NCBI GenBank assembly: GCA_025058835.1
Contig: JANXEI010000002.1
Coordinates: 310,001 to 374,000 of the forward strand
Source of the DNA: Acidilobaceae archaeon
Lineage (GTDB): Archaea; Thermoproteota; Thermoprotei_A; Sulfolobales; Acidilobaceae
Reading direction: 5' to 3'
DNA: 64,000 nucleotides
Positions 1-64,000 of the stretch are shown piece by piece; position 1 is the first letter of the stretch; every line of letters starts with the position of its first letter. A program made the translations under genes and the position numbers. The notes under the pieces were generated by a model. The model was given only the letters and a program-made list of their open reading frames with translations, was not told where the DNA came from and ran no database searches.

Positions 1-600
1 GACGTGCTGGAGTTCACAGCTTCCAGCGGGGCTGCAGCCTTTGTGCTCGGGAGGGCAGAGGGAGCCGCTGCCGTGTTTGAGGGGAGCTTCACATACGTTA
101 CAGATACCCCCGACTTCTGGAGGCGCGAGGGGGCCCCTTACCCTAGCCACGGCGAAGGGTTTACGGGGGAGCCCGCCTACTTTAAGCACATAACTGAAGC
201 TGTGAAGGGACTGCTCGGGGAGCTAGGCCTTAGGCCTTCTGACTTCTCATATGCAGTGTTCCATCAGCCCAACGGGAAGTTCCCAGTGAGGGTGGGAGAG
301 ATGCTCGGCTTCAGGCAGGAGCAGATGAAAGTCGGCCTTGTGACGCCTCAGATCGGGAACACTTACAATGGGAGCGCTCTGATAGGCCTCTCCAGAGTCC
401 TGGACCATGCCAAGGCCGGCGAGAGGATCCTTGTAGCTCCATTTGGTAGCGGTGCTGGGAGCGATGCTTACAGCATTGTCGTTACCGAGGCGATAGAGGA
501 GAGGAGGGGGAGGGCTCCCTCTGTTGATCACTACATAAAGAACAAGAGGAACATAAGCTATTCAGAGTACGTAAAGATGAGGAGGATCCTGGTGAAGTGA
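1..600 (+). CDS. Hydroxymethylglutaryl-CoA synthase, archaeal type (3' part)
   Basis: Makes HMG-CoA from acetoacetyl-CoA and acetyl-CoA, the committed carbon step of the mevalonate route to archaeal lipids. The frame is open from base 1, so the start and the N-terminal half with the catalytic Glu and Cys are off the window; 199 residues are seen. The visible part carries the family blocks [23 protein letters not shown] and FHQPNGKFP (substrate-binding His and Asn) and the C-terminal [10 protein letters not shown]. The next gene, a thiolase, starts 2 bases after the stop, followed by a DUF35 protein. This is the usual archaeal thiolase/HMG-CoA synthase/DUF35 arrangement, in which the three proteins form a complex. 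Confidence 0.92.
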
Positions 601-601
601 A

Positions 602-1717
602 GTGTTCGTGACCAGGGTTGCAATGGAGAAGGTGGACAGGCATTATGAGAAAGGAGTGAGGGAGCTGGCAGCGGGCGTTGCGAGGAAGGCGCTCGAGGGG
701 GTTGACGGAGTGGATTACGTGATCGTGGCCTCTAGCCTCTCCTATCTGCAAGAACCCCAACTAGACCTGGGGGCTCACCTGGCCTCTGCCCTTGGGCTGA
801 AGGGCACGAGGGCCCTGAACGTGGAGGCTGGCGAAGCCTCTGGGCTTGCTGCGGCAGAGATGGCATCTGCCCTCCTCAAGGGCAAGGCCTCTCGAGTGCT
901 GGTGGTCGGCGTGGACAAGCTCACGAACTTCCCCTCTGCAGAGACTTACGCTCACCTCTCCCTTCTGTATGACGAGAGCATATCGACCTACAGCTCTGGC
1001 TTCGGGAGCGTTGCTGGCATTCTCATGAGGCTTTACATGGAGAGGTATGGAGTTGACAGGCTCACCATGGCCCACTGGCCTGCCCTTATGCATAGCAACG
1101 CGAAGCATAACCCCTACGCCATGCTGCGCTTTGCAATAGCTCCGGAGAAGGTCCTCGAGGCCATGCCTATGGCAGACCCCATCACTCTCATGGACAGCTT
1201 CCCCCTCGGCGACGGTGCTGCTGCAGTTCTCTTGGAGTCCAAGCCTAGAGATGCGCTGGCAGAGCTGGTCGCGGTAGAGTCAGCAGTAGGCCCTGCTAGC
1301 GTGGCCTGGAGCGAGGATCCTCTGTTCATCGAGCCTCTCGCGCTTGCCTTCAACAGGCTCTCTGAGAGGTACCAGGTGGGAGAGGTAGACCTGGTGGAGC
1401 TCCACGATTCCTTTACCATAACTGCCCTCATGGTGCTAGAGTCGATGGGGCTAGAGGAGAGGGGGAAGGCAGCGGAGGCAGTCGCTTCTGGCCGCTTCTC
1501 TCCCAACGGCGAGTTGCCCGTCAACCCCAGCGGGGGGCTGAAGGCAAGGGGCCATCCCATTGGGGCGACTGGAGTGTACCAGCTGGCGGAGGTGGCGCTG
1601 CAGCTGGCGGGCAGCTTCCCGGGGCTGAAGGTCGAGGGAGCAAAGAGAGGTCTAGCAGTCTCAGTTAACGGCTTCGGCTCTAGCGCTTACGTTGCATACT
1701 TGAGGGGGGTGCTGTAG
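602..1717 (+). CDS. Thiolase-family protein (acetoacetyl-CoA thiolase partner of HMGS), nucleophilic Cys replaced
   Basis: Thiolase-fold protein of 371 residues in the HMGS-thiolase-DUF35 operon; the expected role is condensing two acetyl-CoA to acetoacetyl-CoA for HMGS. It starts with GTG at 602, directly after the HMGS stop; GTG 608 and ATG 623 are alternatives. Recognisable thiolase blocks are GVDKLTNFPS, ELHDSFT, and GGLKARGHPIGATG with the catalytic His. At the nucleophile site, where thiolases read E-x-x-C-x-S-G, this protein reads E75-A-G-E78-A-S-G81, so Glu replaces Cys. The C-terminal Cys block is also altered (SVNGFGSSAY). It may be a structural or non-thiolytic member, or use a different chemistry. 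Family call sure, activity unsure. Confidence 0.85.
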   Translation: MFVTRVAMEKVDRHYEKGVRELAAGVARKALEGVDGVDYVIVASSLSYLQEPQLDLGAHLASALGLKGTRALNVEAGEASGLAAAEMASALLKGKASRVLVVGVDKLTNFPSAETYAHLSLLYDESISTYSSGFGSVAGILMRLYMERYGVDRLTMAHWPALMHSNAKHNPYAMLRFAIAPEKVLEAMPMADPITLMDSFPLGDGAAAVLLESKPRDALAELVAVESAVGPASVAWSEDPLFIEPLALAFNRLSERYQVGEVDLVELHDSFTITALMVLESMGLEERGKAAEAVASGRFSPNGELPVNPSGGLKARGHPIGATGVYQLAEVALQLAGSFPGLKVEGAKRGLAVSVNGFGSSAYVAYLRGVL

Positions 1718-1720
1718 AGA

Positions 1721-2110
1721 ATGGTCAGGACGCCTCCGGTGGTCTGGAGGTCTAGAGTGCACAGGTATAGGCTCGTGGGGAGCAAGTGCAAGTCATGCGG
1801 GGAAGTTTACTATCCCAAGATCTTCTCCTGCCCTTGCGGCGGAGAAGCAGAGGAGGTAGAGCTGCCTAAGGTAGGAAGGCTGATCAGCTATAGCGTTGTG
1901 TACGCAGTGGACGAGGAGTCTCGCGACAGGAGCCCAGTTATCGTAGGCCTCATCGACCTGGGCGTGACGAGGCTCGTGGGAGAGATTGTGGACGTGACGC
2001 CGGAGGAGGTAAAGAGCGGCATGCACGTAGAGGCAGTGTTCAGGAGGATAGGGGAGGCAGGGGAGAGGGGAGTCATAGTATATGGCTTAAAGTTCAGGCC
2101 AGTGATGTGA
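1721..2110 (+). CDS. DUF35 OB-fold protein with zinc ribbon (thiolase/HMGS bridge)
   Basis: A 129-residue DUF35-type protein: an N-terminal rubredoxin-like zinc ribbon with C-x2-C followed by C-P-C-G (residues about 24-40), then an OB-fold beta domain. In characterised archaeal complexes the DUF35 protein bridges thiolase and HMG-CoA synthase and channels acetoacetyl-CoA. Its position, 3 bases after the thiolase stop and immediately before HMG-CoA reductase, supports the same role here. ATG start at 1721. The call rests on the zinc ribbon spacing, size and operon position. Confidence 0.85.
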   Translation: MVRTPPVVWRSRVHRYRLVGSKCKSCGEVYYPKIFSCPCGGEAEEVELPKVGRLISYSVVYAVDEESRDRSPVIVGLIDLGVTRLVGEIVDVTPEEVKSGMHVEAVFRRIGEAGERGVIVYGLKFRPVM

Positions 2111-2111
2111 G

Positions 2112-3344
2112 TTGGAAGGGATCGAAGAGAAGGTTTTCATGCTGGAGAGGGGAGAGCTCTCCTTCAGCAAGCTGGAGGATCAGCTTGGCAACCCTAACCT
2201 GGCAGCTCTAGTGAGGAGGAAGTACCTGGAGAGGAAGCTAAACGTCAGCCTCTCGGCGCTCGGCAGCACCGTCTTGGACTTCAAGGAGCTCTACGGGAGA
2301 AACATAGAGAACCCCATTGGCGCTGTCCAGATCCCTGTAGGAGTAGCGGGCCCCTTGAAAGTAGAGGGGGAATACGCGAGAGGGGAGTTCTATGTGCCGC
2401 TAGCAACCACAGAGGGAGCTCTCGTGGCGAGCGTGAACAGGGGAGCTAAGGCAATAACGATGAGCGGAGGGGCGAAGGCAAGAGTAGTGAAGGACGGCAT
2501 GGCGAGGGCCCCCCTGTTCTGGACCCCCGGCGTGGAGGAGGCCCTCAGGTTCAAGAAGTGGGCAGAGGCTAACGTGGAGGCCCTCAGGGCCGCTGCGAAG
2601 GAGACCACTAGGCATGGGGAGCTGCGAGAGGTGCAGCCCTACGTCGTAGGGAACCTGGTCTGGCTGAGACTAGTCTATGGCACTGGGGACGCGATGGGGA
2701 TGAACATGGCCACCATTGCGAGCGACAGGATATGCAAGTACGTGGAGGAGAACTACGACGGGGAGGCCAAGTGTATTGCGCTGAGCGGCAACATGTGCTC
2801 AGACAAGAAGCCTGCTGCCATTAACAGGCTGTTGGGGAGGGGCAAGTACGTGATTGCAGAGGCCCTCATCAAATCGCAGGTCGTCCGGGAGGTCCTGAGG
2901 ACAGAGCCAGAACTGATCCATTACGTTAACGCGGCAAAGAACCTACTTGGGAGCGCCGCAGCAGGGAGCGGGAGCTTCAACGCTCACTTTGCCAACATAG
3001 TGGCAGCAGTGTTCCTAGCCACAGGCCAGGACGCTGCGCAGGTAGTGGAGAGCAGCATGGGCTACACCTGGACGGAGTTGAGGGGGGAGGACCTCTACAT
3101 CTCTGTAACCCTGCCGAGCCTTGAGGTGGGAACTGTGGGCGGCGGGACAAGGCTCCCGACCCAGAGGGAGGCCCTCAGCCTGATGGGCGTTGCAGGGGGC
3201 GGAGAGCCGCCTGGGACAAATGCCCTGAAGTTTGCAGAAGTGCTAGCAGCGGCAGTCTTGGCAGGGGAGCTGAACCTCCTTGCTGCAATTGCTGCCGGTC
3301 ACTTGGCAAGGGCTCACGAGAGGTTTGGCAGGGCTAAGCATTAA
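2112..3344 (+). CDS. hmgA: 3-hydroxy-3-methylglutaryl-CoA reductase
   Basis: Reduces HMG-CoA to mevalonate with NADPH, the last step of the operon. A class I HMGR of 410 residues, normal for archaea. Visible motifs: ENPIG...PVGVAGP (residues 66-81), TTEGALVAS with catalytic Glu101, GDAMGMNM (192-199), SGNMCSDKKPAAIN with Asp231 and Lys232/233, GTVGGGT, and the C-terminal AGHLARAH catalytic His near 397. TTG start at 2112, one base after the DUF35 stop; an ATG 27 bases downstream (MLERGELSFSK) is a possible alternative because only weak Shine-Dalgarno sequence precedes the TTG. Together with the three upstream genes it makes an acetyl-CoA to mevalonate operon. Confidence 0.96.
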   Translation: MEGIEEKVFMLERGELSFSKLEDQLGNPNLAALVRRKYLERKLNVSLSALGSTVLDFKELYGRNIENPIGAVQIPVGVAGPLKVEGEYARGEFYVPLATTEGALVASVNRGAKAITMSGGAKARVVKDGMARAPLFWTPGVEEALRFKKWAEANVEALRAAAKETTRHGELREVQPYVVGNLVWLRLVYGTGDAMGMNMATIASDRICKYVEENYDGEAKCIALSGNMCSDKKPAAINRLLGRGKYVIAEALIKSQVVREVLRTEPELIHYVNAAKNLLGSAAAGSGSFNAHFANIVAAVFLATGQDAAQVVESSMGYTWTELRGEDLYISVTLPSLEVGTVGGGTRLPTQREALSLMGVAGGGEPPGTNALKFAEVLAAAVLAGELNLLAAIAAGHLARAHERFGRAKH

Positions 3345-3376
3345 GGCATAGGAGCAAGGGAAGGAGGGGAGAGAGA

Positions 3377-3682
3377 ATGGAGGCCTACAGTGCATACCCT
3401 AGGATAAGGGAGGAGATCAAGGTGGGGCCGCCGAAGCTCACGAGGTTCGAGAGGGCTCGAATAATTTCTATCAGAGCCCTGCAGATAAGCAGGGGCGCTC
3501 CGCCCCTCCTCCCCCCTGAGCAGTTGGGCACCTCGGACCCTGTGGAGATAGCGAAGAAAGAGGTAGAGATGGGACTCCTCCCCATCTCAATCCTTAGGTA
3601 CACGAGCTCTGGACAGAGGCAGAGCATACCTTTATCCCTTTTAGTGAAGGTAACGAAAGAAGTGGTAGGGAAGATTGAGTAA
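3377..3682 (+). CDS. rpoK: DNA-directed RNA polymerase subunit K (Rpb6/omega)
   Basis: Small assembly subunit of archaeal RNA polymerase, 101 residues. The core KLTRFERARIISIRALQISRGA and the downstream PVEIAKKEVEMGLLPISI are the Rpb6/omega signature that wraps the catalytic core. ATG start at 3377 preceded by a strong GGAGGGGAG purine tract at about 3362-3371. Its 3' end overlaps the next gene (site-2 protease, TTG at 3675) by 8 bases, so the two are probably co-translated. The short gap after hmgA leaves it open whether it belongs to the mevalonate transcript. Confidence 0.95.
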   Translation: MEAYSAYPRIREEIKVGPPKLTRFERARIISIRALQISRGAPPLLPPEQLGTSDPVEIAKKEVEMGLLPISILRYTSSGQRQSIPLSLLVKVTKEVVGKIE

Positions 3683-4739
3683 CATCCAGGTCTGCCGTGC
3701 TGTCGTCCATGAGACCTTCGAGGTCCTGACGGAGAACGTCTTGGAGAGCAGGGCAGAGTTCTCCCTCGGGCTGCCAAGGAGGGGGAACCTGAGGGAGGCT
3801 CTGGAGAGGCTCTACCCAAGGCTCACCTCCGTGGGCTGCTACCCAGCTCTCCAGAGGGACCAGAGGGGGCTCACCCTCTATGTGTTGGAGAGGAAGAACA
3901 AGGACAACTTAACGATATACATAGTTCTTGCAGCTATGACTTTCTTCACCGTTTTCCTCTCGGGCCTTGCCCTTTCTGCTGCAGGGGAGAGGATAGAGGG
4001 AGCAGGAGGGATCTCTTGGAGCCCGCTTGCCTACACCTTAGGGCTCCTCGTCCCCCTCTTGCTCCACGAGCTAGGCCATTGGAGCCTCATGAGGCTCTAC
4101 TCTACCCCCTCCAGCCTTCCCTACCTCGTCCCAGCCCCTCCGCTCCAGCTGGGCTTTCTCGGCACCTTTGGCGCTGTGATCAACCTCCGCTGGCTCCCGC
4201 CCTCTGCAGATGCCCTCTCTCTCATGGCCATAGCAGGACCCCTAGCTGGCTACCTCGCAGCGCTTCCGCTTGCAATTTACGGCCTCTCCACCTCCGTTCC
4301 CGCCGCTGAGCTCCCGGAGGACACCATATCCCTCAACCTCATCCCCCTCTCGTTCGTGCTGATCTATTCCCTCTTCTATTCTGAGGGCGGATACGTGCTC
4401 CTTAGCTCTCTTGCCTTCGCGTCCTATGTGGTGTTCTTTGTAACGTTCCTCAACTTGATACCGGTTGCCATGCTTGACGGAGGTCATGTAGTAAGGGGGG
4501 TAGCAGGGGCTAGGGCTCACTGGTTCGTGAGCAGGGCCTTCATCGTAGGTCTCGTTGTGCTGGCGATACTGAACCCGAACTTTATGCTCTTCGCACTCCT
4601 AGCCCTGCTCCTCTTCTTCCTCTCCGGCGGCAGGCATCCGGGACCCGCCCTCATGATAGAGGGGAGCGGCAAGGTCAGCTTCGTGGTGGCCTTGCTCTAC
4701 GGGATCCTCTTCGTGCTCACCATCCCCTTGCCGGTGTAA
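3675..4739 (+). CDS. Site-2-protease-type membrane metalloprotease (M50 family)
   Basis: Predicted intramembrane zinc protease of 354 residues. An N-terminal cytosolic part of about 75 residues is followed by several hydrophobic segments. The zinc site HELGH (around residues 130-134) sits inside a membrane span, and the second motif MLDGGH (about 265) supplies the third ligand, as in family M50. No PDZ domain is visible between the motifs, unlike the second S2P in this window (46378-47535). TTG start at 3675, inside the last codons of rpoK. The substrate is unknown; the family releases membrane-anchored regulators. Confidence 0.88.
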   Translation: MSNIQVCRAVVHETFEVLTENVLESRAEFSLGLPRRGNLREALERLYPRLTSVGCYPALQRDQRGLTLYVLERKNKDNLTIYIVLAAMTFFTVFLSGLALSAAGERIEGAGGISWSPLAYTLGLLVPLLLHELGHWSLMRLYSTPSSLPYLVPAPPLQLGFLGTFGAVINLRWLPPSADALSLMAIAGPLAGYLAALPLAIYGLSTSVPAAELPEDTISLNLIPLSFVLIYSLFYSEGGYVLLSSLAFASYVVFFVTFLNLIPVAMLDGGHVVRGVAGARAHWFVSRAFIVGLVVLAILNPNFMLFALLALLLFFLSGGRHPGPALMIEGSGKVSFVVALLYGILFVLTIPLPV

Positions 4740-4743
4740 CGCT

Positions 4744-6738
4744 TTGGATTGTCGTTTACCGAAGGGCTTCGTAGCCATAATAGCAGAGAAGCCGAAGGCG
4801 GGGGAGAAGATCGCTAGAGCCCTGAGCGGCTACCCAAAGAGGTGCTACGACAGCGGGATCTCCTACTGGGTTTTCGAGAGGGGGGGCAGGACCTATGCTG
4901 TTCTCCCGAGCTCTGGCCACTTGTTCGAGATCTCCACAAAGGTTCGGGGATTCCCCGTCTTCGATTACTATTGGAGGCCCAGAGGCGAGGGGCATAGACA
5001 GAAGGCCTTCTCGCTCCTGAAGAAGACGCTGCCCTACGCCTCAGAGTTCATAAGCGCATGTGACTACGATGTGGAGGGGAGCCTCATTTGCTTCCAGATC
5101 ATCATGAAGTTCGGGGACCCGAAGAGGGCGAAGAGAGCTAAGTTCTCCGCCCTCACTCCCCAGGACATCCGGAGGGCATTCGAGAGGCTCCACCCCCTGG
5201 ACTGGGAGATGGCAGAGGCGGGCATGGCAAGGCACGAGCTGGACTGGATATGGGGGATAAACGTCTCGAGGGCTCTGATGGAAGCCTACCGGAGAGGGAC
5301 GGGGAAGAGGGTCTCCCTCAGCGCAGGGAGGGTGCAGAGCCCGACCTTGGTGGAGGCAGCTAGGAGGTGGAGGGAGAAGAACCTCTACGTGCCCGAGCCA
5401 CAGTTCCTGCTACATGTCCAGCTCAGGAAGGACAACCCCTTCGTCGCCTTTGCCAGCTTCCCCTCTGCTTTCGAGGGGAGGAGGGCGAGGGAGGATGTGC
5501 TGGGAGCCGGCTACCTGGTCGTTGCGAGTTTCGAGGAAAAGGAGGTCAGCAGGAGGCCTCCCCCAGCCTTCAACCTAGGGGACCTTCAGAAGGAGGCCTC
5601 GAGGATATACAAGATGTCCCCCTCCAGGACGCAGAGGATAGCAGAAGAGCTCTATCTAGAGGCCCTCATAAGCTATCCCAGGACCAACAGCCAGAAGTTG
5701 CCCTCAACAATAGACTTCGGGCATATCTTGGCAGGAATCGGGAAGATAAGCAGGTACTCAGAGCTGGTGAGACGGCTGCTAGGGGAAACGGGCGGGAACT
5801 TGAGGCCGGTGCAAGGAAAGGAGGACGACCCTGCTCACCCTGCTATACATCCTACTGGGGAGGTGCCCTCGAAGGACATGAGCGAGGACCACTGGAAGAT
5901 CTACGACCTCATAGTGCGCAGGTTCCTCGCGGCCTTCTCTGTGGATGCAATTTTGAGAACTAGCGAGGCGCTGCTGAAGGACAAGGAGGGGAGGAACTAC
6001 AGCGCAAGAGGTACATCTGTGGTCTCTGAGGGGTGGATGCATTACTATCGCTTCAGCCACCCGAGCGAAAGGCCTATTCCCCAGCTCTCAGTAGGAGAGC
6101 GGGTGAGCGTAGAGGGTGCAGAGCTCTCCCTGAGGTGGAGCTCCTTCCCAGAAAGCATATCCAAGATCTCTTTGCTGAAGTGGATGGAAGAGGTGGGCAT
6201 AGGAACAGAGGCCACGAGGGCAGATAGAGTTGAGGTGCTATACGAGAGGGGATATCTCAAGATGGGGGAGGAGGGCTCTGTCGTCACGGACCTCGGCTAC
6301 CTCGTGGCCTCGGTCCTGAAAGAGGCCTTCCCACAGCTCACCTCCGTGGAGCTCACGAGGTCTCTCGAGGAGAAGGTGAAGGCAATCAGGGAGGGGAAGC
6401 TGAGGAAAGCAGATGTACTGAAGGAGGCCGAAAGATCGGTGAGGGAGGCAGTAGAGGCCTACAGGGAGAGGCTGGAGAAGGTGGCTGAGAGGATAGCCCT
6501 AGCGGAGGGAGCTAGGAGAGTCGAGAGGAAGTGTAAGGTGTGCGGAAGGGAGGCCAGGACTAGCGGGCTCTGTGAGATCCATGAGGAAGCGCTGAACAGG
6601 CTGAGGGAGAAAGTCCCGTATATATCGGAAAAGCTCGGGGTTAGTAGGAGGGAGGCAATCGCAGAGATCAGCAAGGTGGCGGGCAAGTGGGTAAGGGAGG
6701 TAGCGGAAGCGATTGAGAGAGCAGAGATCTCCTTATAG
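4744..6738 (+). CDS. topA: DNA topoisomerase I, type IA
   Basis: Relaxes negatively supercoiled DNA by single-strand passage. 664 residues. The TOPRIM domain is at the N-terminus (IIAEKPKAGEKIA, Glu15; acidic triad in CDYDVEG, D107/D109/E111). The active-site Tyr311 lies in ISYPRTNS, and GIGTEATRA follows in the central domain. The C-terminus has a Cys-rich zinc-like element, C-x2-C...C, near residue 598-612, ending in a charged tail. TTG start at 4744, 4 bases after the protease stop. No helicase module, so this is not reverse gyrase. Its 3' end overlaps the convergent endA gene by 6 bases. Confidence 0.95.
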   Translation: MDCRLPKGFVAIIAEKPKAGEKIARALSGYPKRCYDSGISYWVFERGGRTYAVLPSSGHLFEISTKVRGFPVFDYYWRPRGEGHRQKAFSLLKKTLPYASEFISACDYDVEGSLICFQIIMKFGDPKRAKRAKFSALTPQDIRRAFERLHPLDWEMAEAGMARHELDWIWGINVSRALMEAYRRGTGKRVSLSAGRVQSPTLVEAARRWREKNLYVPEPQFLLHVQLRKDNPFVAFASFPSAFEGRRAREDVLGAGYLVVASFEEKEVSRRPPPAFNLGDLQKEASRIYKMSPSRTQRIAEELYLEALISYPRTNSQKLPSTIDFGHILAGIGKISRYSELVRRLLGETGGNLRPVQGKEDDPAHPAIHPTGEVPSKDMSEDHWKIYDLIVRRFLAAFSVDAILRTSEALLKDKEGRNYSARGTSVVSEGWMHYYRFSHPSERPIPQLSVGERVSVEGAELSLRWSSFPESISKISLLKWMEEVGIGTEATRADRVEVLYERGYLKMGEEGSVVTDLGYLVASVLKEAFPQLTSVELTRSLEEKVKAIREGKLRKADVLKEAERSVREAVEAYRERLEKVAERIALAEGARRVERKCKVCGREARTSGLCEIHEEALNRLREKVPYISEKLGVSRREAIAEISKVAGKWVREVAEAIERAEISL

Positions 6739-7269
6739 CCTGACCCACTTCAGGACTAAGTACTCCGTTCTCCCACGCCGCGGGAAGGCCATGACGAAGG
6801 ACTTCCTGACGCTGTGACCCACTCTGCTCGCCCTCACTATGTCCGCAGGATCTACTCTCTCCCCCTCTTCGCTCACATGAACTATGTAAGGTGCATGCTC
6901 CAGCCCGGGTCCCAGCCTGTAGACTATGAAGTCAGCGCCGAACTTCAGCCCCGACCTCACCACGAGGCCAGAGCTCCTGAGATCCTTGTAGACTGCGTAT
7001 ACTGCTGCCCCTCTCCTCGTGGAGTTTACGAGCTCTCTCAGCCTCTCTAGACTCACCTCTTCTCCCTTCTCGTCGAGCACCTCCAGCTCTCCCCTCTCTG
7101 CTAGGTATAGGGCCTCGGGAAGGCTCAGCCTGAGGGGGACCCTCTCTCCGCCTTTCGGTTTTTCCACGCCGAGGGGGGTGCCGAAGAAGGCAGAAGAGTA
7201 CAGCTTTACGGAAGAGTCGAGATCTACTACGAGCACGAAGCCCTCTACGAGGTAACCTCTGACTTTCAA
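6733..7269 (-). CDS. endA: tRNA-splicing endonuclease
   Basis: Cleaves introns from pre-tRNA at bulge-helix-bulge motifs. 178 residues, the size of the homodimer/heterotetramer catalytic subunit. The catalytic triad is visible: Tyr117 in FGADFIVY, His125 in LEHAPYIVHV, Lys156 in SVRKSFVMA, nearly the numbering of the Methanocaldococcus enzyme. TTG start at 7269 overlapping the stop of the upstream IMPase-family gene (TTGA junction), so the pair is translationally coupled. Crenarchaeal EndA usually needs a second structural subunit, which is not seen in this window. Confidence 0.93.
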   Translation of the reverse strand: MKVRGYLVEGFVLVVDLDSSVKLYSSAFFGTPLGVEKPKGGERVPLRLSLPEALYLAERGELEVLDEKGEEVSLERLRELVNSTRRGAAVYAVYKDLRSSGLVVRSGLKFGADFIVYRLGPGLEHAPYIVHVSEEGERVDPADIVRASRVGHSVRKSFVMAFPRRGRTEYLVLKWVRL

Positions 7270-8090
7270 CTTCCGCGCACCCGCGGAAGGCTCAGGGAGG
7301 CAGCTAGCGCGAACTCCTTGTCGAGGGAAGCTATCACGTCACCCACCACCTCCACCCTGTCCGTGCTCCCGTCAACGACGGCTCCCTCCCTCCCATATGC
7401 CTCCCCCCCGCACTCCCTCAGGAGGCCGAGGGAGGCTGCCACGTCCACGTTCCTGAGGCTCCCCCTCGCGTCAGCAAAGAGCTTTAGGTTGCCTGCAGCA
7501 ACGTAAGCTATCTCCAAGGCTGCGCTCCCCAAGTTCCTGATCTTGGCGTTGCTCAGCCTATTCCAGATCACTTTGAGGAGGGAGGAGAAGGACTCTGGGT
7601 CTTCGGAGTACAACACTACTACCTCATGGTCCCTCTGCCCTCTCTCCAGAGGACATCCCCTCCCCCTGGCGAAGGAGAAGAGATCGCCGTGGAAGACCGG
7701 CGCCACAGCGCCGGCAACCACGTCCCTCAGCCTTGGGCCCACTGCGAACGCAATGGAGACGGAGGCTATGGGGATGCAGGCAGCGTAGTTAGAGCTCCCA
7801 TCGAGAGGATCTATTATGGCCCTTAGCTCCCCCTCCCCGAGGTTCCCCCTCTCTTCAGAGACTATCCTCAACTCGAGCCCCTCTCTTGTGATGAGATCTA
7901 TTATGTAATCCTCAGCAATCACGTCAGCCCTTATTGAGTCTCCTCCCACTCCTCTCGTGAAGCTCGAGCTACAGACGTTCTCCCTGAGTAGCTTTGCAGC
8001 CTCGAGGGCTGCCCTCTCTGCTATCTTTCTAAGCTCGTCAGGGTCGTACTCCACAGATCTTCCCTGTCTCTTTACGGTCCTCCTTCCCAA
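7266..8090 (-). CDS. Inositol-monophosphatase / fructose-1,6-bisphosphatase family phosphatase
   Basis: Mg-dependent sugar phosphatase of the IMPase superfamily, 274 residues. Metal-site motifs: SEERGN (about 78-83), IDPLDGSSN with Asp94 and Asp97, and a C-terminal NVDVAAS in place of the classical WDxAAG. Archaeal members often hydrolyse both inositol-1-phosphate and fructose-1,6-bisphosphate, so the substrate cannot be fixed from sequence. TTG start at 8090; the region 8091-8161 between it and the divergent gene holds the promoters. Coupled with endA downstream. Confidence 0.88.
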   Translation of the reverse strand: MGRRTVKRQGRSVEYDPDELRKIAERAALEAAKLLRENVCSSSFTRGVGGDSIRADVIAEDYIIDLITREGLELRIVSEERGNLGEGELRAIIDPLDGSSNYAACIPIASVSIAFAVGPRLRDVVAGAVAPVFHGDLFSFARGRGCPLERGQRDHEVVVLYSEDPESFSSLLKVIWNRLSNAKIRNLGSAALEIAYVAAGNLKLFADARGSLRNVDVAASLGLLRECGGEAYGREGAVVDGSTDRVEVVGDVIASLDKEFALAASLSLPRVRGS

Positions 8091-8112
8091 TTAAGCTGTC
8101 CTCCTGCATGTA

Positions 8113-8123
8113 TAGACTATAAA
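8113..8123 (+). promoter_or_regulatory. TATA-like element in the divergent 8091-8161 region
   Basis: GACTATAAAGC lies 39-49 bases before the ATG at 8162 and is the only good TATA match for the secreted-protein gene. A TTAAGC/GCTTAA inverted pair brackets the region next to the start of the minus-strand phosphatase. Confidence 0.5.
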
Positions 8124-8161
8124 GCTTAAAGAGGGAAGTAGATGGGATAACGAGGGGCCCT

Positions 8162-8695
8162 ATGGACAGGAGAGCTGCTGTAGCTCTGCTCCTAGCGGTG
8201 CTGCTAGCTCTGATTAACTTCAATACTTTGACGTATAGGGCCCCGCTTATAATAAGAGTTTATCCGTCTTTCGACGAGAGCCACCTCTGCTTCGGGTTTC
8301 AACCGGGGGTAGTGGAGGGTCTAGACGTTAGCGTGCTGGCGAATGGAAAGGTAGTGTGTAGGAGCGTGGGGGAGGACGTTTTCGAGAGCCTGAAGGTATT
8401 CGCTTTATTACCTCCAGGTGCTTATATGATAAAAGTGGGGAAAATCTACGTTAGCACAACAGTCCCGCGCCTGGTAACCATGTACGTTGAGGAGGGGGTC
8501 GAGGGAGCAGACTTGAGGGCCCTCCTTAGGGGTAACGGGAAGGTCTACGAGCTCTCGATTAGGGATGGGGGCAGAGTGGTCCTTTTAGTCCCCACGGGCA
8601 CCACTTCCTTCGAGGTATGGATTTACCTCAACGTCACCGTTCCTGGCGTTGAGAGGTTCAGGATAGGAGCATACCTTAACAGCCAGAACGGGTGA
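8162..8695 (+). CDS. Predicted secreted or membrane-anchored protein, first gene of the fibre-like cluster
   Basis: 177 residues with no family I recognise. The N-terminus is a signal peptide or signal anchor: MDRR, then a hydrophobic run to about residue 20 (AVALLLAVLLALINF). The remainder is rich in beta-strand-type sequence (IIRVYPSFDESHLCFGF, VLVPTGTTSFEVWIYLNVT), as expected for an exported beta-sandwich, with two Cys near residues 43 and 64. The next gene, the membrane winged-helix protein, overlaps the stop by 4 bases, so the two are likely made together. It could be a sensor partner or a minor envelope component. Confidence 0.75.
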   Translation: MDRRAAVALLLAVLLALINFNTLTYRAPLIIRVYPSFDESHLCFGFQPGVVEGLDVSVLANGKVVCRSVGEDVFESLKVFALLPPGAYMIKVGKIYVSTTVPRLVTMYVEEGVEGADLRALLRGNGKVYELSIRDGGRVVLLVPTGTTSFEVWIYLNVTVPGVERFRIGAYLNSQNG

Positions 8696-9456
8696 TCCCC
8701 ATGGCGGGGAAAATCGCGATCCTCGCGATCGTAGTGGCGACAGCACTAGCAGCGGTTGCCGAGGAGGTGGTGCTAGTGCCCCTCGACACCTGCTCTCACG
8801 AGGCCCTCCTTTACGCCAAGGAGAGAGGGTGGCTAGATTACCCTATCGCGATGCCGGCCGACCTGAAACAGCTTAGCTCTAGGACAAAGCTAGCGCTGAT
8901 CTCTGCATACCCCCCCGAGCCCCAACTAAAGCAAGCCGTGCTGGAAGTTGCCAGGGACACAGTGCTCTATGCCTCTTCTGATGTGCTTGATCTCCACTCG
9001 GAGCGACTGTTGAGGAGCGACCTACTGCAGCGCTTCTGCTGGGAGGGCGACGAGGGCTCTCTGAGGCTGGCTCTGGAGCCCCTTATGAAGAGGGAAGAGC
9101 AGGCGCTGATGTCAATGGTCTTGCTCTCTGCCGCCGCAGCTCTGGGCATAGCAGCCCTTGCCCACAGAGAGATCTCTGCTAGACTGGCCGAGACTGGAGC
9201 CATCATTGCCGTGTTCTTCATGAGGCTTCGGAAGCGCGGAGTTCTCACGAGGGAGGACATAGAGTCGCACCCTGTCAGAATTGCCATTCTAGAGGCCCTC
9301 AAAGCCTCGCCTCAGAGCTTCTCTGACCTGCAAAAGAGGACAGGGGTAGGGAGGGCAGTGCTAGAGTGGCATCTCGGCACGCTCAAGGCATATGGGATGG
9401 TAGAGGAGAAGAAGGTGGGCAGATCTAGAGTGTTCTTCCTTGCCTCAACAGAGTGA
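8692..9456 (+). CDS. Membrane-anchored winged-helix transcription regulator
   Basis: 254 residues with an unusual order. A signal-like segment (about 5-22) is followed by an extracytoplasmic domain of about 110 residues, a membrane span near 138-160 (MVLLSAAAALGIAALAH), then a cytoplasmic winged helix in the last 65 residues (HPVRIAILEALKASPQSF...TGVGRAVLEWHLGTLKAYGMV), ArsR/MarR-like. This topology would let an outside signal change DNA binding directly. GTG at 8692 overlaps the preceding stop; ATG 8701 is an alternative. It lies immediately before the promoter of the two fibre-like genes, so it is the obvious candidate regulator of them (inference). Confidence 0.8.
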   Translation: MIPMAGKIAILAIVVATALAAVAEEVVLVPLDTCSHEALLYAKERGWLDYPIAMPADLKQLSSRTKLALISAYPPEPQLKQAVLEVARDTVLYASSDVLDLHSERLLRSDLLQRFCWEGDEGSLRLALEPLMKREEQALMSMVLLSAAAALGIAALAHREISARLAETGAIIAVFFMRLRKRGVLTREDIESHPVRIAILEALKASPQSFSDLQKRTGVGRAVLEWHLGTLKAYGMVEEKKVGRSRVFFLASTE

Positions 9457-9464
9457 CTATAAGA

Positions 9465-9473
9465 TTTATATAT
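9465..9473 (+). promoter_or_regulatory. TATA box of the first fibre-subunit-like gene
   Basis: TTTATATAT, preceded by a purine pair, is a near-ideal archaeal TATA element. It is 34-42 bases before the ATG at 9507, and a Shine-Dalgarno-like GGAGA lies at 9496-9500. It suggests strong independent transcription. Confidence 0.65.
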
Positions 9474-9506
9474 GACATATCGCCCCTATTCGAGTGGAGA
9501 TGAGAG

Positions 9507-10184
9507 ATGAGGAATATGAGGAATAGATATGTAGTAGCAGCGGCTCTGTTGCTGGTAGCCCTCGCCATATCAGCCAACGCTACAGCATTCGTCTACAGGT
9601 GGCTAGTAGGTCAGGTAAACATACTTCAGGACGACCCAGATCAGGCAAGGGGCATCCTGTGCACAGGCTTCTACTCCAGCGCCGCTCAGGAGGGCATTAA
9701 CCTGCCATCTGCCGGCACCAACTACAACGCTCCCACATTTGTGGGCCAGGGCATCCAAGTAACTCCCGGAGCCGTCGAGTGCAGGTGGCTCCACAACAAC
9801 AGGCAGTACGCGCTCTATGAGTCCATACAGGCTTCCTTCTCGCTCACCGTGGGTAACTGGTACATAAAGGACTTCTACGGCTTCGGCTACTACCAGAGGA
9901 ACCCGAACGACCCCGGCCAGGTCTACGTGAGCTTCAGGGTAGCCAATGCACTCAATGAAGCCGCCGGAATTGTAGAGGCAAGGCTGTTCGTCTACAACGC
10001 ACAGAACAACCAGCAGGTGGCTAACCTAGACCTCAAGGTTCCGTCAGGCTTCACGCAGCCCATCGCTCTCCCAGCAAACGGCGCCTTCAGGCTGAGCCTC
10101 TACATAGAGTCAAACAGCCAGGTGCAGAACGCTGACTTCAGGATTGACTTCGCCGTATCGCCCAGCAACGAGCAGCACGAATAA
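9507..10184 (+). CDS. Secreted fibre-subunit-like protein 1 (possible TasA/AbpA-type)
   Basis: 225 residues. A class I signal peptide ends in S-A-N-A before TAFVYRW (cut predicted after residue 25). The mature protein is beta-rich, poor in Lys, rich in Asn, Gln and aromatic residues, with one Cys pair (C52, C92) that could form a disulfide. It is a paralogue of the next gene: both have YRWL-x-G-x-V after the signal, CTGFY, GTNY-x-APT, VTPGAV-x-C, YESI and W-x-IKDFY-x-FGYY. Exposed N-terminal strand, tandem paralogy, a SipW-like peptidase downstream and a strong promoter fit donor-strand fibres such as TasA or AbpA. That assignment is inference from context and layout. Confidence 0.8.
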   Translation: MRNMRNRYVVAAALLLVALAISANATAFVYRWLVGQVNILQDDPDQARGILCTGFYSSAAQEGINLPSAGTNYNAPTFVGQGIQVTPGAVECRWLHNNRQYALYESIQASFSLTVGNWYIKDFYGFGYYQRNPNDPGQVYVSFRVANALNEAAGIVEARLFVYNAQNNQQVANLDLKVPSGFTQPIALPANGAFRLSLYIESNSQVQNADFRIDFAVSPSNEQHE

Positions 10185-10196
10185 CCTTAGATACAG

Positions 10197-10214
10197 ACTA
10201 TAACTTTTTTATAC
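10197..10214 (+). terminator. T-run between the two fibre-like genes, overlapping a TATA-like element
   Basis: ACTATAACTTTTTTATAC lies between the paralogues. The T6 run (10205-10210) could end the first transcript, while CTATAA or TTTTATA could serve as the TATA box of the second gene (start 10245). The two roles cannot be separated by reading. Confidence 0.4.
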
Positions 10215-10244
10215 CCCCTCTCCCTCTTTTTCCATGGATCAGAA

Positions 10245-10898
10245 ATGAGGAGCAGGTATTGGCTAACTACGGCTCTAGCACTCGTGTTGCTGGTAGTCGT
10301 AGCTAACGCAACCGCATACGCCTACAGGTGGCTCGACGGTACCGTTCAGGTTGCACCGCCAAATAATGCCCAGGGAGCTGCATGCACCGGCTTTTACACG
10401 GAGAGGGCAGAGCAAGCAGACAACCCCCTCCCCGATCTAGGAACGAACTACGACGCTCCTACATATGGCCCTAACAGTATAACGGTGACCCCAGGCGCTG
10501 TGGTCTGCCAGTACACTCATGGAGGCAATACCTTCAATTTGTATGAGTCCATCTCTGTGACAGTGCCCATTACCAGCGGCACCTGGTGGATCAAGGACTT
10601 CTATGCCTTCGGATACTACGGCAACGGTTACACGGACAACGTTCACGTGTTCATAAGGGTGAAGAACATTATAAGCGGCGTGAACTTTGATGCGGCGGAG
10701 CTCAGGCTCTACAAGTTCCCAGGTGGACAATATGTAGGTATGATAGACCTAAAGAACAGCGGCTCCTCTCTCTATGTCATGCTGGCTTCCGGCGAGGCCC
10801 TGAGGCTGGACCTCTGGCTCGACACGGCTGCAGGAGCTTCAGGCACAGCAAACTTTGCTCTGGAGTTCTACGTCTCGCAGGAGAACGAGGCGCCCTAG
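10245..10898 (+). CDS. Secreted fibre-subunit-like protein 2 (paralogue of the 9507 gene)
   Basis: 217 residues. The signal peptide ends in V-A-N-A before TAYAYRW (cut after about residue 22). Shared blocks with the preceding protein run through the whole length (CTGFY, GTNYDAPT, VTPGAVVC, YESISV, WWIKDFYAFGYY), with conserved Cys at 47 and 88. Spacing and order are the same but identity looks low (about one third by eye), so this is an old duplication, possibly giving major and minor subunits as with TasA/TapA or AbpA/AbpB. ATG start at 10245. Pyrimidine-rich T-runs follow the stop. Confidence 0.8.
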   Translation: MRSRYWLTTALALVLLVVVANATAYAYRWLDGTVQVAPPNNAQGAACTGFYTERAEQADNPLPDLGTNYDAPTYGPNSITVTPGAVVCQYTHGGNTFNLYESISVTVPITSGTWWIKDFYAFGYYGNGYTDNVHVFIRVKNIISGVNFDAAELRLYKFPGGQYVGMIDLKNSGSSLYVMLASGEALRLDLWLDTAAGASGTANFALEFYVSQENEAP

Positions 10899-10904
10899 AG
10901 ACCA

Positions 10905-10926
10905 ACTCTTTTTAGCCCTTTTTCTG
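10905..10926 (+). terminator. T-rich stretch after the second fibre-like gene
   Basis: Two T5 runs (CTTTTTAGCCCTTTTTCTG) follow 11 bases after the stop of the second subunit gene. Archaeal termination commonly uses such U-rich tracts without a hairpin. Confidence 0.5.
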
Positions 10927-10948
10927 AACACCTTTCCTGGCGATTTGA

Positions 10949-11971
10949 TTGGGAGGGGTAACTCTTGCTGACCTGTTGAGGCTAGCCCTAACGGCTCTAG
11001 CTGTAGTGCTCGTGGCCCTCGTTGCTGGGAAGCTGCTCTGGCTGCCCATAGCCATAGTCGGGCCATCGGGAGGCCCCCCTTTTCTCGGGATAGCCACCTA
11101 TGTTCCGCTTGGCGGAGAGGGGCCGTACCTCTCCTGCGTAGATCTCTTGAGGAGCGGGTGCGAGCTAGTAGAAGATCCTCGAGCAGAGGGCAGGGCGTAC
11201 AGGGTGTTCCTGGAGATCCCCCTCGCTCTCTGGCTGCTCGTAGCTATCGGAGCGCCGCTGACGGCCTTCCTAGCCATATGGGCCTGGCGACCGCCTATAA
11301 GGCTGGTGCTCGCTGCCGCTGCCCTTCTCCTAACAGTGGACCTGGTGGCGATTTCCACTCTCTACGTAGATCAGGCAAGGATCGTCTATCAGATACCGGG
11401 CGTAGAGCTTGGGAGGGTGAGCTTAGACATGAAGGAGAGCAAGGCGAAGATCAACCTCACCCTTGGGGACTACAAACTGCTCTCCTCGTCCTGCGAGATA
11501 CCGGGCCTGGGCGAGGTCAACGCTTCAGTGAAGGGCTCCGTCATAGAGGTGGACGTCCCCTCAGCCCTCTTCGACTCGCTGTACAGCAGGAAGGCGGCAG
11601 AGAGACCTTTCCTCCTCTCCGTGCCGGCGAGGGTGGGGGACAGCTTTAGGATCTCCTGCACCAGCCAGCTGGACAAGGGGCGGCTGAGCGGTTCCTACAC
11701 TGTGCTCTTGACCTGGGAGGAACCAACTCTCAGAGCTAACGGGAGCTCTGTGATCGTCAGGAACCCCAACCCAGTTAAGCTGGAGGTAACCTTGGAGCTC
11801 AGGGATACTGCATCTCTCCAGCTGCTGAAGAGAGAGAGGATTACGCTCCAGCCCCTCCAGGAGCTGTCCATAGACGTAAGGCAGTTCGGCAGGGGGAGAG
11901 TGGAAGCATCGATATTTTATTCTTTCCTAGGCGCGGAGAGGGGGCAGAAGGTTGAGCTCACAGCTAGATAG
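10949..11971 (+). CDS. Membrane protein with an extracytoplasmic beta domain, fibre-like cluster
   Basis: 340 residues, no family recognised. Membrane segments are near residues 8-36, 92-112 and 115-140. The C-terminal 200 residues are predicted outside and beta-rich (KINLTLGDYKLL, GSSVIVRNPNPVKLEVTLEL, SIDVRQFGRGRVEASIFYSF). The block PFLGIATYVPL after the first span resembles YLGISSYEL in the next gene, so the two may be related. TTG at 10949 overlaps no upstream gene; its 3' end overlaps the next gene by 20 bases. By position it may anchor or chaperone the fibre subunits (inference). Confidence 0.7.
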   Translation: MGGVTLADLLRLALTALAVVLVALVAGKLLWLPIAIVGPSGGPPFLGIATYVPLGGEGPYLSCVDLLRSGCELVEDPRAEGRAYRVFLEIPLALWLLVAIGAPLTAFLAIWAWRPPIRLVLAAAALLLTVDLVAISTLYVDQARIVYQIPGVELGRVSLDMKESKAKINLTLGDYKLLSSSCEIPGLGEVNASVKGSVIEVDVPSALFDSLYSRKAAERPFLLSVPARVGDSFRISCTSQLDKGRLSGSYTVLLTWEEPTLRANGSSVIVRNPNPVKLEVTLELRDTASLQLLKRERITLQPLQELSIDVRQFGRGRVEASIFYSFLGAERGQKVELTAR

Positions 11972-12581
11972 GCTTTTGGAGCTCTCTTTCAGGAGGAGGA
12001 GAGCCATTGCAGCGTTAGCCATCCTCTTGTCAGTCGCTTCCTCTCTGATCGGAATAGCACACTACTTCGTTCCTCTCCTAGTATACGAGGGATGGCTGAT
12101 GTCGGGTTATCTCGGCATCTCAAGCTATGAGCTAACGGTTGCTGGCAGCAGAGTTGAAATAAGACCTCTTGGCAGCATCTCCCTCATCTCCCTTGTGATG
12201 ATGGTCCTGATCGTTTCCTCTCTGCTCTTTTCGGCTCTGGCAGTCTTTGCCTACGTCTCGTTCAGAGAGAAGCTCTACATGGAGAGCGTTGTAGTCTCTG
12301 CCTTCTCCTCTGCTCTCAGCATGTCTCTCCTCTTCTCCATCATGAGGGTGATCACAGATGAGATACTGCCCTCCCTCCCCCAGAGGGGTTCTGTGAGCAC
12401 CTCGGGAGGGGTCCTGACTTTTGAGGCAGCGAGGGAGTTCAAGTCCACCCTTTACCTTCTCTACGAGGGTTATGGCACATATATGATACTCCTTTCTGCC
12501 GTCCTCTTCCTCCTCTCTGCCCTAGTCCTCTACTCTCGATGGAGGCTGGAGGGGAGCGAAGTTGAAGCACTCGATCAGTAA
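11952..12581 (+). CDS. Integral membrane protein, fibre-like cluster
   Basis: 209 residues with about four membrane segments (residues 18-40, 76-105, 115-138, 175-198) and a short extracytoplasmic loop after the first. A basic FRRRRA motif precedes the first span. No known family seen. It starts inside the previous gene, and its last codons overlap the start of the signal peptidase gene by 20 bases, so the three genes 10949-13014 look like one translationally coupled unit. Confidence 0.7.
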   Translation: MSSQLDRLLELSFRRRRAIAALAILLSVASSLIGIAHYFVPLLVYEGWLMSGYLGISSYELTVAGSRVEIRPLGSISLISLVMMVLIVSSLLFSALAVFAYVSFREKLYMESVVVSAFSSALSMSLLFSIMRVITDEILPSLPQRGSVSTSGGVLTFEAAREFKSTLYLLYEGYGTYMILLSAVLFLLSALVLYSRWRLEGSEVEALDQ

Positions 12582-13014
12582 GCTGCTCGAGGACAGGCAG
12601 AGCCTCGCAGCCCTAGCCCTCCTGATAGCTCTATACCTGATCTTCAGAGCAGCAGGCGGTGGCATGGCTGCGGTAAGCGGAGGGAGCATGGAGCCCTCCC
12701 TTCACAGCGGCGACCTGGTGTTCATCATAAAGAGCAACGATGTGAGGAAGGGCGACATAATAGTCTTTCGCTCCGGCGGGGGTTACGTGATCCACAGGGT
12801 CATAGATGTCTACTCGCTGGACGGGATGAAGTGCTACGTCACCCAAGGCGACAACAACCCGTTCCCAGATCCGGGAAGTCAGAGGTGCGCTGTGCCAGGG
12901 AGAACGGTCTATGGGGTTCCCGACGATCTGGTAGTAGGGGTCGTCATAGAGTTCCTCGGCTTTCCCGTGAAGATACCTTACGTGGGCAGCCTTGCCCTTC
13001 TCCTCAGGGGATAG
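12562..13014 (+). CDS. Signal peptidase I, SEC11/SipW type (S26B)
   Basis: Removes class I signal peptides outside the membrane. 150 residues: one N-terminal span (about 14-32), then box [16 protein letters not shown] with the nucleophile Ser, box D VIHRVIDV with His instead of the bacterial general-base Lys, and box [13 protein letters not shown]. The Ser-His-Asp arrangement is that of the ER and SipW-type enzymes. TTG start at 12562 inside the upstream membrane protein gene. A dedicated peptidase next to exported subunits parallels tapA-sipW-tasA of Bacillus. Confidence 0.93.
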
Positions 13015-13016
13015 GG

Positions 13017-13607
13017 GTGGAGGTCAGGAGCGTCTCCGTAGCGATCACGGGCTCAAGCGCCGTTAGGGTGTCCCTCAGGCTTTTGGAGGTCCTCTCGTCG
13101 AGGGTGGAGATAAGAGGGATCATAGTCTCAGATGGAGCATATGAGGTTGCCCAGCACGAGGAGGGCCTGGAGCCCAAGGCTTTCAGAGAGGTGCTCTCCG
13201 GATACTCGAAGGTGTACAGCGATAGAGACATGACCTCTCCCCTCGCTAGCTCTAGCAATCAGCCAGATGCGATGATAATAGCTCCTGCCAGCATGAAAAC
13301 CGTAGGGCTGATAGCTAACGGGATCTCCACTACGCTGGCGAGCAGAGCTGCCCTAGCTATCTTGCGCCTGAGGAGGAAGCTGGTGGTAGCGCCTCGAGAA
13401 ACCCCTCTGGGGGAGGCAGAGCTGAGGAACTTGCTGAGGTTAAGCACCATGGGAGCTCTCGTAGTCCCTCTCACTATATCCTTCTACATCAAGCCGAAGC
13501 GAGTAGAGGACTTCGTGGACTTCGGAGTAGGTAAGATACTCGACGCCCTCGGCATAGAGGTCGACATATACGAGCGGTGGAAGGGCGAAGATTACCTGGG
13601 AGATTAA
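13017..13607 (+). CDS. ubiX: Flavin prenyltransferase UbiX
   Basis: Builds prenylated FMN, the cofactor of UbiD-type decarboxylases, from FMN and dimethylallyl phosphate. 197 residues: Rossmann-like flavoprotein start [17 protein letters not shown], the [15 protein letters not shown]-type phosphate-binding region with [13 protein letters not shown], and [16 protein letters not shown], all typical of UbiX/Pad1. I start it at GTG 13017, three bases after the signal peptidase stop; the open frame runs further upstream but that part is out-of-frame peptidase coding. In Aeropyrum-type archaea prFMN serves anhydromevalonate phosphate decarboxylase, which would link it to the mevalonate genes at both window ends (inference). 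Confidence 0.92.
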
Positions 13608-13646
13608 CTTATTAGCTCCTCCTCCGGGGGAGAAGGGGGAACGGCT

Positions 13647-14039
13647 TTGCCAGTCTACCACGAGAGGGACGTGAAGAGGGGAGGAGGTAGGACCGTAGGG
13701 AGGAACTACAAGGTCAAGAGGAAGGCCCTCACGGGCAGCCTCCCCACGGACACTAAGCTCTCGGACAAAATGGAGATCAGGCTTGAGAGGGCAAGAGGGG
13801 GCAACGTGAAAGCTAGAGCGGTGAGGGTGTCATTCGCGAGCCTGTCAGACCCCAAGACTGGGAGGACAGAGAAGGTAAGGGTGATAAGGGTGCTGGAGGT
13901 GCCAGCTAACAGGGAGTACGCAAGGAAGGGAGTTATAGTCAAGGGAGCCATCATAGAGACGAGCCTAGGTAAGGCCGTGGTCACCTCCCGTCCGGGGCAG
14001 GACGGGACAGTTAACGCAGTCCTCCTAGAGAGGAAATGA
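13647..14039 (+). CDS. rps8e: 30S ribosomal protein S8e
   Basis: Archaeal/eukaryotic small-subunit ribosomal protein, 130 residues, with RDVKRGGGRTVGRNYKVKRK at the N-terminus, NREYARKGVIVKGAIIETS and GQDGTVNAVLLERK at the end. TTG start at 13647 with a GGGGGAA purine tract about 12 bases upstream. It overlaps the srp19 start by 4 bases (ATGA), so they form a two-gene operon. Confidence 0.96.
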   Translation: MPVYHERDVKRGGGRTVGRNYKVKRKALTGSLPTDTKLSDKMEIRLERARGGNVKARAVRVSFASLSDPKTGRTEKVRVIRVLEVPANREYARKGVIVKGAIIETSLGKAVVTSRPGQDGTVNAVLLERK

Positions 14040-14338
14040 GCTCTAGGGAGTTCAAGGGGAGGAGGGTAGTCATCTGGCCCTCCTATCTAGATGAGGCAGC
14101 CAGCAGGGGCAAGGGGAGGAGGGTGGCAAAGGAGCTCTCTGTGAGGAGGCCCACTGTGGAGGAGATAGTCCAGGCAGCAAAGCTCCTCGGCCTGAACCCC
14201 CAGGTGGAGGAGAAAGCCTACTCGAGGGCCTGGTGGGAGGAGAGGCTAAGGGTGGTTGTGGACAAGAGGGGGTCAAAGGGAGAGGTGCTGAAGAGCATAG
14301 CCCTGAAGGTGCAGGAGCTTAGGAGGAAGCAAGCCTAG
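14036..14338 (+). CDS. srp19: Signal recognition particle 19 kDa protein
   Basis: Binds the SRP RNA and prepares it for SRP54. 100 residues, with WPSYLDEAASRGKGRRV at the N-terminus, RRPTVEEIVQAAKLLGL in the middle and basic RGSKGEVLKSIALKVQ at the C-terminus, as in archaeal SRP19. Coupled to rps8e by an ATGA overlap. The 3' end overlaps the convergent methyltransferase gene by 4 bases. Confidence 0.94.
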   Translation: MSSREFKGRRVVIWPSYLDEAASRGKGRRVAKELSVRRPTVEEIVQAAKLLGLNPQVEEKAYSRAWWEERLRVVVDKRGSKGEVLKSIALKVQELRRKQA

Positions 14339-15168
14339 GCCCTTAGCCTCCTCTTGATCTCCTCGTTCAGAGAGCTCCTGAGCCTTTTCGCGTCCTCCCG
14401 CACCTTTATCTCCACTTCCCCGAGCCTCTCCCTGACTGCCTCCGCTAGCTCCAGGTCCACCTCGTACCCCACGCACCTCCTCCCGAGCCTTGCTGCCACT
14501 AGACAGGTGGTGCCCGTGCCAAGGAAAGGATCTAGTACTGTCTCGCTCACATAGCTGTAGAGCCTAATCAACCTGTCTACCAGCTCCTCCGGGAAAGGCG
14601 AGTAGCTGCTCCACCTCTCGGAGGGGAGGACGTTGGCGATCTCCCATATCGATAGGTACCACTTCTCCTTGAGGAACCTTTCCAAGTCTATCTTGCTCTT
14701 ACTCCTCACCTCCTCCAGCACTTGAGAGCGGGGGAAGGTGCCAGGTTTCCTGAACACCAGGAGCTCCTCGAACACGTTATCAGGGTAATAGTACATCGGA
14801 TAGGGGCGTTGCACGAGGACTCCGCTCCTCCTGCTTATCCTCACATATCCCTCGGGCTTTTTCCAAATTATCTTTTCCTGGTAGATCAGCCCTGCCTCCT
14901 TGGTCATAAGCGTGATTATGTCTGCAACTATGGGATATAGTTTCCCCCCTATCCTAACGTCCTGCGTGACAAATGAGGCTATCCTCCCCGGCTGGAGCAC
15001 TCTTGCAATCTCCCTACCCACGCGGCTGATCATCTGTAGAAAGTCGTCGTAGCTTGCAAACATGTTGGGGAAGTCAAAGGGGGCGTTGAAGTAGGGGGGA
15101 GAGGTTACGACGAGGCTCACGCTGGAGTCTGGCAGCTCTCTCATGTCCTCTGAGCTCCCGAAGATCAC
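14335..15168 (-). CDS. DNA methyltransferase, beta class (probably N4-cytosine)
   Basis: SAM-dependent DNA methylase, 277 residues. The catalytic TSPPY (22-26) comes before the SAM-binding DPFLGTGTT (213-221), the permuted order of the beta class; TSPPY is usual for N4-cytosine enzymes and DPPY for N6-adenine. The region between holds the target recognition part (KPEGYVRISRRSGV). GTG start at 15168; the next in-frame ATG is residue 9. No restriction endonuclease lies on either side, so it is an orphan methylase, perhaps for self-marking, repair or regulation. Confidence 0.88.
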   Translation of the reverse strand: MIFGSSEDMRELPDSSVSLVVTSPPYFNAPFDFPNMFASYDDFLQMISRVGREIARVLQPGRIASFVTQDVRIGGKLYPIVADIITLMTKEAGLIYQEKIIWKKPEGYVRISRRSGVLVQRPYPMYYYPDNVFEELLVFRKPGTFPRSQVLEEVRSKSKIDLERFLKEKWYLSIWEIANVLPSERWSSYSPFPEELVDRLIRLYSYVSETVLDPFLGTGTTCLVAARLGRRCVGYEVDLELAEAVRERLGEVEIKVREDAKRLRSSLNEEIKRRLRA

Positions 15169-15237
15169 CTTTATGGTCAGGGCCCTTCCCCATAATATGC
15201 TCTCCCCTCTTTTTCAAAAGCAGGGCCGAAGGTAGTA

Positions 15238-15978
15238 CTACCTCTTCCTGAGAACCTCCACGAACTTCGCACCAGCCTCGAAGTCACCCGGGGAAGATAT
15301 GAGGAGGCCGCTGGGCGGGTAGGAGAGGCTAGCGATGGCCTCTGCTAGCTTCAGGGCCCCCTCTGGGCTGTAGAGGGGGGTCTTGCCCAGGAGGGGACGG
15401 AGTTTCTCCACGTTCTTCTCGCTGAGCAGCACCAAGTACGGTATCACCATCTTTCCTGCTGCCAGCTTTACTGCGCTCTCCAGCTTCTCGAGAGTGCTCT
15501 CCGAGAGGTTGAGCACCAGATATATGTCAGCTCCTGCCCTGAGCCTTGCCTCTATCTCCTCGGCGCTCTTCCTGAGGCTAAGCGTCAGCCCCGCAAGCAG
15601 GGGGAGCCCGAGGTTTTTAGTAACCCTCACGGCCTCCTCAGGTCCCACATCCCTTATCACTGTGACGCTGTCCACAATGTCTCCTCTGAGGAAGACAACG
15701 CCCTCTACGCCGCAGAGGGCAAGGCCCCTGAGAGTTGCCTCTAGAGCTATCCGATTAACGTCTATCACTCTTATGTGGGACAGAACCTTGAGGCTCGATA
15801 TCCCCTTGCTCATGCAGCTTGCGAGGGGAGAGGAGAAGAGAGCCGTCCCCAGAGGTGAATCGGGTATGTCTATCCAGTCGGCAATACCCTCTAGCCTCCT
15901 GAGCCTGCTCTCCAGCTTTTCCCTGCTCTTTACCGGCTCTATCTCGAAAACTAGCTCCAACTCACTCCTCCTCCTCAC
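15238..15978 (-). CDS. TIM-barrel protein resembling methylenetetrahydrofolate reductase
   Basis: 246 residues, probably a beta/alpha barrel like MTHFR/FAD-linked oxidoreductases. Hints: ELVFEIEPVKSREK at the first strand, WIDIPDSPLG, SHIRVIDVNRIALEATLRGL and GVEGVVFLRGD. It is shorter than bacterial MetF and the FAD site is not clear to me, so the activity is uncertain. It overlaps the upstream prenyltransferase gene by 4 bases. Some archaea use such proteins in C1 metabolism; GlyA elsewhere in the window would supply the substrate. Confidence 0.6.
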   Translation of the reverse strand: MRRRSELELVFEIEPVKSREKLESRLRRLEGIADWIDIPDSPLGTALFSSPLASCMSKGISSLKVLSHIRVIDVNRIALEATLRGLALCGVEGVVFLRGDIVDSVTVIRDVGPEEAVRVTKNLGLPLLAGLTLSLRKSAEEIEARLRAGADIYLVLNLSESTLEKLESAVKLAAGKMVIPYLVLLSEKNVEKLRPLLGKTPLYSPEGALKLAEAIASLSYPPSGLLISSPGDFEAGAKFVEVLRKR

Positions 15979-16886
15979 CTCTGGGGCTTATAAGGCTCGT
16001 GATAGGCGGCCCCTAGGTATAGGCCTATCATAGAGAGAACCATCAGTCCTAGTATCCTCTTCTTGTGAGAGAGCGCCACCTCTTTGGTAGGCCTTCTCAT
16101 TAACCTCGCCGCCTCGAGAGCCACCATCAAGTTCACGGGGAGAACTATAGCTAGATATGCTACAGCGTCCACCAGATCGAGTAGGGGAGGGAGGAAGCTT
16201 ACCGCAATAGAGAGGCCGTAGAGGAGTGCCGCTAAAGTTGCAGCAAACCCTTCCCCATACACGTTTGCTATGGTTCTCACTCCTGCCTTCCTGTCTCCCT
16301 CCACATCTGGTATCCCCTTTGCAATCTCCCTCGCTAGCACTGAAAGGAAGGCCATGAGGGTGTAGAGCAGAGCTCTCGCGAGTAGATCTTGTCTATAGTC
16401 CTCGAGCCTGAGTGCTGCCAGGACGGCTCCGACAGCTATAGGGAAGGAGGTGAGGAGGGCTACCAGCAGGTTACCGAGGAGAAACGCCCTCTTCCCTCCT
16501 ACATTGTAGAGGTTGGCCGCTACGAGGAAGGACAGCGTAAGGAGGAAGAAGAGGGGCACAGGCTCGAGGGTTAGGGAGAGGAGCAGGCTTGCTAGCACAT
16601 AGAAGATAGAGGCTGCCCAGGCAGCCCTCACGCTCACCCTGCCAGAGGGAAGCGGGCGCCACGGAGCGTTCACCCTGTCTGCCTCCAGGTCCATTATGTC
16701 GTTCACCGTCATGACGGAGAACGAAACTAGCATAGCTATGAGCGATATGGCTATGAACTCGTAGGGGGAGAACATGGTGGGAGGAGAGCCAGATATGACA
16801 GAAGCGCCCAGGAAGATAGCGAGAGTCCCTGCTATCGCGTTCGGCACTCGGCCAAGCTCTAGTAATCCCTTGATGGTGTTCAGCAC
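15975..16886 (-). CDS. UbiA-family prenyltransferase, probable digeranylgeranylglyceryl phosphate synthase
   Basis: Adds the second geranylgeranyl chain to GGGP, a core step of archaeal ether-lipid synthesis. 303 residues and about eight membrane spans. The first Asp-rich motif is NDIMDLEADRVN (N62, D63, D66, D70), the second GIPDVEGDRKAG. An N-terminal RVPNAIAG and PWRPLPSGRVS agree with archaeal DGGGPS rather than MenA. GTG start at 16886. Divergent from the TFE-beta-like gene, with a shared promoter region at 16887-16968. Confidence 0.87.
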   Translation of the reverse strand: MLNTIKGLLELGRVPNAIAGTLAIFLGASVISGSPPTMFSPYEFIAISLIAMLVSFSVMTVNDIMDLEADRVNAPWRPLPSGRVSVRAAWAASIFYVLASLLLSLTLEPVPLFFLLTLSFLVAANLYNVGGKRAFLLGNLLVALLTSFPIAVGAVLAALRLEDYRQDLLARALLYTLMAFLSVLAREIAKGIPDVEGDRKAGVRTIANVYGEGFAATLAALLYGLSIAVSFLPPLLDLVDAVAYLAIVLPVNLMVALEAARLMRRPTKEVALSHKKRILGLMVLSMIGLYLGAAYHEPYKPQR

Positions 16887-16950
16887 AGATTTCCCTCTTC
16901 TCAGGAGCTCGGATAGGACTTTTTAGCCTCCGCTGTTCCGTATTACATGA

Positions 16951-16957
16951 TATATAA
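16951..16957 (+). promoter_or_regulatory. TATA box before the TFE-beta-like gene
   Basis: TATATAA lies 12-18 bases before TTG 16969 and 15-21 before GTG 16972. This is short for a leaderless transcript, so the start may be slightly downstream or the TATA may be shared with the divergent prenyltransferase gene. Confidence 0.5.
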
Positions 16958-16968
16958 GGTGTAAGGCT

Positions 16969-17361
16969 TTGGTGCGACAGCTGGAGTCTTATGAAGAGAA
17001 AGCAATCCAACTGATCAAGTCGAAGGGCTCTGTACTGCAGAGCGAGCTGTGGAAAATGTTGAGCCTGGACAGCAGGGAGGGCTCGAGGCTCGTACAGAGG
17101 CTCATAAAGAGGGGTCTCGTGGGGAGGGAGGAGGTCACTATGAACGGTCGGAGGACCTTCCGTCTTGTGGTTTTGCAGAGGAACAAGAAAGAGGGCTCAA
17201 TTCTCATAAACATTGAGAGCATAATAGACCTCCCCTGTACGGTGTGTCCACAAATAGATCAGTGTGAGCCCGGCAACAGCGTGGAGCCAGGCACATGCGC
17301 TATAATGGATAACTGGTTGGACAAAGTAATCAGGGAAGGAAAGACGACAAGATCTCGCTGA
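16969..17361 (+). CDS. TFE-beta-like transcription factor (RPC39/RPC34 homologue) with four-Cys cluster
   Basis: 130 residues. An N-terminal winged helix (about 8-70; KSKGSVLQSELWKML, LVQRLIKRGLVGREE) is followed by a Cys cluster C90-x2-C93-x5-C99-x10-C110, then a helix. This winged-helix plus Fe-S layout matches crenarchaeal TFE-beta, the partner of TFE-alpha that helps open promoters and is homologous to Pol III subunit RPC39. The [4Fe-4S] state is inferred from the family. TTG 16969 or GTG 16972 is the start. Its 3' end overlaps the convergent trm1 gene by 32 bases. Confidence 0.82.
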   Translation: MVRQLESYEEKAIQLIKSKGSVLQSELWKMLSLDSREGSRLVQRLIKRGLVGREEVTMNGRRTFRLVVLQRNKKEGSILINIESIIDLPCTVCPQIDQCEPGNSVEPGTCAIMDNWLDKVIREGKTTRSR

Positions 17362-18484
17362 GAGGCGCATTGCTCCTGAAACCCGTGGGAGAGAAGAGGG
17401 TCGGAGTGGCATCATAGCCCTTCTCCCTGAGCCTACCGATGACCTCCTCGAGCTTGGGCGTCCTTGCCTTGAGGGCAGAGGAGATGGCATCTGTTCTCTG
17501 GTGCACAAACCTCTGGAGCCTCGCCTCCTCTCGCGCTAGTTCTAAGATCTCTATTATCCTCTGCTGGGAAGACAGGTAGACCTGTGCCCTTGCTCTAGCC
17601 AACAGGTCCTGGAGGAGGGGAAGGTCAAAGAGGTCTCCCCTCCACAGGGGGCCTATGGAGTCCTTCTCCTCACACTCCTCAAAGTGTGCCAGAGAGTTTT
17701 TGCATATCCTCAACATCCCTAGCTCCTCCTCTACCATCCTGAGGGACCTGCTCGAGCTCCTGCCGACCAGCACGAACACCCTCACGTAGTAGTCCACGTA
17801 AAGGGAGAGCAGGGGCCTGATCCACTTGTCGTACCTGGCCGCAGCCCTAGCTATGTAACCCAGGAGAACCCGTGCTGCTACCTCTTTCGACTGGGGGATC
17901 TTCTGGAGCTTGCACCCATACCTCCTCAGCGCCTTGCTCCTCTTGGAGCCCTCTAGGACCGCGGTATCTGTGGCTGTGACCATGAGCAGGCCTCCGTTGC
18001 CTACGAGGTTTATGGCTGAGTCGAGAAAAGGAACAGGGGAACCGTAAGGGTCTATGTCCACGGCAAGGACGGGGACGCCTTTGCCTTTGAGGTCGCTCAG
18101 CAGCGCATTAGCGTCCCTCCTGGCAAAGCTTACCTTATGCCATATGCCGTTTAGGGCGACGTTCTTCTCGATCAGCTCATATGCCTCCCTGTCCACGTCT
18201 CCACAGTAAACCCTCCCTACCCCCTCGCTCTCTAGCGCGTATCTGATACACCTTACGCCCGTTGCGGCAAGGGGCTCTGCTACCGTGAAAGGCCTCTTGG
18301 GGGCGTATAGGGAGGCGTAGGAGGAGAGGACAAGCACGCTCAGATCTCTGTTGAACTCCATTGCCGGGTTGTAGAACACAGGCATCCAGGCAGGCTCTAG
18401 CCTCCCCCCGCTCACCAGCCCCCGAGGCTCAGGGAGGTAGATGAGGACCTTCCCTTCCCTCGTGACCACCAGGCCAGAGCTCAT
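17330..18484 (-). CDS. trm1: tRNA (guanine26-N2)-dimethyltransferase Trm1
   Basis: Methylates G26 of tRNA. 384 residues: FYNPAMEFNRDLSVLVLS, SAM motif AEPLAATGVRCIRYALE, DVDREAYELIEKNVALNG, the catalytic DIDPYGSPVPFLDSA and a C-terminal zinc-like, Cys-containing region. ATG start at 18484, lying inside the upstream NTPase gene (overlap 56 bases). Confidence 0.95.
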   Translation of the reverse strand: MSSGLVVTREGKVLIYLPEPRGLVSGGRLEPAWMPVFYNPAMEFNRDLSVLVLSSYASLYAPKRPFTVAEPLAATGVRCIRYALESEGVGRVYCGDVDREAYELIEKNVALNGIWHKVSFARRDANALLSDLKGKGVPVLAVDIDPYGSPVPFLDSAINLVGNGGLLMVTATDTAVLEGSKRSKALRRYGCKLQKIPQSKEVAARVLLGYIARAAARYDKWIRPLLSLYVDYYVRVFVLVGRSSSRSLRMVEEELGMLRICKNSLAHFEECEEKDSIGPLWRGDLFDLPLLQDLLARARAQVYLSSQQRIIEILELAREEARLQRFVHQRTDAISSALKARTPKLEEVIGRLREKGYDATPTLFSPTGFRSNAPLSEILSSFLP

Positions 18485-19004
18485 CCGAGAGCCTCCTGCT
18501 CTGAGAGAGGAGGGAGCTCCTATTATTCAGCGTCACCTCGATGACCTGCCCCCTCCTCCTCGCCATTTCGAAAATGCGGGGATGGGTCTCGGGGAGCCTC
18601 CTATGGATCACTGCAAGCACAGGCTTCTCTGAGACCAAGGCCTCCTCGATTGCCCGCGAGAGCCTACCTATCGCCATCTCCATAGGGCCAATCTCGTCTA
18701 TGCCTATGACGCATGACTCCCTTATTGCGCGATAGATAGCGTTGGCGCCCACCTTCCCCGCCTCCTCTACCATAACTACGTACCTCCCTACCCTGGGCTC
18801 TCCGCTGCCCTCCTTCGCAAGCCATGCGCTCTCGCCAGAGAGGAGGTCCACTATCCTGAAGCCCACCCTCCTCCCCCCTTCCCTCACCTCTGGCGCATAG
18901 ATGCCGCCCACTGCGCACCCCCTTCGCCTTAGCTCCTCCACTATGGCGAAGAAGAGGGTGCTCTTGCCCACCCCAGGCGTGCCGGTAATGAAAAGGCCTC
19001 TCAT
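18429..19004 (-). CDS. Nucleoside-triphosphatase, THEP1 family
   Basis: P-loop NTPase of 191 residues. Walker A GTPGVGKST (8-16), GIYAPEVREGGRRVGF, Walker B-like VIGIDEIGPMEM, and the IHRR sensor are the THEP1 signature; characterised thermophile members hydrolyse NTPs, physiological role unclear. It starts one base after the stop of the upstream HTH gene and runs 56 bases into trm1, so the three genes form a coupled operon. The C-terminal 18 residues, lying over trm1, may be a late extension. Confidence 0.9.
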   Translation of the reverse strand: MRGLFITGTPGVGKSTLFFAIVEELRRRGCAVGGIYAPEVREGGRRVGFRIVDLLSGESAWLAKEGSGEPRVGRYVVMVEEAGKVGANAIYRAIRESCVIGIDEIGPMEMAIGRLSRAIEEALVSEKPVLAVIHRRLPETHPRIFEMARRRGQVIEVTLNNRSSLLSQSRRLSDELWPGGHEGREGPHLPP

Positions 19005-19946
19005 CTAACCCCGCATCTCCTTTATGAGCTCTATCACTTCCTCTTTCGTCAAAGCCTCGACGCCTTCCCTTTTCAGCTTTAGCGCTGATTCGCGGTTCTC
19101 GACAACTGCGAACACCTCACTCTTCGTCACCCTGCTGACCTTCATAGAGTTGTAATACTTTGCCAGGAAGCTGCTCAGGCTCTCTTTCCCATGCTCTATT
19201 ACCAGCGAGACCCCTGTCTCCTCCCTCTTCCCTATTATGTCGAAGGCCGTCCTCCTCGCATGGGCTACCTTGAAGCCCATACTCAGGAGGGCGTTAGCTA
19301 TGACGATCTCCCCCGACGTGTCGAGCTGTTCAGGCCTCCTCTCCCCCTTCTCCTCAGCGAAGACGTCAACGGCCTTCAATATCTCCTCTCCGAACATCTC
19401 CACTAACTTTTCCCCCCTCTCTATGCTGGGATCCATGGTACCTCTCTCGTACTCGTAAACGGTCTTCCTCGACACTCTGAGCGCCTGTGCTACTTGCCCC
19501 AAGCTCATGTCCATCTCGTTCCTCCTCCTCCTCAGCTCCTCACTGTTTATCTTTACCTTCAACGTGTCCCCGCTCTGGTACACGTATATCTTCTCGTTCT
19601 CTAGGACCTTCTCCAGGGAGGAGGGGGTCAAGACCATCACGCCGTGCTTCTCATATACCACCTCGTCCAGGAGCTCCCTCCCGCCAGCTTCTTCTGCTAT
19701 GACCAGCGAGCTCGCCCTCAAGGCGGAGGCAACGCTCTTCAACTCTTCTGCTTCTGCCCTGGAGAGGCGGGATAGATCGTCCAGTACCTTCAGCAGCGAT
19801 ATGCGCCCGTCTTTGAGCCTTGCCATCACGTCAATGCTCCGCCGCGAGGAGCTCCTAGGGTACTCTAGCACTACAAAGCCGGAGACGTTGTCGTATACTG
19901 ACCCTATTGTCCTATATAGAGTGTCGCGGGGTCCTCCCTGTTGCAT
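19005..19946 (-). CDS. Archaeal HTH (XRE-like) transcriptional regulator, UPF-type
   Basis: 313 residues. A central helix-turn-helix (about 133-190; RRRRNEMDMSLGQVAQALRVSRKTVYEYERG) is flanked by two alpha/beta domains that look like a duplicated restriction-endonuclease-like or receiver fold. This is the layout of the conserved archaeal 'putative HTH-type transcriptional regulatory protein' family. First gene of the operon with the THEP1 NTPase and trm1. ATG start at 19946. Target unknown. Confidence 0.82.
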   Translation of the reverse strand: MQQGGPRDTLYRTIGSVYDNVSGFVVLEYPRSSSRRSIDVMARLKDGRISLLKVLDDLSRLSRAEAEELKSVASALRASSLVIAEEAGGRELLDEVVYEKHGVMVLTPSSLEKVLENEKIYVYQSGDTLKVKINSEELRRRRNEMDMSLGQVAQALRVSRKTVYEYERGTMDPSIERGEKLVEMFGEEILKAVDVFAEEKGERRPEQLDTSGEIVIANALLSMGFKVAHARRTAFDIIGKREETGVSLVIEHGKESLSSFLAKYYNSMKVSRVTKSEVFAVVENRESALKLKREGVEALTKEEVIELIKEMRG

Positions 19947-20014
19947 TACACCCCCACTCTACGACCACACATATAATAGTCCTCTCGTCTTTTAAAGGTT
20001 AACATAGTTGTGGA

Positions 20015-20887
20015 GTGAGCTTGAGGGCAGCGAGGCTTCTGGAGATCCTTTTAGAGATGAGGGAGGAGATGGAGAGGGAGGAGAGGAGGACCTCTTACCT
20101 AGAGGGGGAAAGGAGGGGAGGCGTAATCAGGACGAGGGCTAGGGGAACTGTCGCAATAGTAGGCGATATCCACGGAGATCTTGAAACGATGAGGATCATC
20201 CTGAGGGAGGCAGAGAGGAAGGCGGACTCTCTCGTTCTGCTGGGAGACTACATAGATAGAGGGCCGCCCGAGGGGCAGGTTGGAGTCCTGGAGGAGCTGT
20301 ACTCCCTCAAGATGACGATGGGGGAGAGGGCGGTGATACTGCGCGGAAACCACGAGCCGGGCTTTGGTATAGCCTCCTCCCCTCACGACTTCCCAATGGC
20401 CTTGCGCCTCCTGTTCGGGGAGACCTGGAGGGAGCTATACGATGCATCCGTAAAGCTCTTCGAGGCTATGCCGCACGCGCTGATCTTGGAGGGAGGCCTG
20501 CTCGCACTGCACGGAGGCCCGCCGGTAGAGCCGGCGCCAGACCCCTTCACCTACCTAGCTTCCGGAAGGGAGAGAGGGAGGCTAGTGGAGATACTCTTTA
20601 ACGACCCAACAGAGGCGCCCGTAGAGGCAGCGCCGAGCCCTCGGGGGGCAGGTTTCGTTTGGGGCGCGGCCGTAACAAGGAGGGCTCTGAACATAGTTGG
20701 AGCGCAGCTCATCGTGAGGGGTCACGAGGCGCCGCCTGAGGGCTTCAAGTTCAACCATGGCAAGAAGGTCGTTACCCTGTTCTCGAGGCTCGGCCTGCCC
20801 TACTTGAACTCCCGGGCAGCCTTCATGCTCTGCGCTCCAGAAGACATATCGTCTCCGGAAAGCTGTATAATAACCGTCACTCGTTAG
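20015..20887 (+). CDS. Serine/threonine protein phosphatase, PPP family
   Basis: Metal-dependent phosphoprotein phosphatase of 290 residues. The three PPP signatures are intact: GDIHGDLET, GDYIDRGPPEGQ and RGNHE. Later metal ligands are in LALHGGPP and VRGHEAPP. Related to archaeal PP1/PP2A-like enzymes. GTG start at 20015; a TTG 6 bases downstream is possible. The N-terminus carries a charged helix, and the 3' end overlaps the convergent regulator gene by 11 bases. Confidence 0.93.
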   Translation: MSLRAARLLEILLEMREEMEREERRTSYLEGERRGGVIRTRARGTVAIVGDIHGDLETMRIILREAERKADSLVLLGDYIDRGPPEGQVGVLEELYSLKMTMGERAVILRGNHEPGFGIASSPHDFPMALRLLFGETWRELYDASVKLFEAMPHALILEGGLLALHGGPPVEPAPDPFTYLASGRERGRLVEILFNDPTEAPVEAAPSPRGAGFVWGAAVTRRALNIVGAQLIVRGHEAPPEGFKFNHGKKVVTLFSRLGLPYLNSRAAFMLCAPEDISSPESCIITVTR

Positions 20888-21287
20888 CCCTTTTCAGTTT
20901 TGCCGTGGGTTCGTAGCGAGTAGCAGGACATCCCTGGTCAGCGGCGATCTCATTGATTGCCATGCAGATATCACAGAACGTCTTCTGGTAGAGGTAAAAG
21001 TCTATTTTCCCTGTCTCGTTGTAGTATGCGACGAGCTTTCTCACCGCGTTCCTTAGCAGTTGCGTGAGATGCTCGTCAGAACTGATCCTCTTTATGTACT
21101 TGTCCCCTCTCTTACCCTCTGTGTACAAGGTTATCGCAGCGGGCGTAGTGCCAAGTATCTTCGAGGCCATGTACTTGCTAAGGTTACACTCCTCCACGAG
21201 CATTTTGGCCATCAAAGACCTTATCGAGGGGAATATCGCCTTGGCTGCATGTTCACAAGGTAGTTCTGCCTTTTCTTCTCTGCTCAT
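20877..21287 (-). CDS. COG2522-like HTH regulator with conserved cysteines
   Basis: 136 residues. An N-terminal PCEHAAKAIFPSIRSLMAKML, then a lambda-repressor-like HTH (NLSKYMASKILGTTPAAITLYTEGKRG), resembles the DNA-binding half of ThiR-type archaeal regulators but without a ligand domain. A C-terminal C-x2-C (FCDIC, residues about 105-108) plus a later Cys and Cys11 could bind metal or Fe-S, as proposed for this family. ATG start at 21287. Convergent with the phosphatase gene. Confidence 0.78.
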   Translation of the reverse strand: MSREEKAELPCEHAAKAIFPSIRSLMAKMLVEECNLSKYMASKILGTTPAAITLYTEGKRGDKYIKRISSDEHLTQLLRNAVRKLVAYYNETGKIDFYLYQKTFCDICMAINEIAADQGCPATRYEPTAKLKRANE

Positions 21288-21339
21288 GATGTCTACCAGA
21301 TCAGCATGCCCTCTTCAGGCTAATATAGGGTAACATATA

Positions 21340-22059
21340 CTATCTCCTCTTAACCAGTAAGTCTCTCAGCATACCTTTCTCTCTCTGGTTTAGGTGAAGG
21401 ATGACCCCTTGGCCTTTCCCCATGCTTGGAGGCCGTATCTCGCCGTCAAAGTAAACGTAACCTGCGCTCACGACCTCCATTATCAAGCTCTCGTGCCAAC
21501 CTTGGACGGCCCTCTTCAGCTCCTCCTCGAAATTATTCGCCCTCTTGACTTCCTCCTCGCTAGGGGCAGCTCCGCAGACTATGCAACTAAGTTCGGGGGT
21601 AATCGACATGAAGCCGCAGCGAGGACAGCGGAGGGGGAGGGGGAGCCCATATCTCTCCCACAGCGTTCGCAGCATAGACAGGAGGGAGGGGTCCTTGAGC
21701 ACCTCCTTGTAGAGCCTAGGGGCTGCCCTTCCGGCAAGCTCAGGGGCTCTAAACATCAAGAACTCTGCCTTTGCAAGGTCTAGCTCCCTATCTCCTGAGA
21801 GGAGTTTGGAGGCGACGTACTTGTATATGCCATCCCTCTTCTCTTCCAGCTTCTTAAGCACGAGGCTCTCCTCCACTTTTCTGCCCCTCTCCATCATGTT
21901 CTGGACTACTTCTTCCACGATCTCAGAGAGCTCTGCTGGCTCTATCAGCCCTTCCATTCCCAACCTCTTCAACAACTCCTCTGAGACCTTGGCCACGATG
22001 TCTCTAGGATCCTCCTCTTCCCTCCTCCTTCTGTGGAGCTTGGCTCTTTTCTTCTCCAA
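21340..22059 (-). CDS. Conserved hypothetical protein with a zinc ribbon
   Basis: 239 residues, family not recognised. A very basic start (KKRAKLHRRRREEE) is followed by a helical region, and near residue 145-165 a zinc ribbon LRCPRCGFMS...LSCIVCGA (C-x2-C, C-x2-C). The C-terminus ends in LNQREKGMLRDLLVKRR. A nucleic-acid-binding role would fit the charge and ribbon but is only a guess. Transcribed alone; a TATA-like CTATTTAAAAC on the minus strand is at 22088-22098. Confidence 0.75.
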   Translation of the reverse strand: MEKKRAKLHRRRREEEDPRDIVAKVSEELLKRLGMEGLIEPAELSEIVEEVVQNMMERGRKVEESLVLKKLEEKRDGIYKYVASKLLSGDRELDLAKAEFLMFRAPELAGRAAPRLYKEVLKDPSLLSMLRTLWERYGLPLPLRCPRCGFMSITPELSCIVCGAAPSEEEVKRANNFEEELKRAVQGWHESLIMEVVSAGYVYFDGEIRPPSMGKGQGVILHLNQREKGMLRDLLVKRR

Positions 22060-22362
22060 GACGCTTCCGAAAGATAATGGTGGACGCGTTTTAAATAGTA
22101 GTTGCGATGTTTCACAACCGAATACGGCAGAGGGTGTAAGGTTCGGAGGTCACTTATATGCTATTTGCGAGCGGCGGCCAACGGTAATACCAAAGGGGGA
22201 GGAGGAGTGGGGAAGAGAGGGACTCAACAAAGTTTTATTATAATAAAACATTTGCCTGTCGCTTATGGAAGAGAAACAGAGGAGCTCATAGTAGCTGTGG
22301 TCAAGAACTCTTCTCTATTTCGGCGCGGACAACATCTTTAGATTTGGCTCCGGTGGTGAGGG
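22060..22362. other. 303-base intergenic region between two divergent genes
   Basis: No convincing coding frame. It holds the minus-strand TATA-like element near 22088-22098, a possible small hairpin (CCGAA/TTCGG, about 22118-22146), the 18-base palindrome at 22232-22249 and, just before the RNR gene, GGTGGTGAGGG as its ribosome site. A cobalamin riboswitch would be tempting upstream of a B12-dependent enzyme, but I see no B12-box and do not claim one. Confidence 0.6.
22232..22249. promoter_or_regulatory. Perfect 18-base palindrome upstream of the ribonucleotide reductase gene
   Basis: GTTTTATTATAATAAAAC equals its own reverse complement. It lies 114-131 bases before the ATG of the RNR gene in an otherwise G-rich stretch. 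The AT core may also serve as a TATA element. It looks like a site for a dimeric regulator. Confidence 0.55.
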
Positions 22363-25284
22363 ATGAGCGACGAGCTAGAGCTAAAGCTGATCCAGGAGTC
22401 CCCCCTGAGGCCTGAAGCAGAGGACGAGGCAAAGAAGAGCCTCCTGAAGAGAATCTATGATGAGGTAAGGAAGGCATACAACGGGAGGGCCCTTAACGGC
22501 GGCGAGTTAGCCCCTCTCCCTGAATGCGTAAAGGACGAGTCCCCCTGCCCTGACGACATGCTCTTCACTTACAATGCCATCAGAGTGCTCATGTCTAGAT
22601 ACATGAGCAGGGGGGAAAACGGGCTGTTTGCAGAGACTCCTAGCATGGTCATGGCAAGAGTTGCCCTCGGCATGAAAGAGAGAGTGGAGCCTTGGAGCCT
22701 GTACAGGCTGCTGGTTGAGGGCTACTACATGTTCAACAGTCCTACCTTGTTCAACCTATACGTGGATAAGGCATATGGTACTCTCTCTGCCTGCTATGTC
22801 ACTCCCGTATACGACAGCATGAGAGAGATAATGGATGCGGGAGTAGTACAAGCTATGACGTTCAAGTGGGGAGGAGGTCAAGGTTTCAGCTTCAGCGAGC
22901 TAAGGCCTAGGTGGGACACTGTTAGGGGCACCAGCAGTTTCAGCAGCGGTCCCATGAGCTTTATGCAGCTTTACGACACTATCACAGAGCTGGTGAAACA
23001 GGGAGGGAAGCGTAGAGGAGCTAACATGGGCATAATGCATGTATGGCATCCTGACATATACACCCCAGGCTTCGATCCATACGTAGCGCTTAGGAACAGC
23101 CTGCCGCCCCAGCTCACTAACTTCATCGACGCTACCAAGAAGCTCATAGAGCAGGTAGAGGCGGAGGGATATGAGGTAGACAGGGAGTTCAAGGCCTTTG
23201 TGGAGAACCTGTCTAGGCAGGGCTGGTGGAGCACAGAGGATGCAGGATTCGTTCAGGCAAAGAAGCCTCCCCTCCAGGACGCTAACCTCACTAACTTCAA
23301 CATAAGCGTAGGGATTAACGATGCCTTCATGAAGGCTCTCATGGAGGACTCGGAATGGTGGATGCTGAACCCCAGGCTCTCTGAGAAGGACGGAGTGTAC
23401 AGGATTCATTACTCCATTTCCAGAGCCTACGGGCTTGGAATGCTAGAGGAGCAGTTGCAGAGGTTCCCATGGCTTTTGGAGAACGTCTACCTCAACATAT
23501 ACGAGGACGTGGCAGATGAGGTCAAGCTGAAGGGGCTGCGGGAGCTCGAAGCAGTGAGCAAGGCAAAGGGCTGGCAGATGACCCCTAACGAGAAGAACAC
23601 TCTCGTGTGGAAGGTAAGAGCAAGGGAGCTGTGGGATGAGATAGTAAAGAACGCCTGGGGAGGAGGGGACCCCGGCGTCATATACTTCGACAATCACAAC
23701 AAGTGGAACCCGACTCCTTGGCTGGGGGCCCTGAACGCCACTAACCCCTGTTCGGAGCAGGTCTTGTATCCTTTCGAGAACTGCAATCTGGGCAGCTTTA
23801 ACCTTGCAAAGTACGTTAAAGAGGGGAAGTTCGACGTAGACAGGCTAGCGGAGGACGTAGAAATAATAACGGATGCGATGGATACAGCAATAGACATAAA
23901 CAACCATCCCGACGAGAGGCACTACAAAGTTAACCTCATGACGAGGAAGATAGGAATTGGCTTCATGGGGCTAGCTGAGGCTCTCGCTAAGCTAGGATAT
24001 CCTTACGACAGCGATGAGGCTGTAGCTTTCAGCATGATAGTTTCAGCTGCGCTAGAAGCCTTCAGCTGGAAGAGGAGCTGGGAGCTGGGAGCCAAGCTAG
24101 GTCACGCCCCAGCTTTCGAGTGTAGGAAGTACGACTGGAGGAAGTTCGAGTGCGTAGAGAGAGGGGAACCGGAGGAGCTGGCAGAGTTGCTGGTCCCTGC
24201 CCTGACAAAGGCTCAGAAGGTCATGAGGATAGAGGACGACTGGATAAAGGTTAGGTATCATGAGGGACTAAGGATTCCAGCAGAGATGAGGAAGTTCTCA
24301 GGGATAACGGAGCAGAGGGTAGAGGAGGACGGAAGCTTACGACTTGTGCCTGTAGAAGTTGCCAAGAGGGTCCTGAGGGAGAACTTCGGCATTTCAGAGG
24401 AACACATGGAGAGGGCCCTCTCTGCCAGCAGAGAGGAGGTGCTGGCAGACCCGAAGCTCACCCTCGCCCTAGCTGTCATAGCGCCGGGAAGGCTGTGGGA
24501 GTTGCTGAAGGAGCACGGCAGAGCGCTGGGAGCCAGGGCTCCGAGGAACACCGTAACTACTACCGTGGCTCCCACTGGCACCATAAGCATAATCAGCGGC
24601 ACCAGCAGCGGGATAGAGCCCTTCTTTGCACTAGTTTTCAAGAGACAGGTAACGGTCGGGACTTTCCTCGAGATCGTAAGGGAGTTCAGAAAGGACCTGT
24701 TGGAGCTAGCCAATCAGCATGACGTGAACAGGGAGACCATTATGCTAGTTTACGACATAATCAGGGAGCACAAGGGCAGCATAAGAATGGCTCTGGCCGA
24801 GCTAGAGAGCATAGAGGCCCCGGAGGGCTTCAAGGACGGGCTGAGGAAGCTAGCTAGGAAGTATGCTACTGCCATGGACTTCGACCTCTGGTATCATGTG
24901 GCTCACCAGATAGCAGCCCAGCTCTTCATAGACCAAGCCATAAGCAAGACAGTAAACTTACCAAAGGACGCCACGGTGGAGGACGTACACATGGTGTACC
25001 TCTTGGCATGGCTAGGAGGACTCAAGGGCTTCACTGTATATAGGGATGAGAGCAAAGGGGTACAAGTCATAGTCTTCGGCGGAAAGGGCGGGAAGGAGGA
25101 GAGGAGGCTCATAAAGAAGAGGACGGGCTCGAGGATGGCTCTGGTGAAGAGGCAGATGAACAAAGATGAAGCAGAGAGAGACGCGAGGCTAAAGGAGGTC
25201 TTCGAGGTAAAGGAGGAGAGGAGGGGGGAGGAGGTAGTAGTAAAGATAACGGAGAACTCGACCTGTAAGACTTGTGAGAGATAA
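22363..25284 (+). CDS. nrdJ: Ribonucleotide reductase, adenosylcobalamin-dependent (class II)
   Basis: Reduces ribonucleotides to deoxyribonucleotides. 973 residues, the size of class II enzymes. An N-terminal ETPSMVMARVALG is followed by NSPTLFNLYVDKAYGTLSACYV (redox Cys), GGGQGFSFSELRP, NPCSEQ with thiyl-radical Cys463 and catalytic Glu, FENCNLGSFNL, and PTGTISIISGTSSGIEP. A C-terminal C-T-C-K-T-C-E-R-type tail offers the thioredoxin-reactive cysteine pair. No partner radical subunit is nearby, as expected for a B12 enzyme. ATG start at 22363 with GGTGGTGAGGG just upstream. A hairpin follows the stop. Confidence 0.95.
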   Translation: MSDELELKLIQESPLRPEAEDEAKKSLLKRIYDEVRKAYNGRALNGGELAPLPECVKDESPCPDDMLFTYNAIRVLMSRYMSRGENGLFAETPSMVMARVALGMKERVEPWSLYRLLVEGYYMFNSPTLFNLYVDKAYGTLSACYVTPVYDSMREIMDAGVVQAMTFKWGGGQGFSFSELRPRWDTVRGTSSFSSGPMSFMQLYDTITELVKQGGKRRGANMGIMHVWHPDIYTPGFDPYVALRNSLPPQLTNFIDATKKLIEQVEAEGYEVDREFKAFVENLSRQGWWSTEDAGFVQAKKPPLQDANLTNFNISVGINDAFMKALMEDSEWWMLNPRLSEKDGVYRIHYSISRAYGLGMLEEQLQRFPWLLENVYLNIYEDVADEVKLKGLRELEAVSKAKGWQMTPNEKNTLVWKVRARELWDEIVKNAWGGGDPGVIYFDNHNKWNPTPWLGALNATNPCSEQVLYPFENCNLGSFNLAKYVKEGKFDVDRLAEDVEIITDAMDTAIDINNHPDERHYKVNLMTRKIGIGFMGLAEALAKLGYPYDSDEAVAFSMIVSAALEAFSWKRSWELGAKLGHAPAFECRKYDWRKFECVERGEPEELAELLVPALTKAQKVMRIEDDWIKVRYHEGLRIPAEMRKFSGITEQRVEEDGSLRLVPVEVAKRVLRENFGISEEHMERALSASREEVLADPKLTLALAVIAPGRLWELLKEHGRALGARAPRNTVTTTVAPTGTISIISGTSSGIEPFFALVFKRQVTVGTFLEIVREFRKDLLELANQHDVNRETIMLVYDIIREHKGSIRMALAELESIEAPEGFKDGLRKLARKYATAMDFDLWYHVAHQIAAQLFIDQAISKTVNLPKDATVEDVHMVYLLAWLGGLKGFTVYRDESKGVQVIVFGGKGGKEERRLIKKRTGSRMALVKRQMNKDEAERDARLKEVFEVKEERRGEEVVVKITENSTCKTCER

Positions 25285-25307
25285 AACGCTCATCTCTCGC
25301 GTTGCCA

Positions 25308-25332
25308 GAGGGTCAACTCTTTTCTGACCCTC
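25308..25332 (+). terminator. Hairpin after the ribonucleotide reductase gene
   Basis: GAGGGTCA (25308-25315) pairs perfectly with TGACCCTC (25325-25332) across a 9-base T-rich loop, 24 bases after the stop. It may stabilise or end the nrdJ transcript; no long T-run follows. Confidence 0.5.
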
Positions 25333-25446
25333 CTACGAAAACGTTTCGCCCTGCTCATTTCCGCGGAGGGCCGCGGCGTTCTCGGGCAGAGGTCAAGCCA
25401 GGCGCACTTTAATATTTCTCTTTCACCTCCCCTTGCGGTGAGCCAC

Positions 25447-26229
25447 ATGGACCTGGGACTCAAGGGAAGGTTAGCCCTCGTAACGGGAGGCAGTGCGGGC
25501 CTTGGCTTTGCTAGCGCCCTCGAGCTGGCGAGGGAAGGATGTGACGTCATAATCTTCGCTCGGGGGAGGGAGAGGCTGGAGGAGGCGAAGAGGAGGATAG
25601 AGGAGGTCGGCGCCAGGGCCTCTATCGTGGAGGGAGACCTGAGATCAAGGGGGGACGTGGACAGCCTTTTCGATTACATAGAGAGGGAGCACGGCAGGCT
25701 GGACATCCTGGTGTACAGCACTGGAGGCCCCAAGCCCGGGAGCTTCTTCGAGATAAGGGACGAGGACTGGGACGATACCTACAAGCTAATAGGGGAGAGC
25801 GCCGTAAGGACCTCGAGAAGGGCAGCCAAGCTGATGATGAGGGGAGGGTGGGGGAGAATCATATACATTTCCTCCATAACTATCGTCAAGCCTATTGACA
25901 ACCTAGCTACGAGCAACGTTATGAGGGCCATTGTCTCTGGGCTGGTCAAGACGCTTGCGAGGGAGCTAGGGAGGTACGGGATAACTGTTAACGCAGTAAT
26001 GCCTTACGATGTGATGACGGAGAGGGTGAGGAAGCTTGTGGAGCTAGATGCACAGAGGTATGGAATAAGCTTCGAGGAGGCTATGAAGAGGAGGGCGCAG
26101 AAGACGTTGCTGGGGAGGAGCGGAGATCCGAGGGAGGTAGCCTCTCTTGTGGCCTTCCTCGCTTCGGAAAGGGCGTCTTACATAACCGGCGCCCTCATCC
26201 CGGTGGACGGCGGCTACCACCTCTCTTAG
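25447..26229 (+). CDS. Short-chain dehydrogenase/reductase family protein with altered catalytic motif
   Basis: Rossmann-fold protein, 260 residues from ATG 25447, which has GGTGAG 6 bases upstream; GTG 25438 is the longer option. The NAD(P) site VTGGSAGLGFASA and the NAG-equivalent YSTGGPKP are present, and the C-terminus SYITGALIPVDGGY is normal. The catalytic YxxxK is replaced: the catalytic Ser region YISSITIV is followed by S-N-V-M-R where Y-x-x-x-K should be. Some archaeal FabG-like SDRs share such a change. Substrate unknown. A TATA-like TTAATATTT precedes it at about 25408. Confidence 0.88.
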   Translation: MDLGLKGRLALVTGGSAGLGFASALELAREGCDVIIFARGRERLEEAKRRIEEVGARASIVEGDLRSRGDVDSLFDYIEREHGRLDILVYSTGGPKPGSFFEIRDEDWDDTYKLIGESAVRTSRRAAKLMMRGGWGRIIYISSITIVKPIDNLATSNVMRAIVSGLVKTLARELGRYGITVNAVMPYDVMTERVRKLVELDAQRYGISFEEAMKRRAQKTLLGRSGDPREVASLVAFLASERASYITGALIPVDGGYHLS

Positions 26230-26314
26230 TGCGGGGGGTGGGATTTGAACCCACGCAGGCCTACGCCAACGGGTCTTAAGCCCGCCCCCTTTGGCCGGGC
26301 TCGGGCACCCCCGC
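26230..26314 (-). tRNA. tRNA-Leu (anticodon TAA)
   Basis: 85-nucleotide class II tRNA. Acceptor 26308-26314 pairs with 26231-26237 (GCGGGGG/CCCCCGC) and discriminator A is at 26230. The T arm is GTGGG-TTCAAAT-CCCAC. The anticodon loop CTTAAGA reads TAA with stem GCGGG/CCCGT. The long variable arm fits leucine. No CCA encoded and no intron. It is the only gene between the SDR gene and the small protein at 26340. Confidence 0.95.
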
Positions 26315-26339
26315 CCGAGATCAACTAAGAGCTCTGAGC

Positions 26340-26663
26340 CTAAAACTCGTATATTCCCTCTACTCCATCAGGGGACGGCGTGCTGCTGCTCAGCCAAACG
26401 AAGTCCTCCCCTCCCCTCTCGCCAAAGGCTGCCCTCAGCACCTCCGTTACCAACCTCTCCTCTGCCTCCTCTGGAGCAGGAGGGAGGGGGATGAGAGAGC
26501 CAGATATCTCTAAGGTAGGGGTAGGGAACTTCAAGCCGATGAGGTCCGAATTGACCACCTGGAAGCTAACCCTAATGCCATATTCTCTCCTCAACCTATC
26601 TGCAGCCCTCAACATCGCCGCTATTGGCTCTCCGTCCATCTCCACGTAGAGCGTTATATCCAT
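26340..26663 (-). CDS. Small conserved-looking hypothetical protein
   Basis: 107 residues, unknown family. The sequence alternates like a small alpha/beta protein (DITLYVEMDG, AAMLRAADRLRREYGIRVSFQVV), a pattern seen in thioredoxin- or DsrE-like folds, but without a CxxC or other motif. ATG start at 26663. Codon use is like its neighbours, which supports a real gene. It lies directly upstream of tRNA-Leu on the same strand. Confidence 0.6.
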   Translation of the reverse strand: MDITLYVEMDGEPIAAMLRAADRLRREYGIRVSFQVVNSDLIGLKFPTPTLEISGSLIPLPPAPEEAEERLVTEVLRAAFGERGGEDFVWLSSSTPSPDGVEGIYEF

Positions 26664-26733
26664 ACGCCCCTTCCCGAAATTTTATGAGGGAGACCGAAAC
26701 TATCTAGGGGTAAAGCGCGAATAACTGGCGTAG

Positions 26734-26748
26734 CACTGGGGCGACCCC
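26734..26748. promoter_or_regulatory. Inverted repeat before the glyA promoter
   Basis: CTGGGG-CGA-CCCCAG is a perfect 6-base inverted repeat immediately upstream of the TATA-like ATTTAATATTT (about 26751-26762) of glyA. It may be an operator or a hairpin. Confidence 0.45.
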
Positions 26749-26790
26749 AGCTATTTAATATTTCCTTTCCCCATAGTTTAGGGAACAGAG

Positions 26791-28077
26791 ATGAGGGCAA
26801 AGGAGCTCCTGGAGTCCGTTATAAGTATCATAAACGAGCAGAACTCCTGGCGGCTCGGCAGGGCTATCAACATGATAGCCTCAGAGAACGTGATGAGCCC
26901 CCTAGCCCTCAAGGCCTACATGAGCGACTTCATGTTCAGGTATGCTGAGGGGAAGCCTTTCAAGAGGTATTACCAGGGCACCAGGTACATAGACGAGCTG
27001 GAGGTCATGACGGAGAAGGTCATAGGGGCCCAGCTGGGGACTAGCATGGTGGAGCTGAGGCCCACCAGCGGCACCCTCGCCAACGCGGCTGTCTTCAGAG
27101 TCTTGGCAGAGCCCGGCGATGCAGCTGTCATAGCGCCGGTTCAGGCGGGAGCTCACGTGAGTCACACCAGGTTCGGGACCCTGGGAGCTCTGGGGATCCA
27201 GCAGGTGGACTTGCCTTACGATGCAGATAACATGAACGTGGACGTAGACGGCGCGAGGAAGGTCATAATGCAGACGAGGCCAAAGTTCGCCGTTCTGGGG
27301 GGCAGCGTGTACTTGTTCCCCCACCCTGTAGAGGAGATCGCTGCCATGGTGCATGAGGTGGGAGGGAAGCTGGTGTATGATGCTGCTCACGTCTTCGGCT
27401 TGATCTACGGGAAGGCATGGCCTAACCCGTTGGAGAGGGGAGCAGATGTGATGACGGCCTCTACCCACAAGACCTTCCCTGGACCTCAGGGAGGCCTCAT
27501 TGCTTTCAGGGACGAGCCCCTCTACAAGGCAGTGGGGAAGACCATCTTCCCGTGGTTCGTGAGCAACCACCACCTCCACAGGATACCCGCAACACTGATC
27601 ACGGCGCTCGAGATGAACGAGTACGGAGAAGAGTATGCGAATCAAATAGTGAGGAACTCAAAGAAGCTTGCGGAGGAGCTGGCAGCTAGGGGGTTCACGG
27701 TAGTTGGAGAGAAGTTGGGCTACACGAGGAGTCACCAGGTACTCGTTTACGTCAGGGATCTGGGAGGAGGCGCATGGGCTGCAAAGACCCTCGAAGACGC
27801 TGACATCATAGTCAACAAGAACCTCATGCCCATGGATCCCCCGGAGGCAGTAAAGGATCCCAGTGGCATACGGATAGGCACCCAGGAGGTTACAAGGCTA
27901 GGCATGAAGGAGGGGGAGATGGAGGTGATAGCAGAGCTCTTCTACAGGCTACTTATAAAGAGGGAGGAGCCAGAAAAGGTAAGGAAAGATGTGAACGAGT
28001 TCAAGAAGGACTTTATGAAAGTTAAATACAGTATAGAGGAGGATAGGTTGATAACTGTCCTAGATCTGCTTAGGTGA
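26791..28077 (+). CDS. glyA: Serine hydroxymethyltransferase
   Basis: PLP enzyme converting serine and a folate or pterin carrier to glycine and methylene carrier. 428 residues: N-terminal [32 protein letters not shown], the [13 protein letters not shown] cofactor site and the PLP Lys227 in [14 protein letters not shown]. Length and the extended C-terminal helix fit crenarchaeal SHMTs. ATG start at 26791; TATA-like ATTTAATATTT about 30 bases upstream. The 3' end abuts the convergent MscS gene with no gap. Confidence 0.96.
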
Positions 28078-28884
28078 TCACTCTTCCACAACGCTCACTG
28101 AAGTCTCGTATTGAACGTTTTTCATAAGTAGCTCCACTAGTTCCTCCCTTGCCCTGTTCATGTTGGCGGGGTTAGAGATCCTGGCGTTTATGAGAAGCAT
28201 GACCTCCCTCGAGTCTTCAGACTCCACCACCCTCAACAGCTCTACCGTCACGTTATCTCTGTCCACATAAGTAGCCTTTGAGAGCGCATCGTCCACCGTT
28301 CTCAGGAGCTCCTCTACCTCTAACCCCTTGCCTCTCGCCTTCAGCCTAACGCTCACGAGAGCCTTGCTGAACTTCGTTATTACGGAGCTGTGCAGTTTGC
28401 TGTACGGGACATACACTAGGTGGCCGTGCTCTGTCCTGAGGGACATGTACTCTCCCTTCGAGAGGGCTACGCGGCCCTCATAGCTGCTCTGTCCAATGTC
28501 GATCCTCACGTACTCCCCCTCCTTCAGAGTGCCGGCAATGGAGAAGATGATGAAGGAGAGGACGTTGGCGAGGTATTCCCTGCTAGAAAGTATCAAGGAA
28601 AAGAGGAAGAAGGAAAGTATTAGTAAGGATATCAAAGGCCCATACTCGATGCGGAACAGGAGCGAGATGGCCAAAGGAAGCGCTACTACTGCCAAGAGAA
28701 CCCCGACTATCAGTCTAAGCGCGTCCTCAAGGCTCCTGTCCATGACTCCCTTGACCCTCAGTCGTCGAAGGATCCTAGAGAAGAGCAGGTAGAGTCCGAC
28801 TGATATGAGCACTATGATGAGAGCGCCCGCTACCTCACCGCTCCTCCCATACACAGATCCCAGTAAGTCTTCTACCATCTTCAC
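28078..28884 (-). CDS. MscS-family mechanosensitive channel
   Basis: 268 residues. Three membrane segments (about 17-37, 50-75, 82-110) are followed by a beta domain with EGEYVRIDIGQSSYEGRVALS...RTEHGHLVYVPYSKLHSSVI, the MscS cytosolic beta barrel, then an alpha/beta C-terminal domain. It would open under membrane tension and release solutes. GTG 28884 or ATG 28878 is the start. Its place downstream of trkH-trkA on the same strand suggests a joint role in osmotic balance. Confidence 0.85.
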   Translation of the reverse strand: MKMVEDLLGSVYGRSGEVAGALIIVLISVGLYLLFSRILRRLRVKGVMDRSLEDALRLIVGVLLAVVALPLAISLLFRIEYGPLISLLILSFFLFSLILSSREYLANVLSFIIFSIAGTLKEGEYVRIDIGQSSYEGRVALSKGEYMSLRTEHGHLVYVPYSKLHSSVITKFSKALVSVRLKARGKGLEVEELLRTVDDALSKATYVDRDNVTVELLRVVESEDSREVMLLINARISNPANMNRAREELVELLMKNVQYETSVSVVEE

Positions 28885-28900
28885 CCCTCTGCACTATTCC

Positions 28901-29542
28901 TCATGTCAGACTGTTCAGTGCCTTTATTGCTCCTTCTCGCGGCACAAGAACTAGCAGGACCTCACCCCTTGCAATCGTTTCATCCCTCCTACGCTCCACC
29001 CTGTTTCCTTCTCTATCCAATATCGCGATCGTTTTCCCTACTTTCTCCTCGATCTCCTCAATGCTCATCCCAACGACAGCATCCTTCTTCATAGAATCTA
29101 TTACGACGAGGTAATAGTTGCCGAGATCGGTTATCTTGACGTCAAAGAGGGACTCGAGCACGCTTCTCGCTATTTCCCTCCCTCTCGTCACGCTTGCCCC
29201 GCTAATGCCCATTTCTACTAGCGCGTCTCCGATACTGCCCTCGGAAAAGACTGCTATGATTTTGGGCACGTTAAGCTTCCTTGCGTAGACGCATACGGCA
29301 ACGTTTACAGCATCTGAGGGGTGGAGAGCTATCACCGCATCTGCATTAGTGAGCCCGATCTCCCTGAGCTGATAGTAGTCTAGAGGGTCCAGAGTGTGTA
29401 TAGCTATATCAAAGGGACTCTTCGAGAACTCTCTCGATCTCTTCTCGTCGTCATCTGCCAAGATAATCTTGTGCCCTGCCTTCCTCAACTCCGCTATTAG
29501 CTCATAGGCCTCTCGCGTCGCTCCTACGATGAGTATCTCCAT
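28901..29542 (-). CDS. trkA: TrkA-type potassium-uptake regulator (RCK domains)
   Basis: Cytosolic NAD(H)-binding gating subunit for the TrkH channel. 213 residues from ATG 29542, chosen because GGGGAGATC lies directly upstream; an in-frame start at 29560 is 6 codons longer. An N-terminal RCK-N Rossmann domain starts MEILIVGATREAYELIAEL with the acidic ILADDDEKR at the end of strand 2; an RCK-C-like domain follows from about residue 135 (GNYYLVVIDSMKKDAVVGMSIEEI). Follows trkH after a 37-base gap. Confidence 0.92.
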   Translation of the reverse strand: MEILIVGATREAYELIAELRKAGHKIILADDDEKRSREFSKSPFDIAIHTLDPLDYYQLREIGLTNADAVIALHPSDAVNVAVCVYARKLNVPKIIAVFSEGSIGDALVEMGISGASVTRGREIARSVLESLFDVKITDLGNYYLVVIDSMKKDAVVGMSIEEIEEKVGKTIAILDREGNRVERRRDETIARGEVLLVLVPREGAIKALNSLT

Positions 29543-29579
29543 GATCTCCCCTCTTTCCACGCTGGGGGAGCTAAAAAGG

Positions 29580-31007
29580 TCAGAGGGTTGTCTTCCTCCT
29601 CTGGTAGGTACCTACGAGCAAATAGAGGGCGATGAACTCTATCCTCCCCACGTATATGATGAAAGCTATGAGAAGCTTTGCGACAAGCGGCAGCTCAGGA
29701 GAGATGATGCCCACGGAAAGTCCGACGCAGGAGAGGGCCGAGGTGGTTTCGAAAAGGACGTCGAGGTAGTCGTGATCGCTGTCCCCGTATAGGTCGAGAA
29801 CGAGCTTGAGAAGAGCAGAGGAGATTAGTAGGGTGAGGGCGTAGAGGAACATATATGAGAGGACAGAGCTTACGTCGCTCTCGCCCAGTTCCTTGTCCCC
29901 CACCCTTAGGGTTCTAACGACTCCCGCAGGAGCGAGGGGCCTCGAGAGCTCGAAATAGAGAGCTTTGGCAGCCACTATAACCCTCTTCAGCTTGAGTCCT
30001 GCAGCAGTGGAGAAAGTAGCTCCTCCGATCATCATCGCAACTATCAGCAGGATCTTGTATTCATCTGACTGAGAGGAGATGTCGCCTGCTTGGAAGCCTG
30101 TCGTGGTTATTGCAGAGACTACGTTGAAGAGGGCAGGGAGAACGTCTTCTGTGCCCAGGGCTCCTAGGGGGAGTAGGATGAGAAGGAGTAAAGCCATGCT
30201 CTTGACCTCGGGAGACCTGAAGAAGGAGGAGAAGTTGCCAGTTAACAGAGAGTATAAGTCTGAGAAGTTGGTTGCCCCGATTATCATGATGATCATCGCA
30301 GCCACTAATATCTCGCTCTGCCCCCTCTCGTACCAATAGTAGAAGCTGTTCGCCTTTGTCGACATGCCCCCCGTGGCAATGGCCGTAAGCCCATTGTTGA
30401 GCGCATCGAAGAGGTCCATGCCGGCAAGGAGGAAGATAGTTATTGAGAGGAGGGAGAGGAAGAGGTAGAGGAGGAAGACAGTTCTAACGGTAGATATGAT
30501 CGTGGGGGCGAGCTTGGCTCCCACCTCTACCACGTAGAGGCTCCTGACGATGCTGTGGAAGAGCGGCAGGAAAGCGCCCCCTATCACAACTATACTGATG
30601 CCACCAAGCCATTGCAAAGCAGTTCTCCAGAGCAGGACGACCGGCGGCGCATTGTCTGGGTTGATGAAGGAGAAGCCTGCCCCGCTCATAGCGCTGAGGG
30701 ACTCGAAGAAGCCGTCCACAAGGCTCAGGTCGAGGGTTATGGAGAGAACGACCCCAGAGAGGGCAGGCAAAAGCAGCCAGTAGAGGGAGATAACGAGAAA
30801 AGCATCCCTCACCTCGAGAGGCGGGCTGTTCCTAAGCAAGTAGCTGACCGAGAGGAGAGGCAAAGAGATGAGGAGGGAGATGAGGAAGAACTCTATGTCG
30901 TGAGGAGAACGGTCTAGAAGAGCAAAGTAGGCTCCAAGCAGGACTGCAACGGTCATGGGGAGGAGAGATATCGTTGAAAGCGAAAAGAGTAGCGACCTTA
31001 TATGCAT
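29580..31007 (-). CDS. trkH: Trk potassium transporter membrane subunit
   Basis: 475-residue membrane protein of the TrkH/KtrB type, with four pore-loop repeats marked by Gly filters: SGAGFSFIN, ATGGMSTKAN, TTTGFQAGD and LSCVGLSVG. WRTALQWLGGISIVVIG after the first loop is also characteristic. It takes up K+ under control of TrkA. ATG start at 31007. The gene is divergent from the CBS-domain protein, sharing 31008-31073, which holds TATA-like ATTATATTTA. Confidence 0.95.
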   Translation of the reverse strand: MHIRSLLFSLSTISLLPMTVAVLLGAYFALLDRSPHDIEFFLISLLISLPLLSVSYLLRNSPPLEVRDAFLVISLYWLLLPALSGVVLSITLDLSLVDGFFESLSAMSGAGFSFINPDNAPPVVLLWRTALQWLGGISIVVIGGAFLPLFHSIVRSLYVVEVGAKLAPTIISTVRTVFLLYLFLSLLSITIFLLAGMDLFDALNNGLTAIATGGMSTKANSFYYWYERGQSEILVAAMIIMIIGATNFSDLYSLLTGNFSSFFRSPEVKSMALLLLILLPLGALGTEDVLPALFNVVSAITTTGFQAGDISSQSDEYKILLIVAMMIGGATFSTAAGLKLKRVIVAAKALYFELSRPLAPAGVVRTLRVGDKELGESDVSSVLSYMFLYALTLLISSALLKLVLDLYGDSDHDYLDVLFETTSALSCVGLSVGIISPELPLVAKLLIAFIIYVGRIEFIALYLLVGTYQRRKTTL

Positions 31008-31073
31008 CCTCTCGTAAACACCACTCTTCTATTTCCCTCTCATTATATTTAAGCCCCATTCAGCCTTGTTCTT

Positions 31074-31535
31074 GTGGGCTATGAGATGGGAGACGTCACG
31101 GAGGAGCTGCAAGTGAGGGACGTTATGAGCACCCCAGTCTTGTACATCTACCCCTTCTACACTGTGAGAGAGGCTGCGGCAATAATGGTGGAGAAGGGGG
31201 TGGGCAGCCTCGTCGTGGTAGACGATGCGGGTAGGCTCATAGGGATCCTCACGAGGACTGACATACTTCGCCACGTAGTATCCAAGGGCCTGAGCCCCGA
31301 GAGGGTGATGGTGAAGGACGTGATGACGAGGAACCCCATTTACGTCTTTGCCGACACTCTCCTTTCTGAGGCCGCGAGGCTGATGGGAGCTAAAGGGATA
31401 GGTCATCTGCCTGTTCTTGACTCAAAGACCTTCAAGCCAATTGGGATGCTCTCAAAAAGGGACATACTGAAAATGGCCCCCTTCTACATAGACCTTGTCT
31501 ACAGGATGAGAAGGGAGAGCTCCCTCAGCGAGTGA
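31074..31535 (+). CDS. Tandem CBS-domain protein
   Basis: 153 residues with two CBS domains (about 12-70 and 77-140): VRDVMSTPVLYI...VGSLVVVDDAGRLIGILTRTDILRHV and VKDVMTRNPIYV...IGHLPVLDSKTFKPIGMLSKRDIL. Such stand-alone pairs bind adenine nucleotides and sense energy state; they often regulate partner channels or enzymes. Divergent from trkH, so control of K+ uptake is one possibility. GTG 31074 or ATG 31086 is the start. Confidence 0.9.
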   Translation: MGYEMGDVTEELQVRDVMSTPVLYIYPFYTVREAAAIMVEKGVGSLVVVDDAGRLIGILTRTDILRHVVSKGLSPERVMVKDVMTRNPIYVFADTLLSEAARLMGAKGIGHLPVLDSKTFKPIGMLSKRDILKMAPFYIDLVYRMRRESSLSE

Positions 31536-31546
31536 CCTCCTTTCTG

Positions 31547-31554
31547 CTTATAAG
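31547..31554 (+). promoter_or_regulatory. TATA box of the ribosomal stalk operon
   Basis: CTTATAAG, 37-44 bases before the TTG of the shortened L11 gene, in a short gap after the CBS gene. Transcription would start near 31577, downstream of where an L11 N-terminal domain would have to be encoded. Confidence 0.6.
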
Positions 31555-31590
31555 TCCTAAAGCCCACAGCGCCGGGCAAGGGGGTATGCT

Positions 31591-31899
31591 TTGGGTAGCA
31601 AGCCCACTACGACGGAGCTCTTGCTGAAGGCGGTGGGGGCCTCGGAGCCCACGGGAGACCCAGCGCACAAGAAGCTAGGAGACCTGCCACTAGAGAAGAT
31701 AATAGAGATCGCTATTGAGAAGAGGCCCGACCTCCTCTCTAGATCTCTCAAGGCTGCCGTAAAGACAGTCCTCGGATCTGCGAGAAGCCTTGGGATCACG
31801 GTGAACGGCAAAGATCCGAAGGCAGTGACAGAGGAGATAGAGGAGGGAGTGCATGATGAGCTACTCAAATCTTACGAGAGCGCATGGAGAGGAGGCTAG
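31591..31899 (+). CDS. rpl11: Ribosomal protein L11, C-terminal domain only
   Basis: 102 residues matching only the C-terminal RNA-binding half of archaeal L11 (usually about 165-170 residues): [69 protein letters not shown]. The N-terminal domain that contacts elongation factors is absent: codons before TTG 31591 read [10 protein letters not shown] after an in-frame TAA at 31558, and further upstream is the CBS gene. AGGGGGT lies 5 bases before the TTG, and a TATA box precedes it. Gene order L11-L1-P0-P1 is normal. Either the domain was lost or it is encoded elsewhere. Confidence 0.88.
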
Positions 31900-31938
31900 A
31901 TTTAAGCCTCTCCTTAACTTACGAGGGGGTGCTCGTAG

Positions 31939-32577
31939 TTGCCTGTAGATGAGGCAGCGCTGAAAGAGGCTATCAAGAAGAGCGTGGAGCTTGGCGAGAA
32001 GAGGAGGTTTAGGCAGAGAATTGAGATGATAATTACCCTGACGGGCCTCGACATGAAGTCTCAGGAGGCAAAGCTGAGGGAGGTGCTGACCCTGCCGAGA
32101 GGGGCAGGGAAAGAGCTGAAGGTCTGCGTTGTCGCAGAGGGCGACACGCTTCTCGAGGCAAGGAGGCTGGGCGTGGAGGCATACGGGAGGGACGAGCTCC
32201 AAGCTATGGACAAGAAGGCTGTGAAGAAGTTGGCAAGCAGGTGCGATTGGGTATTGGTGAGAGCCGATCTGATGGGCCTGGCGGGCAAGGTGCTCGGCCC
32301 TGCCCTAGGTCCGAGGGGCAAGGCGCCCACTCCCATCCCACCGAACGTGAACCTCTCTACGCTTGTGGAGAGGTACAAGAGATCTGTCTGGGTTAGGCTG
32401 AGGAACCAGCCCCAAATTGCGAGTGCCATAGGGGCTGAGGGGATGAGCGTAGACGATCTGGCAGAGAACGCAAAGGCAGTCCTCTCCCTCGTGGAGTCTA
32501 AGCTAGGCGCCCAGAGGATAGGGAAGGTCATCTTCAAGAAGACCATGTCCCCGCCCATTACGGTGAGCATGAAATGA
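31939..32577 (+). CDS. rpl1: 50S ribosomal protein L1
   Basis: Stalk-base protein that binds 23S rRNA and, in many archaea, its own mRNA. 212 residues: RRFRQRIEMIITLTGLDMK, LPRGAGKELKVCVVA, ADLMGLAGKVLGPALGPRGKAP and IGAEGMSVDDLAENA are all L1 blocks. TTG start at 31939. The overlap ATGATG with the P0 gene (4 bases) couples translation. Confidence 0.96.
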   Translation: MPVDEAALKEAIKKSVELGEKRRFRQRIEMIITLTGLDMKSQEAKLREVLTLPRGAGKELKVCVVAEGDTLLEARRLGVEAYGRDELQAMDKKAVKKLASRCDWVLVRADLMGLAGKVLGPALGPRGKAPTPIPPNVNLSTLVERYKRSVWVRLRNQPQIASAIGAEGMSVDDLAENAKAVLSLVESKLGAQRIGKVIFKKTMSPPITVSMK

Positions 32578-33590
32578 TGGTTAGGGCAAAGGCGAGGGTT
32601 AGTAAGAGAAAGCTGGAGATGGCAGAGGACATCAAGGAGCTCTACCAGAGGCACAAGGTCATGGCAATAGCAGATGTCTCAAAGGTTCCTACCGCTCAGC
32701 TGCAGGTGATCAGGAAGAAGCTCCGGGACTCCATCGAGTTCAGGGTAGTGAAGAAGAGGGTAGCTCTCAAAGCGTTAGAGGAGCTCGGCGTTGACACGAG
32801 CAAGCTAGAGAGCTATGTGCAGGGCACCGTTATGCTGGCGTTCTCGGACATCAACCCGTTCGAGCTCTACAAACTAATCACCAAGGAGAAGATACCCATA
32901 GAGGCAAAGCCAGGCCAGAAGGTGGAGAAGGAGGTAGTGGTGCGAGCTGGGGAGACCCCAATCACCCCTGGCCCTATGCTTGGAGTTCTGGGCAAGCTGA
33001 AGATTCCCTACGAGGTCAAGGGAGGGAAGGTCCACGTTAGAAAGGACACAGTAGTAGCAAAGCCTGGCGACGTCATAAGTCCAGAGCTGGCGAGCATCCT
33101 CCTGAAACTCGGCATCAAGCCCTTCGAAATAGGGGTAGACCTCCTGGCGGCTGTGGACGGAGGAGTTCTCATTTCGAGGGACAACCTGAAGATAGACGTG
33201 GAGGCCTTCAAGAGAGATCTGAGCGACGCTGCATCAGAGGCCATAAGGCTTGCCGTGGGGATAGGCTTCATAGAGGTGCCGGAGGCTCTACAGGCTCTGC
33301 TAGTCACAGCCCACAGGGAGGCAGAGAGGCTTGCAGAGGAGATCGCTGTCCCAGTTCCCGGCCTCATAGAGCTGGCAATAAGGAGGGCAGTGCAGGAGGA
33401 GAACGCTCTCATAGCAGCCCTCGGAGAGAGGGCGAGGGAACTCGGTCTAGAGCCCGTGGCAGCGCCCGCGGCAGCTCCAGCGGCCCAGCCGGTAGCGGAG
33501 CAGAAGAAGGAGGAGAAGAAGGAGGAAGAGGAGAAGAAAGAGGAGGAAGTGGACGTAGCGTCAGGCCTCAGCGGCCTCTTTGGCTTCTAA
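32574..33590 (+). CDS. rplP0: Ribosomal protein P0 (L10)
   Basis: Acidic stalk core protein, 338 residues. RNA-binding N-terminal domain (YQRHKVMAIADVSKVPTAQLQ), the archaeal insertion, a helical spine that binds P1 dimers, an Ala/Pro hinge, a Lys/Glu-rich segment and the factor-binding tail SGLSGLFGF. The last 132 bases, including the stop, are identical to the end of the P1 gene. ATG start at 32574 overlapping the L1 stop. Confidence 0.96.
   Translation: MMVRAKARVSKRKLEMAEDIKELYQRHKVMAIADVSKVPTAQLQVIRKKLRDSIEFRVVKKRVALKALEELGVDTSKLESYVQGTVMLAFSDINPFELYKLITKEKIPIEAKPGQKVEKEVVVRAGETPITPGPMLGVLGKLKIPYEVKGGKVHVRKDTVVAKPGDVISPELASILLKLGIKPFEIGVDLLAAVDGGVLISRDNLKIDVEAFKRDLSDAASEAIRLAVGIGFIEVPEALQALLVTAHREAERLAEEIAVPVPGLIELAIRRAVQEENALIAALGERARELGLEPVAAPAAAPAAQPVAEQKKEEKKEEEEKKEEEVDVASGLSGLFGF
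33459..33590 (+). repeat. 132-base perfect direct repeat, copy 1 (3' end of P0)
   Basis: Bases 33459-33590 match 33847-33978 with no difference by eye, from GCAGCGCCCGCGG through the TAA. Similarity stops exactly at the stop codon. It encodes the hinge and acidic tail. Confidence 0.93.
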
Positions 33591-33642
33591 CCCAGTAGCT
33601 TTTAAGGCTAGGATCAGTAGGGTCTTGGGAGGCGTGTAGGGG

Positions 33643-33978
33643 ATGGTCCAGGAAGCAAAGGCATATCTGCATGCCGCACTAGCGCTGTACTATGCAGGCA
33701 AGCAGATAACTGAGGAGAGCCTCAAGAACGCCGTAGAGGCACTCGGCATCTCTGTGGACGAGGTAAAGGTGAAGATGATAGTCGCCAGCCTTGCTGAGGT
33801 AAAGCTAGACGAGGTCCTGAAGCAGGCGGTCGTTGCAGCTCCTGTAGCAGCGCCCGCGGCAGCTCCAGCGGCCCAGCCGGTAGCGGAGCAGAAGAAGGAG
33901 GAGAAGAAGGAGGAAGAGGAGAAGAAAGAGGAGGAAGTGGACGTAGCGTCAGGCCTCAGCGGCCTCTTTGGCTTCTAA
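33643..33978 (+). CDS. rpl12: Ribosomal protein P1 (archaeal L12)
   Basis: Stalk dimer protein, 111 residues. An N-terminal helical dimerisation domain (YLHAALALYYAGKQITEESL, ALGISVDEVKVKMIVASL) is followed by a hinge of Ala and Pro, a Lys/Glu run and the elongation-factor-binding tail SGLSGLFGF. ATG start at 33643. The last 44 codons are the same at nucleotide level as in P0. Confidence 0.96.
   Translation: MVQEAKAYLHAALALYYAGKQITEESLKNAVEALGISVDEVKVKMIVASLAEVKLDEVLKQAVVAAPVAAPAAAPAAQPVAEQKKEEKKEEEEKKEEEVDVASGLSGLFGF
33847..33978 (+). repeat. 132-base perfect direct repeat, copy 2 (3' end of P1)
   Basis: Second copy of the repeat at 33459-33590; the distance between copies is 388 bases. 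The sequence after the stop differs (GCAAACC versus CCCAGTAG). Confidence 0.93.
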
Positions 33979-34039
33979 GCAAACCTCTTCCCATAGGTTT
34001 TAAGCCCCACGCTTCTTCTGGTATTGCAGGCGAGCCCTA

Positions 34040-36757
34040 GTGAGGGTTAGTCCTGCGGAGTACGAGGTAGAGTTCTTCAAGGAGATGGGGTTCTCTCGAC
34101 TTAAGGGCAACGTTTGCCCTGAGCACTACTGGACCCTCAACCCAGAGCTTACGGAACCTCAGGACGTTCCGTGCGTAGAGTACTGGTTCGATAAGATCCC
34201 CTCGCGAGAGCCCTTGAGCGTGGCAGAGGCGAGGAGGAGGTTCATCGAGTTCTTCAAGAAAAGGGGCCACGAGGAGATCCCGCCGAGGCCGGTGGTAGCG
34301 AGGTGGAGGGAGGACCTTTACCTAACCATAGCCAGCATCGTGGTGTTCCAGCCACACGTCACGAGCGGCATAGTACCCCCTCCCGCAAACCCCCTCGTGA
34401 TCAGCCAGCCTAGCATTAGGTTAGAGGACATAGACAACGTGGGCATAACGCTTGGGAGGCACCTGACCATATTCGAGATGGCTGCTCATCATGCCTTCAA
34501 CTACCCTGACAAGCAAGTGTACTGGAAGGACGAGACGGTGAGGTTTGCCTTCGAGTTCTTCACGAAAGAGCTGGGTATCCCAGGCGACCTGATAGTGTTC
34601 AAGGAGTCCTGGTGGGAGGGAGGGGGGAACGCAGGCCCTTGCTTTGAGGTGGCGGTAGGGGGGCTAGAGCTCGCGACCCTGGTCTTCATGATGTACAAGT
34701 CCCTGAACGGTTCATATGAGAGGATACCCATCCTAATTGTCGACACGGGTTATGGGGTTGAGAGGATCTCCTGGTTCTCCCAGAAGAGCCCCACCGCCTT
34801 CCACGCCATATACGGTGATCTCGTAGAAAAAGCAAGAGATCTGGTGGGCATAGAGAGGCCGGAGGAGAGCCTCCTCCTCGCTGCAAGGAGAGCAGCAGGG
34901 AGGCTGGATCCGGAAAGCCCTGAGAGCCTCGAGTCATATTTCGCGAGGGTGGCGAAGGAGACGGGGATGGAGCTAGAATATGTCAGGAGAGCTTTAACTA
35001 CTGAGGCCAGGCTTTTCAGCGTCCTCGACCACACCAAGTCTCTAGCCTTCATGCTAGCAGATGGGATAGTGCCTAGCAACTCTGGCGAGGGATATCTGGC
35101 AAGGCTCGTGGCAAGGAGAACCCTCAGGCAGCTCAGGCTCCTTGGCTCCTCTGCTGCCCTGAAAGAGCTGGTTGCCATGCAGATAGAGCTGTGGGGGAGG
35201 GACTTCCCGCGGCTTAGGGAGAACTCTAGCTACGTCCTCGAGGCAGTGGAGCTAGAGGAGGCCAGGTTCAAGGAGTTGCTAGAGAGGAGCAGGAGAGTGC
35301 TAGAGAGAGAACTCTCCAGGACCAAGAGTATTGGGCTCGAAGACCTGGTGAGGTACTACGACAGCTACGGCGTCCACCCAGAGCTGGTGGCAGAGATAGC
35401 TAGGGGCGCAGAGGTCAGAGTTCCCCACAACTTCTACTCCATCGTTGCCGCAAGGCACAGGGCTCCGAGGACTCTGGGGAAGCAGGAGGAGGTGGACGAG
35501 AAGCTGAGGAGTTGGGCCTCCCAATTCCCAGCCACGAGGAAGCTCTACTATGAGGACCCATACCTGCACTCCTTCAAGGCCCGGTTGCTGGGAGCTATGG
35601 GTAATTACGTGGTGCTAGATGCCACTGCCTTCTACCCGACGGGAGGAGGACAGATCAGCGACACCGGCGTGATCCGCTTGGGGGAGAGGGAGTACAGGGT
35701 TAAGGGAGCCATGCTGATTGGGGACGTGGTGGTTCACGAGCTCTCCGAGCCCCTCCCCGTCACAGAGGGCATAGTAAGAGGCGAGATCGACTGGGAGAGG
35801 AGGTACAAGATAATGAGACATCACACGGCGACCCACGTCATTCTGGGAGCGGCCAGGAGGGTGCTCGGAGCTCACGTGTGGCAGGCAGGGGCGGAGAAGA
35901 CGGAGGAGAAAGGAAGGCTCGACATAACTCATCACAAGCCTCTGAGCAAGGAGGAGGTGAAAAGGATAGAGGAGCACGTCAACGCAGTGGTGAACCAGAG
36001 GAGGAAGGTCACCGCTAGGTTCATGGACAAAGGAGAGGCAGAGCAGGCCTACGGTTTCTCCCTCTACCAGGGCGGTGTTCCGATGAGCAGGACCATCAGG
36101 GTGGTGGAAGTAGAGGGATGGGACGTGGAGGCCTGCGGGGGCACTCACGTGAGCAACACGGGCGAGATAGGCGGTGTGAAGATAGTGAACGTTGAGAGAA
36201 TTCAGGACGGAGTGGTGAGGCTAGAGTACGTTGCAGGGACCAGAGTCGCAGACTTTGCAGGAGCGGCAGAGGAGAGGCTGGAGGAGGTGGGACAGCTCGT
36301 TGGTGCCAGCAAAGGCCAGGAGGTGGAAAGGCTCAAGTCGCTCCTCTCCTCGCTAGAGGAGCTTCGCTCCGTGGCTGACGGGTACAGAAGGATTTGGACG
36401 GAGGCCGTGAGGAGGGAATTAGAGGGGGCAGAGGAGATCGGAGGGGCAAGGCTCGTCGTGGTCGAGAGCCCTGAGCTTAGTAGGGAGAGGATACAGGAGG
36501 CCCTCAAGTTGCTCACGGCTGAGAGAGGAAATGCGCTGGTGGCGGTAGTTCTGCGCAGCAAGGAGGGGACCGCTTTAGAGGTGGCTGCAGGCGAGAAGGC
36601 TGCCAGCGTCTTCAACATAGGAGAGGTCGTGCGGGCAGCCTCTCAGGCCCTTGGCGGCAGGGGAGGGGGCTCGAGGAGCTACGGCAGCGCAAGGCTACCG
36701 GCGAGCGTCAGCGCTGAGGAGGTAAGGAGGGCGCTCCTTGGGGCATTGAAGAGATGA
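34040..36757 (+). CDS. alaS: Alanyl-tRNA synthetase
   Basis: Charges tRNA-Ala. 905 residues, archaeal length. Class II catalytic domain with DIDNVGITLGRHLTIFEMAAHH, the editing domain with zinc/water-binding HHTATH (about 594) and CGGTHVSNTGEIG (about 698), and a C-terminal Gly-rich domain (ALGGRGGGSRSYGSARL). The archaeal Cys-bearing N-terminal segment GNVCPEHYW is present. GTG start at 34040 after a 61-base gap from the P1 gene. ATGA overlap with the next gene. Confidence 0.96.
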   Translation: MRVSPAEYEVEFFKEMGFSRLKGNVCPEHYWTLNPELTEPQDVPCVEYWFDKIPSREPLSVAEARRRFIEFFKKRGHEEIPPRPVVARWREDLYLTIASIVVFQPHVTSGIVPPPANPLVISQPSIRLEDIDNVGITLGRHLTIFEMAAHHAFNYPDKQVYWKDETVRFAFEFFTKELGIPGDLIVFKESWWEGGGNAGPCFEVAVGGLELATLVFMMYKSLNGSYERIPILIVDTGYGVERISWFSQKSPTAFHAIYGDLVEKARDLVGIERPEESLLLAARRAAGRLDPESPESLESYFARVAKETGMELEYVRRALTTEARLFSVLDHTKSLAFMLADGIVPSNSGEGYLARLVARRTLRQLRLLGSSAALKELVAMQIELWGRDFPRLRENSSYVLEAVELEEARFKELLERSRRVLERELSRTKSIGLEDLVRYYDSYGVHPELVAEIARGAEVRVPHNFYSIVAARHRAPRTLGKQEEVDEKLRSWASQFPATRKLYYEDPYLHSFKARLLGAMGNYVVLDATAFYPTGGGQISDTGVIRLGEREYRVKGAMLIGDVVVHELSEPLPVTEGIVRGEIDWERRYKIMRHHTATHVILGAARRVLGAHVWQAGAEKTEEKGRLDITHHKPLSKEEVKRIEEHVNAVVNQRRKVTARFMDKGEAEQAYGFSLYQGGVPMSRTIRVVEVEGWDVEACGGTHVSNTGEIGGVKIVNVERIQDGVVRLEYVAGTRVADFAGAAEERLEEVGQLVGASKGQEVERLKSLLSSLEELRSVADGYRRIWTEAVRRELEGAEEIGGARLVVVESPELSRERIQEALKLLTAERGNALVAVVLRSKEGTALEVAAGEKAASVFNIGEVVRAASQALGGRGGGSRSYGSARLPASVSAEEVRRALLGALKR

Positions 36758-37521
36758 GGCTGGTAGTAGACCTTGACGGCGTGGTCTGGGAAGGAGAGGA
36801 AGTACTGTGGGAGAACGTGAGGGGGCTCCAGCGATTACAGGAGGCTGGAGCAAGGCTGGTTTTTGTGACGAATAACTCTACTCTTACTTCAGAAGCATAT
36901 GCTCACCGACTATCCGCCCTAGGCCTTAGGATCAGGCCAGAGGAGGTGGTCACGAGCGGGAAGGCAGCAGCCGCATGGACCAGCAGAAGGGGGGTGAGGG
37001 AGGTAATGGTGATCGGCGAGGACGGCCTAAGGGAGGAACTGGTTTCGGTAGGGCACGAGCTTGTAGAGGAGGGGGCAGAGGCAGTAGTGGTAGGGCTGGA
37101 CAGGCGCGCCTGCTATGAGAGGCTGAGCAGGGCGGCGGGGGAGATCAGAGGGGGCGCCCTCTTCGTCCTCACGAACAGAGACCCCACCTTGCCCTCCCGC
37201 TCCCGCTTCTTGGCAGGCGCAGGCGCTATAGCAGCGTTTCTTGAGGTCTCTTCTGGTAGGTCGCCCGACTTCGTGGCAGGGAAGCCGAACCCCTGGATAT
37301 TGAGGACGGCCTTCGGCGATGACGCCCTTGAGGACCTTATAGTTGTGGGCGACAGGGTCGAAACTGACGTGAAGCTCGCTTTCAACGCAGGAGCAAGGGC
37401 TGCTCTAGTCCTGACAGGCGCTGCTAGGATGACTGACGAGGAGAGCAGGAGGAGGCTAGAGAGGATCGGAGTGATGGTCGTGAAGGATCTAGAGGAACTT
37501 GCTAAGAGGCTGGGGATATAG
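36754..37521 (+). CDS. HAD-superfamily phosphatase, NagD-like
   Basis: 255 residues. Motif I VVDLDGVVW (first Asp nucleophile), motif II FVTNNST, a type IIA cap (VVVGLDRRACYERL), motif III Lys in AGKPNPWI and motif IV VGDRVETDVKLAFNAG. This is the class IIA (NagD/4-nitrophenylphosphatase) set; substrate open, for example sugar or glycerol phosphates. Starts at ATG 36754 overlapping the alaS stop (ATGA). Confidence 0.92.
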   Translation: MRLVVDLDGVVWEGEEVLWENVRGLQRLQEAGARLVFVTNNSTLTSEAYAHRLSALGLRIRPEEVVTSGKAAAAWTSRRGVREVMVIGEDGLREELVSVGHELVEEGAEAVVVGLDRRACYERLSRAAGEIRGGALFVLTNRDPTLPSRSRFLAGAGAIAAFLEVSSGRSPDFVAGKPNPWILRTAFGDDALEDLIVVGDRVETDVKLAFNAGARAALVLTGAARMTDEESRRRLERIGVMVVKDLEELAKRLGI

Positions 37522-37522
37522 T

Positions 37523-37939
37523 TTGACATGCGTAGTGCAGGTCTTGGGCCCGAGCAACACGGGTAAGACGACGAGCATCGTGGCTGCGAGCAAGAGCCTC
37601 AGAGCAATGGGGCTCAGGGTCGCCGTGGTGAAGCACACTCACCACGAAGTAGATACTCCGCAAAAGGACTCCTGGCGGTTCTTGGAGGAGGGAGGCGCAA
37701 ATGTAGTAGCCGTAGTGAAGGGGAGAGGGGAGAGAACGGCTCTGTTCATCCCCGACCTCTCGCTGGACGAGCTAATGGGGCTCCTCAAGGTAGATGTGAT
37801 CCTTGTCGAGGGCTTCAAGGACCTGCAACTCGGCGAGAGGGTCTTGGCAGGACCAGAGAGGAGCATAGAGAGCATGTCCTCAGAAATAGTGAGCAAGGCG
37901 CTCCTCTGCGCCGCCGCTGGCAGGGGGGAAGATAACTAG
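37523..37939 (+). CDS. mobB: Molybdopterin-guanine dinucleotide biosynthesis protein MobB
   Basis: GTP-binding protein that assists pterin cofactor maturation. 138 residues from TTG 37523 (MTCVVQVLG), placed just after the NagD stop; the open frame also allows 8 more codons or GTG 37535. P-loop LGPSNTGKTT, VVKHTHHEVDTPQKDSWRFLEEGA and VDVILVEGFKDL are MobB signatures. The gene's last 60 bases are overlapped by the convergent MoaD-like gene. Context: a tungsto-pterin oxidoreductase lies just downstream. Confidence 0.88.
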   Translation: MTCVVQVLGPSNTGKTTSIVAASKSLRAMGLRVAVVKHTHHEVDTPQKDSWRFLEEGGANVVAVVKGRGERTALFIPDLSLDELMGLLKVDVILVEGFKDLQLGERVLAGPERSIESMSSEIVSKALLCAAAGRGEDN

Positions 37940-38203
37940 ACGATCTCCATCTCTTAGCTTCACCTCTTTGAGCTCTGAGGTCACGGGAGCACCGTTCAAC
38001 AAGAGAACGTATTCCTCCCTCACCCTTCCCTCCTCGTCAAGGAGCTGTTTCAGCAGTCTTCCCTTAGCCCTCTCGTCAAGGGAGCGTAGAAGCCCTTCAA
38101 GGGTCTCGCCCTCTGTAACGGAAACGCTCAGCTCTCTCTCCGGGAGGAGCTCCGTGAGCCTCCCTAACACTTTGACTGAGACCCTCATTCCTCCCCGCTC
38201 CAC
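37880..38203 (-). CDS. moaD: MoaD/ThiS-like sulfur carrier with residues after the Gly-Gly
   Basis: Beta-grasp sulfur carrier, 107 residues. VSVKVLGRLTELLPERELSV at the start, VREEYVLLLNGAPV and LRDGDRLVIFPPASGG are MoaD features. In MoaD the chain ends at Gly-Gly for adenylation; here GG is residues 97-98 and nine residues (AEERLAHYF) follow before TGA at 37880-37882. The tail is coded over the mobB 3' end. GTG 38203 is favoured as start because GAGGTGA lies 7 bases upstream; ATG 38188 abuts its purine tract. Divergent from the aldehyde oxidoreductase it could serve. Confidence 0.85.
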   Translation of the reverse strand: MERGGMRVSVKVLGRLTELLPERELSVSVTEGETLEGLLRSLDERAKGRLLKQLLDEEGRVREEYVLLLNGAPVTSELKEVKLRDGDRLVIFPPASGGAEERLAHYF

Positions 38204-38215
38204 AGGTATGTCACC

Positions 38216-38225
38216 TCTATATAAC
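38216..38225. promoter_or_regulatory. Two-way TATA element between moaD and the aldehyde oxidoreductase
   Basis: TCTATATAAC reads as TATA on the plus strand (about 35 bases before ATG 38257), and GTTATATAGA reads as TATA on the minus strand (just upstream of the GTG at 38203). One AT core may serve both genes. Confidence 0.5.
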
Positions 38226-38256
38226 TTTTGTACATGAAACTATCACTGGTGTCCTC

Positions 38257-40068
38257 ATGAAGGGCCTTTGGGGGAGGGCGCTTTGGGTAGACCTCTCGAG
38301 AGAGGAAACTAGAGCGTGGGAATATCCGAGGGACTATGCTGTTAATTACGTGGGCGGGAGGGGGTTTGCAGCCAGGGTGCTCTGGGACTACCTCCCTCCC
38401 AGGACGGACCCTCTCTCGCCGGACAACCTGCTCATCTTTGCCCCCGGGCCCGTCACAGGCCTGGCAGTTAACAGCGGTAAGATGGTTGTGGCCGCGAAGA
38501 GCCCGCTCACCGGAGGCTACGGCGACGGAAACATAGGCTCCTACTTCGGCACTATGTTGAGGAAGGCCGGTTTCGATGCGGTGATAGTAACAGGCAAGGC
38601 AAGGAGACCCTCATACCTCTACGTGGAGAACGGGAAAGCTCACATACTCAGCGCTGAGGCAGTGTGGGGCAGTACAGCCTCAGAGTGCGAGAGGAGGCTC
38701 AAGGAAGTCCACGGAAAGAACAGCGGAGTCATATGCACTGGCCCAGCGGGCGAGAAGCTCGTTAGATATGCAGTGGCGATCTCCCAGGGGGGGAGGGCTG
38801 GAGGGAGGCCTGGCATAGGAGCCGTTATGGGTAGCAAGAACCTCAAGGCAGCCATAGCGTTGGGCGACATGGAGGTGCCTGTGGCAGATGCAAAGGAGAC
38901 GAGGAGGTTGTTGGCAGAGGGGTTCAAGGCAGTGAAGGCAAAGGAGGGATACTCGTTCTGGGAGAGGCAGGGGACAATGGCTACAGTAGAGTGGGGCCAG
39001 GAAGCCTCTGTTCTCCCCACTTACAACTTCAGGGAGGGGACCTTCGAGTTCTACAGGATGATAGACGGTTACTCCATGGAGGCCATGAAGGTGGGGCTGC
39101 ATTCGTGCCCAGTGTGCGCAATGCCCTGCGGCAACGTCGTGAGGGACCAGGAGGGACTGCTCTCTGAACTGGATTATGAGAACGTCGCTATGCTGGGTTC
39201 CAACATAGGAATAGGTCATCTGGGCCACGTCTCTGTCCTGAACAGGCTTGCAGACGAGCTGGGGCTCGACACGATATCTCTCGGCTCTGCGATAGGCTTT
39301 GCCATGGAGGCCACGGAGAAGAAGCTGATAAAAGAGGGCATAGAGTGGGGAGATCACAAGAAGGCCAAGGAACTGGTGCAAGATATAGCGATGAGGAGAG
39401 GCCTCGGTGACCTGCTGGCAGAGGGCGTGAAGAGAGCCTCAGAAAAGATCGGGGGTAACTCGAGCGAGTGGGCAATGCATGTGAAGGGCCTCGAGATATC
39501 TGCTTACGATTGTCACGCAGCACCAGCCATGGCCTTGGCCTTTGCCACCTCTCCGATAGGAGCACATCACAAGGACGCCTGGGTCATATCTTGGGAGGTG
39601 AGGACGGGGAGGCACAGCTATGATGAGGCGAAGGTCGACAAGGTCATAGAGCTTCAGAGGATTAGAGGGGGCATGTTCGAGACGCTAGTGGCGTGCAGGT
39701 TCCCGTGGGTGGAACTAGGCTTCGAGCTAGATTGGTACCCGAAGATATTCAAGGCTGTGACGGGCATGAGCGTGGACTTCGACTTCTTCAACCAGCTTGC
39801 CGACAGGGTCTACTCGCTTATACGGGCCTTCTGGATCAGGGAGATGGGAGGATGGGACGTCTCTCTCGACATGCCCCCGGCACGGTGGTTCAAGGAACCG
39901 CTCACGAAGGGGCCTCTAGCAGGCTCTAAGCTAGACCTCGATGGATACATGAGCATGCTGATGGCGTACTATCGCAAGAGGGGATGGGACAGCAGGGGAG
40001 TGCCAAAGAGGGAAACCTTGGTAAAGCTCGGCCTGGGGGACGTGGCAGATGCGATCTTGCCTAAATAG
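38257..40068 (+). CDS. aor: Aldehyde:ferredoxin oxidoreductase (tungsten-pterin)
   Basis: Oxidises aldehydes to carboxylic acids and reduces ferredoxin, with a tungsto-bispterin and a [4Fe-4S] cluster. 603 residues. N-terminal pterin-binding domain: YVGGRGFAARVLWDYLP, NSGKMVVAAKSPLTGGYGDG, GRAGGRPGIGAVMGSKNLK. Cluster ligands C284-x2-C287-x3-C291 (CPVCAMPC) and a fourth Cys near 480. ATG start at 38257. Neighbouring mobB and moaD would help build its cofactor. The exact aldehyde (for example from amino acid or sugar breakdown) cannot be read. Confidence 0.95.
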   Translation: MKGLWGRALWVDLSREETRAWEYPRDYAVNYVGGRGFAARVLWDYLPPRTDPLSPDNLLIFAPGPVTGLAVNSGKMVVAAKSPLTGGYGDGNIGSYFGTMLRKAGFDAVIVTGKARRPSYLYVENGKAHILSAEAVWGSTASECERRLKEVHGKNSGVICTGPAGEKLVRYAVAISQGGRAGGRPGIGAVMGSKNLKAAIALGDMEVPVADAKETRRLLAEGFKAVKAKEGYSFWERQGTMATVEWGQEASVLPTYNFREGTFEFYRMIDGYSMEAMKVGLHSCPVCAMPCGNVVRDQEGLLSELDYENVAMLGSNIGIGHLGHVSVLNRLADELGLDTISLGSAIGFAMEATEKKLIKEGIEWGDHKKAKELVQDIAMRRGLGDLLAEGVKRASEKIGGNSSEWAMHVKGLEISAYDCHAAPAMALAFATSPIGAHHKDAWVISWEVRTGRHSYDEAKVDKVIELQRIRGGMFETLVACRFPWVELGFELDWYPKIFKAVTGMSVDFDFFNQLADRVYSLIRAFWIREMGGWDVSLDMPPARWFKEPLTKGPLAGSKLDLDGYMSMLMAYYRKRGWDSRGVPKRETLVKLGLGDVADAILPK

Positions 40069-40138
40069 ACGTCACTATGAGAAGGTAGGAAGTCCTCTCC
40101 CTCAAACTTAATAGCCCACGCGAACCTGGATACGTTTC

Positions 40139-40213
40139 GGGCCCGTCGTCTAGCCTGGATAGGACGCCGCCCTGACACGGCGGAGGTCCGGGGTTCAAAT
40201 CCCCGCGGGCCCA
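40139..40213 (+). tRNA. tRNA-Val (anticodon GAC)
   Basis: 75 nucleotides. Acceptor GGGCCCG/CGGGCCC with discriminator A at 40213; anticodon stem CCGCC/GGCGG around loop CTGACAC; T arm CGGGG-TTCAAAT-CCCCG. No CCA encoded, no intron. TATA-like ACTTAATAG lies about 26-33 bases upstream. Confidence 0.95.
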
Positions 40214-40268
40214 TGCGTAATTTTATTAGGTTTCTTAGATCTTCTCATGCGATAGAGGTGTTTATAAA

Positions 40269-40519
40269 GTGGGACTGAACAGGACGAGCATTGTCGCTGC
40301 TCTCCTCGTGATAATCGTTATCGCGGGAGCTCTGCTTATCTTCCTGAGACCAACCCCCCCATAACTCCCGCCCCCTCACCCACTCTTACTCCAACCCTTC
40401 AGAAGATAGACGTTCTCCGCATCTCTCATAGGGGAGACGCTGAGAGACAGGCTAGACCCTCGCTCGAAGACTCTGTTGAGGTAGCTATTAACTTTGCCAG
40501 ACGTACAGCGGGGTTCTAC
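40269..40519 (+). pseudogene. Signal-anchor and Pro/Thr-linker segment, frameshifted at a C7 run
   Basis: GTG 40269, with GAGGTG 8 bases upstream and a TATA-like AATTTTATTAG further up, begins GLNRTSIVAALLVIIVIAG, a signal anchor, and ends at TAA 40362 after RPTPP. The C7 run is at 40354-40360. In the -1 frame, directly after the run, the sequence continues ITPAPSPTPTPT, a Pro/Thr linker typical of archaeal surface proteins, then about 40 more residues with no stop, running straight into the HD gene at 40520. It is either a decayed surface-protein gene, a sequencing slip, or a -1 programmed frameshift. Confidence 0.6.
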
Positions 40520-41326
40520 ATGGTGCTCGTGAGCCCCGCTCTAATAGAGTCGCACGTCAAGAGCAACGCCCTCCTCATGAGAGCTTGGAACTTGCTGCAG
40601 GGGGACGCTGAAGTGCAGGAGCTCCTTAGGATGTCTAACGTAAACGCTACGGTGAGGATGCTCTATAACGATCACGGTCCTGTTCATGCAGCCATAGTTG
40701 CGGGCGCGTCTCTTGAGATAATGGAGCTCCTCCTAGAGGGAGGCATGATACCCTCAAGCATAGCTCATGGGACTACGAGGGACATGGACCATGCAAGGCT
40801 CATAGTAATGATGGGGGCCTACCTCCACGACATAGGCAACAGCGTTCACAGGAGCTCCCACGAGTTCACGGGGGTACAGCTCTCTTACCACATCCTCTCC
40901 CGCCTCCTACCTGAGCTCCTAGCGCAGGAGGAGATGAGGCTGATCTACAGGATCAGGAGCGAGATAATGAACGTGATACATAGCACTGCTCCAGAGGTTC
41001 AGGCGATAACGGTGGAGGCCAGTATTGTTAAGGTAGCCGACGGAACTGACATGGCAGAGGGTAGGGCAAGGATACCCTATGCAAAGGGAAAAATGGATAT
41101 GCACGCCTTGTCTGCCATGAGCATAAAGAGAGTGGAACTAGAGCCGGGCGCCTCAAGGCCTGTGAGGATCAAGGTGTTTATGAACAGCTATGCCGGTTAC
41201 TTCCAGCTGGAGCATGTCCTTGTACCGAAGATCAAGAGCACTCTAATTAGGGATCACGTGGAGATAGCTCCAATACTTATCTCGAAAGAGGAGGAGCAGA
41301 AGCCGCTTCCGTTAATTCAACCGTAA
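40520..41326 (+). CDS. HD-domain phosphohydrolase
   Basis: 268 residues. Metal-binding residues: His in YNDHGPVHAAIV, the HD pair in GAYLHDIGNSVHR, and Asp in KVADGTDM. The family N-terminus VSP-x-L-I-x-x-HVKSNALLMRAWNLL supports ATG 40520, which is also where archaeal homologues begin. The C-terminal domain (VRIKVFMNSYAGYFQLEHV) looks like an extra alpha/beta module. Probably acts on nucleotides or cyclic nucleotides. The reading frame remains open about 200 bases upstream of the ATG, into a surface-protein-like segment. Confidence 0.85.
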   Translation: MVLVSPALIESHVKSNALLMRAWNLLQGDAEVQELLRMSNVNATVRMLYNDHGPVHAAIVAGASLEIMELLLEGGMIPSSIAHGTTRDMDHARLIVMMGAYLHDIGNSVHRSSHEFTGVQLSYHILSRLLPELLAQEEMRLIYRIRSEIMNVIHSTAPEVQAITVEASIVKVADGTDMAEGRARIPYAKGKMDMHALSAMSIKRVELEPGASRPVRIKVFMNSYAGYFQLEHVLVPKIKSTLIRDHVEIAPILISKEEEQKPLPLIQP

Positions 41327-41328
41327 AT

Positions 41329-41337
41329 ATAAATAAG
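41329..41337 (+). promoter_or_regulatory. TATA box of the zinc-finger protein gene
   Basis: TATAAATAA lies 18-26 bases before ATG 41355, which fits a leaderless transcript beginning at or near the start codon. It overlaps the end of the HD gene region. Confidence 0.6.
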
Positions 41338-41354
41338 TTAGTTCTACTAAAAAT

Positions 41355-41678
41355 ATGGGTGGTATTCCTATGGCGAGAAGGGGGCTCTTCAAGTCCAGAA
41401 TAGCAGTCTACGTAGCTCGAGTGGCGAGCGAGATGGTGGAGGCAGAAAACTTCGACAACCGCGTTCTGGCCAAACACGTTGTAGAGGCTGTGAGGAGCGT
41501 GGGCGTTCAGCTGTCCGAGAAGCGTGATGGACTCTTTAGATGTCCGATATGCGGCAAAGGGGCCTTCACTAAAAGAGGTTACTATCTCCACTTGACCCGC
41601 ATCCACTACGCTTACCTTATTTCTCTGGTGGACAGGGAGGTGGAGAGGATTATGAGGACCTCTAAGAACCTAGCGTAA
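41355..41678 (+). CDS. Small C2H2 zinc-finger-like protein
   Basis: 107 residues. A basic helical N-terminus is followed by one classical finger: C-P-I-C, 12 residues, H-L-T-R-I-H (C-x2-C-x12-H-x4-H, residues about 63-84). The C-terminal helix is SLVDREVERIMRTS. Such single-finger proteins are frequent in crenarchaea and their viruses and are assumed to bind nucleic acid. Starts at ATG 41355 (leaderless) or ATG 41370. Overlaps the convergent gene by 17 bases. Confidence 0.78.
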   Translation: MGGIPMARRGLFKSRIAVYVARVASEMVEAENFDNRVLAKHVVEAVRSVGVQLSEKRDGLFRCPICGKGAFTKRGYYLHLTRIHYAYLISLVDREVERIMRTSKNLA

Positions 41679-42126
41679 CGTGTTGAATGCCGTCATCGGT
41701 CTCGAGAACTAACATGATAACATCGGGAGGGGCCCTCACTTTCCCATCGAAAACGTAGACGCCGCTCTCTACAGAGGTCCACTTCACGGACTCCAGATTG
41801 ACCTTGTAGTAGCCCAGCTCTTGTTGCAAGTCCTTCTGTCTTATTACTGCTACCCTGCGAAGGCGGGCGATCCTCGGATGAAGGATCATAGTGTCCTGCT
41901 CTTTCTTCCCTGCGGGCACCTCTCCCTGAACCCTCTCCACCTCTCCATGCTGCTCCACAACTACATAATCAGCCTCGCTCTCCTTCTTCAATATGTTGTT
42001 CAATAGGTCAGCGAGCTCCCCATCCCACTCCTCATCGGTCCTGCTTATGAGCCTGTATACATGGAGCTCCACATCCCCCGCTTTGATTCTGTCTCTTTTG
42101 AACTTGAGAACTTCCACCTTTGCCAT
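41662..42126 (-). CDS. Hypothetical protein, no family recognised
   Basis: 154 residues. The N-terminal MAKVEVLKFKRDRIKAGDVELHV and the C-terminal VYVFDGKVRAPPDVIMLVLE suggest an alpha/beta protein with two beta sheets and an acidic middle helix. No motif with a known function. ATG start at 42126, facing the aminotransferase promoter; codon use is normal for the window, so I treat it as a real gene. Confidence 0.65.
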   Translation of the reverse strand: MAKVEVLKFKRDRIKAGDVELHVYRLISRTDEEWDGELADLLNNILKKESEADYVVVEQHGEVERVQGEVPAGKKEQDTMILHPRIARLRRVAVIRQKDLQQELGYYKVNLESVKWTSVESGVYVFDGKVRAPPDVIMLVLETDDGIQHVTLGS

Positions 42127-42142
42127 GGGCTCTCAGCTCAAC

Positions 42143-42151
42143 CATATATTA
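42143..42151 (+). promoter_or_regulatory. TATA box of the aminotransferase gene
   Basis: CATATATTA is centred 24 bases before GTG 42171, ideal for leaderless transcription. This decides against longer in-frame starts at 42120 that would lie upstream of the TATA. Confidence 0.6.
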
Positions 42152-42170
42152 CTTCCGGAAGCCTATTAGC

Positions 42171-43394
42171 GTGGTGATAGATCTGAGAGAACCCACGTTG
42201 GATGTCCAACCCAGAGTGCTGGAGATCAGCGGGGAGTCGGCATTCGCGTACCTAGCTCTTGCCCGACGCCTCTCGCGAGAGGGAAGGAAGATCATAAGTT
42301 TCGGCATAGGACAGCCCGACTATCCTACTCCCTCCCACATTAGGGAGGAGGCGAAGAGAGCCCTCGACGAAGGCTTCACCGGATATACCGAGACGGCAGG
42401 GATAGTTGAGCTGCGAGAGGCAATTGCCTTTTACCTCAACTCCCGTTACAAGGCTGACGTAGATCCTGAGGAGATCATAGTGACTACGGGCGCAAAGACG
42501 GCCATCTTCGTGGCAATAGCCACTTATGTTAGGCCCGGCGACGAGGTGATAATAACAGATCCTGCCTACAACGCCTATGCTCAGGCCACGAAGCTCTTCG
42601 GCGGCAGACCTGTGCTCGTCCCCCTCGACTTTGAGCCAGGCGTGGGGTTTAGGCTGGACGTCGAGAGGGTGAGGAGGAGCATCAGCGAGAGGACGAGGAT
42701 GATAGTCATCAACAGCCCCCACAACCCTACGGGCACAATAATACCCAGGGAGCAGGTAGACGAGATCTACGAGATAGCAAAGAAGCACAATCTGATACTG
42801 CTTTCCGACGAGATCTATGACAACTTCCTCTACGAGCCACAGAAGTTCAAGAGCGTGCTCGAGTTCCCCGATTGGAGGAGCAACGTGGTCTACGTGAACG
42901 GGTTCTCCAAGACCTTCTCCATGACAGGGTGGAGGCTTGGCTACTTGGTCGCGAGGAGGGAGGTCATCCCGAAGATGATCGACATTGCCGTCACCGTCTA
43001 CAGCAATGCCACAAGCTTTGCGCAGAAGGGAGCTGTGGCTGCCATCAGGGGTAGCTGGGAGCCGGTTTACGAGATGATAGAGGAGTTCAAGAGGAGGGCA
43101 GATGTGCTGTACAAGGTGTTGTCGGACTCGGAATACATTGAGGCCTACAGGCCTGAAGGTGCCTTCTACATGTTCCCGAGGGTCAGCAAGTTCTTGGAGA
43201 AGAGCAAAATGAGTGCAGAGCAGCTGGTGAAGTACCTCCTCTACGAGCACGGAGTGCTAGTGTTGCCAGGCTCGGCCTTCTCCGAGAGAGACTGGCAACA
43301 CATAAGGTTCAGCTTTGCAACGAAGGTGAAAGACATCATAGAGGGCGGCAAAATAGTCGTGGAGGCCCTCAGGAACTACAGGACTATATCGTGA
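42171..43394 (+). CDS. PLP-dependent aminotransferase, class I/II (AspC-like)
   Basis: Transfers amino groups between an amino acid and a 2-oxoacid. 407 residues from GTG 42171. Motifs: FGIGQPDYPTP, YTETAGIVELREAI, TTGAKTAIF, NSPHNPTG, LLSDEIYDNFLY and the PLP Lys in NGFSKTFSMTGWRLGY. The specificity (aspartate, alanine or aromatic) cannot be told. The 3' end overlaps the convergent guaB by 19 bases. Confidence 0.93.
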   Translation: MVIDLREPTLDVQPRVLEISGESAFAYLALARRLSREGRKIISFGIGQPDYPTPSHIREEAKRALDEGFTGYTETAGIVELREAIAFYLNSRYKADVDPEEIIVTTGAKTAIFVAIATYVRPGDEVIITDPAYNAYAQATKLFGGRPVLVPLDFEPGVGFRLDVERVRRSISERTRMIVINSPHNPTGTIIPREQVDEIYEIAKKHNLILLSDEIYDNFLYEPQKFKSVLEFPDWRSNVVYVNGFSKTFSMTGWRLGYLVARREVIPKMIDIAVTVYSNATSFAQKGAVAAIRGSWEPVYEMIEEFKRRADVLYKVLSDSEYIEAYRPEGAFYMFPRVSKFLEKSKMSAEQLVKYLLYEHGVLVLPGSAFSERDWQHIRFSFATKVKDIIEGGKIVVEALRNYRTIS

Positions 43395-44650
43395 GGCCTC
43401 TGCTCCTCTCTGCCCGCCGCAGTGACTCTTACCAGCTCCCCTTTCCACCCCTCCGTAACCTTTTGGGCACCAGCATATCCCAGGGCTGCCTTCAGCCCGG
43501 AGGTGAGCTCTGCCAGTATTGCTATGACGCTCCCGCGGTATGGCACTAGCCCCTCTACCCCCTCCTCTATGGCCTTCGAGGGCTTAGAGTACCTGTCTTC
43601 TGCAAACCTCCTCTCCATAGCCCCTCTGCTTGCCATGCCCCTGTACTGCTTGTAGAGCTTCTCACCTATCCTGATCTTTACCCCTGGCGACTCCTCTGCA
43701 GCCGCGAAGATCCTCCCCAGCATAACGGCTGAGGCCCCCGCCACTATGGCCTTTGCTATATCGCCTGCGTTCCTCATGCCTCCATCTGCTATGATTGGCA
43801 CCTTTCCATGAGCCCCCAGCTCCTCTAGTGCCCTCCGGGCCTCCATTACTGCAGTAAGCGTAGGGGCAAAGGCTCCCGTCACCTCTGCTGTAGAGCAGAT
43901 GCTGCCGCTACCGATGCCCACCCTCAGCCCTCCCACGTTATCTACCTTGGCGAGGACATCGAGCACCCCTACGCGAGAGCCGAGGTTGCCCACAACTATA
44001 TCTGCCCTTACTTCCTTTGCCAATTTTGCCACGCTACTCAACACGTTCACGTTGTGCGCATGGGCTACGTCCACCACCAGTACATCTGCACCAGCCTCGT
44101 CCAACAACTTAGCTCTCCTCTCGTCGAAAGGACTAATGGCGGCTCCCACGCGAAGCCTGCCCTCCTCGTCCAGGAGGGGAAGGGGCTTGTACTCTCTCAG
44201 CAGCGAGAGGAAGGCAGATGCTTTGGAGAACCAGAAGTCCTGCGCCCCCCCAGAGCTCACCACTATTACTGGGGGGTTGGAGAACACTATCGCCGCTCCC
44301 ACTCCTGCCTCCTCCATCCTGAACATGAGGGAGTCCAGGGGCTCGTCCTCCTTCGCCTTCATCACCTCCATCCATGGAGATGGGGAGGCGCTCTTGATCA
44401 TTCTGACTTGAAGGGCCTGACTCTCCGCGCTCATGTTTCTGTGGATGACGCCGAGGGCGCCCATTCTTGCCAGCGCCACTGCCATTCTCCACTCAGTTAC
44501 CGTGTCCATGGGGCTAGAGAGGAAGGGGAGGTAGATCTCCACCCTCCTCGAGGCCTTGCTAGTCAGATCCACCTCTGAGGGCTCCACGGTAGCGAGCCCT
44601 GGCGCTATAGCTACGTCGTCAAAGGTCAGGTATTCCCTCAAGCACGCCAC
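43376..44650 (-). CDS. guaB: IMP dehydrogenase, reduced CBS region
   Basis: Oxidises IMP to XMP in guanine nucleotide synthesis. 424 residues against about 485 in typical enzymes. Catalytic Cys252 in GIGSGSICST, phosphate site IIADGGMRNAGDIAKAI, KQYRGMASRGAM, and the flap with Arg-Tyr (EDRYSK) and EGVEGLVPYRGS, which separates IMPDH from GMP reductase. Only about 65 residues lie between strands where the tandem CBS pair (about 120) usually sits, so the regulatory module is shrunken. The stretch after the Cys (STAEVTGAFAPT) is unlike the usual TTR...GxGxPQ. ATG start at 44650. Confidence 0.9.
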   Translation of the reverse strand: MACLREYLTFDDVAIAPGLATVEPSEVDLTSKASRRVEIYLPFLSSPMDTVTEWRMAVALARMGALGVIHRNMSAESQALQVRMIKSASPSPWMEVMKAKEDEPLDSLMFRMEEAGVGAAIVFSNPPVIVVSSGGAQDFWFSKASAFLSLLREYKPLPLLDEEGRLRVGAAISPFDERRAKLLDEAGADVLVVDVAHAHNVNVLSSVAKLAKEVRADIVVGNLGSRVGVLDVLAKVDNVGGLRVGIGSGSICSTAEVTGAFAPTLTAVMEARRALEELGAHGKVPIIADGGMRNAGDIAKAIVAGASAVMLGRIFAAAEESPGVKIRIGEKLYKQYRGMASRGAMERRFAEDRYSKPSKAIEEGVEGLVPYRGSVIAILAELTSGLKAALGYAGAQKVTEGWKGELVRVTAAGREEQRPHDIVL

Positions 44651-44681
44651 CGAGGAGAGGAGCTCAGCATACGCCTTAAAT

Positions 44682-45362
44682 TCAGAGGTATCTGAACGCA
44701 GGGCAATCGTAGCCCTTGTCTATACACTCTATGAGCTCCAGGATTTCCTTTAGCCTGTTTATCTTGTATTTTGCTGCTCCTCGCAGCGTACCCTCATCGT
44801 GAAATGCCACCGGATGCCCCACTATGCTCATAGCGGGCCGGTCGAACTCGGAGTCGCCCACGTACATAGTCTCTTCCAGCTGCTGACCGAGGGCTGAGAC
44901 CAGAAGACGTAAGGCCTTGTCCTTTCGGGAGCCCACTACTGGGAAGCCACCTGGGAGAAGGCGGCCGTTCTTGTCGAAGGACAACTTGTTGGACATCCAT
45001 ATGTCTGCCCCAACGGCCTCTGCGACCCTTGCCACGAGGAGATCTATGCCCGCGCTCACCAGCGCTATCCTTATTCCCCTCCTCTTCAGGGCTCTGGCTA
45101 CCTCGACGGCCTCTTCGCTGATCTTTACTTGAGACAGGGCCTTTATCAGCTCCTCCCTCCTGATCGTGCCGCCTCTCGCCTCTATCCACAGCTTTGTGTC
45201 CAGCTCCATCCACTTGACGTAATCTATCATGCCCTGCGTGAACATCTTACGGATCTCCTCCGCTCTTTCCTCTACTCCAAAGTGGGAGTGGAGGAAGCGC
45301 CAGCTGCTCTTCACGTTAACGAGCACGCCGTCCACGTCAAATGTTACTAGTCTGACCTTCAG
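44682..45362 (-). CDS. HAD-family phosphatase (phosphoserine phosphatase-like), probable CTG start
   Basis: 226 residues if started at CTG 45362. The motif I strand VRLVTFDVDGVLV carries the nucleophile Asp; motif II SAG (LVSAGID), Lys in GSRKDKALRL and motif IV GDSEFDRPAM follow. The only ATG/GTG/TTG at the 5' end is GTG 45335, which is the Val inside DVDG and would drop the nucleophile. Upstream in frame is TAG (45363-45365), then CTG 45362 preceded at 6 bases by GGAGGTGG. So CTG is the likely start. Overlaps the JAMM gene by 26 bases. Confidence 0.85.
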   Translation of the reverse strand: MKVRLVTFDVDGVLVNVKSSWRFLHSHFGVEERAEEIRKMFTQGMIDYVKWMELDTKLWIEARGGTIRREELIKALSQVKISEEAVEVARALKRRGIRIALVSAGIDLLVARVAEAVGADIWMSNKLSFDKNGRLLPGGFPVVGSRKDKALRLLVSALGQQLEETMYVGDSEFDRPAMSIVGHPVAFHDEGTLRGAAKYKINRLKEILELIECIDKGYDCPAFRYL

Positions 45363-45738
45363 CTATTTCCACCTCCTTCACCCTGCCTCCCTCTAACGCC
45401 CACCCCCTCACCTCGCTCTGGCACGATATGACCCAAACTATGGGCCAAGCCTTCATCCCTCTAAGGTCAGCGGGGCTAGGGACTGCGGGGCAAGAAGGAT
45501 GAGTGTGGGCTAACGCTATGACCTCCATTCCGTGCCTCTCTGCGGATATGTGGGCCTGCACCACATGCCACCCCTCGGCCTCGAACTCAAAAGGGGATGA
45601 CCTAACGTTCTGAGCCCAATAGGCGTAGAGGACCTCCTCCCCTCTCCCCACCAGGAACAAGACCCTCTCCTCGCCCCCTCTGCTGAGATGAAGAAGGACT
45701 TGCTTGAGGCTCCCGAGGACTACTCTACTCAAGCTCAA
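45337..45738 (-). CDS. JAMM/MPN+ metalloprotease
   Basis: 133 residues, a stand-alone JAMM domain. The zinc motif is complete: H78-T-H80, seven residues, S88, two residues, D91 (AHTHPSCPAVPSPADLRG); the acidic partner is probably Glu34 or Glu35 near the N-terminal strand. Archaeal JAMMs remove ubiquitin-like SAMP/MoaD proteins from targets, and bacterial Mec trims CysO. TTG start at 45738, inside the phosphodiesterase gene (overlap 14 bases). A MoaD-like protein with a tail behind its Gly-Gly is encoded about 7 kb away. Confidence 0.9.
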   Translation of the reverse strand: MSLSRVVLGSLKQVLLHLSRGGEERVLFLVGRGEEVLYAYWAQNVRSSPFEFEAEGWHVVQAHISAERHGMEVIALAHTHPSCPAVPSPADLRGMKAWPIVWVISCQSEVRGWALEGGRVKEVEIAEGQTSNI

Positions 45739-46234
45739 TCAACCTTGCTCTCATCGTTTCCGTTTCGATCAGCGCATAAGTAGGCCTGTTCAGCACTCCC
45801 CCTCCGTCGCCTGGGTTCAGCAGCAGGACTCCCTTCCTGTAGGTGAGCAGGGGTTCATGGGTGTGACCGAAGAGAACGGCATGCCATCTGCCGGCCTCTG
45901 CCAGAGACTTGACTATCTCGATGGTGTTCTCTGCATCCCCGAAGCCGTGAACAAGTAAGAACCTCTTACCTCCTATTGTTACGCTCCTCGGCGGATCTTG
46001 GATTGAGGCACCGAGAGCTGCTGCCAGCCTGCTTAGCCCCATCTTCTCGCCGTCGTTGTTGCCAAAAACGCCCTCGAGCCTCACCCCCAGCTCGAGGAAG
46101 GGGCGAAGGGTGAAGGGAGCCACCACGTCTCCTAGGTGTATTATTACTGAAACGCCCCTCTCCCGGAAGGACTGAGCTATTTTCACAGCCCTCTCCTGCG
46201 AGTCATGGGTATCGCTCACGACTCCGATCATCAA
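45725..46234 (-). CDS. Metallophosphoesterase, YfcE/MJ0936 type
   Basis: 169-residue phosphodiesterase with all calcineurin-fold motifs: GVVSDTHD, HLGDVV, GNNDGEK, LVHGFG and FGHTHEPL. Family members hydrolyse cyclic or bis-phosphodiesters; substrate unknown. TTG 46234 or ATG 46231 is the start. The ATG shares its A with the TGA of the upstream small gene (TGATG), so the two are coupled. Confidence 0.93.
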   Translation of the reverse strand: MMIGVVSDTHDSQERAVKIAQSFRERGVSVIIHLGDVVAPFTLRPFLELGVRLEGVFGNNDGEKMGLSRLAAALGASIQDPPRSVTIGGKRFLLVHGFGDAENTIEIVKSLAEAGRWHAVLFGHTHEPLLTYRKGVLLLNPGDGGGVLNRPTYALIETETMRARLIELE

Positions 46235-46374
46235 GGTCGCTCATCCCTCAACTGGGCCTCGTCGGAGCATATCTGCTCCCTACTCCGGACGTAGAGCGCT
46301 AACAATATCAGAGCAGTAACAGAAATCACCGAAAAGATCCCTAGGAGAAATGCCTGAAAGGCGTCCACTCCCAT
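46231..46374 (-). CDS. 47-residue single-span membrane peptide
   Basis: Small gene between the S2P and phosphodiesterase genes. It begins MGVDAFQAFLLGIFSVISV (ATG 46374; GTG 46377 also possible), continues TALILLALYVRSR and has a hydrophilic C-terminal tail of about 17 residues ending before TGA 46231-46233. The start is 3 bases after the S2P stop and the end joins the next gene as TGATG, so it fits the operon exactly. The hydrophobic run of about 22 residues flanked by charged SREQ makes a single span. It may be a substrate or partner of the S2P. Confidence 0.7.
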   Translation of the reverse strand: MGVDAFQAFLLGIFSVISVTALILLALYVRSREQICSDEAQLRDERP

Positions 46375-46377
46375 CAC

Positions 46378-47535
46378 CTAGGGCAAGAACCTGATCGGGG
46401 TGATGGTGATAAGCGATATGACGAGCAGTAGAGTGGCAATCCCCACGGTTGAAGAGATGAGCAGCTTTGCCCTTTCGCCAGCAACCTTCCCCACTAGATC
46501 TCCCAGGAGATGTGCTCCATCTGTTACGAGAGCTCCCGCCGGCGTGGGGAGGAAGATGGGAGCGGCGTTCACCAGAGCGAGGGCTATGTTGATGGTCACG
46601 AGGGCGTTGAGGATGGTGAGGGCCAAGAGCGTATAGAAGCCTCCTTCATAGAACTGAGATATCCGCACCCCTATCCTCTCCTCGCCCCTTGGCTTCACCA
46701 CCTTAACTTCCTTCACCTCTCCCCCTTCCCTCACCCTCAAAACAAGCGTTACCTCCCTCGAGGGATCTCTCGCGCCTCCCAGTTCTAGGGCTCTCATGAA
46801 GTCCTCTAGCGTTTTTACCTCCTTTTCGTTCACCTCCACCACTACCGCTCCTGCCTTTAGCCCTCCGAGCTCTGCAGGGCTACCTGATATCACTTCGGAG
46901 ACCAGCACTCCCCCTGCTAGGTAGCTGGAGGCGAGCAATATCAGGGGGGCAGCGAGGAGGGCAAGGAGCACGTTTGCCGCAACGCCAGCTGAGTATATCT
47001 TGGCTCTCGAGGCTAGAGAGGACCTCTTGAGCTCCTCCTCATCTGGCTCGACAAAAGCGCCAGGTATGAAGGCTAGGAGCACGAACCCCGCGTCCCTTAC
47101 CTTCACTCCCACGGCTCTAGCCATGAGGGCATGACCGAGCTCATGAACCACGACGGCGAGGCCTATGGCTATCAGTATCACAACCAGGTTTATGTCGAGG
47201 GGGACCGTGACGCCAGGCAAGAAGGGGACAAAGCCTTCGGTAACGCTTGGCAGCTGGGGAGAGAGATACCTAGACACGAACATGTTTATCGCGACAAAGT
47301 AAAACAAGACCTGAAGGATGAAGATGAGCGCTATCGAGGGCCAACCAATTAGGTTGAGAATGAACGCCTTTCGACCAGGAGGATAGGCTTCTTGCGATAT
47401 TCCCGATCTCCAGATCAAGAGGAACGGGTAGACCTGGACGTTGTCCCTCTTCCCTCTTAGCGTGAGCCAGATCGCGGCCCAGGCGATCGCCATTGCGGCA
47501 AGGAACAGCAGTAGGCTCTCAACCAATCGTCGCAC
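46378..47535 (-). CDS. Site-2 protease with PDZ domain (RseP-like)
   Basis: Intramembrane zinc protease, 385 residues and about six spans. VVHELGHALMARAVGVKV carries the HExxH site; a PDZ domain follows (SEVISGSPAELGGLKAGAVVVEVN) and then the third ligand in LVTDGAHLLGDLVG, preceded by LVNAAPIFLPTP, the NxxP equivalent. Leads the five-gene minus-strand operon down to 44682. ATG start at 47535 or nearby. The family cuts anti-sigma-like or other membrane regulators. Confidence 0.92.
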   Translation of the reverse strand: MRRLVESLLLFLAAMAIAWAAIWLTLRGKRDNVQVYPFLLIWRSGISQEAYPPGRKAFILNLIGWPSIALIFILQVLFYFVAINMFVSRYLSPQLPSVTEGFVPFLPGVTVPLDINLVVILIAIGLAVVVHELGHALMARAVGVKVRDAGFVLLAFIPGAFVEPDEEELKRSSLASRAKIYSAGVAANVLLALLAAPLILLASSYLAGGVLVSEVISGSPAELGGLKAGAVVVEVNEKEVKTLEDFMRALELGGARDPSREVTLVLRVREGGEVKEVKVVKPRGEERIGVRISQFYEGGFYTLLALTILNALVTINIALALVNAAPIFLPTPAGALVTDGAHLLGDLVGKVAGERAKLLISSTVGIATLLLVISLITITPIRFLP

Positions 47536-47559
47536 CCGCGCTAGCCGCGAGCTCGGGAC

Positions 47560-48261
47560 TTAAATCCTTCTTATAGCTCTTCGAAATGCAGGGTTCTCCC
47601 TTGAGAGCCTCTCCACGGCCTCCTCTACCGTTTCCTCGCCCAGCTCTTCTTTCACGAATACGCCCGTCCTCCCGTGCTCCTTTCTACGAGTCAGCACCCT
47701 CACTCTCTCCCGTACCGTTTCGGGAGATATGTTCAGGAGCTTTGCCACATAGTCCTCCCTCCCCTCAACGGGCGACTCTATGTGACCCCTCTCCGTAGGC
47801 TCGATGAGGTAGAGCCTCTTGTCAACTCCTGCAGTCCTCCTCCCTCTTTCCAAGTCTTCTAAGGTGCACTCCCCGCCCCATTTGTAGAACTCCCTCTCCT
47901 TCGGTCTGAGGGGAGCAAGGGGGTAGCTCAGCACCTCCTTCTCGTCCCATCGCAGATATAGGTAGACTTTGGGGACATATGAGGGGGTTGCTTGAACTAT
48001 CTCCCTCCTCACTACTTTTATGCCTGCTCTCTCCAGCAAGAGCTCCAGTATCGCCGGGTTAGGGGCGTCGAGGATGACCACATCCACGTCGCTGTCTTCC
48101 CTCACGTCGCCTCGTGCCACGCTTCCGTGAACTACCGTGTTAGAATATAGGGGCAGGAGAGCCATCATGATCCTCCTTGCTACTTCCCTCTTCTCCTCCA
48201 GCACTTTCCATCTCGAGGCCTCGTATATGATCTCAGAGACCAAGTTTCCGCGCTTCCTCAT
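47560..48261 (-). CDS. Nucleotidyltransferase-domain protein
   Basis: 233 residues. The polymerase-beta-like site HGSVARGDVREDSDVDVVI (Gly46-Ser47, Asp58, Asp60) is near the N-terminus; the C-terminal part has VAKLLNISPETVRERVRVLTRR, which looks like a helix-turn-helix. This architecture is a known archaeal COG of predicted nucleotidyltransferases with unknown substrate. Starts inside the upstream gene (overlap 29 bases). Confidence 0.87.
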   Translation of the reverse strand: MRKRGNLVSEIIYEASRWKVLEEKREVARRIMMALLPLYSNTVVHGSVARGDVREDSDVDVVILDAPNPAILELLLERAGIKVVRREIVQATPSYVPKVYLYLRWDEKEVLSYPLAPLRPKEREFYKWGGECTLEDLERGRRTAGVDKRLYLIEPTERGHIESPVEGREDYVAKLLNISPETVRERVRVLTRRKEHGRTGVFVKEELGEETVEEAVERLSRENPAFRRAIRRI

Positions 48262-48742
48262 CTACCTTCGCTAGGGGCGGCAAGTCGGCGAACTTCTCCG
48301 CCCAAAAGGTTACTTCAACGGCCCTCTCGTCAGGCAGGTAAGACCACTCGTGAGGGAGCTCTCCTTTCGGCTGCTCCTCTACGTAGTAGAGGACGTCTAG
48401 CCTCACTCCATCTGGGCTCCAGCTGATGACGAGCGAGTCTGCCCTGTAGGGGGAGCCCTCCAGCGCCATGAGCTCGACCTCGAGGGCAGATGCAGTCGGA
48501 TCAAGCTCGAACCCCACCATTTCGAAACAGCCCTCGGCGCCGAGTACCTTTAGGACCTTTTCTACAGTCCTCCAAGTTTCGAGCCCGTAAAACACTAGCT
48601 CTGCAGCCAAACTCTCCGGCAACTTCTCCTTGGAGACCCTCATGCCTCTTGCTAAGCTCACCACATCTTTCTGGTAACTTACGAAAGTCTCGAGAAGGGC
48701 TCTAGCCAAGTCCTCGGGAGAGACGTTCAGCTCCCTTGACAT
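48233..48742 (-). CDS. Hypothetical protein coupled to the nucleotidyltransferase
   Basis: 169 residues of unknown family. A helical N-terminal half (VSPEDLARALLETFVSYQ, ESLAAELVFYGLETWRTVEKVLKVLG) is followed by a beta-rich half (ADSLVISWSPDGVRLDVLYYVEE, AVEVTFWAEKFADLPPL). It overlaps the nucleotidyltransferase gene by 29 bases. That close coupling suggests a partner or substrate protein; I see no toxin or antitoxin motif to support anything firmer. Confidence 0.68.
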   Translation of the reverse strand: MSRELNVSPEDLARALLETFVSYQKDVVSLARGMRVSKEKLPESLAAELVFYGLETWRTVEKVLKVLGAEGCFEMVGFELDPTASALEVELMALEGSPYRADSLVISWSPDGVRLDVLYYVEEQPKGELPHEWSYLPDERAVEVTFWAEKFADLPPLAKVDEEARKLGL

Positions 48743-48849
48743 CTCTCTCAGCTTCCCTGCAAGGTCCTCAGGCAGTTCCAGTTTCAGCTCCTCTCCCCAA
48801 CCTCTGCGTAAAAGCTAAGGGTAAAAGAGATCTGAGAGCGAGGGGAAGG

Positions 48850-49392
48850 TTGAAGGGTCAGATCATAAGGGAGAGGTACGAAGCGACTTGTGACAGTTAC
48901 GACGAGTTGTACAGGGCAGAACAGTACGAGAAGTACTTTGTGGCCCTGAAGGACACGCGGCCGAAGGGCATCGTTTTGGATGCCGGCTGTGGGACCGGGC
49001 TCCTAGCGGAGTTCATGTACTCATACGGGCTCCTCGATGAGGTAGACAGGTACTTTTGCATAGATTACAGCAGGTGCATGGCTGAGATAGCCCTCTGGAG
49101 GCTAGGAGTTCTCTGTCCAGAAAAGTGCGTGGTGGTGATGGGAGACCTTGAGGATCTACCGTTGCCTGCCAGGAGCGTAGACGTTACTTATTCGTTTACC
49201 GTGCTCGACCTCCTAGATGAGCCAGAGAGGGGAATAGAGGAGATACTTCGGGTGACGAGAGGGAGGGCCATCGTTAGCCTCATGAAGGCGCTGAACCTCA
49301 AGGACAGGCTCGTTACCAGGCACAGATTGGTTGGGAGCACGAGCAAGGACGTCATCCTGGAGCTGCGCCGACCAACTCTCTTGCCTCCTTGA
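48850..49392 (+). CDS. SAM-dependent methyltransferase
   Basis: Class I methyltransferase, 180 residues from TTG 48850, chosen because GAGGGGAAGG precedes it; the frame is open further up but that part is low-quality sequence facing the divergent gene. Motif I is VLDAGCGTGLLAEF; YFCIDYSRCMAEIAL and VVMGDLEDLPLPARSVDVTYSFTVLDLL are motifs II-IV. Substrate unknown. The 3' end overlaps the convergent nnr gene by 41 bases. Confidence 0.85.
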   Translation: MKGQIIRERYEATCDSYDELYRAEQYEKYFVALKDTRPKGIVLDAGCGTGLLAEFMYSYGLLDEVDRYFCIDYSRCMAEIALWRLGVLCPEKCVVVMGDLEDLPLPARSVDVTYSFTVLDLLDEPERGIEEILRVTRGRAIVSLMKALNLKDRLVTRHRLVGSTSKDVILELRRPTLLPP

Positions 49393-50911
49393 TTGCCATA
49401 GGTATTTTCTCGACCACCTCTAGCGAGGTTAGGTTTTCCCCGAGCTCTTCTGCTGCTAGCTCTCCCGCCCTCCCCGAAACGTAGAGCGCGGCTGCCGTAG
49501 CGTTGAGGGGATCGGGGGGCAGCGAGAGGGCCTCCCTCCTAGCCATAAAGGCGGCAATGATGCCTGCCAACATGTCCCCTGTACCCCCCGTCGCCATGGA
49601 GGGGTGTCCTGTCCTGTTAAGTCTGCACATGCCCTCGGGGGAGCAGACGGCATCTACGGGCGCTTTCACCACAGCTGTCGCGCCGTACTTCTCAGCTACC
49701 CTCTTGGCCAGCGCTAGGGAGTCTGCGGCGAGCGGATCGATCTTCTCGCCCAGCAACATGCCTGCCTCCCCTCTATGTGGGGTGAGAATCGCCTGCTTCC
49801 CCAAAGGCAGGCCCCTTCTCGCAACGACCTTCAGAGCATCCGCATCTATGACTAGAGCTTTCCCCCTCAGCGCTTCCACGACATATTCAACCAGAGCCTC
49901 GGTCTCATCCGTATACCCCAGCCCCGGCCCGAGGACTACAGAGTGGACCTTCTCCCCTAGCTTTTCGAGCAATGCCTTGAACTCCTCCGGTTTCCCGCGG
50001 GCGATAGGGACCAGGTGGGGAGAGCTGAGGGCAGCGCCCAAAGATATCTCGCGAGGCGCAGCTATGTAGACGAGGTCAGCTCCTGCCAGGGCAGCGGCCC
50101 TGGCTGATATGATTGGAGCTCCCACATATTCTGCAGACCCTCCTATCACCAGCACCTTGCCTCCGAGCCCCTTGTAGGCCTCCTTCGGCCTTAGCGGTAT
50201 CCTCGCCTCCACGTCCCCCGGGCCAGCATATGTCTGGGCCTCAGGGGGAAAGCCCAGGTCTGCGACCACGACGCGGCCTGCATGGAGGGGACCTCTGTTT
50301 AGGAAGAGCCCCCTCTTTGGCCTGTGCATGGTCACCGTTAGATCTGCTATGGCCGCTCCCTCAGCTACAGCTCCTGTGTTTGGGTCTAGGCCGCTGGGTA
50401 TGTCCACGGCAACCCTCAGGCCGCTGGAGTTGTTAAAGGCCATGAGCGCCTCCCTCACTGGGCTCCGCAGGGGCCCCCGCACTCCCACGCCGAGCACTGC
50501 ATCTATCACAACGTCTGCCTCCCTCTCCTCTAACCACCCCTTGCTGTATGGCGGGAGGACTCTCACCGCCTTGGAGAGCAGCAGGTAGCGGAGGTTCTTC
50601 TGAGTAGCCTGGTGGGAGGCAAGCTGTGGGTCCCAGAGGAGATGAACTGAAACCCTTGCCCCCCGTGAGGCAAGGTGTCTTGCTGCAACTACTCCGTCGC
50701 CCCCGTTGCCTCCTTTTCCTGCATAGACGATCACGCTCTTCCCCTTGACGTTACCGAGATAGCACTCCACCGCATCTGCCACGGCGCGCCCGGCGTTCTC
50801 CATGGCGCGCTCGAGGTCGAAGCCCCACCAAATGCTGTTGATCTCCGTAGCCCTCATGTCCTCAGAGGTGACGGCGTCCTCAGGCCTCGCCTCCGCTAAG
50901 TTGCACTTCAT
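49352..50911 (-). CDS. nnr: Bifunctional NAD(P)H-hydrate epimerase / ADP-dependent NAD(P)H-hydrate dehydratase
   Basis: Repairs hydrated NAD(P)H. 519 residues from ATG 50911 (GTG 50929 is an alternative). The N-terminal YjeF_N epimerase has ENAGRAVADAVE and VYAGKGGNGGDGVVAARHL; the C-terminal YjeF_C dehydratase has GGSAEYVGAP, LGPGLGYTDE, LTPHRGEAGMLLG and the catalytic TGGTGDMLAG. Divergent from the nicotinamidase-like gene with 59 bases between starts, so NAD repair and NAD salvage may share a promoter region. Confidence 0.93.
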   Translation of the reverse strand: MKCNLAEARPEDAVTSEDMRATEINSIWWGFDLERAMENAGRAVADAVECYLGNVKGKSVIVYAGKGGNGGDGVVAARHLASRGARVSVHLLWDPQLASHQATQKNLRYLLLSKAVRVLPPYSKGWLEEREADVVIDAVLGVGVRGPLRSPVREALMAFNNSSGLRVAVDIPSGLDPNTGAVAEGAAIADLTVTMHRPKRGLFLNRGPLHAGRVVVADLGFPPEAQTYAGPGDVEARIPLRPKEAYKGLGGKVLVIGGSAEYVGAPIISARAAALAGADLVYIAAPREISLGAALSSPHLVPIARGKPEEFKALLEKLGEKVHSVVLGPGLGYTDETEALVEYVVEALRGKALVIDADALKVVARRGLPLGKQAILTPHRGEAGMLLGEKIDPLAADSLALAKRVAEKYGATAVVKAPVDAVCSPEGMCRLNRTGHPSMATGGTGDMLAGIIAAFMARREALSLPPDPLNATAAALYVSGRAGELAAEELGENLTSLEVVEKIPMAIKEARELVGAAPG

Positions 50912-50970
50912 GGCAGATCCATAACGCACTATAACTCTTGAGAAGTAAATAGAATGAGGGGCGATGGGGG

Positions 50971-51567
50971 ATGCAGGTGTCCTTGCCCAACATAGAGAGG
51001 GTGGAAAGAGTGGCCCTTCCGGCAAGGGAGAGCGCCATAATTGTGGTTGACATGCAGAACGACTTCGTCAAGCCGGGGGGAAAGCTGGTGGTCCCGAGCG
51101 CCGCGAAGACCATCGAGCCCATCAGGAGGTTGTTGGAAAAGGCGAGAAGGAGAGGGGTCAAGGTGTTCTATACCCAGGACACTCACTACGAGGGGGACCC
51201 TGAGTTCGCCATATGGGGAGAGCACGTAAGGTTTGGCACGTGGGGCTGGGAGATAATCGAGGAGCTGCGACCTCAGGAGGGGGACATAGTAGTTAGGAAA
51301 ACCAGATACGACGGCTTCTACGGCACTCCCCTCGACGATCTGCTGAAGGTCTACGGGATAAGGAACTTAGTAATAGTGGGCACTGTGGCTAACATTTGCG
51401 TGCTCCACACTGCTGGCAGCGCTGCTCTCAGGTGGTACAAGGTAATAGTTCCAGAGGACGGCATCAGCGCCCTGAACGACTTCGACTTTCATGCAGCTCT
51501 CAGGCAGATCAGCTTCCTCTACAAAGGCACTATTGTCAAGAGCGTCGACGGCGTGGAGTTCCAGTGA
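50971..51567 (+). CDS. Isochorismatase-family hydrolase, probable nicotinamidase
   Basis: 198 residues. The Asp-Lys-Cys triad is present: Asp in AIIVVDMQNDF, Lys in VVRKTRYDGFYG, Cys in VANICVLHTAG. TQDTHYEGDPEF provides the metal-site region of nicotinamidases. It would convert nicotinamide to nicotinate for NAD salvage; the divergent NAD(P)HX repair gene supports this. ATG start at 50971. The 3' end overlaps the convergent gene by 32 bases. Confidence 0.86.
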   Translation: MQVSLPNIERVERVALPARESAIIVVDMQNDFVKPGGKLVVPSAAKTIEPIRRLLEKARRRGVKVFYTQDTHYEGDPEFAIWGEHVRFGTWGWEIIEELRPQEGDIVVRKTRYDGFYGTPLDDLLKVYGIRNLVIVGTVANICVLHTAGSAALRWYKVIVPEDGISALNDFDFHAALRQISFLYKGTIVKSVDGVEFQ

Positions 51568-52075
51568 GACACTCCTCCGGCAGGAAGAAGCTCACCTTTT
51601 CGTGACCGTTCACGTAGGTCCCCTTTCTCACCGCTATGCTGGCCACCCTCCCCTCAATCCTTACTGCTCCCGGCGAGGCTATGGAAACTATCTTGCCGCA
51701 CCAGGTCGTCCAACGTACAGTATAGCTGTACTGCGCAACTCCAGCCTCATAGTAGTTCTCGTACTCGTTGACCCCAGGCCTAGGCTCGTAAGGGATCTCG
51801 AGGAGGAAGACCGCTGAGGATCTGTTCTTGACCCCTCTGGCCTCTACGAAAGCCCTTAACACCCTTACCCTAACCTCTTCCCCGTTCACCAGAGTCCTCT
51901 CCTGGTCTGTGAGCCTCTGCATCTCCTCCCTCAGCCTCTCCTCTTCTCTGCCCTCTTCTCCTGCCCTCAGCAGCTCCCAGTACTCCCCCTCGTCGAAGTA
52001 ATCGAAGACTATGGTGTAGAAAATAGTTCCCGGAGCTACATGAAAGAAGCCGTTACCATATACGGGTCTTGCCAA
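51536..52075 (-). CDS. Hypothetical protein
   Basis: 179 residues, no family recognised. N-terminal VAPGTIFYTIVFDYFDEGEYWELL, a charged coiled-coil-like middle (EEGREEERLREEMQRL), then a beta-rich half (YYEAGVAQYSYTVRWTTWCG). Codon use is normal. The C-terminal tail (TGTPRRRRS) is coded over the end of the nicotinamidase gene and may be non-essential. Transcribed toward that gene, after the MenA-like gene upstream on the same strand. Confidence 0.65.
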   Translation of the reverse strand: MARPVYGNGFFHVAPGTIFYTIVFDYFDEGEYWELLRAGEEGREEERLREEMQRLTDQERTLVNGEEVRVRVLRAFVEARGVKNRSSAVFLLEIPYEPRPGVNEYENYYEAGVAQYSYTVRWTTWCGKIVSIASPGAVRIEGRVASIAVRKGTYVNGHEKVSFFLPEECLTGTPRRRRS

Positions 52076-52129
52076 GCCTCTTCCCAGAAAGATAGTTTAT
52101 AGAAAACAAAAAGAGCTTAGCCCTGCGGC

Positions 52130-53077
52130 TCAGGCTATCCCGAATGGCAAATCTATGAGGTAAGCCGCGAGGAGCGCTATCGTGATGACCGTCATGAATC
52201 GAACTTCCATTAGCGAGACCCTTACTGGTGCATCTTCTGCCTCCTTCTCCGACTTCAGTGCTACGTGCTCGCTGTATATGTCTCTTATTATCTTAACGGC
52301 CGCGGGGAAGGTGATGAAGGACAGGAGGGCAACGAGCGGTAGCTTCCCGAGCGCTACCATGGCTACAACAGATAGATATGACATCGCCACCATGATCATG
52401 ACCACCAGCGCAAAGTTCCTGCGCCCCAGGAGCGCTGCTAGGGTCGCGAAGCCTGCTCTGCTGTCCTCCTCTATGTCCCTCACGTTGTTGGAGGCAAGCA
52501 CGGAGGCCGTGAGTAGTCCTGGGATGACGGCGAGCACCACAGCTTCCCAAGTCACGAAGCCTGTCATGACATAGAACGCCCCTATGAACATGAAGAAGAA
52601 GCCGAGGAAAGTAGCCACCTCCCCAAGGGCCCTGTACTTCAGCCCGAAGGGGGGAGCGTTGTAGAAGAGCGCCAGGAAAAGTCCTATGAAGCCGAAGAGG
52701 AGGACGAGGGGCCTGTTGAAGAGCAGTGCCACGGCAAGGCCTACTGCCACTGCTATCACGCCGAGGAAGAGGGAAACCATGAGGAGCTCGTGGGGCTTGA
52801 AGACCCCATTGTAGATCGGGTGCACCCTGTATATAACGCTGCCAGAGGTGCGGGTGTCAGTGCCTATGTAATAGTCGAAGTAGTCGTTAAGCCAGTTAAC
52901 CATGATGTGGAGGACCAACACCCCCACGAAGGTCATGCCTAGGAGGAGTAGCTGGATCGGCTCAAAGGTGCCCGTGGAGTAGAGCGCATATGCCGCAGCA
53001 AAGGCGAGGGTGGCATAGGTTATCCTAAAGGGCCAGGGCCTTGTAGAGGCGTAGATTAGCTTCAGGTCCCACTTCAT
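52130..53077 (-). CDS. UbiA-family prenyltransferase, MenA-like
   Basis: 315 residues, about nine spans. First motif NWLNDYFDYYIGTDTRT and second SNNVRDIEEDSRAG. The GTD after the first Asp motif and the second-motif form resemble 1,4-dihydroxy-2-naphthoate octaprenyltransferase (MenA) rather than the lipid enzyme at 15975-16886, so a quinone-type acceptor is likely; crenarchaea make menaquinone or thiophene quinones. ATG start at 53077. TATA-like sequence at 53122-53130 can be read on this strand too. Confidence 0.82.
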   Translation of the reverse strand: MKWDLKLIYASTRPWPFRITYATLAFAAAYALYSTGTFEPIQLLLLGMTFVGVLVLHIMVNWLNDYFDYYIGTDTRTSGSVIYRVHPIYNGVFKPHELLMVSLFLGVIAVAVGLAVALLFNRPLVLLFGFIGLFLALFYNAPPFGLKYRALGEVATFLGFFFMFIGAFYVMTGFVTWEAVVLAVIPGLLTASVLASNNVRDIEEDSRAGFATLAALLGRRNFALVVMIMVAMSYLSVVAMVALGKLPLVALLSFITFPAAVKIIRDIYSEHVALKSEKEAEDAPVRVSLMEVRFMTVITIALLAAYLIDLPFGIA

Positions 53078-53121
53078 GCCTCTCGTCCGCTCGCCACAAT
53101 GAGCTCTAGCCTATATGCTGC

Positions 53122-53130
53122 TAATATATA
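53122..53130 (+). promoter_or_regulatory. TATA box for the thyX transcript
   Basis: TAATATATA lies 51-59 bases before the ATG of the 30-residue leader gene at 53181. It is also readable on the minus strand for the prenyltransferase gene. Confidence 0.55.
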
Positions 53131-53180
53131 TCACAAGCGGCTTACGTCGCAAGTAGGAGCCTGCAAGAGGAGGACACTTC

Positions 53181-53273
53181 ATGAGTAGAGAGGTTAGGTG
53201 GTCGGGTCCATGGGTATTAGAGCTTTTCAAGGAGGTCGGGAAAAGAACTAAGGTGGGTGAGGAGGCCTGTTGA
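53181..53273 (+). CDS. 30-residue leader-like peptide before thyX
   Basis: ATG 53181 has GAGGAGG 8 bases upstream, one of the best Shine-Dalgarno matches in the window. It encodes MSREVRWSGPWVLELF, then KEVGKRTKVGEEAC, and ends TGA 53271-53273. Its last base triplets overlap the TTG of thyX (53270), and its own 3' end contains GGTGAGGAGG, which serves thyX. Whether the peptide functions or only couples translation is open. Confidence 0.55.
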   Translation: MSREVRWSGPWVLELFKEVGKRTKVGEEAC

Positions 53274-54160
53274 ACATAGACGTTAGGCTACTCCAGCTCT
53301 CACAGGACGCCCCGAGGCTCATAGCCATATCCTCCAAGGTCTCGCTTTCCGGTAAGGTCTTCGACGAGCTAAAGGGGATGAGCGATGAGGAGGTGGAGGT
53401 CTGGATCAGGGAGACATACAGGAGGGCTCACTTCTCCCCCTGGGAGCACGCCAGCTACACTTTCCTCATAGATGGGCTCAGCAGGGTAGCCACTCACCAG
53501 CTAGTGAGGCACAGGGTAGCCAGCTACACTCAGCAGAGCCACAGGTACTCTGAGGGTTACCTGAGGAGAATGGCGCTAAAGGCCTCTGAACAGCTCTCTT
53601 TGGGCTGTCCAGAGAAGCCCCAGAAGGACAAGAAGGCTGCCTACCTTTGCTATGCAGAGGCCCTCAGGAAAGTGGGGCCTCAGCTAGAGGTAGCCAAGAT
53701 TGGTTTTGTGCCCCCTCCCGTAAAGAGCCCTGAGCTGTGGGCTAGGCAAGTGGTAGAGGCCACGGCTACCTACTATGAGCTCCTGGCAAGGGGCACGAGG
53801 AGGGAAGATGCAAGATACGTTATCCCAGACTCTGTGAGGACGAGGATCGTAGTCACCATGAACGCCAGGGAGCTTATCCAGGTGTTCTTCCCCCTGAGGA
53901 TGTGCACGAGGGCTCAGTGGGAGATAAGGCACATAGCCTGGAAGCTGTGGGCAGAGCTGATGAAGGTGCACCCTCAGCTCTGGAAGTACGCAGGCCCCAG
54001 CTGTGTTTTTAGGGAGAACACTGAGAGGGAGGAGCCTGCAGCTCTAGAGGAGTACCTCCGCGGGCAGAAGGCCTTCGGGATAAGGAGGTGTCCAGAGCTC
54101 GTGGAGAACAAGGCTATTCCAACCTGCCTGGCAAACGCTTACATGACTCTCAACCTATAG
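53270..54160 (+). CDS. thyX: Flavin-dependent thymidylate synthase
   Basis: Makes dTMP from dUMP with FAD, NADPH and methylene carrier. 296 residues. The ThyX signature RHRxxSxxxxSxRY is seen as R80-H-R-V-A-S-Y-T-Q-Q-S90-H-R-Y. N-terminal SFSPWEHASYTF-type block and C-terminal MNARELIQVFFPLRMCTRAQWEIR are typical of archaeal ThyX. TTG start at 53270 with GGTGAGGAGG 7 bases upstream. Complements the B12-dependent reductase and GlyA elsewhere in the window. Confidence 0.95.
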   Translation: MNIDVRLLQLSQDAPRLIAISSKVSLSGKVFDELKGMSDEEVEVWIRETYRRAHFSPWEHASYTFLIDGLSRVATHQLVRHRVASYTQQSHRYSEGYLRRMALKASEQLSLGCPEKPQKDKKAAYLCYAEALRKVGPQLEVAKIGFVPPPVKSPELWARQVVEATATYYELLARGTRREDARYVIPDSVRTRIVVTMNARELIQVFFPLRMCTRAQWEIRHIAWKLWAELMKVHPQLWKYAGPSCVFRENTEREEPAALEEYLRGQKAFGIRRCPELVENKAIPTCLANAYMTLNL

Positions 54161-54219
54161 CTAGCCGAATTTCTGATAGCAGCGGGTAACGTCATTTTTC
54201 CCCCTTGATGAAGATGAGG

Positions 54220-54335
54220 GCGTTCGGGCTAACCCTTACCAGCGGAGCCGATCGCGTCGATAGCCCGAGGATCCTGCCCCAACGAAGAGATCTGGACCCT
54301 CGGAACGCTAGCCTTTTTAGCGCCCCTCTCTTTTT
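54220..54335 (+). ncRNA. Candidate structured RNA with two nested hairpins and poly-T
   Basis: In the gap between thyX and the alba gene. GCGTTC (54220-54225) pairs with GAACGC (54303-54308). Inside, TCGGGCTA (54224-54231) pairs with TAGCCCGA (54261-54268), and CGAGGATCC (54266-54274) pairs with GGACCCTCG (54294-54302) in 8 of 9 positions. T5 runs follow at 54313 and 54331. I recognise no known class (not 5S, SRP, RNase P or tRNA), and no TATA box is clear. Confidence 0.4.
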
Positions 54336-54340
54336 CTATA

Positions 54341-54400
54341 GGGCTATGATTAGAGCTGGTATTTCTGATCTTTGTGAGGACAGACACCAGAGATGAGCCC
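54341..54400 (+). ncRNA. C/D-box guide sRNA candidate
   Basis: 60-nucleotide arrangement typical of archaeal C/D sRNAs. Terminal stem GGGC (54341-54344)/GCCC (54397-54400); C box ATGATTA (54346-54352); 12-base guide (54353-54364); D' box CTGA (54365-54368); 5-base spacer; C' box GTGAGGA (54374-54380); 12-base guide (54381-54392); D box ATGA (54393-54396). Compared with consensus RTGATGA and CTGA, the C box has T for G and the D box A for C, which turns the G-C pair of the kink-turn into U-A. Targets not determined. Confidence 0.6.
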
Positions 54401-54441
54401 CAAGAAAAACCGCGTTGCCCTCTTTCAAACTAGCGAGTTGG

Positions 54442-54756
54442 TTACTCTTTCTCCTTCCTCAGGCAGATCTCGATGCCGCTGACTCTCCTCGGCCTCTCCT
54501 CTCCAGTCTGCGGGTTCTTGACCATGATGTCCTGGCTGGAGATGTCGATGCCGTGAATGACGACGTTCTTGGCGAACCTGCTCCTCACGATCTCCACTGC
54601 ATCTACGGCCTTGTTGATGTTCCTTCCCCTAGCCTTGACGACTACTCTGTCCACTCCCTGCTCCATGAGGGTAGTGAGCACTGCGAGCACGTAGTTCATG
54701 ACAGGCTTCTGTCCTATCCTGACCTCAGGCGCTCCCTCACAGACCATCTCTACCAC
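54442..54756 (-). CDS. alba: Alba, archaeal chromatin and RNA-binding protein
   Basis: 104 residues. [19 protein letters not shown] with Lys17 (the acetylated residue family), [18 protein letters not shown], and [16 protein letters not shown] are Alba blocks. Coats DNA and RNA as dimers. Start at 54756 (codon read as GTG or ATG at the rim of the gene, MVEMVCEG); the minus-strand region 54797-54821 is A/T-rich with TATA-like ATAAAGCTTA. Confidence 0.94.
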
Positions 54757-54907
54757 CGCGCCTCTTTTTTGTCAAGCATTATGACCTCGATTGTTCCCTA
54801 TAAGCTTTATTTTTTATATAGATCGCTATGAGCCGACATGATTGCTATATAGAACCTTGAGGAGGGGGCCAGAGGTGGGGTGGGATTAGGCATGAGGCAA
54901 ACTTGTC

Positions 54908-55106
54908 ATGAGAAGGGTTCAGAGGCGTCGCGATGAGCTGTATGAGATGAGAGCTCGAGGCGATTTGGGAGGAGTTGACAGAGAGTCAAGGATATGCCAT
55001 AGGCGCCGAGAACAGAGGGGCCTCCATGGTAGATGCCGGCTCAGTCAACAAGGTACTAGAGCTAGTAAAGCTCCAGAAACGGCTTGGGCTGGGAGAGGAA
55101 GGCTAG
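54908..55106 (+). pseudogene. Small gene split by a frameshift, or decayed
   Basis: Frame A, from ATG 54908, reads MRRVQRRRDELYEMRAR, then turns into Arg-rich shadow. From about 54957 another frame reads EAIWEELTESQGYAIGAENR and continues GASMVDAGSVNKVLELVKLQ to TAG 55104-55106 with codon use like the rest of the window; it has no good start of its own. A one-base shift joins the two into a charged helical protein of about 66 residues. TATA-like GCTATATA is at 54844-54851. Either a recent frameshift, a sequencing error, or a chance resemblance. Confidence 0.4.
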
Positions 55107-55546
55107 TCTAGCTCCCTAATACCTCCTGCTTTGTCGGGAGGAGACGTTATCTCTGCTGCCTCGAGCTCAAGCTGTTCCTTGAGCCCCTCGTTTATGTACG
55201 GCGCTATCAGGTATATCTTGTTCTCTACGTACTCTTTCTCAGAGAGCATCGCGTTGTCAAAGCTGATGGTGTACAAAGGGAACACTATCTTGAACGAGCC
55301 CCTCGTTCTCGTCCATCTCCCCCCCGCTCTCTCCAGCTCCTTGAGGGCTGCAACGTCGACGTCGTCGACCTCTACCTCGCGCTCGTCCCTCAGCGCAATG
55401 AAGTCGCTCCTCGCAGGATCCCACTCCTCTGCGGCCTTGATGACATAGGCCTTCACGATGCTGTTTAAATCTCCGTCAGAGACCTGGGACTCTACCACCT
55501 TCCCCCTCTCTGCTCGAACTATCAGCAGGCTTGCTATTTCGTTCAC
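55103..55546 (-). CDS. Conserved crenarchaeal hypothetical protein (DUF2286-like)
   Basis: 147 residues. LLIVRAERGKVVESQVSDGD, AAEEWDPARSDFIALRDERE and IYLIAPYINEGLKEQLELEA agree, from memory, with the DUF2286 family of crenarchaea, which has no known function. The gene overlaps the fumC start region's stop by 4 bases (55543-55546) on the same strand, so it is cotranscribed downstream of fumarase. Confidence 0.6.
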   Translation of the reverse strand: MNEIASLLIVRAERGKVVESQVSDGDLNSIVKAYVIKAAEEWDPARSDFIALRDEREVEVDDVDVAALKELERAGGRWTRTRGSFKIVFPLYTISFDNAMLSEKEYVENKIYLIAPYINEGLKEQLELEAAEITSPPDKAGGIRELD

Positions 55547-56889
55547 CCCTGCCGCCTATCGCTTTCCCCCTTAATATCTTTAGCTGGGATGCCGGGCCTA
55601 ACGAGGCTCTCGAGGTTGAGGATCTTCTCGATTTCCTCCTGCGAGAGCCCCATCTCTGCCAGTGCCTCCCTTATGCTCCTCCCCTCGTAGAGCTTCCTCG
55701 AAACCTCTGCTGCCCTATCGTAACCTATTATGGGCGCCACGACCGTGATCAGCGCTTGACTGCTCTCAGCCATCTTCCTAGCCCTCTCGCGGAGAGGTAT
55801 CACTTTCGGCAACACCTGCTCGGAGAGCTTGTTGAGGGACTCTGTCACCAAGATCGCTTGGGTAACGGCTGCATACCCTGCGAGCGTTATCCCCATGCTC
55901 AGCTCGAACTCCCCCAGCAGCGCTGCCATGGTCATGCTGTTATCGAGGCCCACCACATGGGAGGAGGCCTGCATCACAGCCTCTATGGTTACGGGGTTAA
56001 CCTTTCCTGGCATCATGCTGCTCCCTGCTATTTCCTGAGGTATGTCCACCTCTCCTATTCCAGTGAAAGGCCCCGAGTACATGAGCCTCAGGTCCTGGCA
56101 TAGCCTCCAGAGGTCCACGGCTATCACCTTGAGCGCAGAGCTGCCAGCCAGCAAGTCAGTGAGCAACCTCATGGCCCTAAAGGTGCTCCTTGCAGGCCTA
56201 ACCTCTAGGCCAGTTATGCTAGCCAGGCGCGATATAGCTAGCTCAGCATACTTAGGGTGCGCGTTAAGTCCTGTACCTACGGCGGTCCCGCCCAGCGGCA
56301 GCTCGAGGAGGAGGGAATAGGCTGAGAGGAGGAACTCGCCGTCCCTCCTCAGCGCGTCTGCATATGCGGCGAACTCCTGGCCCATCGTTACGGGCAGGGC
56401 GTCCCTCAGGTGCGTCCTTCCCGGCTTGATCACGTCCTCCGTCCTCTTGGCAAGCTCCTCAAGGGACGTTACGGCCTTCTGGAGGGCAGGCAGCACAGAG
56501 TTCTTCAGTTCGTAAGCTAGCGCAACCCTTACGGCTGTGGGCACAACGTCGTTAGATGACTGACTCATGTTGACGTGGTCGTTCGGGTGCACCTTGAGGC
56601 CTGAGAGCTCGGAGGCCCTCTGCGCCAGAACCTCGTTGACGTTCATGTTAAGTCCTGTGCCCGAACCCGTCTGGAAGACGTCCACGACTATGGAGTCGTC
56701 GTGGGCCCCTACCATGAGCTCCTCTGCGGCCCTAGCTATTGCATCTGCCATCCTTCCGTTAAGCAGCCCCAGCTCCGCGTTGGCCCTCGCCGCGGAGAGC
56801 TTAACGGCCCCCATGGCCCATATGAGCCTCCTGGGGAACCTAGTGCCCGTGTTCAGGAACACCTCCAGCGCCTTAGGGACATACTTCAT
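55543..56889 (-). CDS. fumC: Fumarate hydratase, class II
   Basis: Interconverts fumarate and malate. 448 residues of the fumarase/aspartase superfamily: [59 protein letters not shown] and the signature GSSMMPGKVNP. The TGLN and HPND residues favour fumarase over aspartase. ATG start at 56889. A truncated, decayed copy of the same gene lies at 62221-62613, on the other side of the glycerol cluster. Confidence 0.93.
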   Translation of the reverse strand: MKYVPKALEVFLNTGTRFPRRLIWAMGAVKLSAARANAELGLLNGRMADAIARAAEELMVGAHDDSIVVDVFQTGSGTGLNMNVNEVLAQRASELSGLKVHPNDHVNMSQSSNDVVPTAVRVALAYELKNSVLPALQKAVTSLEELAKRTEDVIKPGRTHLRDALPVTMGQEFAAYADALRRDGEFLLSAYSLLLELPLGGTAVGTGLNAHPKYAELAISRLASITGLEVRPARSTFRAMRLLTDLLAGSSALKVIAVDLWRLCQDLRLMYSGPFTGIGEVDIPQEIAGSSMMPGKVNPVTIEAVMQASSHVVGLDNSMTMAALLGEFELSMGITLAGYAAVTQAILVTESLNKLSEQVLPKVIPLRERARKMAESSQALITVVAPIIGYDRAAEVSRKLYEGRSIREALAEMGLSQEEIEKILNLESLVRPGIPAKDIKGESDRRQG

Positions 56890-56941
56890 GAGCTGTCCCG
56901 AGAAGAAACGTAGGCAAGGACTTTATGAAGAGCCATATATT

Positions 56942-58330
56942 TTATGCCAGCGCAGAGCGAAGCACGCCGCCTTCATCCAGAGCTCTCTTTATCTTTCTAA
57001 GAGCTTTCACCATGGGGCCCAGCTCTGCCTCGAGGTAAGGGCCCTTCAGCTCCCCCGCACCGTGGTGGTGGCTCACAGAAGCCCCCTCTTCTATTGCCGC
57101 CTCGAAGACCCTCCTGGCCACCTTCCAATATGCTTCCGGGCTCCTCTCGAAGAGGACAGTGAAGTAGAGGGCTGCCCCGTTCAGGTAGAAGTGGGACGCA
57201 TGAGCCATGGCTATGACCTCCATGTCTTCCAGCTCCCTCGTGAGCCTCTCGTGTAGCCTAGGGGCAACGCTCCAAGTGGCAGATAGGTCGAAGGTTTCGA
57301 ACCACATCCCCATGGAGTAGACTACCTCCATCTCCTCCAGGTAGTTAAACCTCGACTTGAGCCACTTCTTGAAGGGCTCCTCTCCCACCTCAGAGCCCCC
57401 TCCCTCGCGGATTATCTGATCTGCCTTCTCCCATAGCAAGGCCACTAGGTCATCGTCGTACCCCTCGTAGCTGAGGAGCAGCAGAGGCCTCTCTGAGCCA
57501 AACCTGAGCCTCGACTCCGCCTCGTCGTGTAGTCTGGCTATGGCAGGCCTAAGGCCTCTCTTCATGAGCTCCCTCACGAGCTTGAGGCCTTGGGAGAAGC
57601 TGGGCACCTGGAAGGAGGAGCTCACGGAGTAGGGGGGCAGTGGGACCACCCTCAGCACCGCCTTCGTTATGACCCCAAATGCCCCCTCTGCGCCTGCGAA
57701 GAGCCTCTTCAGGTCAGGGCCTAGGGAGGACCTGGGCACCGTAGGCCTCCTAGCCCAAGCTATCTCGCCGTTGGGGAGGACTACTTCCAGGTTTAGTACC
57801 ATGTCCTCCGCATTGCCGTAGCCAGTGCTGTACTGGCCTGAGCCGAGGGAGGCTATGGAGCCGCCTACGGAAGCTATGTGGAAGGACTGGGGCACGTGCC
57901 TCAGGGAGTAGCCGCTCCTGTTAAGGAGCTCCTCGAGCTCAAAGAGGAGGGCCCCAGCCTCCACGGTAACGTATAGGTCCTCCTCGTTTAGCTCCAGCAC
58001 CCTCCTCATCCTCGAGAGGCTGAGGACAGCGCAGGCGTCCCTCGGCGCCGAGGCGCCCGTGACGCTGGACCCTCCTCCCTGTACTACAAGGCATGCGCCG
58101 TGATCTCTCGCCCTCTTCACGATAAGGCTCACCTCCTCCGAGCTCTCCGGCAGTAACGCTGCAGGAGGCCTGCGCCCCCAGAGCCCCTCTCTCTCGAGCA
58201 AGATGGCAAGGGGCCACCAGTCCCTCGAGATCCCCTTTAGCCGCTCAGGGTCCCTAACTACCCTTTCCCCTAGGGCCCCCTCTATTTCCCTAAGGAACTC
58301 CTCCATCCCCATTTCAGGTGCTCCCTCCAC
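56942..58330 (-). CDS. FAD-linked oxidase (GlcD / alkyl-DHAP synthase-like)
   Basis: 462 residues, FAD-binding PCMH fold. ACLVVQGGGSSVTGASAPRD and SIASLGSGQYSTGYGNAED bind FAD; VFPNGEI-type VVLPNGEIAWAR follows. The C-terminal catalytic part has SHHHGAGELKG, the His cluster of alkyl-DHAP synthase and D-lactate or glycolate oxidases. It overlaps the GlpK-like gene by 49 bases and ends the glycerol cluster, so a role in glycerol-3-phosphate, glycolate or lactate oxidation fits. Confidence 0.87.
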   Translation of the reverse strand: MEGAPEMGMEEFLREIEGALGERVVRDPERLKGISRDWWPLAILLEREGLWGRRPPAALLPESSEEVSLIVKRARDHGACLVVQGGGSSVTGASAPRDACAVLSLSRMRRVLELNEEDLYVTVEAGALLFELEELLNRSGYSLRHVPQSFHIASVGGSIASLGSGQYSTGYGNAEDMVLNLEVVLPNGEIAWARRPTVPRSSLGPDLKRLFAGAEGAFGVITKAVLRVVPLPPYSVSSSFQVPSFSQGLKLVRELMKRGLRPAIARLHDEAESRLRFGSERPLLLLSYEGYDDDLVALLWEKADQIIREGGGSEVGEEPFKKWLKSRFNYLEEMEVVYSMGMWFETFDLSATWSVAPRLHERLTRELEDMEVIAMAHASHFYLNGAALYFTVLFERSPEAYWKVARRVFEAAIEEGASVSHHHGAGELKGPYLEAELGPMVKALRKIKRALDEGGVLRSALA

Positions 58331-59688
58331 ACCTTCACGTCTACCTTTATTCTCTCCTCCCCGGGCTCCGCTGTGAAATCTACGTCGCTCCTCTCTATGT
58401 CCTGTAGCTTCATGGCGCCAGAGTATATGGCTAGGAGCGCGGCAACGCCTCTGCCAGCCGCATAAGAGCTCCTTACCCTCTCCAGCCGGCGCCCGCTGGC
58501 AGATGCGAGGAGCTTAAGATAGAGCGTGCTCTTGCTGAGCCCCCCGTCGGCTCTTACGTAGAGGCGCTTGCCCGCGGCCTCCTCCACAATGCCTATCACT
58601 TCCGCTGCGGAGAGGACAAGTCCCTCCAGGACGCCTCTCGCTATGTCCTCCCTCCCGTGGGAAAGGGAGAGGCCGTAGAGGAGCCCCGTGCCCCCCTCCC
58701 TGCGAGCAGGGAGAGGGATAGGGGAGAGAGATGGGATAAAGACGACGCTCCTCTCTGCCCTGCTCGCCGCCCCTTCGAGTAGCTCAACGCTCTCGACTAT
58801 GCTCACCCTAGCCATCCAGTCCACCACGGCTGCGCCTGCAGTGTAGCCCTCTACAGCATAGACGCTGTTGCCTTTCACGCTAAACGCCACAAGAGGTATG
58901 AGTCTACCGGGCGGTACCATGAAGTCCTCCACTACTGCGTCCACAAAAGTACCCGTCCCCGCCGTAAGCTTAATGCAGTCGAGCCTTACGCAAGAGGAGC
59001 CAAGAATGGAGGCCTGCTGATCTGCTATGAGCGACGAGACCTCTATGCCCCCGTAGGAGCCTATGTAGGAGGCGTTGTCCACTACCTCTGCCCCCACCTC
59101 CAGTGGGATGTGAAGGAGGCGGTACACTATTTCCAGCTTCCTCAGTGTCTTAGGGTGAACGAGGGCCGTGAGGGTCTCGTTCGTCACGTCGTTCACGTAC
59201 CTTTTGGAGAGCAGGTATGCAAGGTAGGAGCTGAGGGTGCCTACGTAGGCCTCGCCCTTCCTCACCCTCTCCGCGAGGCTCGGACGGCTCTGCAGAAGCC
59301 AAGCTATCTTCACTGCGGGGCTATCTGGCCTCAGCACCTTCGAGAGGAGGGGCAAATGCCGGAGGGCGCTGTAGGGGAACCTGTTCAGGAAGGCCTTCCC
59401 CCTCTCGTCCAGCCACGAGATCAAGGGGGTTAGGGGCTCCCCGTCCCTGCTCCACGCAAGCACAGAGGCCCGGAACGTGGCCATCCCTGCAAGCCTAACG
59501 CCGAGCTCCCCTAGCCTCCGAAGGTAGTGGAGGACTATCTGAGCTAGCTCCTTTGCGTTGTACTCCGATAAGCCTCCCGGCTGGGCAGAGCTGATAGCCG
59601 TTCTCTCTGTATGCAACAACCTCAGCTCCTCGTCGTATATGCTCAGCTTTACGCCGCTGCTCCCCACGTCTACGACGCCGTACTTCAA
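58282..59688 (-). CDS. glpK: FGGY-family kinase, probable glycerol kinase
   Basis: 468 residues. VVDVGSSGVKLSIYD at the N-terminus is the phosphate-1 site; SWLDERG, GTGTFVDAVV, and a C-terminal FGGY signature with GLVLSAAEVI and RADGGLSKSTLYLKLLASASGRRL follow. The neighbours GlpA and GlpB-like point to glycerol as substrate, though FGGY kinases vary. TTG start at 59688, overlapping the upstream stop (TTGA). Confidence 0.87.
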   Translation of the reverse strand: MKYGVVDVGSSGVKLSIYDEELRLLHTERTAISSAQPGGLSEYNAKELAQIVLHYLRRLGELGVRLAGMATFRASVLAWSRDGEPLTPLISWLDERGKAFLNRFPYSALRHLPLLSKVLRPDSPAVKIAWLLQSRPSLAERVRKGEAYVGTLSSYLAYLLSKRYVNDVTNETLTALVHPKTLRKLEIVYRLLHIPLEVGAEVVDNASYIGSYGGIEVSSLIADQQASILGSSCVRLDCIKLTAGTGTFVDAVVEDFMVPPGRLIPLVAFSVKGNSVYAVEGYTAGAAVVDWMARVSIVESVELLEGAASRAERSVVFIPSLSPIPLPARREGGTGLLYGLSLSHGREDIARGVLEGLVLSAAEVIGIVEEAAGKRLYVRADGGLSKSTLYLKLLASASGRRLERVRSSYAAGRGVAALLAIYSGAMKLQDIERSDVDFTAEPGEERIKVDVKVWREHLKWGWRSSLGK

Positions 59689-60614
59689 GCTTCTCTCACC
59701 TCCACCCTCGAGGTTCCCGGCGGCAGGGGCAAGGTCAGGTGGCCTCTCACCTCGTAGGGGGAGCCGTTAACGATAGCCCTCCCCTCTCGCATTACTACCA
59801 TGAAGCGCCGGGCGCAGCTCTTGAGAGGCGTAGGAAAGATAGCTAGCTCCCCTCTCACCGAGAGCTCCACGTAGCTCCCTTCGCAGAGGAGGTTCTCTAC
59901 AAAGATCTCCGCTGACTCCATGAGGGCTCTCGGCTCGTAGACCTCTATAGCTGCGTGGCCCACTGGGAGGAGCTCAGGGAAGGGGTTCCACGGCTCAAAG
60001 GAGGAGAGCACGAGGGCGTCCGCCTCCAGCTCCCCCACGTCTAGCACTAGCTTTGAGAGCCTCCCGCGCCCCTTCACATACCTCACCTTGGCCCTCATGG
60101 CCTTCACCTCCGGCGGCACCTCGAGCTGAGGGGGCAGCGCTGGGTCCAGCAGGTATACCTCCCTAGAGCTCTCCAGGAGCCTCTCTGCCAGTAGGACACT
60201 GTAGCGGTTAGCCCCATACGCTACCACCCTCTCCCCTATCTTGAAGCCCTCGAGCAGGAGATCTAGCGCAGAGCGAAAGTGGAAGACGCCTGCAGGCCTA
60301 TCGCCCCATATACCCATCTCTGCCGCGCTCTTCGACCTAAAGCCCGTGGCGACTATTCCTCCCCTCACCTCCTCAGCCCCCTCGCTGGAGAGGATGAGCA
60401 GCCTGCCTGCCGCCCTTACTACAGTCTTGCCCGTCTCCACCTCTAGCTGGGAGGTCAGCCTCTCCACGATCCCCTTAGCCTCTGGGTCTATCAGCGAGAT
60501 GCCGCCTGCCCTCTCCCTAGTCTCCACGAGCCTGACCTCCAGCCCCCTCCTGGAGAGCTCCCTAGCCAAGTAGAGGCCTGAGAGGCCTGCGCCGATCACT
60601 AGCGTGCTATCCAA
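59685..60614 (-). CDS. FAD-dependent oxidoreductase (GlpB-like / NAD(FAD) dehydrogenase)
   Basis: 309 residues from TTG 60614, which has GGTGGGA upstream; the longer open frame (to 60803) is shadow of glpA. The FAD site TLVIGAGLSGLYLAREL at the N-terminus, GIVATGFRSKSAAE in the middle, and a second NAD-like VVAYGANRYSVLLAERLLE mark a pyridine nucleotide-disulfide reductase-type fold. No redox CxxC is seen. Overlaps glpA by 16 bases. It likely passes electrons from GlpA or stabilises it, as GlpB does in bacteria. Confidence 0.82.
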   Translation of the reverse strand: MDSTLVIGAGLSGLYLARELSRRGLEVRLVETRERAGGISLIDPEAKGIVERLTSQLEVETGKTVVRAAGRLLILSSEGAEEVRGGIVATGFRSKSAAEMGIWGDRPAGVFHFRSALDLLLEGFKIGERVVAYGANRYSVLLAERLLESSREVYLLDPALPPQLEVPPEVKAMRAKVRYVKGRGRLSKLVLDVGELEADALVLSSFEPWNPFPELLPVGHAAIEVYEPRALMESAEIFVENLLCEGSYVELSVRGELAIFPTPLKSCARRFMVVMREGRAIVNGSPYEVRGHLTLPLPPGTSRVEVREA

Positions 60615-61963
60615 GAGTTCCCACCGCTCTTCGTGACCTCTCCCCTGAGCTTCAGGAGGAGCGCCGCAGCCCTCCCCATGCAGTGCTGTCCCTGACAAGG
60701 CCCCATGCCGAGCTTCGTCCTGAACATGACCCCGTCGAGCGTTGAGGCCCCTCTCTCCATAGCCTCTAGCACGTCCCCCACGCTCACCCTCATGCAGTGA
60801 CAAAGTATCTTGCCCTTCTCTCCCCTCACCTCCTTCCCCGCGGCCAAGAGCTCCCGCGTGAGGGGCTTGGGCGGCCTGGGAAGCCTTGGCGCTCCAAGCG
60901 AGAGGCCTGACCTCTGCAGCATCTTCAGGACCATCAGGGCTAACGCGGGGAGGGCCGTAAAGCCCGGCGACTCTATGCCGACGAGGTGCACTATCCTCTT
61001 CCGAGGGGAGTAGAACATCATGAAGTCCCTTGCAGGGCTGGCTGGCCTCACGCCCGCGTACCCCTTCAGCAGCCTCCCCTTACGCCTTACCAGTGAGCCG
61101 AAGCGGGAGAGGAGCGCCATCACGTCCTGCGGGTATACCGCCGTGTCCTCCTTGTCCCCCTCTGAGAAGCCGGGACCCCATATCGTGTGCCCCCAAGCCG
61201 TAGGTATGATACCCCCTCCCTTGGTCTCTGCCCTCACCAGCTGGGAGAGCGATATGGGCGCCACTATGCTCTTAGCCTGCAGCCTGTCGAAGACAACCAT
61301 GACGCCCCTCTTGGGCTTCAGCCTCTCGCCGGCCAGCAAATCAGAGTAGAGGCCAGCGGCGTTAACAGCATAGCGCGAAGAAAAGGCACCGGCGCTGCTC
61401 TTTACTTTCACCCCCTCCTCGCTCTCCTCCAGGAGCTCCGCCTCTACGTTGAAGTAGAACTCAGCCCCCATCTCTTTAGCTGCCTCATATAGCCTGTAGG
61501 TCAGCTCGAAGGGATCTGCCACAGCATAGCCGTCCACCCTTATCGCCCCCAGGGCATTCAGGTTTGGCTCCCTCTCCCTCAGCTCCCTGCCGCTGACTAG
61601 CGAGATCGCGAAGCCCCTGCGCCCGTAATACGCCCTGAGGAAAGGGTAGAGCAGGAGGACGAGCGGGAGCTGGAGGGGCGAGCTCGCCACGAGGAGCGCG
61701 GGGAGCCTCCAGGGCTTTACCCCTAGCTCCGCGGCCCACTTATCGTACATCTTGTTCCCATAGATGGCCAGCCTGCTCTTAAGAGACCCCAGCGGCAGCT
61801 GGAGGACGTGGATCACCCCTGCGTGACCTTTTGAGACGCCAAAGCCCGCCTCCGCCTCCTTTTCAATGACGGCAACGCTAGCGCCCCTCCTCGCAAGCTC
61901 ATAGGCTATCGATAGCCCCACAGCCCCAGCTCCTACCACTAGGACGTCATAAGGGCCTCTCAT
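60599..61963 (-). CDS. glpA: Glycerol-3-phosphate dehydrogenase, FAD-dependent, with BFD [2Fe-2S] domain
   Basis: Oxidises glycerol-3-phosphate to DHAP. 454 residues from ATG 61963. N-terminal FAD site VLVVGAGAVGLSIAYELARRG with VIEKEAEAGFGVSKGHAG, substrate domain VDGYAVADPFEL and YAVNAAGLYSDLLAG. The C-terminal BFD-like domain has Cys pairs ILCHCMRVSVGDVLEAMERG and GPCQGQHCMGRAA for a [2Fe-2S] cluster. First gene of the coupled glycerol cluster, which ends at 56942. TATA-like GTTAATTTAG lies upstream. Confidence 0.9.
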   Translation of the reverse strand: MRGPYDVLVVGAGAVGLSIAYELARRGASVAVIEKEAEAGFGVSKGHAGVIHVLQLPLGSLKSRLAIYGNKMYDKWAAELGVKPWRLPALLVASSPLQLPLVLLLYPFLRAYYGRRGFAISLVSGRELREREPNLNALGAIRVDGYAVADPFELTYRLYEAAKEMGAEFYFNVEAELLEESEEGVKVKSSAGAFSSRYAVNAAGLYSDLLAGERLKPKRGVMVVFDRLQAKSIVAPISLSQLVRAETKGGGIIPTAWGHTIWGPGFSEGDKEDTAVYPQDVMALLSRFGSLVRRKGRLLKGYAGVRPASPARDFMMFYSPRKRIVHLVGIESPGFTALPALALMVLKMLQRSGLSLGAPRLPRPPKPLTRELLAAGKEVRGEKGKILCHCMRVSVGDVLEAMERGASTLDGVMFRTKLGMGPCQGQHCMGRAAALLLKLRGEVTKSGGNSWIAR

Positions 61964-62220
61964 ACCGCCCTTCTGGGAGCTATGAGAAGCTAAATTAACG
62001 TTTGTAAATGGGGCTCGAGCAGGGTTAGGGCCTAAAATCACCTGCTTCATGCTCGAGGAACATACTAAGCCAGGGCCATCCCTTCGCGGAAACCATAGCA
62101 CAGGCTCTCCCTGCGCGCGACGAGTTCCTCGTATTCTACGGCCTCTCCCCTTCGTTTATGGTATTGCCAGCTCCCTCGCGCTGCCCGGCAACGTAATGGT
62201 GGAGGCCATTCTATAGAGAG
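61964..62220. other. Intergenic region before glpA, nothing further seen
   Basis: About 257 bases with the glpA promoter side near 61980-62010 and no credible frame beyond that. A short plus-strand stretch around 62164-62215 faintly resembles the fumarase signature but in the wrong orientation; see rejected items. Confidence 0.5.
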
Positions 62221-62613
62221 CAGCTCCTCGTCCCTCGAGAGGGCATCTGCATATGCTCCTGGTGATCGGGGGGCATCCCTCAGGTGCGTTCTACCAGCCT
62301 TTACCCCTCCATTCTCTTCGCAAGGGCCTCCTTTGTCGTCCTGTCGAGCGCCGGCATGACGATGTTCTTCAGCTCCTTATGGCAGTGGGCACCACGTCGT
62401 TGGAGGACTGGCTCATGTTAACGTGATCGTTGGGATGGACCTTTAGCCCTACTATCTCTGAGGCCCTCTGGACCAAGACCTCCTTGACGTTGCCCTATCT
62501 CTGCGTCCAGCAGGCCCAGCTCCACGTTCGCTCCTGCTGACGACATCTCCATGGCTCCCATGGCCAATATGATTCTCCTGAGGAAAACCTCTAGGGCCTT
62601 CGGCACGCGCTTC
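62221..62613 (-). pseudogene. Decayed fumarase gene (fumC remnant)
   Basis: Read on the minus strand from ATG 62613, the N-terminus MKRVPKALEVFL matches MKYVPKALEVFL of the intact fumC, followed after a gap by RRIILAMGAMEMSSAGANVE against RRLIWAMGAVKLSAARANAE. Further blocks align as nucleotides: HVNMS-region (62401-62440), EALVQRA-region (62461-62490) and the LRDALP-region (62273-62290). At least two internal deletions (about 20 and about 90 bases) and frameshifts break it; the C-terminal half is missing. It sits on the far side of the glycerol cluster, in the same direction as the intact gene. Confidence 0.85.
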
Positions 62614-62672
62614 ATGATCTTGCGTGGAGCATATGGCTTATAGATTAGGAAAGGAAAAAGGGTGGTTGAACC

Positions 62673-63596
62673 CTACAGGTTGCTCTCCTCTATCTCTAGA
62701 GCCTTTGTTATCTCCTTGAACCTGTTCCTTACCGTCACCTCAGTGACTCCTGCGACCTGGGCTATCTCTTTCTGCGTCTTCCTGAACCCGTGCCTCAAGG
62801 CTGCAAGGTATACTGCAGCTGCAGCCAAGCCGCTAGGATCTTTGCCAGAGGGTATTCCCCTCTTCTTCGCATCCCTGATTATCATTATCGCCTCCACCAC
62901 AACGTTCTCTGGTAGGTTCAGGGCGCTAGCTATGTTGTAGACGAACCTCTCAGGCTCTATGACAGGTATCTTTATTCCTAGATCTCTCACAAGAAGGCGG
63001 TAGTTCCTCGAGACCTCTCTCTTCATGTCTATCTCGTTGCTCTTCAGCATTCTCACAATCTGATCAAGGCTGATAGCTATCTTGCTCAACCTACAAGCTA
63101 TGTAGAGGGTCGCAGCTACCATTGCCTCTGTGCCCCTTCCCCTCGTCAACCCCTTGTGGGCGGCCTCTCTATAGATCCTGGCTGCCTCCTCTTTTATGTT
63201 CTCCGGAATGTCGAGCTTTGCTGCCAAGTCGTCCATTATGCTCAAGCCATGACTCGTGCTCTTTTCCACACTGTTGGATATCCTCCCTATCTTCAGTATC
63301 CTCTGCAACCTGAGGGTCTCTGCCCTCTTTGTCAACCCTCGGATCTTCTTGTTCCCAGGGTCCCTGTAAGGCCCTACATGCGCCTCCACGCCCATGTGGG
63401 GTTTAGAGAAGGAGACAGCACCCCCCACCCGAGCCCTTTTCATTTTCTCTTCAGGAGTATATGCCCTCCACTCCCCCTCGTCCGTAATTATGTGTTCCTC
63501 TATAATTTCTCCTGTGCTGATACAGATCCTGGAGCCCCTCTGAGGATCGTAAACGATCTTGTCCGGAGGACACTCTTCCCTAGAGGACCCTTTCAA
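62673..63596 (-). CDS. tfb: Transcription initiation factor TFB
   Basis: Recruits RNA polymerase to TATA/TBP promoters. 307 residues. N-terminal zinc ribbon-like ECPPDKIVYDPQRGSRICISTGEI, B-reader/linker EGEWRAYTPEEK and two cyclin repeats (GLTRGRGTEAMVAATLYIAC, GIPSGKDPSGLAAAAVYLAA), then TQKEIAQVAGVTEVTVRNRF. Only two of four ribbon Cys are present; Sulfolobus TFB shows the same CPPDK and C-x-x-T pattern, so it is a crenarchaeal norm. TTG start at 63596 with GGAGGTGA exactly 6 bases upstream. Confidence 0.96.
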   Translation of the reverse strand: MKGSSREECPPDKIVYDPQRGSRICISTGEIIEEHIITDEGEWRAYTPEEKMKRARVGGAVSFSKPHMGVEAHVGPYRDPGNKKIRGLTKRAETLRLQRILKIGRISNSVEKSTSHGLSIMDDLAAKLDIPENIKEEAARIYREAAHKGLTRGRGTEAMVAATLYIACRLSKIAISLDQIVRMLKSNEIDMKREVSRNYRLLVRDLGIKIPVIEPERFVYNIASALNLPENVVVEAIMIIRDAKKRGIPSGKDPSGLAAAAVYLAALRHGFRKTQKEIAQVAGVTEVTVRNRFKEITKALEIEESNL

Positions 63597-63602
63597 CTTG
63601 TC

Positions 63603-63610
63603 TCACCTCC
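63603..63610 (-). promoter_or_regulatory. Shine-Dalgarno site of tfb
   Basis: GGAGGTGA on the minus strand, spaced 6 bases from TTG 63596, is the clearest ribosome site in the window and fixes the TTG as start. Confidence 0.8.
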
Positions 63611-63640
63611 CGGCCTGCCCCAGATAACCGGGCGACACCC

Positions 63641-63650
63641 TTTTATACTC
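63641..63650 (-). promoter_or_regulatory. TATA box of tfb
   Basis: GAGTATAAAA on the minus strand, 45-54 bases before the TTG start of tfb, giving a leader of about 25 bases that contains the ribosome site. Confidence 0.7.
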
Positions 63651-63674
63651 TGTCTACGAAGCCTTATAAAGTTT

Positions 63675-63686
63675 AGCAATATTGCT
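63675..63686. promoter_or_regulatory. 12-base palindrome between tfb and the mevalonate kinase gene
   Basis: AGCAATATTGCT equals its reverse complement. It lies 4 bases after the mevalonate kinase stop and about 25 bases upstream of the tfb TATA. Could be a regulator site or a terminator element for the kinase. Confidence 0.4.
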
Positions 63687-63690
63687 CTCG

Positions 63691-64000
63691 TCACTTAAAT
63701 ATATACTCTACTCGTGCGCCAGGGGCTCCGACCTCACTCACATAAGTCTCATACCCAAGGGAGGTCATGTGTCTAGCCACCTGCTCGGCTCTCTCCTTCT
63801 CTACGAGCGCAATCACGCATCCTCCTCTCCCCGCTCCCGTAAGTTTTGAGCCAAGCGCGCCGGCCCTCCTCAGCTCATGCGCAATGAGATCTAGTTTTGT
63901 CGTAGAAACTCCCACAGCAGAGAGGAGTCCGTGATTTATGTTCATTAGCTCCCCCAGCCCAGGACCGTTGCCCTCCTCCATAAACTGCAGCGCCCTCTCC
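63691..64000 (-). CDS. mvk: Mevalonate kinase (3' part)
   Basis: GHMP-family kinase, only the last 102 residues are seen; the frame is open to the window edge (ERALQF before MEEGNGPG). LGELMNINHGLLSAVGVST and the C-terminal SKLTGAGRGGCVIAL (GHMP motif 3) identify mevalonate kinase rather than homoserine or galactose kinases. It continues the mevalonate path begun by the HMGS-HMGR operon at the other end of the window. No gene for later steps is visible. Confidence 0.87.
   Translation of the reverse strand, partial: ERALQFMEEGNGPGLGELMNINHGLLSAVGVSTTKLDLIAHELRRAGALGSKLTGAGRGGCVIALVEKERAEQVARHMTSLGYETYVSEVGAPGARVEYIFK

Follow-up and report, generated by a model that had tools for sequence, protein, structure and literature searches.

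How archaeal threads are put together has been described as unknown, and the search for their machinery as paramount (PMC9715654). A run of seven genes in an archaeal genome raises the question whether a filament and the means of its assembly are encoded there side by side. The window, that is the whole stretch of 64,000 nucleotides that was analysed, comes from an Acidilobaceae archaeon with a genome of 1.19 Mb (92.65% complete). The sequence-only reading had proposed a donor-strand fibre cluster made up of seven genes of the same direction, and all seven ORFs are indeed present on the plus strand:

8162-8695, plus strand: gene 1, ORF of 177 aa, secreted, by profile a third subunit paralogue, candidate cap/initiator
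8692-9456, plus strand: gene 2, ORF of 254 aa, membrane-tethered winged-helix regulator
9507-10184, plus strand: gene 3, ORF of 225 aa, predicted filament subunit A, mature from ~T26
10245-10898, plus strand: gene 4, ORF of 217 aa, predicted filament subunit B, mature from ~T23
10949-11971, plus strand: gene 5, ORF of 340 aa, catalytically dead signal peptidase domain, followed by TM helices and an Ig-like ectodomain of two lobes
11952-12581, plus strand: gene 6, ORF of 209 aa, membrane protein with four TM helices, consistently paired with gene 5
12562-13014, plus strand: gene 7, ORF of 150 aa, general signal peptidase I

Several neighbouring ORFs of the run overlap by 4-20 bases each. The plus-strand run extends beyond 13014 with a 196-aa UbiX-like ORF, S8e and SRP19, and an IMPase gene is a further neighbour of the cluster; genes 1 to 6 lie between this IMPase and the general peptidase gene. 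In a sister genome (an Acidilobaceae MAG, locus L022) genes 1 to 5 are found in the same order on one contig, which argues against a chance arrangement. The seven-gene order is thereby recovered as far as gene 5, with genes 6 and 7 of the sister located on a separate contig.

Genes 3 and 4 had been described as two tandem paralogous, secreted and beta-rich proteins, and this description holds. They are 42% identical to each other, and both carry a signal peptide and are rich in beta strands. The shared features named in the sequence-only reading were found in both proteins as well: a signal-cut site followed by an aromatic strand (start NAT-x-(F/Y)-x-YRW), a W-x-IKDFY-x-FGYY block, and a single Cys pair at near-equal spacing (C52/C92, 40 apart, in gene 3; C47/C88, 41 apart, in gene 4). 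An alignment with 15 relatives shows C52, C92, W118, D122, G127 and Y128 to be invariant. Relatives of gene 3 are present in 16 of the 147 genomes of the order, own genome counted. At E 1 no match to a Pfam family was obtained, single subunits compared by sequence with the PDB returned chance hits only, and the match of the first subunit profile to the PDB was a designed protein; the likeness to TasA that had been seen in the subunits found no sequence link in these Pfam and PDB searches. The camelysin family PF12389, tried as a marker of the subunit family, was rejected with matches in only 4 of 300 Thermoproteota genomes, and none was found in the own genome.

Profile comparison led further. 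With their mature parts the subunits match another set, shorter and of thread type (98.5%, E 2e-15, against 0.5% for the reversed control), and the profile of these thread-type subunits matches Saci_0406, the Sulfolobus thread protein, over its whole length (E 7.7e-6). As reference for this system we used the thread of Sulfolobus acidocaldarius with Saci_0406 and its cluster (PDB 7pnb, 8rzl; PMC9715654, PMC11607397). The window subunits are thus homologous to Saci_0406 by profile, via other Thermoproteota thread-type subunits, and share with it a Sec signal peptide and the aromatic N-terminal strand. They differ in being longer, with an insertion and the conserved Cys pair, and in their predicted mature N-terminus, which is Thr in both window subunits and not the Asp proposed to form an isopeptide bond in the Sulfolobus thread (PMC9715654).

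For the fold we turned to the AlphaFold model of gene 3 (pLDDT 86.6). The sequence-only reading had hinged on a mature N-terminus that is not buried in its own domain; in the model residues 24-34 are free and are the sole segment below pLDDT 50, while the globular part has block means of 83-98. Foldseek returned AbpA of Pyrobaculum calidifontis (7ueg) as the best match in the PDB (E 3e-4, prob 1.00), with moderate TM-scores (0.46/0.56) and a large rmsd (8.2); PapE, FimA and similar pilus subunits are among the weaker matches. The proposed AbpA likeness is therefore upheld by the fold, whereas at the sequence level neither of the profiles A1 and A6 retrieves AbpA. Since AbpA is the best fold match and the mature N-terminus is free in the model, we regard the products of genes 3 and 4 as donor-strand-filament-like. 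We infer filament formation, and consider it likely that the region 8162-12581, with genes 1 to 6, codes for a surface filament held together by donor strands, akin to the archaeal threads and bundling pili. The filament would most likely be a variant of the archaeal donor-strand filaments already described.

Subunits of cannula type, building a tube or a matrix between cells instead of a thin pilus, would also agree with some of these matches, as the tube protein Hyper2 (9bab) is the third match of the gene 3 model (E 9e-4, 22% identity) and genomes of Pyrodictium type contain related clusters. We consider this unlikely: AbpA is the better match and covers more of the model than Hyper2, which belongs to a tube of ~27 nm; the profile links lead to thread-type subunits; and polymerisation of cannulae without a chaperone, as reported by Sleutel et al. 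(title, as cited in PMC12326000), fits less well with the conserved membrane module of genes 5 and 6.

The surface-filament reading gains from gene 1, previously listed merely as a secreted protein. It is secreted, but its relation to the subunits had been missed: judged by its profile, gene 1 is a third paralogue of the subunit family, both with the mature parts (97.2%, E 4e-11; reversed control <1%) and at full length (98.8%, E 8e-17). We regard it as a candidate cap or initiator. A related second protein, the proposed cap Saci_0405, likewise stands beside Saci_0406 in Sulfolobus (PMC9715654), as does TapA beside the subunits in Bacillus (PMC10151520); gene 1 gave no profile match to Saci_0405. 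In gene 2 the N-terminus is hydrophobic, and a TM helix at ~137-155 is followed by a winged helix at residues 192-239 (Pfam HTH_20, E 1e-8), which confirms its description as a membrane-tethered winged-helix regulator.

A common element of the form GACTATAA-N2-YTTWWA, which the sequence-only reading had overlooked, is located ahead of genes 1, 3 and 4, with GACTATAA at distances of 47, 52 and 49 bases, respectively:

8115-8130, plus strand: promoter element of gene 1, GACTATAAAGCTTAAA
9455-9470, plus strand: promoter element of gene 3, GACTATAAGATTTATA
10196-10211, plus strand: promoter element of gene 4, GACTATAACTTTTTTA

The 1.19-Mb genome contains the pattern GACTATAANNYTTWWA five times without mismatch, at three loci and always before filament-type genes (reversed control 0). 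This count is partly circular as the pattern was drawn from these five sites, although the two unlinked ones were found after the first three. By these two sites genes 1, 3 and 4 are linked to two unlinked filament-type genes, a third subunit gene and, on another contig, a thread-type subunit gene. Of 244 upstream regions in ten loci, 12 contain GACTATAA, each of them that of a filament-type gene, relatives from other families included. The element may represent a type of promoter, or gene 2 may bind there. Copies with one mismatch number only two (L157 ~1501, C22:165925; L156 ~1501, C11:425347), and no obvious filament gene follows either of them. The third subunit gene, unlinked to the cluster, is a lone paralogue (L021, contig C11, 7686-8360, plus strand); the element is missing from its sister copy in L037. 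The other unlinked site (L137, contig C23, 1581-3529, minus strand) precedes a second filament system, in which a thread-type subunit of 193 aa is accompanied by a secreted protein of 456 aa that begins in a similar way.

This element also bears on the idea that the proteins are soluble or S-layer-associated and never polymerise. No filament has been observed, and generic beta-sandwich proteins are returned by Foldseek with weak scores too; yet filament subunits lead the matches by fold as well as by profile, the free N-terminus of the gene 3 model points the same way, and gene 1 shares its promoter element with unlinked subunit genes, so that we hold this idea to be quite improbable.

Gene 7 had been taken for a signal peptidase of SipW type. 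TIGR02228 identifies it as a signal peptidase I (86.7 bits at a cut-off of 51.85), but it falls far below the cut-off of the SipW model (44 bits, cut-off 190). It is the sole signal peptidase I found in the 92.65% complete genome, and the genomes G122, G170 and G171 of the same genus also have one each. In a further genome of the genus without a gene 3 relative (G099, locus L095) the gene 7 orthologue is located between IMPase, B3/4-like and UbiX-like, S8e, SRP19, so that the IMPase, UbiX-like, S8e and SRP19 neighbours are shared with the window. Because it is the sole signal peptidase I found and keeps the same neighbours where the cluster is absent, gene 7 is the general enzyme, which probably cuts the subunits, and not a dedicated peptidase.

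The likeness to tapA-sipW-tasA is accordingly partly hollow, as the peptidase is a neighbour irrespective of the cluster. In outline the Bacillus TasA/TapA/SipW system (PMC9674648, PMC10151520) remains similar, with a donor-strand subunit, a minor related initiator and an archaeal-type signal peptidase, whereas the Pfam and PDB searches described above gave neither a camelysin nor a TasA match. A tapA-sipW-tasA-like operon of seven genes with its own dedicated signal peptidase, which the 20-base overlap of gene 7 with gene 6 might suggest, is largely refuted and very improbable, given that the sole signal peptidase I found keeps its downstream neighbours in the cluster-free genome and that in relatives the dedicated peptidase is fused to gene 5.

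Genes 5 and 6 had been recognised as two coupled membrane proteins, which is correct as far as the membrane is concerned; that gene 5 is a fusion of a degenerate peptidase with an Ig-like part had escaped notice. An alignment with 26 relatives resolves gene 5 into a signal peptidase domain, TM helices and an ectodomain. Of the 27 proteins 24 retain the Ser, the His and both Asp and apparently represent active signal peptidases fused to an Ig-like ectodomain, and the catalytic residues are lost in the window protein and in two Desulfurococcaceae rows. An intact fusion stands beside the same subunit type in a genome of the same family (locus L126). The gene 5 tree has two clades that match the two subunit types (98/95); it calls for two changes for the death of the peptidase, although a single one may have occurred.

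The ectodomain is modelled by AlphaFold with high confidence as beta-rich with two Ig-like lobes. Its PDB matches are mostly two-domain Ig proteins: chains of PapD, YadV, FimC, DraB and Caf1M make up ~10 of the best 50 with low TM-scores (~0.18/0.27), and cytokine receptors as well as further proteins with two Ig domains are interspersed among them. The two lobes of the model may recall PapD-type pilus chaperones, from which gene 5 differs in being membrane-anchored and joined to a peptidase domain. That the ectodomain is itself a subunit paralogue was rejected by profile comparison.

The gene 5 fusion is present in 29 of 300 Thermoproteota genomes (E 1e-20 or better). The loci picked by gene 5 alone that were read (part of the set, mainly L119-L121, being left out) have a subunit gene nearby, and nearly all of them a gene 6; a homologue of gene 6, a protein with four hydrophobic helices, adjoins the gene 5 homologues in most loci. 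Gene 5, gene 6 and the subunit thus recur as a module across Thermoproteota. The Sulfolobus locus is without a peptidase-fused gene 5. Saci_0407/0408 as counterpart of gene 5 and the neighbouring 266-aa membrane protein as that of gene 6 look alike by eye, but are not counted as such, with profile values of 1.2% and 16.5%, noise level for gene 5. Such lookalikes of genes 6 and 5, one in the membrane and one with an ectodomain, were noted in the Sulfolobus thread loci L134 (8194-8994) and L135 (7071-7901), with profiles below significance.

In most relatives gene 6 is followed by a large secreted protein, possibly an adhesin or tip, which is absent from the window; the L024 protein has no match in the own genome. 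Examples of ~490-770 aa that begin like subunits are located at L024 10533-11999, L028 10292-11830, L029 10898-13153 and L032 2496-4808. In L146 (7618-9882) a gene 6 homologue is fused to a large secreted protein, and in L122 (3797-5893) and L129 (6785-8848) a gene 6-like start is found in such a fusion. The peptidase-ectodomain fusion and the fusion in L146 point to one machine. Association and fold suggest that genes 5 and 6 could serve as an assembly platform. More tentatively, they might be the machine, so far missing, that assembles the donor-strand filaments of archaea: most lineages would have a peptidase and a membrane-held two-Ig chaperone fused, with cutting and groove capping combined in one protein, and the lineage of the window would have kept the chaperone/platform half with a dead peptidase half. 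We put this forward as a possibility short of an even chance.

From the homology, fold, gene order and motif observed we infer the following course for the donor-strand filament. The products of genes 3 and 4 would be exported by Sec and cut by the neighbouring general signal peptidase, gene 7, and the membrane platform of genes 5 and 6 would receive or chaperone the newly cut subunits. The freed aromatic N-terminal strand of each subunit could then insert into the groove of the next, with the single Cys pair as a staple within each subunit and the product of gene 1 starting or capping the filament. Gene 2 or another factor may switch the regulon via the GACTATAA element.

For the Thermoproteota, the gene 5/6 pair that accompanies the subunit would be a candidate for the thread assembly machinery, and the GACTATAA element could serve as a marker of the regulon. 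Some of the genomes consist of a single contig and are probably those of cultured species, which makes the proposal testable.
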